The position numbers were made by a program, and so were the translations under genes. The notes under the pieces were generated by a model, which saw nothing but the letters and a program-made list of their open reading frames with translations, did no database searches and was not told where the DNA came from. DNA of 33,726 nucleotides from Planctomycetota bacterium (GTDB lineage Bacteria; Planctomycetota; MHYJ01; JACQRL01; SBBU01), in NCBI GenBank assembly GCA_016206485.1, contig JACQRL010000217.1:1-33726 (forward strand), given 5' to 3'. Of this stretch, positions 1 to 33,726 are shown piece after piece. The stretch's first letter is position 1. Each line of letters starts with the position of its first letter.

Positions 1-487
1 AAAGTTGCCCGCGCAAAAGTCCCGGACGGGACATGAATAAGCTTCTGTTTTTTCGTTGTATTCAAGTTGATAACTTGTAGATCATTTACTTTGACTTGTG
101 AGAAACCAGTAGGATTTTCTGTATTATCTATTCCACCAGTTTCAGATTTAATTATTGATTTAAGATCACCCAATTTAATCACATCATCTTCAAATTGTTT
201 ATCTTGAATTTTTTTATAATCATTTGATTGAAGATTTATATCCTTCAGCTGTTCTTCGAGCATACTTATTCTCTGTTGAAGACTTTCCACTTCTGCATCT
301 TCTGTTTTTCTCAATGCGAGAGCAAGTTTTTTAAAATCGTCAAATGAATCAACCTGAAAATCCTGCGCTATATTATTTGAGTTTTGTGTTGAATTTGATT
401 CACACTTCGCAATTATTCCGACAATCAACAAAAGTACAATAGGCACCAATAACAACAAAATAAATCCAACGAACTTCCCTTTTATCA
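1..487 (-). CDS. traB: TraB/VirB10-like conjugation protein, N-terminal part (truncated at window edge)
   Basis: Reverse-strand reading from ATG at 487: MIKGKFVGFILLLLVPIVLLLIVGIIAKCES..., then a coiled-coil segment and HVPSGTFARAT, which resembles the start of the TraB periplasmic domain. Lies directly downstream of a TraK-like gene. Open at the left edge. Confidence 0.7.
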
Positions 488-1171
488 TCTGTAAAATACA
501 CAAAAAACATATCCTTTTTGACCTGGTGGCAATTGATATGTAGTCGTTCCAACCAAAAGAAGACCATCACTTCTAAATCTAGTTACGTCAATTTCATATG
601 ATGATTTACTGTGATTTTCAACTCTTAGTATATAACCAAGATAGAATCCATAAGTATATGAATAAAGAGCGTAAAATTTGATTCCGTCCATCTCATACAA
701 AGGATCATTCGAATATCTTATTACCTTTGCGCCGTCTAGTACTACTCCCATTCTCATTGCCTTGACCAACTCAACAGCAGTAATCTTGATCTGTGGTTGC
801 TTCTGAGCGAATTCAATTTTCACTGAAAGATCTGGCTTCTCTTTAACACTCTCAATATAAAGTCTATAAAGTTTATCGGAGCTCCCAATAACATCGAAAA
901 AACCCGATTTATCTAATAAAAGTCTAAGAAATAATCTGTTGCCTTTGGCGACAACTGACAGCTCATCACTTGCCCATCCACTTACAACCGTTTGCAATGA
1001 ATTTTCTGGAAACTCTATAACTGTACTCGAATTCGATGATGAATCACAAATCAATTTAATCATAATCGCCTGGTTAGAATCAGTGTATAAAGTAATTCTG
1101 GCATTATCTTGTTTGTTTGTTTCTTGTTGCTGTCCAGTTAAAAGTAAAAATAGTAATACAAATATTATCAT
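485..1171 (-). CDS. traK: TraK-like (VirB9/secretin-like) F-type conjugation protein
   Basis: N-terminal hydrophobic segment, VSGWASDELSVVAKGNRLFLRLLL, ELVKAMRMGVVLDGAKV, and a C-terminal YILRVENHSKSSYEIDVTRFRSDGLLLVGTTTYQLPPGQKGYVFCVFYR typical of the TraK C-domain. Position next to the TraB-like gene agrees. Confidence 0.65.
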   Translation of the reverse strand: MIIFVLLFLLLTGQQQETNKQDNARITLYTDSNQAIMIKLICDSSSNSSTVIEFPENSLQTVVSGWASDELSVVAKGNRLFLRLLLDKSGFFDVIGSSDKLYRLYIESVKEKPDLSVKIEFAQKQPQIKITAVELVKAMRMGVVLDGAKVIRYSNDPLYEMDGIKFYALYSYTYGFYLGYILRVENHSKSSYEIDVTRFRSDGLLLVGTTTYQLPPGQKGYVFCVFYR

Positions 1172-1800
1172 GGGAGCCTCTTAAACTTTTCAATTTCAGT
1201 GGTTAAATCTTGAATAGAAACTGCGCCACGAAGTATTTTGAAGTTCGTATTTTTTGAAAGCATGAGAGTAGGAAATACATCTATTAATGGATTCCTCTCT
1301 CCATTTATAAACTTAATATCAACACCTTCTGTATTTAATGATTGTAAATTTCGCTTCATCTCTTCACAAAATCTACACCCTTCCTTCACATATACTTTTA
1401 AAGATATTAATACACCAGACTGAACATACTCTGGACTCAAAACAAATGCGACAATTACAAATAAAGGAGCTAAAGTTTTAACCAAAATAAGTTTATAAAC
1501 TTGCAAACACATACAGAGTATGACATTGACTAATAATGTCGCTAGGCAATAAATGCAAATGAATGTACTTGCAATCGCAAATATAGACAACGATAAATGT
1601 ACACAAAAAGCCAGTGCAATAAAATATTCTATCTTAATCTTTTTATAGTTCATGATGAGAAGAGCTCCATAGAAAAGCAATCCCGCAAATGCCAGGTGGT
1701 TATAAAATCCCGAGGTACAGCTTTTGCATCCAGATAGTAATTTCAATGTAATGATTATTATCTGAGCAAAAAGTAGAAGAAGAATAAAATTTGCTCTCAT
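1168..1800 (-). CDS. VKOR-like membrane protein with C-terminal thioredoxin-like domain (disulfide oxidase)
   Basis: Start set at ATG 1800 (MRANFILLLL...). Several TM segments, CKSC after TM1, FICIYCLATL in a later TM, then KVYVKEGCRFCEEMKRNL (CxxC) and VFPTLML (cis-Pro). Confidence 0.6.
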   Translation of the reverse strand: MRANFILLLLFAQIIIITLKLLSGCKSCTSGFYNHLAFAGLLFYGALLIMNYKKIKIEYFIALAFCVHLSLSIFAIASTFICIYCLATLLVNVILCMCLQVYKLILVKTLAPLFVIVAFVLSPEYVQSGVLISLKVYVKEGCRFCEEMKRNLQSLNTEGVDIKFINGERNPLIDVFPTLMLSKNTNFKILRGAVSIQDLTTEIEKFKRLP

Positions 1801-1801
1801 T

Positions 1802-2122
1802 TTATTTCCCCATACCTGCTTTAACAGCATTTCCAAAATCAATACCGAAAAGCGCTTGAACTGCTGAAGGCAGGACTGCAAGAACTATCGCAGCTCCTAT
1901 ACACATAACCGCGAAGTCCCATTCCCCTTTTTTAATTCCCCTTCCAACTCCATACAAACCACAAAAGAGACTTAGAATGGGGAAAACCCATTTTACGATT
2001 ATGTTAACAACAGACCCAAAAAGCATCTGAGCGCTTTTATCAGTGTTTGATTCTGCCTGCCCAAAAACTTGACCAGACAAACTTAATACAATAAGAAAAA
2101 CGAGAAAAAGTTTTTTACACAT
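1802..2122 (-). CDS. Pilin-like / TrbC-VirB2-like small membrane protein
   Basis: Signal peptide followed by two hydrophobic segments, 106 aa, first gene of the tra-like operon. Good Shine-Dalgarno (ACAGGAGGCC) upstream of ATG. Confidence 0.5.
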   Translation of the reverse strand: MCKKLFLVFLIVLSLSGQVFGQAESNTDKSAQMLFGSVVNIIVKWVFPILSLFCGLYGVGRGIKKGEWDFAVMCIGAAIVLAVLPSAVQALFGIDFGNAVKAGMGK

Positions 2123-2194
2123 AACATGGCCTCCTGTAAATATTTCAGATACTTTGAAAAAAGTGAAAGAAATTCTTAAAAAGATCCGACCTAG

Positions 2195-2212
2195 TTTCTA
2201 GACTACTAGACA
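2195..2212. promoter_or_regulatory. Imperfect dyad TTTCTAG-ACTA-CTAGACA, candidate LexA operator
   Basis: 7-4-7 dyad with one mismatch overlapping the -35-like TAGACT (2199-2204) and the 17 nt spacer before TATACT (2222-2227), upstream of an operon that encodes LexA. Confidence 0.5.
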
Positions 2213-2227
2213 TTTGTATAGTATACT
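2199..2227 (+). promoter_or_regulatory. Predicted promoter TAGACT-N17-TATACT of the SOS operon
   Basis: Near-consensus -10 with optimal spacing. The -10 ends 7 nt before ATG 2235. Confidence 0.55.
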
Positions 2228-2234
2228 GTGATCT

Positions 2235-2474
2235 ATGAATCAATGCATAACAGCATCTGTTACGTTCAAGAAAGGTGAACTAATCCCCAATTGGTTCACA
2301 TACGCTGGTGAACAACATAAAATCGATCGAATTTTGTTCAGATGGAAAAAGAAAGAGGGGCATGAAACAATCTTCTACTTTGCTGTAGAGGCAGATTCTA
2401 CCCCCTACTCTCTTTCATTTTCAACCAGAAACATGTCATGGTATATAGAACAAGAGGAAGCGTGTGAACAATAA
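2235..2474 (+). CDS. Small protein (79 aa) preceding a Y-family polymerase
   Basis: Complete ORF overlapping the next CDS start by 11 nt. The pattern (..F.Y.GE.HKIDRILFRWKK....YF.VEAD...Y.L.F....WYIEQE) looks like small proteins linked to Y-family polymerases (possibly DUF6504-like; not verified). Confidence 0.65.
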   Translation: MNQCITASVTFKKGELIPNWFTYAGEQHKIDRILFRWKKKEGHETIFYFAVEADSTPYSLSFSTRNMSWYIEQEEACEQ

Positions 2475-3702
2475 TTCACTTTCGAAAATCTTATTTCATA
2501 TAGATATGGATGCATACTTTGCAGCATGCGAGATAGCAAGTCGCCCTTACCTTAAAGGTAAACCTCTTGTCGTAACAAATCATTACAGACACATCGTGCT
2601 CACAGCAAGCTATGAAGCAAGGGCGTTTGGAATAAAAACAGGAATGCCGCTGTATCGTGCACAACAACTATGCAAGACACTCAAAATAGTATTCGCTGAC
2701 CCAGACAAATACATTTCAACTACAGGTAGTATTCATGAGCTGTTGTTAACGATCACCGATCGGTTCGAACCACTATCAATTGATGAAGTTATTATGGATG
2801 TTACACAAGTATCAAGTAATTACTGCGACGCTGCTAAACTTGCCTACAAAATAAAGTTTGAAGTAAAAAAACAAATCGGGGTGACGTGTTCGATTGGGAT
2901 ATCTCCATCACGATCAATATCTAAGTATGCTTCCGGTGTTAACAAGCCAGATGGACTTCATGTAATTAGTAAAAATAACTTTTGGAATGAGCTTAAAAAT
3001 ATTCCTGCATCTGAGATAGCTGGAATTGGCTCATCGACAAAATTACTATTAAAAAGTGTAGGCGTATATACATGTATCGATCTGCATAAATGTCGAATAG
3101 AGATACTTCTCAAACTCTTTGGACAAAACGCATTTCATTTGAAGTCTTTGATTCTGAATGATGCGGTCAAAACTTTCTATGACAGGGAAGCTGCAAAATC
3201 AATAAGCTCATCTCACACTCTGATAAAAGATACTGATAACATTGAAATTCTCACATCATTTCTAGAATTTCTTGTTTGGAAGGTATCAGATAAACTAAAA
3301 ATGGAGGGTCTTACAGCTACAGAAGTTTCTTTGTCAATAAGATATGAAGATTTCACGCATTCTAATCATTCAACAACGCTGAAAGAACCTGTTAACTCCA
3401 CTTCCATGCTTTATAATATAGGAAAGGCCATACTCTCCTTTTATTTACCATTAAAAAAGAAAGTACGGCTATTATGCTTCAGAGTTAAATGTATAGAACC
3501 TCGATACAAGCAGCTTACATTTTTAAATATGCAAAAAAGCTCTAGATTTGAAGTAGCATGCCAAAAAATAAACAGGAAATACGGAAACTTCACTGTAAAA
3601 CCAGCCATGGTTATGCTTTTTGAGGCCTTTGGTAAGCCAGAAAAAGTGATCCCCCCTGTTTTTACGGATATATATGGAAAAACTTACAGAGCAACAAGGT
3701 AA
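2464..3702 (+). CDS. dinB: Y-family DNA polymerase (Pol IV-like)
   Basis: KILFHIDMDAYFAACEIASRPYLKGKPLVV, TASYEARAFGIKTGMPLYRAQQLCK, PLSIDEVIMDVT, GVTCSIGISPSRSISKYAS: classic Y-family motifs. GTG start. Confidence 0.93.
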   Translation: MNNNSLSKILFHIDMDAYFAACEIASRPYLKGKPLVVTNHYRHIVLTASYEARAFGIKTGMPLYRAQQLCKTLKIVFADPDKYISTTGSIHELLLTITDRFEPLSIDEVIMDVTQVSSNYCDAAKLAYKIKFEVKKQIGVTCSIGISPSRSISKYASGVNKPDGLHVISKNNFWNELKNIPASEIAGIGSSTKLLLKSVGVYTCIDLHKCRIEILLKLFGQNAFHLKSLILNDAVKTFYDREAAKSISSSHTLIKDTDNIEILTSFLEFLVWKVSDKLKMEGLTATEVSLSIRYEDFTHSNHSTTLKEPVNSTSMLYNIGKAILSFYLPLKKKVRLLCFRVKCIEPRYKQLTFLNMQKSSRFEVACQKINRKYGNFTVKPAMVMLFEAFGKPEKVIPPVFTDIYGKTYRATR

Positions 3703-4249
3703 GATACTTAGATTTATAAAACAATTCATCGAAACATACGAGATTTCACCTAGTATTCGGGAAATTTCAGAAAAATTTGGGTTTAGGTCGACAAAAGCAG
3801 TTCAGGATCACCTTGCGGCAATTGAGCGAAAAGGTTATCTGAAAATGTTGAAGAAAAAAGCCAGAGGTATTCAGATTATAAAACATGGAATTCCGTTACT
3901 AGGATATATACAGGCTGGAGTTCCAACCGCAGAAGACTTCAGCTTAGACGACTACATAAACATAGAATCAGCTGAAAATATATTCGCTCTCAGAGTAAAA
4001 GGAGATTCAATGCAAGATGCGGGAATAATAGAAGGGGATTTATTATTAGCAGTCAAAGATCCAAAAGTGATAAAAAATTATGATCTGGTTATAGCTCAGC
4101 TCAACAATGAATATACCGTTAAATATTTTAAAAAAGAGAGCGGAAAGGCGTGGCTTATCCCGGCAAATAAAAAGTACAATAAAATAGAGATCAAAGATGA
4201 CATTATTATAATCGGGAAAGTCCTGTCTGTTGTAAGACAGTACAAATAA
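3674..4249 (+). CDS. lexA: LexA SOS repressor
   Basis: N-terminal wHTH (LTEQQGKILRFIKQFIETYEISPSIREISEKFGF), Ala-Gly cleavage site (YIQAGVP), Ser (KGDSM) and Lys (EYTVKYF) catalytic residues. Start lies inside the polymerase 3' end. Confidence 0.93.
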   Translation: MEKLTEQQGKILRFIKQFIETYEISPSIREISEKFGFRSTKAVQDHLAAIERKGYLKMLKKKARGIQIIKHGIPLLGYIQAGVPTAEDFSLDDYINIESAENIFALRVKGDSMQDAGIIEGDLLLAVKDPKVIKNYDLVIAQLNNEYTVKYFKKESGKAWLIPANKKYNKIEIKDDIIIIGKVLSVVRQYK

Positions 4250-4250
4250 T

Positions 4251-4326
4251 CGGGGCGTAGCTCAGCCTGGTTTAGAGCGCTTGGTTCGGGACCAAGAGGT
4301 CCAGGGTTCAAATCCCTGCACCCCGA
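4251..4326 (+). tRNA. tRNA-Pro (anticodon CGG)
   Basis: Cloverleaf read by eye: acceptor CGGGGCG/CACCCCG (one C6-A67 mismatch), D-arm GCTC/GAGC, anticodon stem CTTGG-TTCGGGA-CCAAG, T-arm CAGGG-TTCAAAT-CCCTG, discriminator A. CCA not encoded. Confidence 0.93.
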
Positions 4327-7181
4327 TTCTTATGCCACCAAATTTTGACAATACATAAAATCATAATGAGCAATACCAGTGAAGTTACACTAAGGTTATG
4401 AGGACTTTTTATTTCCGTGATTCTTGTTGAACCAAAACAAGGTTCAGGTTTTTTCTTAGTTCTGGAAAAACTCTGTTGAGGTGAGCTTGGATTCGGATTT
4501 AAATTTGAGTTTGCAGGAGGAGGAGGATCAGGAAAAAAAACAGGGGGTGTAGGGACTTTCGGATTTGCTCCCTCCTCAAACGTGGTTGCAGAGACAGGTC
4601 CTGCTTCCGGCGAACAATTACCAGAAGAAAAGCCCTGAATTGTATAAAAGTATGTTGTGTCTGGAAGTAGACCACTATCTACATAATTGATATTACTTCC
4701 GGCAATTTGTGAAACTACTTCATAACTCCCATTTATTGTTCCAGATCGCTTTATAGTGTAGGAAGTAATTCCACTTTGTAATTCCCATTGAATTTGAATT
4801 TCGCTATCAGATAATGGAGTTAATTCTAAATTAGCCGGCGGAGGCAAAGTTCCAGCAGCAGTTACATTTACTGTAGAAGTGTTTGAAGGAACTGAATAGA
4901 TTGTCCCTGATGATGAGTTTAAAAATGCCTTTATTCTGTATGAAACTGCGGTTGTCGTACAAGAAGGAGTTGGTGGGATGTTAGTTGTAGAAGATGATGA
5001 GGCAGTTCCGTTTATAGTCGTTATAACTTGAAACGATCCAGACCCTATTTTTCTTTCAATTACAAAGCCATTTGCGTTGGCAGAGTATGGAGACCATGAC
5101 AGCTGGATATTCGATGCATTCAGCGTTGCCTGAAAATTCTGTGGAGGAGGTACAACGGGAGATGCGCCCGGATCAGGCAACGTGACAGTAGTGCCTTGCA
5201 CCCAAGAAGAATATACGGGATCGTGAATAGCTCTCACTCTCCAAAAGTAAGTTGATTCCGGTTGCAGCTCATTAATAATAATTTGATAAAGAAATAATGG
5301 GTCGTTGACATATTCCGTACTTTCATCAGAAAAAATAATAGATCCAAATGATTCATCTTCTGATAATTCCACGCCGAATGAGGATGGTGTCTGTAGCGAA
5401 GCTCCTACTTCAGAATAATCCCAATGCCAACTGATTCTCACATGATTTGGCCCTGTACTAATACTAATATTTTCCGGCGGGAAAAGAGCATTAGTCTCTA
5501 TTTCCACTGAGATTTCACCTGACGGGATAGAATATGAAATTAAAGCTTCACCAGAAACTTCAACTTCCGAAACTGTTATTACTCTATATAAAATTTCCTG
5601 AGTTGTCAATCCAGGTATTATAGTCGACAGATCATCCGTAAATACTGAAGCACTAGGAGATGAACTATTTAATACCCCTATCTGCGCGTAACTTTCACCA
5701 TAATTGATACTTCTTTCAAATATATAAGAACTCACAGAAAGAGTTGAATTCGGTGTGAATTCTAGTGTAACTTGTTGTGAACTGCTGTCATATAAACCTT
5801 GAATTTCATTTAATGGATTCGGTCTGAATACAGCCAAGCTCTGATTAGTTACGATCTGGCACGATATACCACCAAAATATGAAAAAACTGCTATTACATC
5901 ATCAAATGATTGGATCAACGAAATTAATACCTCAGCATCACCTGAAATTGCAATTCCCATTCCATCCACTGGGTCAATTACTACTGATCCATCTGTACCA
6001 ACCAAAGTGCAATAAATATCAGCATTTTCATCTTCATTTCGATAATCTGTCCAGAAAACAAAGAAAACTGCACCGTTAAATTTGATCAAAGGAGCAGTTT
6101 GAACACCGATTGCAGAACAGATAGTAGCAGCTGGGGGGAGTGACAAATCGGGGTCCAAAGATGATTCTATCTTTTGAACAGCAATATCGCTATTGCTATC
6201 GAAGGCTATGAAAAGCTCATCATTTTTCAGTGCAATGCTTGGGTGATGCTGTCCATCATCACTTGATAAACCTATATTAGTCGAATAAATTTTCGAACCA
6301 GTGTAATCATATTTTACAGCAACAATATCAGCATCACCACCGGAATCAGTTTCGTATGCTAAATAGATTCCTTGTTCACCAGAAATGATGTCGTAATTGG
6401 TTTCATCACTAGTATTTGGTCCTGTTACATTAATTCCATTAGTTGCATCGAAATTTGGATTAACAATCCCATTTTCATCAAAAACAGTAAAAAAAATATC
6501 TTTAGTGGGTGCCCCATTGTCACTCTCCCACGAGGAAATAAAATGATTATTGCTAAAAGTATTACTGATGAGTCGTAAGCTATCCTTATTGCCAGGATCA
6601 TTTGAGAGGATTTTTATCCATCCAACATCACCGCTACTCATGACTGAAAGTGCGACAACCTCGGTATTTGGTGAGGTCACACGTTTTCTTTTACAAACAA
6701 TCACGACATCAAACAATTGGTTTAATCTGGATGCGATAATGGGATCGGAGTAATTATAGTCGGGATCGGGAGATAAAACTCTTTCCCACGCTTTTGATTC
6801 CAGTGAGATATCATATCTGGAAATTATTATTGAATCTACCCCATCAACACGGGACTTCCAGCAGAACACCATCCCACCCGGAACCATGCAGACACCGGGA
6901 ATATCAGATGGTCCTGAGTAAGTTCCCAGCAAGAGATTTTCATCAAAAGGCATTAATTGAGATGTATATAGAATTCTTCTTGAAAAAAATCTACTATCTG
7001 CCCCAGTAAAATTTGATCCCACAACAACTGCTCCCTGGAAATTATCTGATATTGCATTATGAGCGGTAACTTCATTTATTATGCCAAAATTGAAAATTGG
7101 ATCTGAAATATTCCATTCAGGTTCACTTACAGTCAAAAGAAAATACGCTACAACATAAAGCAAAATCAGGTTTCTTTTCAT
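4308..7181 (-). CDS. Large secreted protein with fibronectin type III domains and C-terminal TM/sorting-like tail
   Basis: N-terminal signal peptide; at least three FN3-like repeats (PPPQNFQATLNASNIQLSWSP..., PPPANLELTPLSDSEIQIQWEL..., DTTYFYTIQGF); proline-rich linker; Cys followed by TM and a basic tail at the C-terminus. Confidence 0.85.
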   Translation of the reverse strand: MKRNLILLYVVAYFLLTVSEPEWNISDPIFNFGIINEVTAHNAISDNFQGAVVVGSNFTGADSRFFSRRILYTSQLMPFDENLLLGTYSGPSDIPGVCMVPGGMVFCWKSRVDGVDSIIISRYDISLESKAWERVLSPDPDYNYSDPIIASRLNQLFDVVIVCKRKRVTSPNTEVVALSVMSSGDVGWIKILSNDPGNKDSLRLISNTFSNNHFISSWESDNGAPTKDIFFTVFDENGIVNPNFDATNGINVTGPNTSDETNYDIISGEQGIYLAYETDSGGDADIVAVKYDYTGSKIYSTNIGLSSDDGQHHPSIALKNDELFIAFDSNSDIAVQKIESSLDPDLSLPPAATICSAIGVQTAPLIKFNGAVFFVFWTDYRNEDENADIYCTLVGTDGSVVIDPVDGMGIAISGDAEVLISLIQSFDDVIAVFSYFGGISCQIVTNQSLAVFRPNPLNEIQGLYDSSSQQVTLEFTPNSTLSVSSYIFERSINYGESYAQIGVLNSSSPSASVFTDDLSTIIPGLTTQEILYRVITVSEVEVSGEALISYSIPSGEISVEIETNALFPPENISISTGPNHVRISWHWDYSEVGASLQTPSSFGVELSEDESFGSIIFSDESTEYVNDPLFLYQIIINELQPESTYFWRVRAIHDPVYSSWVQGTTVTLPDPGASPVVPPPQNFQATLNASNIQLSWSPYSANANGFVIERKIGSGSFQVITTINGTASSSSTTNIPPTPSCTTTAVSYRIKAFLNSSSGTIYSVPSNTSTVNVTAAGTLPPPANLELTPLSDSEIQIQWELQSGITSYTIKRSGTINGSYEVVSQIAGSNINYVDSGLLPDTTYFYTIQGFSSGNCSPEAGPVSATTFEEGANPKVPTPPVFFPDPPPPANSNLNPNPSSPQQSFSRTKKKPEPCFGSTRITEIKSPHNLSVTSLVLLIMILCIVKIWWHKNRGAGI

Positions 7182-7311
7182 GGCTTTACTGAAATAATCA
7201 AAATTTAAGCAAGATAGTTTAAATCTATTACTACCTATGAGCTATCTGATTCAGTTTAAAATGTAAATAAAGCCTTTATAGATGTATTTCCTAAGATATA
7301 CTTTCGTCAAT

Positions 7312-8397
7312 ATGCCTAATACTATTGTGTCAAGCAAACTTGAAGAAATTAATGAAAAGGTGATAAATGGAGAGCGTATATCCGATGAAGATGTTGATAT
7401 TTTATTTAAATCAACCGATCTTGTTACTCTTGGGAAAATGGCTGATGCTGTCAGAAACAGAATTCACCAAAACAGTAAAACAGTCACATATATAGTAGAT
7501 CGTAATATCAACTATACAAATGTATGCGTTGCTTATTGTGATTTTTGCGCGTTTTACCGCCCTCCTAAACATTCAGAAGGATATGTTTTGTCAAAAGATG
7601 CATTAGCTAAGAAGATTGTAGAGCTTAAAGAAATCGGCGGAATACAAATACTTTTGCAGGGAGGACATAACCCCGACCTTAAACTTGAATGGTATGAAGA
7701 CCTTCTTTTTTGGATCAAGCATAATTTTGACATTCACATTCACGGGTTCTCTCCTCCAGAAATTGTACACTTTGCAAAACTAAACAGGCTTCCAGTTTCT
7801 GAAGTATTGACCAGGCTAAAAAAAGCCGGGCTTGATTCATTGCCGGGCGGTGGGGCGGAAATACTAGGTAATCAGATTCGTAAAGAGCTTGCGAGAAACC
7901 GTGCCTCAGCAGATGAATGGATCGATGTAATGAGAGCATGGCACAAGCTTGGTGGTAAATCATCATCAACAATGGTTATAGGACACATTGAATCAATCAA
8001 AGACAGAATCGAACATCTCAACAGACTAAGACAGATTCAGGATGAAACCGGCGGATTTACAGCATTTATTTTGTGGACAATGCAAACAACCAACACTGGA
8101 TTAAAACATATTCCTACACTTGGTTCTTATGAATATCTTAAAACTCTTGCAATTTCCAGGATTTATCTCGATAACATTGAAAATTTTCAATCTTCATGGG
8201 TAACGCAGGGAATGCAGATTGGCCAGATTGCATTGAAATTTGGGTGTAATGATATGGGTTCTGTTATGATGGAAGAAAATGTAGTTTCAAGTGCAGGTAC
8301 GACATTCAGAACAAGTGAAAAAGAACTCAGACAATTAATAACTGAGTGCGGTTATATCCCAAAAAAAAGAAATTACTATTACAAAGTCATTGAATAA
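7312..8397 (+). CDS. mqnC: Cyclic dehypoxanthinyl futalosine synthase (radical SAM, menaquinone futalosine pathway)
   Basis: NYTNVCVAYCDFCAFYR radical-SAM cluster motif, LLLQGGHNPDLKLEWYEDL, LDSLPGGGAEIL, DETGGFTAFILW. ATG at 7312 preferred over 7282 because TATACT ends 9 nt upstream of it. Confidence 0.88.
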   Translation: MPNTIVSSKLEEINEKVINGERISDEDVDILFKSTDLVTLGKMADAVRNRIHQNSKTVTYIVDRNINYTNVCVAYCDFCAFYRPPKHSEGYVLSKDALAKKIVELKEIGGIQILLQGGHNPDLKLEWYEDLLFWIKHNFDIHIHGFSPPEIVHFAKLNRLPVSEVLTRLKKAGLDSLPGGGAEILGNQIRKELARNRASADEWIDVMRAWHKLGGKSSSTMVIGHIESIKDRIEHLNRLRQIQDETGGFTAFILWTMQTTNTGLKHIPTLGSYEYLKTLAISRIYLDNIENFQSSWVTQGMQIGQIALKFGCNDMGSVMMEENVVSSAGTTFRTSEKELRQLITECGYIPKKRNYYYKVIE

Positions 8398-8406
8398 ACC
8401 CCGTTA

Positions 8407-9075
8407 GTGTCAATAAATTCAGAAGAAGTTACAAAGCGCTATCTCAATCTCAAAGATGAGATTGAAAATATCAGTATAAAAACAGGAAGAAAAGGGAATA
8501 TCAAGATTGTAGCGATAACAAAATATTTGTCAGATACAGATTTTGCGACATTAAAACAGACTCCAATACGCGAAATTGGAGAAAGCAGGATACAGACTGC
8601 AGCTAAGCGCTTCAATTTATGCAAAGATTTTAAGTGGCATATGGTTGGACATATCCAAACCAATAAAATAAAAGATCTGTTGAATATCTTTAGCGTCGTA
8701 CACTCAGTGGACAGAACTGAATTGGTATCGAAAATTCAGTCTCGACTTAACGATACCGGTAGGCATCTCGAGTCATTCATCCAGGTAAATATTTTTAATG
8801 AACCGCAAAAATCCGGAGTATCTGCAGATAAAGTAGATGAGACTATCTGTTATTCTAGAGAACATTGCAAAAATATTAAACTTGTTGGACTTATGTGCAT
8901 GGCACCATACGATGCAGACGATGAGAAAATCCGCGAAGGTTTTAAGCAGTTAAGAAAGTTGTCAGAACAGCATAAATTACAGGAATTATCAATGGGTATG
9001 TCTAATGATTATAAAATTGCTATTGAAGAAGGTGCCACTATTGTAAGAATAGGTAGATATTTATGGAATCACTGA
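8407..9075 (+). CDS. YggS/PLPBP family pyridoxal phosphate homeostasis protein
   Basis: IVAITKY, EIGESRIQ, WHMVGHIQTNKIKDLL, VHSVDRTEL, QVNIFNEPQKSGV, GLMCMAP, LSMGMSNDYKIAIEEGATIVRIGRYLW. Confidence 0.9.
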   Translation: MSINSEEVTKRYLNLKDEIENISIKTGRKGNIKIVAITKYLSDTDFATLKQTPIREIGESRIQTAAKRFNLCKDFKWHMVGHIQTNKIKDLLNIFSVVHSVDRTELVSKIQSRLNDTGRHLESFIQVNIFNEPQKSGVSADKVDETICYSREHCKNIKLVGLMCMAPYDADDEKIREGFKQLRKLSEQHKLQELSMGMSNDYKIAIEEGATIVRIGRYLWNH

Positions 9076-10580
9076 TACCTCCATTACTTGCTGTAGTCTT
9101 GTGTTTTATTACAAAGAGAGTGCTTATATCGTTACTAGCAGGCATATTGTCTGGGATCGTGATATATTCTTCCCTTGATCCAACTAAACTTGCAGAATCT
9201 TTTTACAACCTCTTACTCGGTTATAACGAAACAACAAATGATTTTTATGGAATCATTGTTGACAGAGATAAACTCCTTATAATTTTTTTCACTCTTGCGT
9301 TGGGGGGAATATCCGGGGTTTTAAGCGCGTCCAGAGGGATGCATGAATTTATTACTCTTATCGGAAGGCGATCAAAAGGAAGGATAAGCGGTCAGATAAT
9401 CTGCTGGTTTGCAGGACTCATAGTGTTTTTTGACGACTATGCCAACTCTCTTATAGTAGGGAACAGTCTCAAACGATTCACAGACAAGGCAGGCATTTCA
9501 CGTCTTAAGCTTGCTTACATAGTTGATTCGACTGCGGCTCCAATTGCAACTCTTGCAATTATTTCAACATGGGTAGGTTATAAAATTGGAATTTTAAACG
9601 ATTCGCTTCAAGCAGTAGGGAGTAATATCAGTGGATTCGAATTATTTCTGATGACTATACCATATTCGTTCTACAGTATATATGCACTGATTTTCATATT
9701 AGTAATTGCAATCTTAAACAGAGATTTCGGTCCAATGTATAAATACGAAATAGATCAATTAAAAATTAAGAATTCTGAAACAAATAACGTAGAAATAAAT
9801 AAAAAATGCGTACTAATTTTTCTTCCAATAATAATTACCCTTCTTTCCACGCTGGTTGGTTTGTACATAGATGGACACATAAATAACAATAATGAAACTC
9901 AATTGTGGAAGATCATTTCTGCTGCAGATACATTTAAAATCTTCGCGTATGCAGGAGGAGCAGGACTACTTCTGACAGTATTCATGAATTGGGCATTAAA
10001 ATATGATAATATGCGTGTTACTGCAGCTTTTGCTGTAAGAGGAATCATTGTGCTTCTTCCTGCTGTTTCTATTCTGATAGCAGCCTGGGGCATCCAAAAA
10101 GTTTGTGAGCTTGTTGGAACAACAGAATTTATCAAAACATATGCGACAGAGAGTGTACCTGTGATATTTCTGCCCACAATAATGTTTATACTTTCGGCTG
10201 TTACTTCATTTACAATTGGGACGAGCTGGGGAACTATGGCAATATGCACTCCACTTGCAATTTCAACAGCGTGGGGATTGACTCCTGATGAATCACTTCG
10301 CATAGCAACGGTGGGAGCAGTGCTTAGCGGATCAATCTTTGGAGATCATTGTTCCCCGATTTCGGATACTACGATTCTCAGCTCTATGGCTTGTGATGTT
10401 GCCGTTATGGATCACACAAAAACCCAAATTTTATATGGCATTGTGTGCGCTGTTTGTGCGATCTTATTTGGCCATCTCTTGACGAGCTTTGGAATTTCAC
10501 CTTATATCTGCTATCTTATCGGTATTCCATTCTTGATTGCAACAGTTCGAGTGATCGGGAAAAAGGTAGAACTTAAATAA
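9063..10580 (+). CDS. NhaC-family Na+/H+ antiporter-like transporter
   Basis: Multi-TM protein with IVFFDDYANSLIVGNSLKRFTDKAGISRLKLAYIVDSTAAPIAT and GSIFGDHCSPISDTTILSSMA motifs. Confidence 0.87.
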   Translation: MESLIPPLLAVVLCFITKRVLISLLAGILSGIVIYSSLDPTKLAESFYNLLLGYNETTNDFYGIIVDRDKLLIIFFTLALGGISGVLSASRGMHEFITLIGRRSKGRISGQIICWFAGLIVFFDDYANSLIVGNSLKRFTDKAGISRLKLAYIVDSTAAPIATLAIISTWVGYKIGILNDSLQAVGSNISGFELFLMTIPYSFYSIYALIFILVIAILNRDFGPMYKYEIDQLKIKNSETNNVEINKKCVLIFLPIIITLLSTLVGLYIDGHINNNNETQLWKIISAADTFKIFAYAGGAGLLLTVFMNWALKYDNMRVTAAFAVRGIIVLLPAVSILIAAWGIQKVCELVGTTEFIKTYATESVPVIFLPTIMFILSAVTSFTIGTSWGTMAICTPLAISTAWGLTPDESLRIATVGAVLSGSIFGDHCSPISDTTILSSMACDVAVMDHTKTQILYGIVCAVCAILFGHLLTSFGISPYICYLIGIPFLIATVRVIGKKVELK

Positions 10581-10602
10581 TCTTTCGTACAATACACAAT
10601 CT

Positions 10603-11682
10603 ATGAAAAAAAGAGCTTTAGTCGGAATGTCAGGCGGAATCGACTCTTCTGTAGCCGCATATTTGCTAAAAAAACAAGGTTATGATGTTATCGGGGTATT
10701 TATGAGAAATGGAGTCGAGGTTGAGGCATCTAATCAAAAATCCTGCTGTTCTGTTGATGATGCCTATGACGCAAGGAGAGTTGCTGACATGCTAGGGATT
10801 CCATTCTATTCGGTTAATCTTAAGAAACAGTTTAAATCAATAATTAACTACTTTGTAAGCGAATACGATAAGGGAAGAACACCAAATCCATGTGCAATGT
10901 GTAATAGATATATTAAATTTGGGGAAATATTCAGGTATGCAGAGACATTAAAATGTGATTATGTCGCTACCGGACACTATGCAAGAATACAAGATAATAA
11001 AGGAACTGCACAACTTTTAAAAGGGATAGATAATAAGAAGGATCAAAGCTATTTTTTATTTGATATCGATCGAACAAAACTCGGCAGAATACTAATGCCG
11101 ATCGGAGATTATACTAAAAGTGAGGTTAGGCAGATCGCTGAAAGAGAAAAGATTCCGGTTGTAAACAAGCCGGAAAGCCAGCAGATTTGTTTTGTTCCCA
11201 GCAATGATTATAGAAATCTACTAAAAACCGAAGCTATTCGTCTGCTGGAAGGACCAATTAAAACTACTGGTGGACGCACTGTCGGAAAGCACAATGGGTA
11301 TCAATTCTACACAATAGGACAGAGGGAAGGACTTGGTGTGAGTTTAGGAGAACCGATGTATGTTGTGAATATTGTACCTGAAGAAAATCTCATTGTAATT
11401 GGAAATAACGATGATCTCCTTGAAAAAAATGCCATCGTCAGACAAATCAATTGGTTGAAGGAGATGCCGCAAAAGTTTGATTGTTTTGTCCAAATACGCT
11501 ACAACAGTGAACCAGAACCTGCAGTAATTGAGCAGACAAATATCGACTCCTGCATTGTCAGTTTTAAGAACAATGTCAGGGCTGTCACACCGGGGCAAGC
11601 GGCAGTCTTTTACAGTGATCAAGTTGTGCTTGGCGGAGGATGGATAGAAAAATCAAGGTTCAAATCTACAGAAAAGTCGTAA
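10603..11682 (+). CDS. mnmA: tRNA 2-thiouridine synthase MnmA
   Basis: ALVGMSGGIDSSVAAYLLKKQGYDVIGVFMR (PP-loop), GRTPNPCAMCNRYIKFG, YVATGHYARI, DQSYFLF, SQQICFVPSNDYR, YTIGQREGLG. Confidence 0.95.
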   Translation: MKKRALVGMSGGIDSSVAAYLLKKQGYDVIGVFMRNGVEVEASNQKSCCSVDDAYDARRVADMLGIPFYSVNLKKQFKSIINYFVSEYDKGRTPNPCAMCNRYIKFGEIFRYAETLKCDYVATGHYARIQDNKGTAQLLKGIDNKKDQSYFLFDIDRTKLGRILMPIGDYTKSEVRQIAEREKIPVVNKPESQQICFVPSNDYRNLLKTEAIRLLEGPIKTTGGRTVGKHNGYQFYTIGQREGLGVSLGEPMYVVNIVPEENLIVIGNNDDLLEKNAIVRQINWLKEMPQKFDCFVQIRYNSEPEPAVIEQTNIDSCIVSFKNNVRAVTPGQAAVFYSDQVVLGGGWIEKSRFKSTEKS

Positions 11683-12898
11683 ACTGAAATCCGAATTTGT
11701 CTCCCATTCTAACGGCGTGTCCCATTGCTTTATGCTTTCCATTAACGTATGCCTTAAGTTCGGCATCAACATTTTTCTCAAACCTAATTACATCGCCCTC
11801 TGACAAAGTGCTGATTTCTTTGAATTCAATCTGCTTGTTTGCGATCTCAACTGAGAGAGAAAACTCGACTCCATTTGCTATATCGCTTACTTCCTTTTCA
11901 TCGCTATTTTCTATTTTTACAAAGTCTTTGTCTTTTGCATCAAGCAACTTTCCCATTATTTTTACAGCTTTCTGACCCTTTCCAACCTCACCTAACTGTC
12001 CCTTAAATTTTCTTTTTCCTTGAACGGAAACTGTGACTGAATTTTTCGTGCCATTTTCGAGTCTCAGAACAGTTCCAGATTTGATGGCAATGAGATCTTT
12101 TACTGTCATTGGATATTCGCCAATATAACAATTAAGATTGAAGTATGTATTTTCAAAAATTTTAGTTGTTACCTGTCTTGTTTTTGAAGTAAATGGCGTG
12201 GACGATCCAGAAACCTGAGAAAGAAGTCTATAAACAATTTCAAGAGGAATTGCAATACTAATCAGTCCCTTACTTTTTGCAGTTATAAATTCATACGATA
12301 CTGATATTACAGGTTCAGTGGCAGTGAGTATGCTTATAAATCTGGGGTTTGCCTCTCTGGATGAAATATTATATTTCGCGAAATAGCCTGCTTTTGTACT
12401 TTCTGTCATAGTCTGCATCAACCTGTCTAACACACGATCTGCTACATCCCATTCAATATCAGTCAGGGGTCTTTCGACGAGGTCGGCAACTTCTTTGGAT
12501 GAACCCAGTATTCTTTCAATCATTGGAAAGACAGATCCTGTGCTAAACTCAACTATTGTTGAAACATGAAACCCCTCCACATCAAGTACATAGAGACAGG
12601 TAGGAACAGGAAGAGATTTCAGGAACTCCTCATAGTTAAGCTGCTCAACTGCAACAAGCTTGCATTCAACCATTATCTTTAAAAATGACTGAAAATTTGC
12701 CCTGATAAATTTGGAAGTCGATTCAAAAACATTCTTCAATGCCGCAAGCTGTTGATGCGTCAGTTTATGCGGTTTTTTAAAATCATACGATACGACTTTC
12801 TTCTTGTCTTTGACCTCAGCTGGTTTAACATCCTGTTCCCCAAGCGTCTTTAGAAGTTCATCTATCTCCTTCTGAGACAGGATTTTTTCTTCACCCAT
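11666..12898 (-). CDS. fliM: Flagellar motor switch FliM with additional C-terminal FliN/SpoA-like domain
   Basis: N-terminal LSQKEIDELLKTLG; FliM middle domain; first SpoA (NCYIGEYPMTVKDLIAIKSGTVLRLE) and second SpoA (FSLSVEIANKQIEFKEISTLSEGDVIRFEKNVDAELKAYVNGKHKAMGHAVRMGDKFGFQF). Confidence 0.87.
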   Translation of the reverse strand: MGEEKILSQKEIDELLKTLGEQDVKPAEVKDKKKVVSYDFKKPHKLTHQQLAALKNVFESTSKFIRANFQSFLKIMVECKLVAVEQLNYEEFLKSLPVPTCLYVLDVEGFHVSTIVEFSTGSVFPMIERILGSSKEVADLVERPLTDIEWDVADRVLDRLMQTMTESTKAGYFAKYNISSREANPRFISILTATEPVISVSYEFITAKSKGLISIAIPLEIVYRLLSQVSGSSTPFTSKTRQVTTKIFENTYFNLNCYIGEYPMTVKDLIAIKSGTVLRLENGTKNSVTVSVQGKRKFKGQLGEVGKGQKAVKIMGKLLDAKDKDFVKIENSDEKEVSDIANGVEFSLSVEIANKQIEFKEISTLSEGDVIRFEKNVDAELKAYVNGKHKAMGHAVRMGDKFGFQFTTFL

Positions 12899-13847
12899 TC
12901 TTCTTTGAAAAAAGATTTCCCTTATTCGACTGGTACCATTCCTTCCACTTATTTATTGAATTCGCATTGCGTTTCGAATCAAGCCTGTAATCATATTCAA
13001 AGGAATCTCCCCCAGTTATTTTTTTGAGTGAAACAATTGCAAAGAATTTATGATCATCTGCTTCGCTCGAAAGAAGCTCGATAAAAAGAACTGCTCCAAA
13101 TTCATTCCTACATTCGGTCAGCGCATCACCCAGCTGAGTTTTAAGAGCCTCTTCAACATTTTTAAAGGCAATCTCTTCAAGTATTTTTGACAGCTGGTAA
13201 TCCTTAGTTTTTGAAACGATATCGATAATCAATGTTCTAAGAATCAGATCTTCAAGATTGTTCTTCAACCCAAATGTTATCTTATCAGGCGGCAGCATAG
13301 AGACTAATTTTTTCAATTTATCTATATAGCCCCAGTCAGTAACATTGGTTTTCATTTCTTCCAGTAAATAAGGAAGAATAATGTCCGCCTTTTCTTTGTA
13401 CTTTTCTGACACCGATTTTATCGATTTTATATCATCCTGGCCTGCAGATCTAATTTTAGCCATTTCCTGCAATAGATCCGGAAGAATACTTTTTATGTCA
13501 AAATCAGTAGCCGTTTTAGATGTGCCTTCCAACTTTAAAGTTCTTTTTTCGAGATCTACATAGCTGTTCCTGAGCGATTGAAGCTCCAATTTAAAAGAAT
13601 GTATTTGTGTAAGTAAAGTTTTGACAGAATCTGCCAGTTTGCCTATCTGTTCCTGAGCGATTTCCTGCTGTGTCATAAGTTTTGAAATCTGATGAGTATG
13701 TTCCTGCACTTCAACACTTAAATCCTGCTCATTGGATGCGCATCCAATGAGAAGCTGGATAATAAGGACAACAACAGATGCTTTTAAAACAAGAGATGAA
13801 TCTCGCAACATACATTTCAAATTATATAACAATTTACATTTCCTCAT
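12891..13847 (-). CDS. Putative lipoprotein with coiled-coil and helical repeat-like region
   Basis: Lipobox-like LLIGC after a hydrophobic segment (alternative start MLRDSS at 13811), coiled coil, then helical region. Overlaps the fliM start. Confidence 0.75.
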   Translation of the reverse strand: MRKCKLLYNLKCMLRDSSLVLKASVVVLIIQLLIGCASNEQDLSVEVQEHTHQISKLMTQQEIAQEQIGKLADSVKTLLTQIHSFKLELQSLRNSYVDLEKRTLKLEGTSKTATDFDIKSILPDLLQEMAKIRSAGQDDIKSIKSVSEKYKEKADIILPYLLEEMKTNVTDWGYIDKLKKLVSMLPPDKITFGLKNNLEDLILRTLIIDIVSKTKDYQLSKILEEIAFKNVEEALKTQLGDALTECRNEFGAVLFIELLSSEADDHKFFAIVSLKKITGGDSFEYDYRLDSKRNANSINKWKEWYQSNKGNLFSKKNG

Positions 13848-13849
13848 AT

Positions 13850-14863
13850 TTAAAAGACGATTTCTACGTTTGCATCCCTACCTTTATTTTTCGTCACTTC
13901 CCCTACTATAGAGCAATTGAACCCCTCTCTTTCTATATATTTTTCAACTTCCAGTACAACACCGCTTTCCACTATAAACATAAAACCCACTCCCATATTA
14001 AATGTCGAGATCATTTCACTAATATCAATATTGCAAGTGCTGATTACATATTTAAATATCGGGCTGACGTTCCAGCTGCCGTAATAAACAACTCCTTTAA
14101 GCGACAGTGGAATAACTCTGGATAAATTTTTATATATTGATCCTCCGGTTATATTTGCGCCTGTTCTTAGCGACTTACCAAATTTTGAAGCAAGTTTAAG
14201 CACCAATTTTGAATAAATGAATGTCGGGGTAAGCAGTTCATTAATGATAGGTTTTCCATTGATTTTATCTGACATTTTAATCAGTCCGCTATGCACTGCT
14301 TTTCTTATGAGTGTAAAACCATTAGAATGTAATCCACTGGATGCAACGCCAATGATTTTATCTCCATATTTCACGTTAGCGCTTATCATGAGTTTGTTTC
14401 GCTCAGCGATTCCGACTACAAAACCTGCCAGATCAACGTCATTATCTTCAGATGGAGATCTGTCAAAAACCGGATGTATCGCAGTTTCTCCACCCACCAG
14501 CCGCATATCACAATATTCACAAGCCTTTTTGATACTTTTGATAATTTTGAGAAAAATTTGTCCAGATATTCTCCGAGTTGAATAATAATCCATGAAAAAA
14601 AGAGGTCTTGCCCCACACGTTGCTATATCGTTTACATTCATAGCAACAAGATCTTGTCCAATCCCGGACAAAATATTGTATTTAAGCGCGAGCCAAATTT
14701 TAGTTCCAACACCATCTGTAGATGATATCAAAACCGGATTCTGGTAACGCTTCTTAACACTTGAAAGATCAATTACAGATGCAAAGCCCCACTCAGGATT
14801 AATTTTCCTTGTTAATGAGTAGATCTGCTTTCTGTTTATTCCACTTTTTGAATAAGTGAGCAT
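13850..14863 (-). CDS. purM: Phosphoribosylformylglycinamidine cyclo-ligase (AIR synthase)
   Basis: SSTDGVGTKIWLAL, GQDLVAMNVNDIATCGARPLFFMDYY, LVGGETAIHP, GVASSGLHSNGFTLIRK, GANITGGSIYKNLSRVIP, MGVGFMFIV. Confidence 0.95.
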   Translation of the reverse strand: MLTYSKSGINRKQIYSLTRKINPEWGFASVIDLSSVKKRYQNPVLISSTDGVGTKIWLALKYNILSGIGQDLVAMNVNDIATCGARPLFFMDYYSTRRISGQIFLKIIKSIKKACEYCDMRLVGGETAIHPVFDRSPSEDNDVDLAGFVVGIAERNKLMISANVKYGDKIIGVASSGLHSNGFTLIRKAVHSGLIKMSDKINGKPIINELLTPTFIYSKLVLKLASKFGKSLRTGANITGGSIYKNLSRVIPLSLKGVVYYGSWNVSPIFKYVISTCNIDISEMISTFNMGVGFMFIVESGVVLEVEKYIEREGFNCSIVGEVTKNKGRDANVEIVF

Positions 14864-14870
14864 TTATTTT

Positions 14871-16235
14871 TTAAAATTTGAACTTAGCCGGTTCATCTTC
14901 CGGAATAACAGGATATTTGTTATCCCAGCAGGCAAAACAAGATTTAGTCTTAATAACCTTCTTCATTCCATCAAGCGACAAATAACGCAAAGAGTCCGCG
15001 CAAACATACTTTGCAATCTCATCGAGAGATTTTGTATTTGCAATGAGCTCATTAGGATCAGGAAAATCTATACCGTATACGCATGGATACTTGATAGGAG
15101 GGCATGAGATCCTGAGGTGAATTTCCTTCGCGCCGCTCTCTCTTAAAAGATTTACTCTGTTTTTAACAGTATTCCCTCTGACGATTGAATCATCAACAAC
15201 TATTATTTTTTTCCCTTTAACGACGCTTTTAATTGGGCTGAGTTTTATTCTTATATCTAATTCTCTTTTTATGGATGATGGTTCTATAAACGTCCTGCCA
15301 ACGTAATGATTTCGAATGAAACAAAATTCAAATGGTATTCCTGCCTCGGTTGAATATCCTAAAGCAGCTGCATTACCTGAGTCGGGAACACTTGTAACAA
15401 TATCTGCAGCTACAGGTGATTCCCTTGCAAGCTCCATTCCCAGCTCTTTTCTCACATCATTGACGGTAATTCCATTAAAGTGGCTATCAGGTCTGGCAAA
15501 ATACACATATTCGAATCCGCAAAAGGAAAGTTTTGGTTTTGAATATTTCAAACTGGATAGGCCCTTTTTATCGATACAAATCATCTCTCCGGGTTCCAAA
15601 TCCCTTACAAATTTGAATCCGGTCACATCTAATGCGCATGGCTCAGAAGAAAGCGCATATGACTTATCAAGTTCGCCAAGACACAAAGGCCTGAATCCGT
15701 TTGGATCTCTTAAAGCTATGAGCTGTTCATTTGTCATTATAATAAGAGAAAATGATCCTTTGATTATCTTAAGAGCGCTTTTCAGGGCAGAAAAGGCATT
15801 TTCTTTTCTAAGAGATGCCACTATCCAGAGTATTAGTTCTGTATCGCTTTTCGAATGGAAAATTACAGGGGCGATATACCCTTTTTTGTCAAAATATTCA
15901 CCGCGCAGCTTCAGCGAATTAGTAAGGTTACCATTGTGTGCGATTGAGATCTGTCCGTATGGAGTATCAGCTACAATGGGTTGGGCATTGATTATATCGC
16001 TTCCGCCTGTCGTTGAATATCGCGTATGTCCTATACAAAAACTCGATTGAACTTTGAACTGATTGTCCTCGAGTACATCCTGCACCAAACCTCTCTTGAT
16101 GCTGCGACTTATTTTCCCACCGTTTCGAAAGGCAATCCCCACGCTCTCCTGACCCCGGTGTTGCAGTGCATACAAACCGAGCTTAGTGAGCTCAACTGCT
16201 TCCTTATGATTATATACACCAAATATTCCGCACAT
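14871..16235 (-). CDS. purF: Amidophosphoribosyltransferase
   Basis: Start trimmed to MCGIFGVYNH (catalytic Cys2); LQHRGQESVGIAF, IGHTRYSTTGGSDIINAQP, VTSVPDSGNAAALGYS, KIIVVDDSIVRGNTV. Confidence 0.95.
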   Translation of the reverse strand: MCGIFGVYNHKEAVELTKLGLYALQHRGQESVGIAFRNGGKISRSIKRGLVQDVLEDNQFKVQSSFCIGHTRYSTTGGSDIINAQPIVADTPYGQISIAHNGNLTNSLKLRGEYFDKKGYIAPVIFHSKSDTELILWIVASLRKENAFSALKSALKIIKGSFSLIIMTNEQLIALRDPNGFRPLCLGELDKSYALSSEPCALDVTGFKFVRDLEPGEMICIDKKGLSSLKYSKPKLSFCGFEYVYFARPDSHFNGITVNDVRKELGMELARESPVAADIVTSVPDSGNAAALGYSTEAGIPFEFCFIRNHYVGRTFIEPSSIKRELDIRIKLSPIKSVVKGKKIIVVDDSIVRGNTVKNRVNLLRESGAKEIHLRISCPPIKYPCVYGIDFPDPNELIANTKSLDEIAKYVCADSLRYLSLDGMKKVIKTKSCFACWDNKYPVIPEDEPAKFKF

Positions 16236-16325
16236 GTAAGTACCAATTCTTCCACATATTATCAGGATTGCAAGAGTTATCCTGTTTTTGATATATACAA
16301 TCAATAATGTTTCGGTAGATCTACT

Positions 16326-16508
16326 TCAAGGATTCTTGCAAACAGAATATGAAATTGCGTATACAAGAATTATAATAGCCAAAGCGATATACAAAATAGT
16401 GTGGTTCGAGAACAGTACAGTTGTGTTGTAAAGAACTAAAAGCGAAACAGCGAGCATCATAAACGATGTCAAAAGATTTGCAAGAAAGCTTTTCCCCTTT
16501 GCAAACAA
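16326..16508 (-). CDS. Small two-TM membrane protein
   Basis: 60 aa ORF (TTG start) with two hydrophobic segments, filling the gap between purF and the propeller genes in the same orientation. Confidence 0.5.
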   Translation of the reverse strand: MFAKGKSFLANLLTSFMMLAVSLLVLYNTTVLFSNHTILYIALAIIILVYAISYSVCKNP

Positions 16509-16539
16509 ATATATATACGGTGTGAAAACAAGTAAAAGT

Positions 16540-19203
16540 CTAATTATTTACCTCTACATGTCTGATAACAAAATTATTTTGCTGATCGATCGCCCTTATG
16601 ATAAAAATATTTACGCCTTCTTTCAGCTTACCCTTCAGCTTTATTTCAACCTGCTCTCTGCTGGCATCGAACAGGCTATCGTTCGGTGAAACTTCTTCCC
16701 AAGATGAGGAGTTATTGACCCTGTAGCTTACCTGTTTTAATCCTGATCCATTGTCTATTGCAGTTATCTTTATTTTCGAATCTCTTTCAACTCTTATCTC
16801 CAAGGTTGGGGGCGTATTATCAACAATGAACACGGGACTTACAATCGTAGAAGTTCGATAGCCGACCGGATTGGTTATTCTATCTGACACAATCACTTTA
16901 AGGTGATACTTGCCATCCGGTAAATCCTGAGTATTAATATTTAAACTCGGAGTGTTAACGGGCTTATCATAGAGAGGAACCCAATCCTTTTCCTCAACAC
17001 CTTTAATCATTGCCTCAAAATCCATTATGTCGCCATCCAAGTCCTGCGCCATTACTTGTACCATATATCTAGTCGGCTGACCCGGCTGGATTACTGGCTG
17101 AACCATCAGATTTTGAACACTTGGAGGATTATTAAAGACAGAGTAGGTAAGTGTTACTCTTTCCAAGTAGGAACTCGGATCAGGAAATTTGACCTTGAAT
17201 TGAATGAACTTTCCAGGAGGGCTAGATATCTTCCCATAATTTCCGACTATCGGGTTTGTCCAGTTTGACCAGCCTCCCTCTTTCGGGTCATTGGTATTTC
17301 CGGTTCTTGTTTCAATTGAAAGCTGTCCGGAACAGCCGCAATTTATAGAAATCCAGTTAACAAACTTCGCTGCATCAATTACTTTCGAGACATACTCACC
17401 TGTCGGGTTTTGTGAGTTTTCAACTAAAAATACCGCAGGCTGCGTTGAAGTTAGAATCTTAATACCGTTGTCATTAATAATACGAGTTATTTTATCAGCA
17501 TTATTGGCTTGCGCAATTACTGCAAGTTCATTATTGCCAAATCTGAATATTTTTTTCTCCATAGAAGCTGCAAAAACAAACTCATTACTCCCGACCTGAA
17601 CTGCATCCGAAATATAAAATGGGACTTGAGCAATCGTTTCAGCATTATTCTTATCAAATACTGACAGTAATGAGGTTGTAGGCTGTGAAACAGGAGGTGG
17701 TGTCTGATGAGATATTGGTTTGGTTTGTGCGGTATTGTTTTGGGCAGGCTGTTTTGAATTATTTTGTATATTCGTACCTGCTTGCTTTCCAGTTCTCTTA
17801 CCTTCCCAGCTGATGTCTATTTTGAAATCCATACCGCCACTCATTTCCTTCATATCTGTAACCTTGCCGGTACCGCTCATCTTTTCATCTTTAACCTCTC
17901 CTTCAAGAACCAATGTACCTGAACCCTCACCAAGTGCTTCGAGACTCGTTTCTAAGGTTACCTTCCCATTATCATATTTACCGGTGAAATTGAGATTTTT
18001 TGCCTTCTCATTAATTTCTTCAGGACCTTCTCCCTGAACTTCCTTCACTACAAAGGATCCATTTATGGATTTTTCTGCATTCATAGTCAGATCAGCATCT
18101 CCAATTATGGTAAAGCTTTGCTTGAAAGATTCCCCTGAGATCCCCACTTCAATAGAAACCTTGATTTCAACTGCCCAAGTACCTGAAACCGGATCCTGTT
18201 CTTCTTTTTTCTCACCAGTAGTTTCCTGCTCATCTTCTTCAACTATTATTATGCCTTCATCTTGTATATTATGCATAGTAGATTTCTGATCAGATTGTTT
18301 TTTACTCTTCTTCTTTTTGGGTTTTTCTTCTTTAATCTCCTCTTTCTTTTCTTCTTTTGCGCCGGTATTGTCTTTAGGTGGCTCTACAGTTTCTGTCTTT
18401 ATAACAGGAGGTTGCGGCGGAGGAGCCTGCATACTAGCAGGATCAACGAGATTTAACTTGGTATGTATAGGAGTGGCGTCTTGTTGTGTCAAAACTAAGA
18501 GTAATTTCCCCCCCTGATGAGGAACAATTCTGGAAACATCAAATTGATTAAACGGATATAAAATTCTTCCCTTATCCTGCGGATCTAAATTAACGAGATA
18601 TCCGGGACTCTTCGTCCCGCAAACAAAGTAATTCTGGGTTTTTAAAATTGTAGCAACTGAATTTACTTTTAGTTCCACATATTTCGATACCTCTTTATTC
18701 GGCGTGACCTTGGTAACACCTGCGGGATCGCTTGTAGCGACATAAAGATTTCCTTCTTCATCGAATGCGGAATCCCATAGTGATTTTTCCGTCAGAGATA
18801 CAAATTCGGACCACTTTCCATTTTGCCTTACAAAGATTTTTCCGGCCGGAATTGTAGTAGCATAAATATTATTTCCAAATGAAGAAAATGAAGTGACAAG
18901 CCATTGCCCTGTTTCAAATTCTTTTACAAACGTACCGGAGGAGGCCTTGTAAATATTCCCCTTACCGGTCCCATAAAGATAATTATCTGTTGAAAGTTTA
19001 TAAAAGGACCATATTGACTTTTCATCATCCGAAAGCGCCATGCTTGAAAGTACATTTGATGTTCTTATGCGTCCGTCAAAACCGATCCCGGTGTTAATGA
19101 ATTCAGCACCCTGGATAAAAGAGGAACCGCCAATCAAATCAATTTGCTTTGTATCCGAACTGAAAAGGAATAAAAAAGCAATTAGTCCAAAAGAAAGCTT
19201 CAT
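16540..19203 (-). CDS. Secreted beta-propeller/Ig-like protein with inserted low-complexity plus beta-rich module
   Basis: Signal peptide; propeller-like repeats (YGTGKGNIYKASS..., NIYATTIPAGKIFVRQNGKWSEF...); conserved GQLSIETRTGNTNDP...; Ig-like C-terminus. Clear paralogue of the next CDS. SD GGAGGTAATT before ATG. Confidence 0.82.
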   Translation of the reverse strand: MKLSFGLIAFLFLFSSDTKQIDLIGGSSFIQGAEFINTGIGFDGRIRTSNVLSSMALSDDEKSIWSFYKLSTDNYLYGTGKGNIYKASSGTFVKEFETGQWLVTSFSSFGNNIYATTIPAGKIFVRQNGKWSEFVSLTEKSLWDSAFDEEGNLYVATSDPAGVTKVTPNKEVSKYVELKVNSVATILKTQNYFVCGTKSPGYLVNLDPQDKGRILYPFNQFDVSRIVPHQGGKLLLVLTQQDATPIHTKLNLVDPASMQAPPPQPPVIKTETVEPPKDNTGAKEEKKEEIKEEKPKKKKSKKQSDQKSTMHNIQDEGIIIVEEDEQETTGEKKEEQDPVSGTWAVEIKVSIEVGISGESFKQSFTIIGDADLTMNAEKSINGSFVVKEVQGEGPEEINEKAKNLNFTGKYDNGKVTLETSLEALGEGSGTLVLEGEVKDEKMSGTGKVTDMKEMSGGMDFKIDISWEGKRTGKQAGTNIQNNSKQPAQNNTAQTKPISHQTPPPVSQPTTSLLSVFDKNNAETIAQVPFYISDAVQVGSNEFVFAASMEKKIFRFGNNELAVIAQANNADKITRIINDNGIKILTSTQPAVFLVENSQNPTGEYVSKVIDAAKFVNWISINCGCSGQLSIETRTGNTNDPKEGGWSNWTNPIVGNYGKISSPPGKFIQFKVKFPDPSSYLERVTLTYSVFNNPPSVQNLMVQPVIQPGQPTRYMVQVMAQDLDGDIMDFEAMIKGVEEKDWVPLYDKPVNTPSLNINTQDLPDGKYHLKVIVSDRITNPVGYRTSTIVSPVFIVDNTPPTLEIRVERDSKIKITAIDNGSGLKQVSYRVNNSSSWEEVSPNDSLFDASREQVEIKLKGKLKEGVNIFIIRAIDQQNNFVIRHVEVNN

Positions 19204-19212
19204 AATTACCTC

Positions 19213-21135
19213 CTACTTTGTAACAAAACTTTTTCCAACCAATGTTGAGTTGCCATGACCATCTGTTGCTTTTACAACTATTCTATGTGTTCCCTTATCA
19301 AGAAGAGACAGTGAAACATCGATCTCAAACTCTTCCCTTCGTGAATCAAGAAGGGCATCAACACTGGTAAATGAGATCCAACTTCCACCATCTATCTGAT
19401 ACATAAACAAACTTACGTTTGTCAGTGAATCTTCAGCATAACCTGAAAGCTTCCCGCCCGAAAAATGAAAAGTTAATTTCGGACACGTATTATCGACAGT
19501 AACTCGTGAAGTTACAGACTCTGCTGTAAGTGTATCATCTTTGTGATTCGACAAATGATCAGAAGCTTCAAGTTTGAAAATTAATCCCCCTTCCGGGAGA
19601 TCCCGTGTATTCACCATAAATACATTAGTAGTAAGCAGATCGGACAGACTATACCAATTCTTACTATTTTCTAATCTGTAATAAACTGAGTAGCTTAAAC
19701 TATCTTTATCCGCATCTTCAACAGTCCAACTCAGGTTAATCTGTCTTCCTCCCATTGGGTTATTTTGTACCAGACTGTCGAATTTTGTTATCAGTGGCCT
19801 TCGATTAAGATTTTTGTAAGAGAGGGAGGCTCTTTCCAGCTTCGAATCTTTCCCAAGAAGATTAATTCTTAGCTGCACATAACGTCCGTTTGAAACAGAA
19901 ACATTCTGCATATTTGCATCAACTGGAGAGCTCCACACGCCCCAAGTTTCATCCGGATCTGCAACGTTACCTGTTCTAATTTGCACTGTTATTCTCCCAA
20001 CTCCATCAAGTTGAAGACTGCCAAGCCTAGAAACAAAACCGGTATCAAAAACTTTGCTAAAATAGACTCCGCTTTCAGAAGCGCGGCTTGTGAGTTCTCC
20101 GATTATTGAGCGCCTGCTTCCGCAAAAATATACTGTGTTATCATCCTTCGAAATTGCAGTAATAGATCCTGTATCAGCGGATGTAATAAGCTCGCAACGG
20201 TCTGTTCCTCTGAATAAAAACAATCTGCCTGTTGAATTGAGCGATACTAAAACGCCTCCGCCTGATTCTTCAATATCATTTACAAAAACCGGGAATGATA
20301 GCAGTGGCTCAATGGTTTTATCGCTGATTCTCCAAATTGTTCCTATATCCTCTTTTCCTAAACTTGGAGTGAACTCAACCGGGAAGCTTTGCCAAGAAGT
20401 AGATTTATTCGCTGCAATTACAACATCTGTACCAAGCTTTAATATGTCAATTATATCTGTTCCACGAAATTCGTTAATCAATTCCAGATTTGTCGGGTCG
20501 CTTAACTTGAACTTATATACATGCCCCGCATCAGAAGATCCGAGCAGAACACTGTTGCCATCTATCAGGATACTTAAAAAATTCGCTACCTTTTCGCTTT
20601 CCAAAAGCTTATTCACAGAACCATCCGCAGAAAGTTCATAGAGAGCTGCAGGTAGACCGCAAACTGCATACAATTTCTTATCTTTTGAATAGAGTTTCCA
20701 AACATATTTCGAAGGAATCTGTACAAAGAGTGACCATTCATTTCCCTTTTTGACATAGATCTTCCCGTTCGGAATTGTCGAGGCGAAAATCATACTCCCG
20801 AACTTAACAAATGAAGTTATAAGTAGCTCTTTTGTATCGAACTCAAAATCGACCTGTCCGGTTTTTTTTATGCTAAAAATCTTCCCTTCATTTGTACCGC
20901 CCAAAAAAGTTCCGGAAACAGGAAGAAACGAGCTTATCAGCTCAAGTTCTTTAGCGCTTACTGTTTCTACAGTTGGAGCGACTGCCAACATTCCATCTGC
21001 AGTTATTGCTATATTTTGCAGTTCTTTTGCCTCCTTGAGAAGATTTCCCTTATCAAGAACAACCTGTTTTGACTCAAAAGAGTAAACTGCAGACATCATG
21101 GAAAAAAAGAAAACTACGCCAGCGATTTTCGCCAT
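19213..21135 (-). CDS. Secreted beta-propeller/Ig-like protein (paralogue of 16540-19203)
   Basis: Signal peptide; GGTNEGKIFSIKKTG..., MIFASTIPNGKIYVKKGNEWSLF..., GRITVQIRTGNVADPDETWGVWSSPV..., LERASLSYKNLNRRP aligning with the neighbour. SD GGAGG before ATG. Confidence 0.82.
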   Translation of the reverse strand: MAKIAGVVFFFSMMSAVYSFESKQVVLDKGNLLKEAKELQNIAITADGMLAVAPTVETVSAKELELISSFLPVSGTFLGGTNEGKIFSIKKTGQVDFEFDTKELLITSFVKFGSMIFASTIPNGKIYVKKGNEWSLFVQIPSKYVWKLYSKDKKLYAVCGLPAALYELSADGSVNKLLESEKVANFLSILIDGNSVLLGSSDAGHVYKFKLSDPTNLELINEFRGTDIIDILKLGTDVVIAANKSTSWQSFPVEFTPSLGKEDIGTIWRISDKTIEPLLSFPVFVNDIEESGGGVLVSLNSTGRLFLFRGTDRCELITSADTGSITAISKDDNTVYFCGSRRSIIGELTSRASESGVYFSKVFDTGFVSRLGSLQLDGVGRITVQIRTGNVADPDETWGVWSSPVDANMQNVSVSNGRYVQLRINLLGKDSKLERASLSYKNLNRRPLITKFDSLVQNNPMGGRQINLSWTVEDADKDSLSYSVYYRLENSKNWYSLSDLLTTNVFMVNTRDLPEGGLIFKLEASDHLSNHKDDTLTAESVTSRVTVDNTCPKLTFHFSGGKLSGYAEDSLTNVSLFMYQIDGGSWISFTSVDALLDSRREEFEIDVSLSLLDKGTHRIVVKATDGHGNSTLVGKSFVTK

Positions 21136-21303
21136 AGAGCACCTCCAAATTATTCAGAAACAAGATCATAGCTCAAAATAATCATTATTCCATACTTAAA
21201 ATGACGCTTTTAGAATAGAAATTGGTTACCAGATACTTGTTAAAGGTGGTACACAAATTGCCCATATACAAATAGTTATGAATGATTATGCTGGCGTGTA
21301 AAA

Positions 21304-21402
21304 ATGGCTACGACAATGTGTCCCTACTGTGGTGAACATCTGGATTTCGCCATTGAACAACAAGTGCCAGATTTTAACAAGATTTCCAAGTACATAAGAT
21401 AG
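21304..21402 (+). CDS. Very small ORF with a single CPYCG knuckle (32 aa)
   Basis: MATTMCPYCGEHLDFAIEQQVPDFNKISKYIR, shorter than the ORF track cut-off. Only one CxxC, so it may be a remnant. Confidence 0.25.
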   Translation: MATTMCPYCGEHLDFAIEQQVPDFNKISKYIR

Positions 21403-21436
21403 TAGAAATTTATTAAGTAATATTTAAATTAATTAC

Positions 21437-22405
21437 ATGCCTAGGTCTAGAAGATTGAGAAGGTCTGACCAGATTCGCGGTTTAACAGGCAGCGCATCTG
21501 TAAATAAAGCCAACTTTATTTATCCGCTTTTTGCTATAGAAGGAAAATCAAAGAAAGAGGCAATCTCAAGCCTTCCCGGTCAGTACAGATACACTTTGGA
21601 CATACTAAAAACAGAGCTCAAAGAGTTAAAGGAGATTGGCTTAAACAATTTCTTAATTTTCGGCGTTGTTGACAATAAAGACCAAAAAGGCAGTTATGCA
21701 CTTACAAAAAATCAGATTGTAGCAGAGGCAGTTAAACTGATTAAAGATACAGACCAAAATTTCCTTGTTTTTACTGACATATGTCTTTGCGGATACACAG
21801 ATCATGGGCATTGCGGATTAATTAAAGAAAAGGGAAATCAACTTGTTATCGATAACGATGAGACAGTAAAACTATTGGGGGAGATGGCAGTAATACATGC
21901 GAAGGCGGGAGCTGACTTTGCAGCGCCGAGCGCAATGATGGATTTTCAGGTTAAAGGAATACGGGCGGCATTAGACAATAATACCTGTGAAGATACCGGG
22001 ATAATGTCTTATTCGGCTAAATTCCTGTCTGCTTTTTACGGACCATTCAGAGAAGCAACAGGAAATACCCCCAAGATTTCTGACAGAAGCACGTACCAGC
22101 TTCCAGTCAATCATGGTAAACAGGCGATCACTGAAATTGGGCAAGATATCGATGAAGGCGCAGATATTGTGATGGTGAAACCAGCAGTTATGTATCTGGA
22201 TATAATCAATGAGGCTAGCAAAAGATATAATGCCCCTATTGCTGCGTATCATGTCAGTGGAGAGTATGCTATGATAAAGGCTGCTGTTCAGAAAGGATGG
22301 CTTGATGAAAAAAGAGCTGTGCTTGAACTCTTTACATCAATAAAAAGGGCCGGAGCTGACATTATTATTTCCTACTACAGCAAAGAAGCAGCTAAATGGC
22401 TGTAA
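21437..22405 (+). CDS. hemB: Delta-aminolevulinic acid dehydratase (porphobilinogen synthase)
   Basis: RLRRSDQIRGLTGSASVNKANFIYPLFAIEG, FTDICLCGYTDHGHCG (Zn-type Cys triad), DFAAPSAMMDFQV, SYSAKFLSAFYGPFREA, GADIVMVKPAVMYLDII. Confidence 0.95.
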   Translation: MPRSRRLRRSDQIRGLTGSASVNKANFIYPLFAIEGKSKKEAISSLPGQYRYTLDILKTELKELKEIGLNNFLIFGVVDNKDQKGSYALTKNQIVAEAVKLIKDTDQNFLVFTDICLCGYTDHGHCGLIKEKGNQLVIDNDETVKLLGEMAVIHAKAGADFAAPSAMMDFQVKGIRAALDNNTCEDTGIMSYSAKFLSAFYGPFREATGNTPKISDRSTYQLPVNHGKQAITEIGQDIDEGADIVMVKPAVMYLDIINEASKRYNAPIAAYHVSGEYAMIKAAVQKGWLDEKRAVLELFTSIKRAGADIIISYYSKEAAKWL

Positions 22406-22478
22406 TACCATTTTGGATTTCGAATATCAGTAAATCAAACAGAAATCTAACAGGTTCATAAATGCCGGGGTTCAATTA

Positions 22479-24596
22479 ATGGAAACTGAAGGCACCAAAC
22501 ATCTCCCTGTAAATTCGGGAAAACATCATACAGCGCCTTTTGATCAAAATTTTAACCGTTTGGCCAAAGATATCATTCAAGATGATGATTCCCCTGAAAT
22601 ACCTCAGGAAGTTCTGAAAAGATTCGACGATGAAGACGCCAGAATAGGAAAATATATAACAATCAAAGAACTTAGTAAAGGTGGCAGTGGAATTGTTTAC
22701 AAAGCATATGATACAGTACTCAACCGATATGTAGCAATCAAGTTTCCTAATATGGCTTCTGAGGCTTCACTAAGAAGGTTTCAGAGGGAGGCGCTGACAA
22801 TAGCAAAGCTTGAACATCCAAATATATGCCCTATTTACGATACCGGGTTACTGAATAACAAACATTTTATAGTAATGAAATATATAGATGGAGAGACTCT
22901 CTATAGTCTCCTCTGGAAAATCAGTACGAAAGAATGCATTGAAATATTTTTCAAAGTTTGTGATGCGATAGAGCATGCTCATAAGAATGGAGTGCTCCAT
23001 CTTGATATCAAGCCACAAAACATAATGATTTCTTCAGACAACACTGTTTACGTGCTTGATTTTGGAATTGCAAGAGATTCAGATATTCTCCAGACGAAAT
23101 CGAACGAGCTGCTCGGGACTCCTGCATACATGGCTCCTGAACAAATAAAGGAGATAACAACAGACGAGAGAACAGATATCTATTCTCTAGGAGCTTCATT
23201 ATACCACTGCCTGACAAAACAGGTGCCCATCAAGGGGGAAACAACAATTGAAATTATAACCAAAATTATCGAAAATGAACCTCTCATCCCCAGCAAGATA
23301 AACCCTGAAATAGACAAAGATCTGGAGACAATTGTTATCAAGTGCCTGTATAAAGATCCAAAACTTCGATATCAAAAAATAGGTGATCTTAAAGAAGATA
23401 TTAAACAAATTATAAATGACGAACCAATTTTCTCTAAAAGATCTACTCTTCTGTATTTCTCCAAAAAAATATTAAAAAAACACAGGAGTTTTTTTGCATC
23501 AACTATTCTGATTGCCGTTGCTATCATGGGAATAATGTTAATGTTGATGAATAAGCAAAAAAATTCGAGAGAGCAGGCGACGATTCACATAAACAAAGGC
23601 ACAGAACTATTGAAAATAGCATCTCTTGTAAAAGAGAAAGAGCACCGAAAAGGTATCCATGATTATCTGACAAATTGCATTTCTGAGTACTCAAAGGCAA
23701 TAGAAATTGATGAAACATATGCGGAAGCCTATTTAAAAAGAGGGAGGGTTTACTACAGATTGGGAAGGTTTGATCTTGCAATATCAGATTATAATTCAGC
23801 AATCGATAAAATGCCTAAACTTAGTGAATCCTATCTTTCCAGAATGCTGGCAAACCTTATGAATATTCACCATACCTCACTTGAATTCATAAAGGAGGCG
23901 GTCGAAACTGCCGTCAAAACATCGACAAATGACTTTGAATCACTAAAAAAATGCGATCCACTTCCTTCAGAGATTCAATGTGCTGAGGCTATCATCCACA
24001 TTTTTAACAATGATTACGCCAATGCAGAAAAAAGTCTGACAAGCGCCATAGATAACAATCCCACACATACAGATTCTATTTTTCTTCGTAGTATGATACG
24101 TTCAACACAGTCTAATCTAGCCAGAAAAGATGAACAAAAAAAGCCTATACTTCAAAATGCGTTAAAAGATATAGAGAGATATATCGAGCTTGATCCCAAC
24201 TTTATTTCTATATATATTTATGGGGCACTGATTAAAGCTAATTTGGGAGACAAAGATGGTTGTGACGATTTCATTCTCACTGCTAAACAAATAGGTGGGA
24301 CTAATCCAGAGGTTCATCTACAGGAAGCGAGGATAAACTTGATATTTGGTGATAAAGAAAGCGCTGTAAATATACTGAAAAATGAATCTATATTTGAAAT
24401 CGAAACATATAAAAATCAGGAGAAACTCTGTGCTTTCTATATTTCAAGAGGAATCCTTAAACTGCAGGCTGGTCTGATTACAGAAGGAGATCAGGATTTT
24501 GATAAGGCCCTTTCACTTGTACCGGTTGAGGTAAGGCCAAAGGTCTCCAGAATTCTTGACAGAAGCAGAAAATCTGCAACGAGAAGAAAGCAATAG
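22479..24596 (+). CDS. Ser/Thr protein kinase (Hanks type) with TM and C-terminal TPR-like repeats
   Basis: ELSKGGSGIVYKAYD, VAIKFP, HLDIKPQNIMIS, VLDFGIARD, GTPAYMAPEQIK, DIYSLGASLYHCLT; TM (FFASTILIAVAIMGIMLML); TPR-like (AIEIDETYAEAYLKRGRVYYRLGRFDLAISDYNSAI). Confidence 0.92.
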   Translation: METEGTKHLPVNSGKHHTAPFDQNFNRLAKDIIQDDDSPEIPQEVLKRFDDEDARIGKYITIKELSKGGSGIVYKAYDTVLNRYVAIKFPNMASEASLRRFQREALTIAKLEHPNICPIYDTGLLNNKHFIVMKYIDGETLYSLLWKISTKECIEIFFKVCDAIEHAHKNGVLHLDIKPQNIMISSDNTVYVLDFGIARDSDILQTKSNELLGTPAYMAPEQIKEITTDERTDIYSLGASLYHCLTKQVPIKGETTIEIITKIIENEPLIPSKINPEIDKDLETIVIKCLYKDPKLRYQKIGDLKEDIKQIINDEPIFSKRSTLLYFSKKILKKHRSFFASTILIAVAIMGIMLMLMNKQKNSREQATIHINKGTELLKIASLVKEKEHRKGIHDYLTNCISEYSKAIEIDETYAEAYLKRGRVYYRLGRFDLAISDYNSAIDKMPKLSESYLSRMLANLMNIHHTSLEFIKEAVETAVKTSTNDFESLKKCDPLPSEIQCAEAIIHIFNNDYANAEKSLTSAIDNNPTHTDSIFLRSMIRSTQSNLARKDEQKKPILQNALKDIERYIELDPNFISIYIYGALIKANLGDKDGCDDFILTAKQIGGTNPEVHLQEARINLIFGDKESAVNILKNESIFEIETYKNQEKLCAFYISRGILKLQAGLITEGDQDFDKALSLVPVEVRPKVSRILDRSRKSATRRKQ

Positions 24597-24603
24597 TTCA
24601 TTA

Positions 24604-25344
24604 TTATTTTTCAATCCACAATGAAAGCAGATACTTTAGCTCATCTTCAATTTCATTGTTATCTAAAACATATTCGCTTATCTCTTTGCGTATAATTCCT
24701 TTGAGTAGCTTTCTGGCGTAGCGAAGGTAGTTAGTAACATCTGTTTCTTTCAGGCCAAATTGTTCACCGACATCCTGTCTCGTCTTAAGCTCATGAGATG
24801 ACTTATCAAAATAGTATTTGTTGAAGATCTCGAAATATCGTGATTTCCCCTCCCTGTTGAGTCTATTTTTGAGCGTCTCGAATGACCTTGACAAAACCGA
24901 CTTTGCCCAGTCGATGTCAAATAGCTCTGTCGGATCGGCCAGTTGTGATTCATTCAGATTGTCTTCTTCCACATCATCAATGTTGATTACTATCATATCG
25001 CGACCGCGCTTTATGCTCTGCTCTTTTCTCTTCATATTCATGAGAAAATTTTTCAAAACTGCCCGTATAAATGTCCTGAATCTGCCGTTTTCCGGGGCAA
25101 CTTCATCAAGGTAATTTTTTTCCAGAAAACACTTGAAAAATTCCTGTGTGAGATCCTTCGCTTCCTCGCCTGACTTTGACCAGAACCTTCTTATGTGTAA
25201 ATAAATGGGTTTCCAGTAGAGAGATATAAGATATTGCATTTTTTCTTTGTATTCAGCCGAATTTCTATCCTTTGCGGTGAGGATGATTGTCCAGGCAGTC
25301 TGAGGAAATCCGGATGGCTCTGACACAGACTCAGTACTGTTCAT
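24604..25344 (-). CDS. ECF-like sigma-70 family factor of the planctomycete-style subgroup
   Basis: FPQTAWTIILTAKDRNSAEYKEKMQYLISLYWKPIYLHIRRFWSKSGEEAKDLTQEFFKCFLEKNYLDEVAPENGRFRTFIRAVLKNFLMN is the characteristic sigma2 pattern. Start set to MNSTES (25344), 10 nt after TATACT. Confidence 0.85.
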   Translation of the reverse strand: MNSTESVSEPSGFPQTAWTIILTAKDRNSAEYKEKMQYLISLYWKPIYLHIRRFWSKSGEEAKDLTQEFFKCFLEKNYLDEVAPENGRFRTFIRAVLKNFLMNMKRKEQSIKRGRDMIVINIDDVEEDNLNESQLADPTELFDIDWAKSVLSRSFETLKNRLNREGKSRYFEIFNKYYFDKSSHELKTRQDVGEQFGLKETDVTNYLRYARKLLKGIIRKEISEYVLDNNEIEDELKYLLSLWIEK

Positions 25345-25495
25345 ATAAAATTTAAGTATAAGAAAGATGATTCGTGCAGTCCATGCAGCTGCGACCAATA
25401 GCCGCAGAATTGATTAAAACCCACTTACAATAAAGAAAAGGTATCATAAAACTCCTCTAAAATGAAGATTAAACGGTGTTTATGAAGGTAAACTT

Positions 25496-25590
25496 TTTTC
25501 AACAAATTTTCACAAAGTCGTGCACGCGCAGCAAAAACTTTACCTTAGTATTATAGAGGGCAAAAAGCCTGAAAGGATGTAAGGAATGAA
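25496..25590 (+). repeat. Copy 1 of a 95 bp leader repeat (upstream region ending at a start codon)
   Basis: TTTTCAACAAATTTTCACAAAGTCGTGCACGCGCAGCAAAAACTTTACCTTAGTATTATAGAGGGCAAAAAGCCTGAAAGGATGTAAGGAATGAA; 93/95 identical to 27412-27506. Confidence 0.95.
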
Positions 25591-25997
25591 CCATTTTATT
25601 AGCACTATCAAGATCTTGTCCGTAATTTTAACTTTTTTCTTGTTATCGATGCAGATCCATCGACCATACGAAGTTGATGAAAAGCCATGGGCGAAGTCTT
25701 ATTCACGCCATCAAAGATGAAGACACTGGAATGTTCATATTCACTGGAATGGCATCTTTTTTGACTACTTCACATATTGATGAATTTTGGGTATTCAAGG
25801 TATCAAGCAGAGGTCAAATCAAATTTGACCCCGCAAGCGGCGCTCAGAGCAATGCTGTCGTCCCGTTCACAATTACAAATACCTTATTCATCGAACAATT
25901 AACAAATGTAAACTCAACGAGTACAGCTGCAACAATACGGTCATCTGACTTATTACAAATAACAACAAACGCTAAGATAGGAACCCAATCAAAATAA
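25586..25997 (+). pseudogene. Decayed secreted repeat-protein gene (signal peptide plus last repeat, frameshifted)
   Basis: ATG 25586 encodes MNHFISTIKILSVILTFFLLSMQIHRPYEVDEKPWAKSY then stops. Reading continues in another frame as HAIKDEDTGMFIFTGMASFLTTSHIDEFWVFKVSSRGQIKFDPASGAQ, which resembles one unit of ...GGYIVAG.T.SFG..DDFWVLKLDSNGNI... repeat proteins. Confidence 0.65.
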
Positions 25998-26001
25998 ACA
26001 T

Positions 26002-27324
26002 ATGAAATTGAATAGCTACAGAATAATCCTTATTTCGATCTTCATCATCTCACTTATAGTGTTATTAAGTAGGCATAATACCAGTCCATATTATCAAATA
26101 AGTGAAGTTCGTGACTCTCAAACCTTGCACCAACAAAAAGCAACACTCGAAGAAGCACAAGAATCAATAAACGATATTCCTACTGTAATGAAAACAAATA
26201 GTAACCCTAATGTCCAAAGATTTAACTATGAAGTTCCCGTTCAGATCGTAGAAATAAAAGGATTTGTTTATAACCGAGGTGGGAAGCCTGATTCTGACGG
26301 ATTTGTCAGTGCTATTATTTACTCAGAGAGGTATTCTATATTAAAATTTGAAGCCCGTTCGTATATCAAAACTGATGAACATGGTTATTACAATACTCAA
26401 TTAACTTTTGGACGAGAATCAGCAGACTATTTTCTTTGTATAAGCGCATTAAAATGCAGATCATTATCAGACAAGGATAAATGTGACAATGATATATATA
26501 ATCAGTCACCAACACGGGTTATCAAGATTGAGGAGAACGTTAAAGTAATTACAATTGATTCGTGTTATTTTTCCGAATTTGCAAAACTAAATATATCTGT
26601 TGACCCTGGTGGATACCCATATGTTGTTTTACCGTATAGAGTGGGCAGTTCAATCTTGTCCAGAGACTACAGATCTAATACTGTAGTTCCAGCAAATATT
26701 CCTCTACAAATTCAAGTCGGTCGTCACGGATATAGACAACAAGAAATAAATATTGAGCCCCTATATGGTGGAGAGATCAGACAAGTATTGATTAAGTTAG
26801 AATCCGGTTCGCAAGTATTTAAAGGCAGGATAGTTGACCCCTATGGATTTCCATTATCAGCCGCTATCGAGTTATTGATTGATGGCAAGAGAGAATGCGG
26901 TTATGGCACAAACAATGAGGGTGTTTTTACTATTCCCAACCTTCCGAATAAGATAATAGATAAAGTTGAGTTCCATGTTAGTTCATACAATCCAGATCCG
27001 AATGTCGAAGTATACCACAAACCTTTAATTCTATACGATGTTAATCCCAATCAGGAACTAACGATAACAGCAATCCCTGAGACAAGACAAGTAGATAAAA
27101 CTACTTATATATACAGGGGAAGATGTTTAGATAAAGAGGGAAATCAAATATCTGGAATGATGGTCGGTTTAGAAACTTCAGATCAAGAAGGTTATTTTGA
27201 ATTTGAATCATCCCACCCCATTATTGAGAATCTTTGGATCACTGATGCACACAAGCGATACAAACCGAAGCTCTTCCGCAACGTCAAGGCAGGGACATTC
27301 CTAGAAGTAGTGTTCGAGCAGTAA
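26002..27324 (+). CDS. Membrane-anchored protein with carboxypeptidase-regulatory-like (Ig) domains
   Basis: N-terminal TM; EIKGFVYNRGGKPDSDGFVSAII...TDEHGYYNTQL, FKGRIVDPYGFPLSAAIELLIDGKRECGYGTNNEGVFTIPNLP, YRGRCLDKEGNQISGMMVGLETSDQEGYFEFE. Confidence 0.75.
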   Translation: MKLNSYRIILISIFIISLIVLLSRHNTSPYYQISEVRDSQTLHQQKATLEEAQESINDIPTVMKTNSNPNVQRFNYEVPVQIVEIKGFVYNRGGKPDSDGFVSAIIYSERYSILKFEARSYIKTDEHGYYNTQLTFGRESADYFLCISALKCRSLSDKDKCDNDIYNQSPTRVIKIEENVKVITIDSCYFSEFAKLNISVDPGGYPYVVLPYRVGSSILSRDYRSNTVVPANIPLQIQVGRHGYRQQEINIEPLYGGEIRQVLIKLESGSQVFKGRIVDPYGFPLSAAIELLIDGKRECGYGTNNEGVFTIPNLPNKIIDKVEFHVSSYNPDPNVEVYHKPLILYDVNPNQELTITAIPETRQVDKTTYIYRGRCLDKEGNQISGMMVGLETSDQEGYFEFESSHPIIENLWITDAHKRYKPKLFRNVKAGTFLEVVFEQ

Positions 27325-27411
27325 AACATTTAAATTATTTCAAAGTAGCCACTAAAATCGTCTTAAAAGCTGTCTAAGTAACGTTAAAGCCCATTTTAAG
27401 CTGGTTTATTA

Positions 27412-27506
27412 TTTTCAACAAATTTTCACAAAGTCGTGCACGCGCAGCAAAAACTTTACCTTAGTATTATAGAGGGCAAAAAACCTGAAAGGAGGTAAGG
27501 AATGAA
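27412..27506 (+). repeat. Copy 2 of the 95 bp leader repeat
   Basis: 93/95 identical to 25496-25590; two mismatches, one of which restores a strong SD (GGAGGTAAGG versus GGATGTAAGG). Confidence 0.95.
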
Positions 27507-28365
27507 AAAAATGAATTTTCTGATGTTGCGATCGGCAAAAATTTCAATGATTCTATCACTTGCGCTACTCACTATCACATTGGAGGTAAAATGTGGTGCT
27601 CGTCCAAGTCATAGCGGAAGCTCTGACGATAGCAATACGAGTTCATCGACAGGATCAACAGGAATTGATGGCGGAACAGTTACTTCAGCTGCTCCAACTT
27701 CTATCCCAAGCGCATTTACACTTCTTACTCCAACGGATGGAGCAGGAGTCATTACACTGATACCAACATTTTCATGGTCAGATTCAGCCGGAGAGCAAAG
27801 TTATACCTTCGAGTTGGCATTGGACAAAAACTTTACCGCACCTCTTGTATATTCTATCAACTCAATCCCAGCAAATGTAATCGACTATGCCATACCTGCC
27901 AATACGCTGATCGATGGACTGACATATTACTGGAGAGTTACTGCTGTAAATACAAAAGGAGCAACTACAGCAACAAACAATCCTTACTCATTTAAAATAA
28001 CAGAGTCAGCTTTTAGTTTAACTACACCTACAGATGGAAGTCTGGGACTGCAACTGGCGCCAATTCTTACCTGGAGCGACTCTAACTCATCAACACTTTA
28101 TACAATAGAAATAAGTACATCAAACTCCTTCAACACAATAGATCACACTGCCACTGTACAGCCAGCAAGTACATTATACAGCATTCCCAGCGGAACACTT
28201 ACATACAGCAAGGCATATTATTGGAGAATAAAATCTACTAAGAGTACAGGAGAAATGATAACGGCTTCAAATGCTCCGTTTTACTTCACGACAATCGACG
28301 ATCCTTCGAGCAATAACGGAAACGAACCACAAGGAGAAGAGCCGGGATCAAAGAAGCCAAAATAA
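27502..28365 (+). CDS. Putative lipoprotein/secreted protein with two FN3-like domains
   Basis: Signal peptide with possible lipobox (LEVKCGA), Ser/Thr-rich linker, FTLLTPTDGAGVITLIPTFSWSDS...YYWRVTAVN and FSLTTPTDGSLGLQLAPILTWSDS...YYWRIKS. Confidence 0.8.
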   Translation: MKKMNFLMLRSAKISMILSLALLTITLEVKCGARPSHSGSSDDSNTSSSTGSTGIDGGTVTSAAPTSIPSAFTLLTPTDGAGVITLIPTFSWSDSAGEQSYTFELALDKNFTAPLVYSINSIPANVIDYAIPANTLIDGLTYYWRVTAVNTKGATTATNNPYSFKITESAFSLTTPTDGSLGLQLAPILTWSDSNSSTLYTIEISTSNSFNTIDHTATVQPASTLYSIPSGTLTYSKAYYWRIKSTKSTGEMITASNAPFYFTTIDDPSSNNGNEPQGEEPGSKKPK

Positions 28366-28370
28366 TATAT

Positions 28371-29579
28371 ATGGAAAACATAATAAAAATTTTACTCGTT
28401 CTTTGTCCTTTAGCTATAAACGGCACATATAACAAAGGTCCAATAAATAAGCTGTCATCTTTCTTTGATGATCCGAATATTGCTGCAGTTTCTGCAGGAG
28501 GAATACATTCTCTTGCTCTTAAACGCGACGGAACTGTTTGGTCATGGGGAGACAACACTTATGGCCAACTAGGAAACGGCTCATATGGAAATTTCGAAAC
28601 CAATCCGGTACAAGTGGCAGGTTTATCAAATGTAACACAGATAGCTGCAGGCTACTCATATAGCTTGGCGCTTAGAAAGGATGGAACTGTTTGGGCGTGG
28701 GGATGGAACACTTATGGTCAATTAGGAAATCCCACTGTCACATCGAGTACAGTTCCAATTCAATCACAAATTAATAACGCAATCTATATAGCGGCGACTA
28801 AATACAGCATATTTGGTTTTTCAGCAGTTATAAAAAATGACCGTACTCTCTGGATGTTTGGAGACAATCAATTTGGACAGCTCGGCAATGGAACAAGCGG
28901 ATGGGGAACAGGAAGCAAAATTCCAGTCCAAGTACAAGGCATCAGCAATGCATCACAGGTCTCTCTTGGTTGGGCTTATACCCTCGTATTAAAAACAGAT
29001 GGAACGGTATGGGCATGGGGAAACAACAATCTCGGTGCACTTGGAAATGGAACAACAATCAGCAGTAATATTCCAGTCCAGTCATCTGGACTAAATAATA
29101 TCACCAGTATCTCAGCAGGTTTTAATTACGGTCTTGCGATAACAGCCAATAGAAATGTCTATGGATGGGGAGCTGATGGTTCAGGTCAATTGGGGACAGG
29201 AACGGCTGTAGTTTATAGAACGACTGCCACTCTGACCCTTTTCGGTCCTGCACAAAGCATCGCTACAGGATATATTCATTCTATGGTATTAAGAACTGAT
29301 GGAACTTTGTGGGCATCAGGAGATAACTCCTCCGGTCAACTTGGAAATGAAAGCGCCGGTTGTACAGGTACATGCACTACAAATCCTGTCCCATCAAAAG
29401 TTTTAATTGATGGAGTGCTTCCGGGTGATGCAGTCATCTCAGCAGGAACATTTTTCTCCCTTGTTATAAAAAAATGGATTAATTCAACCATAACAATGTC
29501 GTGGGGTCAGAACAATAAGGGACAGCTTGGGAATGGAACGACAACCAGTTCCAATGTTCCAGTAAAAGTGATCTGGTAA
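28371..29579 (+). CDS. RCC1-repeat protein (seven repeats)
   Basis: Seven units of the type AAVSAGGIHSLALKRDGTVWSWGDNTYGQLGNG; N-terminal hydrophobic segment. Confidence 0.93.
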   Translation: MENIIKILLVLCPLAINGTYNKGPINKLSSFFDDPNIAAVSAGGIHSLALKRDGTVWSWGDNTYGQLGNGSYGNFETNPVQVAGLSNVTQIAAGYSYSLALRKDGTVWAWGWNTYGQLGNPTVTSSTVPIQSQINNAIYIAATKYSIFGFSAVIKNDRTLWMFGDNQFGQLGNGTSGWGTGSKIPVQVQGISNASQVSLGWAYTLVLKTDGTVWAWGNNNLGALGNGTTISSNIPVQSSGLNNITSISAGFNYGLAITANRNVYGWGADGSGQLGTGTAVVYRTTATLTLFGPAQSIATGYIHSMVLRTDGTLWASGDNSSGQLGNESAGCTGTCTTNPVPSKVLIDGVLPGDAVISAGTFFSLVIKKWINSTITMSWGQNNKGQLGNGTTTSSNVPVKVIW

Positions 29580-29584
29580 CATTT

Positions 29585-29876
29585 ATGAACCTAAGAATGG
29601 GCAAGCTGAGTTTGTTCATCGCTTTATGCGCAATTCTGGCTAATGTCGCACATGCCAATCTGGCTGGTCCGGTAAGTTGCGGAAATTCTTTTGGTCCTGT
29701 ACAATCTGTATCGTCAGGCGAGTAATTCAATATTGTGCTGAAAGACAATGGAGCAGTTTAAGGATGGGCTACAGTTTGCCGCCACGTGTGGTATTAATAA
29801 CCATGAATAACTTGGCAACGATTCAACTGTACCATACTCCAACTCACCCGTGAAAGTGCTAGATCCTTCCAGATAA
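29585..29876 (+). pseudogene. Decayed RCC1-repeat gene
   Basis: MNLRMGKLSLFIALCAILANVAHANLAGPVSCGNSFGPVQSVSSGE*FNIVLKDNGAV*GWATV..., then in another frame CGINNHE*LGNDSTVPYSNSPVKVLDPSR*. RCC1 motifs interrupted by three TAA stops and one frameshift. Confidence 0.85.
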
Positions 29877-29941
29877 CTAGAACTCATCTCACAGGAGAAA
29901 CAGTCCCTTTAACAAAAGACTAAGACTACTATACTAAATAT

Positions 29942-31306
29942 ATGTCAGAAAAACCTACGATATTGGTAACAGATGATGATGATTCAATAAGAAATCTTCT
30001 TGAATACTCTATAGGAAAAGAAGGCTACAAGGCGATAACCACCGATAACAATGACACTGCGCTGGCCATTTTAAAGAATGATCGCGTAGATGTAATAATT
30101 CAGGATATAAAAATGCCTGACAGAGATGGAGTAGAACAACTTAAGCTTATCCGTGAAATCAACAAGGATGTTCCGGTAATCATAGTGACAGCATATTCTG
30201 ACTGGAATACAGCCGCTGAAACGTGCAGGAACGGGGCATTCGCCTACATAAGAAAACCTTTCGACATCAATAAGGATATTCTAGACACGATAAAAAGGGC
30301 CCTGAAACTCAGAGAAGCAGCAAATAAATTGGACATAACAAGACCTCTTTCAAAACTTGGATTTATTCTGGGACAGAGCATTCAAATGAAAAAAATAATC
30401 GATACTGTTGTCAGGATAGCTTCAGGAAGTACATCATGTCTAATCGTCGGGGAAAGCGGTGTCGGGAAGGAACTGATAGCAAGATCACTTCACTATCTTT
30501 CTCCCAGAAATACAAATCAATTCGTTGCTCTTAACTGCGCTGCGATTCCTCATAATCTCCTTGAAAGTGAACTGTTCGGATACAAACAGGGTGCCTTCAC
30601 AGATGCACATGCGGACAAAAAAGGACTTGTTGAAGTTGCGAACAATGGGACAATGTTTCTCGACGAAATAAGCGAACTTCCTATACAGCTCCAGCCAAAA
30701 CTACTTAGGCTGATAGAAAACTCTGAGTATATGCCGGTCGGAGATGTAAAAGTTCACAAAGCAGATGTCAGATTTATTGCAGCAACAAATGTCGATCTCA
30801 CCAAAAGAATAAAGGAAAACTGCTTTAGAGAAGACCTCTATTATAGAATCAATGTGATAGCGATACAGGTTCCTCCATTAAGGGAACGAAAGGATGATAT
30901 TCCGGTCCTGGCTGAGCACTTTTTGTTCAAGTACTCGAATCAGCTCAGAAAAAACGTCACAGGATTTACAGACAGGGCAAGAAACCTGCTCCATAACTAT
31001 CAATGGCCTGGGAATGTCAGAGAGCTTGAAAATGTCATACAGGCAGCAGTGGCATTAACTTCAAACGAGATGATAGATGAAGATGACTTCCAATTAATCC
31101 AGTCAAGGGTAGAACAAACCGGAGAAGTCGTTGTGGATAAGCTAACAGAAGGTTTCAAATTAGACAGTGAAATTGAAAGGATTGAAAGAGATTATCTCGC
31201 AACAGCACTAAAAAAAGCAGATGGAAATCACACGCAGGCCTCAAAATTGCTTGGCATGAGTCTAAGTTCGTTCAGATACAAGGCACAAAAATATGGACTA
31301 ATATAA
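29942..31306 (+). CDS. NtrC-family sigma54-dependent response regulator
   Basis: REC domain (VTDDDDSIRN...VIIQDIKMPDRDG...VTAYSD...IRKPF), AAA+ (GESGVGKELIARSLH, GAFTDA, GTMFLDEISELP), Fis-type HTH (KKADGNHTQASKLLGMSLSSFRYKAQKYGL). Confidence 0.95.
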   Translation: MSEKPTILVTDDDDSIRNLLEYSIGKEGYKAITTDNNDTALAILKNDRVDVIIQDIKMPDRDGVEQLKLIREINKDVPVIIVTAYSDWNTAAETCRNGAFAYIRKPFDINKDILDTIKRALKLREAANKLDITRPLSKLGFILGQSIQMKKIIDTVVRIASGSTSCLIVGESGVGKELIARSLHYLSPRNTNQFVALNCAAIPHNLLESELFGYKQGAFTDAHADKKGLVEVANNGTMFLDEISELPIQLQPKLLRLIENSEYMPVGDVKVHKADVRFIAATNVDLTKRIKENCFREDLYYRINVIAIQVPPLRERKDDIPVLAEHFLFKYSNQLRKNVTGFTDRARNLLHNYQWPGNVRELENVIQAAVALTSNEMIDEDDFQLIQSRVEQTGEVVVDKLTEGFKLDSEIERIERDYLATALKKADGNHTQASKLLGMSLSSFRYKAQKYGLI

Positions 31307-31429
31307 CAGTCTATACAGTCTTAACAATCTAACAAGTCTGAACGGTCTTGGAAGTCTTACAACTCAAAATAATTTTATGATCAAACTGTTTAGACTTGTG
31401 AGACTCATTAGGCTGATAAGACTGTATGA
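31307..31429. repeat. Degenerate 9-nt tandem repeats in inverted arrangement, filling a convergent intergenic region
   Basis: cagtctata cagtcttaa caatctaac aagtctgaa cggtcttgg aagtcttac aactcaaaa (31307-31369), then aaactgttt agacttgtg agactcatt aggctgata agactgtat (31383-31427). ATACAGTCTTA pairs with TAAGACTGTAT. Confidence 0.85.
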
Positions 31430-31993
31430 TTAGCGTGGTGCGGGTTTGTTCCAGTCGACTTTCCAGCCTCCATCTTCGATTTTCATGACGTACATCTGCA
31501 CTGCCCCATCGCCGGATCTCACTATTATTGTCCCTTCGTTAAATTCGATATAATTTTCAAGAATATCCATCCTTTTAAACTCAGTTAATATAATGTCCCT
31601 TCCATATTGATAATGTTCCTTAATTAAATTTAAAAACCATTCAGATCCTTCAATTGCTTCAGGAAGCGGCGGAAGGCTTTTGTAGGTTATAAACTGTATA
31701 TTTGCCTGGGTAAGCCATCTATCAAAAAGCGATTCAAGATCTTTTGGAAGCTCTTTATATTTCTTTGAGGCAAAATCATTAAAAGGCGGGTTTTCATAAA
31801 TTCTGTACAACCATTTTGATTTCATCTGTTTTCCAGTCAATTTCAAAGCTTCTTCGAGCTCCCCTGCCCGTATATGGTCGACCCATTTCTTAAAGTGACT
31901 AACCATCATCGCTTCTTTCGGATTAGAACAGGAAATCAAAAATAAAAAAGTTGCGCTACTGCAAAAAATCAAAGATTTTATTTTGTTCAACAA
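31430..31993 (-). CDS. Putative lipoprotein
   Basis: TTG start at 31993 preceded by AGGGGAGG; NKIKSLIFCSSATFLFLISCSNPKEAM lipobox; overlaps the hisS 3' end by 38 nt. The longer ORF to 32080 is mostly antiframe of hisS. Confidence 0.75.
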   Translation of the reverse strand: MLNKIKSLIFCSSATFLFLISCSNPKEAMMVSHFKKWVDHIRAGELEEALKLTGKQMKSKWLYRIYENPPFNDFASKKYKELPKDLESLFDRWLTQANIQFITYKSLPPLPEAIEGSEWFLNLIKEHYQYGRDIILTEFKRMDILENYIEFNEGTIIVRSGDGAVQMYVMKIEDGGWKVDWNKPAPR

Positions 31994-33197
31994 GTTTTTC
32001 CTCCCCTGTAGACATATTTTTAATTTTAATTTTTCCGACATCAGCTTCATCTTTTCCCAAAATACACACATATTTTGCATTCTGCTTGCCAGCCTGTCTC
32101 ATCTGTGATTTTACACTTTTGGTTATAAAAGACATATCTGCAGGAATTCCTTTTGCCCTTACGGAAGAAATAACAGAATATATCGCGTCCTTTTGTTCTT
32201 CATCAACATAGATTCCATAAACAAGTTGTTTCTGTGGAACAAGCGGATTATTATTTTCCAATAAGATCATCAGTCTTTCAACACCGCAGGCAAATCCGAC
32301 ACCCGGTAATGAGTCTCCTCCTATATCCGCAAGCAAATTATCATAATGACCACCCCCGCTGATCTCACTTTGCGCGCCAAGTTGAGAACTTCTCCATTCA
32401 AAAACTGTTCTGGTATAGTAATCAAAACCTCTAAATAAGAAATTATCTTCTATATATTTTACTCCATCTTTACTTAAAAGATCCAGTACACATTTATGGA
32501 AATCTGCACATTGCCTGCATAGAAATGATTTCATAGGTGGAGTGTCTGTTCTTTCATCACGACAGGACTGTACTTTACAATCAAGAAGCCTGAAAACATT
32601 CCTCTCATACCGGTTATTACAATCTTTGCATAATTTGTTTAATTTCGGCAAATAATACTCTTTTATTTTATTACGGTAGTCTTTTCGACAGTTCGCACAG
32701 CCAATTGAATTCACATACAATTTATAAGTTACTATCTGCAGTTTTTGAAGTATAGACTCAAACACCGATATAACCTCCACATCACATCCGGGCGAGTCTG
32801 CTCCTACACATTCAATTCCGATCTGATGAAACTGTCTCTGCCTTCCTTTTTGAGGTCTTTCCTTTCTGAATGCGGCGCCTGCATACCAAAGTTTTATGAG
32901 ATCCTGCTGTTTATTAAGAGTATTTTCTACAATAAATCTTGCCACAGGAGCGGTAAGCTCCGGTCTCAATACGTACCTATTCTCATCGTCCCCAAAAATA
33001 AACATTTCTTTCTGAACAACATCGGTTGTTTCACCGACACCGCGTTCGAAAAGTCTGTACTCTTCAAAAATCGGGGTTTGAATCTCATCATAGCAATAAA
33101 CTTTCATCACATCTCTGGCGGTATTAATAATCAGATTGAATAACTGGAGTTGTTTACCAAACAAATCTACAGTGCCTCGTGGGACATTAATCGTCAT
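31956..33197 (-). CDS. hisS: Histidyl-tRNA synthetase
   Basis: PRGTVDLFGKQLQLF, TPIFEEYRLFERGVGETTDVVQKEMF, LRPELTAPVARF, RQFHQIGIECVG, FRGFDYYTRTVFEW, EISGGGHYDNLL, PGVGFACGVERL. Confidence 0.95.
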   Translation of the reverse strand: MTINVPRGTVDLFGKQLQLFNLIINTARDVMKVYCYDEIQTPIFEEYRLFERGVGETTDVVQKEMFIFGDDENRYVLRPELTAPVARFIVENTLNKQQDLIKLWYAGAAFRKERPQKGRQRQFHQIGIECVGADSPGCDVEVISVFESILQKLQIVTYKLYVNSIGCANCRKDYRNKIKEYYLPKLNKLCKDCNNRYERNVFRLLDCKVQSCRDERTDTPPMKSFLCRQCADFHKCVLDLLSKDGVKYIEDNFLFRGFDYYTRTVFEWRSSQLGAQSEISGGGHYDNLLADIGGDSLPGVGFACGVERLMILLENNNPLVPQKQLVYGIYVDEEQKDAIYSVISSVRAKGIPADMSFITKSVKSQMRQAGKQNAKYVCILGKDEADVGKIKIKNMSTGEEKLVEQNKIFDFLQ

Positions 33198-33264
33198 TTC
33201 AACCCATTATATAAAAACACAAATAATATTAACCATTTTTACTTCCAGATACCTGACGGAACTT

Positions 33265-33371
33265 CACTGAAGCACTGAAAACCCACAGAAGCACTGAGAA
33301 ATTTGAAAAAATCTATTTCCTTGAATCCATTGTATTTCTCTGTGATTCCGTGGATATTCTGTGCCTCCGTG
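33265..33371. repeat. Imperfect 36 nt inverted repeat built from about 19 nt sub-repeats
   Basis: Left arm 33265-33300 (reverse complement TTCTCAGTGCTTCTGTGGGTTTTCAGTGCTTCAGTG) versus right arm 33336-33371 (TTCTCTGTGATTCCGTGGATATTCTGTGCCTCCGTG): 28/36 identical. Each arm holds two 19-nt-spaced sub-units. Confidence 0.8.
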
Positions 33372-33474
33372 TATGCAAAACATTTCGCATACTCCATTAC
33401 CCGTAATTTATGGAAAAAAAGTTCAAACGTGATAAATCTTGCGCTACCAGTTCCAAACAACAAGATACAAAGGC

Positions 33475-33726
33475 ATGAAAATACTTGTTACGGGGGGAGC
33501 CGGTTTCGTAGGTTCACACATAGTAGATAAATTTAAAATAGATCATAATGTGTATGTAATCGACAATCTCTCGTCAGGAAAGAAATCCAATCTTCCCAGC
33601 GGAATTAAATTCATAAAAATGGATATTAACGATAAATCTCTAAAAAACTTGCTTCTAAGGATAAAACCTGACGTAATTATTCATCTTGCCGCGAATGCAA
33701 GTGTGAGGCTTTCATTGGATAAACCT
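33475..33726 (+). CDS. NAD-dependent epimerase/dehydratase (UDP-glucose 4-epimerase-like), truncated at window edge
   Basis: MKILVTGGAGFVGSHIVDKFKIDHNVYVIDNLSSGKKSNLPSGIKFIKMDIND...VIIHLAANASVRLSLDKP: Rossmann GGxGFxG motif. Open at the right edge. Confidence 0.9.
   Translation, partial: MKILVTGGAGFVGSHIVDKFKIDHNVYVIDNLSSGKKSNLPSGIKFIKMDINDKSLKNLLLRIKPDVIIHLAANASVRLSLDKP

Follow-up and report, generated by a model that had tools for sequence, protein, structure and literature searches.

LexA boxes vary between lineages, 17 motifs having been counted (PMC8565304), and the E. coli-type box is CTGT-N8-ACAG, a conventional motif that the LexA of Planctomycetes is stated not to recognise (PMC3108266). 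Recombinases of mobile DNA under SOS control have been described as well, for example the integron integrase intI (PMC3108266) and the ISCR transposase (PMC13393415). In terms of gene organization, the MPF_F plasmid pSD of Geobacter anodireducens (CP014964) carries a lexA-orf84-dinB cassette, with the same three kinds of gene on one strand as in the locus considered here, although the gene order, the LexA recognition helix, and the promoter differ. Between 2300 and 4700 of pSD (L186), the dinB frame appears broken up, with a stop or a shift of frame, and the gene table does not list it. Another genome, G041, has a lexA-orf83-dinB operon in which orf83 is related to orf79 of our locus. The lexA-small ORF-dinB type of cassette is not unique to the present genome.

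Here, in a window of 33,726 nucleotides (the whole stretch of Planctomycetota DNA that was analysed), a 112-bp intergenic region at 2123-2234 separates a divergent minus-strand run of tra-like genes from plus-strand orf79-dinB-lexA (Table 1). Our main reading, which we hold at a probability of about 0.8, is that orf79-dinB-lexA constitutes an autoregulated DNA-damage cassette with LexA acting at 2204-2223. The gene identities can be read directly from the sequence: the lexA product reaches 78.5 bits with PF01726, 82.3 bits with PF00717, and 171.7 bits with TIGR00498 (cut-off 110.95), it has both the winged-helix and the S24 peptidase domains, and the cleavage site Ala81-Gly82 and catalytic Ser112/Lys150 do not vary in the alignment and line up with LexA proteins of solved structure. 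By these marks the repressor is canonical and apparently cleavable. The small protein encoded by orf79 has no Pfam or NCBIfam match. Its gene has no visible Shine-Dalgarno sequence, and a leaderless message is therefore plausible. For binding, repression, and damage induction at 2204-2223, we infer the following course. LexA dimers would bind TACTAGACATTTGTATAGTA and block RNA polymerase at the near-leaderless promoter; RecA filaments would then provoke LexA self-cleavage at Ala81-Gly82, inducing the operon; and the induced operon would yield the Y-family polymerase, the orf79 product, and fresh LexA.

Table 1. Features around the orf79-dinB-lexA promoter, in window coordinates; "sole" refers to the searched assembly (3.45 Mb, 81% complete).
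Feature	Position	Strand	Remarks
TraK-like gene of F-type conjugation run	485-1171	-	PF23536 E=6e-4, TIGR02756 E=4e-4, both below cut-off
TraA-like (pilin) gene, divergent	1802-2122	-	NCBIfam NF041281 E=0.005, below cut-off
Originally predicted dyad TTTCTAGACTACTAGACA	2195-2212	.	6/7 pairs; CTAGACA is both its right arm and the left arm of the candidate operator at 2204-2223
-35-like TAGACT	2199-2204	+	17-nt spacer to -10
Proposed LexA operator TACTAGACATTTGTATAGTA	2204-2223	.	core CTAGAC-ATTT-GTATAG (2206-2221); 8/10 dyad pairs
-10-like TATACT	2222-2227	+	overlaps right end of operator; 7 nt to ATG 2235
orf79, small protein, function not assigned	2235-2474	+	related to orf83 of the G041 lexA-orf83-dinB operon
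dinB-like Y-family DNA polymerase	2464-3702	+	PF00817, PF11799; sole Y-family polymerase found
lexA, canonical repressor	3674-4249	+	TIGR00498, PF01726, PF00717; sole LexA found

At the other end of the cassette, no gap separates lexA from a tRNA-Pro(CGG) gene: the stop codon occupies 4247-4249, and the tRNA gene begins at 4250 (window 4247-4327). This arrangement may reflect a shared transcript or an insertion border. The repeat of the tRNA 3' end was considered as the attachment site of an integrated element and set aside, there being no second exact copy and a copy with 2 mismatches near the end of contig C274 only. A separate sequence, CTAGAACTCATCTCA, is found both at 29868-29881 of the window and on contig C48 (L092, 1501-1514), beside a near-dyad, and is possibly a short dispersed repeat.

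The original prediction had LexA binding a box of a new type, T[TG]TCTAG-N4-CTAGACA, at 2195-2212 over the -35 of this promoter. Its reading of the letters was accurate: the dyad TTTCTAG-ACTA-CTAGACA exists where it was placed, with 6/7 pairs, it overlaps the -35, and the promoter TAGACT-N17-TATACT has the spacing and the position before ATG 2235 that were claimed for it. Judged as a dyad, however, 2195-2212 is statistically ordinary and not above chance, given that 7+4+7 dyads with at least 6/7 pairs number 80 in the window versus 66-90 in five shuffles, and that 19% of shuffled copies of the 112-bp intergenic region hold a 7+4+7 dyad (81% if gaps of 0-10 are allowed). What is unusual at this spot is the clustering of CTAG rather than the dyad: three CTAG within 19 bp form the sole such cluster (within 20 bp) in the window, where CTAG is depleted nearly fourfold (31 observed, about 116 expected), and because CTAG is its own reverse complement, any two of them form a dyad by construction. 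The rarity of such a cluster in a CTAG-poor genome speaks for the new-type box, as does the half-site [GT]TCT-N8-AGA[CA], with an outer spacing like that of E. coli-type boxes. Against it, a scan of the assembly for TNTCTAG-N4-CTAGANA returned the site itself as the sole exact match and no SOS-gene promoter, and the 22 one-mismatch copies of the 14-bp core are either intragenic or precede genes with no connection to SOS. Absence from other SOS-gene promoters, one of the two observations that the prediction itself had named as speaking against it, is thus what the genome scan found; as for the other, the motif was not seen at the lexA promoters of relatives, among which no orthologous operon was found. 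Moreover, the predicted register puts a C at base -6, unlike all 13 boxes compared, and 2195-2212 scores -11.5 under the matrix of relatives' boxes described below. We regard a new-type box at 2195-2212 as very unlikely.

The better operator candidate, from sequence comparison, is 2204-2223, a longer dyad that overlaps 2195-2212 and is shifted about 9-10 bp downstream. It agrees with the E. coli LexA box at 14/20 positions, ranking 1 of 33,707 window positions, and it takes up the -35 to -10 spacer, touches the -10, and runs into TATACT. Clear palindromes stand upstream of lexA in relatives, many of them resembling the E. coli box (TACTGTACAGATTTACAGTA and CACTGTCGATCTATACAGTA are examples); in these boxes the right arm continues into the -10 as CAGTATA, and 2204-2223 stands in the same register relative to its -10. 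A symmetric matrix built from ten relatives' lexA boxes gives 2204-2223 a score of 12.97, again rank 1, with the runner-up at 10.86. Robustness is moderate overall: the rank stays at 1 with five boxes only (L064/66/67/72/75) and falls to 3 without the box of genome G038, to 34 with the G038 box alone, and to 196 with genus g7 alone, and the main weakness of the matrix evidence is that the relatives' boxes were picked and aligned by the analyst. As to class, the E. coli-type geometry (a 16-bp dyad, CTGT-N8-ACAG) is present, but -6 is A on both sides and not G. Like the E. coli-type box (PMC3108266), 2204-2223 overlaps the -10 of the promoter that would be repressed, and the two agree in length, in dyad structure, and in the bases at -7 (T) and -4 (A); 2204-2223 departs from that box in the A at -6 (CTAT/CTAG-N8-ATAG), and its LexA has Lys41 in place of Asn. 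From its sequence we class the site as a variant (CTAT-N8-ATAG) of the E. coli-type box, neither a strict member nor a new type. Of the idea that LexA has an operator over its own promoter, then, the general part has held up, in that a canonical lexA closes the operon and a LexA-type site lies at the promoter, while the exact site and half-sites have not, the original register being off by about 9 bp.

The same intergenic region had also raised the prospect that LexA links DNA damage to conjugation by controlling the divergent tra genes. Assignment of these genes is weak but consistent, and the run is truncated by the contig end. Between the TraA-like and TraK-like genes, at 1168-1800 on the minus strand, lies a gene for a membrane protein whose C-terminal domain is glutaredoxin-like, though the match is weak; the protein may help to form disulfides in the transfer apparatus. 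Control of tra from 2204-2223 would be in keeping with the position of the operator in the only intergenic region separating the two gene runs and with the occurrence of related lexA-orf-dinB cassettes on an MPF_F plasmid. However, 82 bp separate the operator from the traA-like start; it is probably upstream of any tra promoter and not over it, and nothing promoter-like turned up nearby on the minus strand. LexA control of the tra genes is possible but unsupported, and we would assign it only a slight chance of being correct.

Returning to LexA itself, the base at -6 appears, from these sequences, to change together with residue 41 of the recognition helix (E. coli numbering). Among 13 pairs of LexA and box, -6 is G in all 10 cases where residue 41 is Asn or Gln, and A in the other 3, where the residue is Lys (the window LexA and G038) or, once, Gly; a simple count puts this pairing at 1 in 286, a figure that, since the sequences are related, is not a proper probability. 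The G038 protein is the closest LexA relative, at 44% identity, and CTATATTTCAATATAG precedes its own lexA, with the same CTAT-N8-ATAG half-sites and the same Lys at residue 41 as in our locus; it differs in having T at -3 (C in the window) and in that its lexA stands alone, without dinB. A search of G038 for a CTATA-N6-TATAG regulon gave 8 sites, one at lexA and one 5' of a RecG-like gene, and no clear regulon. No orthologous orf79-dinB-lexA operon was seen when genomes of the class (23) and of the phylum (392) were searched, nor was any LexA relative found in viral contigs; the LexA search of genome contigs produced one distant Erysipelotrichaceae match, which was uninformative.

The reach of this repressor beyond its own operon turns on a second genomic copy of the site. 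The pattern ACTANACN4GTNTAGT matches exactly at two places in the assembly, one being the window site and the other C329:9810-9827 (ACTATACAAATGTATAGT), which agrees at 17/18 positions with the opposite strand of the window site. The C329 copy precedes a -10, TATATT, in the register seen in the window, and a Shine-Dalgarno sequence comes next, then an ORF starting MKKTAIYARVST at the contig end. In 12 simulated genomes (order-4 Markov), there was no exact match and no 17/18 match. A paralog is found at the start of contig C273, whose first bases already fall within another copy of the right half-site plus -10; after it come a leader that has diverged and a 297-aa serine recombinase (PF00239) with the N-terminus of the C329 ORF, which argues that the promoter, and not the leader, has been conserved between the paralogs. 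We infer that the C329 gene belongs to the regulon and that the same LexA probably represses this recombinase gene too. A different possibility is that the operator is real and serves the lexA operon only, the likeness at the recombinase gene being due to chance or derived from the promoter. A minimal, self-only regulon is plausible for a LexA, contig C329 covers just 12 codons of its recombinase gene, and four of the five other recombinase genes have no operator-like site; nevertheless, the 17/18 identity at a site that precedes a gene and keeps the -10 register, the absence of its like from the simulated genomes, and the retention of the right half-site and -10 at C273 all weigh against restriction to lexA, which strikes us as somewhat unlikely. 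Like the systems known from intI (PMC3108266) and ISCR (PMC13393415), C329 has a LexA-type site over a recombinase promoter; unlike them, it encodes a resolvase-type serine recombinase, with a LexA link predicted from sequence. There are at least six related genes for serine recombinases, with products of about 250-300 aa (L174-L178 and, on C329, the end of L142) and a similar C-terminal part containing helix-turn-helix-like stretches and, in several cases, leaders with short tandem repeats; they are possibly a mobile family. Of the 73 two-mismatch sites of the pattern, about 53 were inspected. Genes for DUF4143 AAA ATPases are immediately preceded, at near-leaderless spacing, by two palindromic sequences close to that of the operator (L143, 1192-1209; L144, 36-53), which are weak candidates only for operators.

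What this would mean for the SOS response depends in part on recA, which is present in the assembly, 15 bp behind nuoA in what looks like a shared operon (L017, contig C135, 3-1466). Neither the proposed motif nor the originally predicted one forms a local LexA box at recA, and any promoter 5' of nuoA lies beyond the contig end; with recA boxless behind nuoA, the regulon does not look classical and recA-centred. A tentative suggestion is that this cassette-borne LexA, its recognition helix altered (Lys41) and its box altered to match (A at -6), serves mobile DNA, controlling its own mutagenic polymerase and a multi-copy serine recombinase with recA outside the regulon. If so, DNA damage would trigger both mutation and recombination; and if the recombinase link holds, damage would switch on error-prone synthesis together with a recombinase of mobile DNA. 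For the LexA family, several of the lineages compared here would be exceptions to the statement on Planctomycetes LexA (PMC3108266), provided that they are Planctomycetota. Evolutionary steps between LexA box types are rarely visible, and here the step may come down to one base and one residue, which makes it directly testable.
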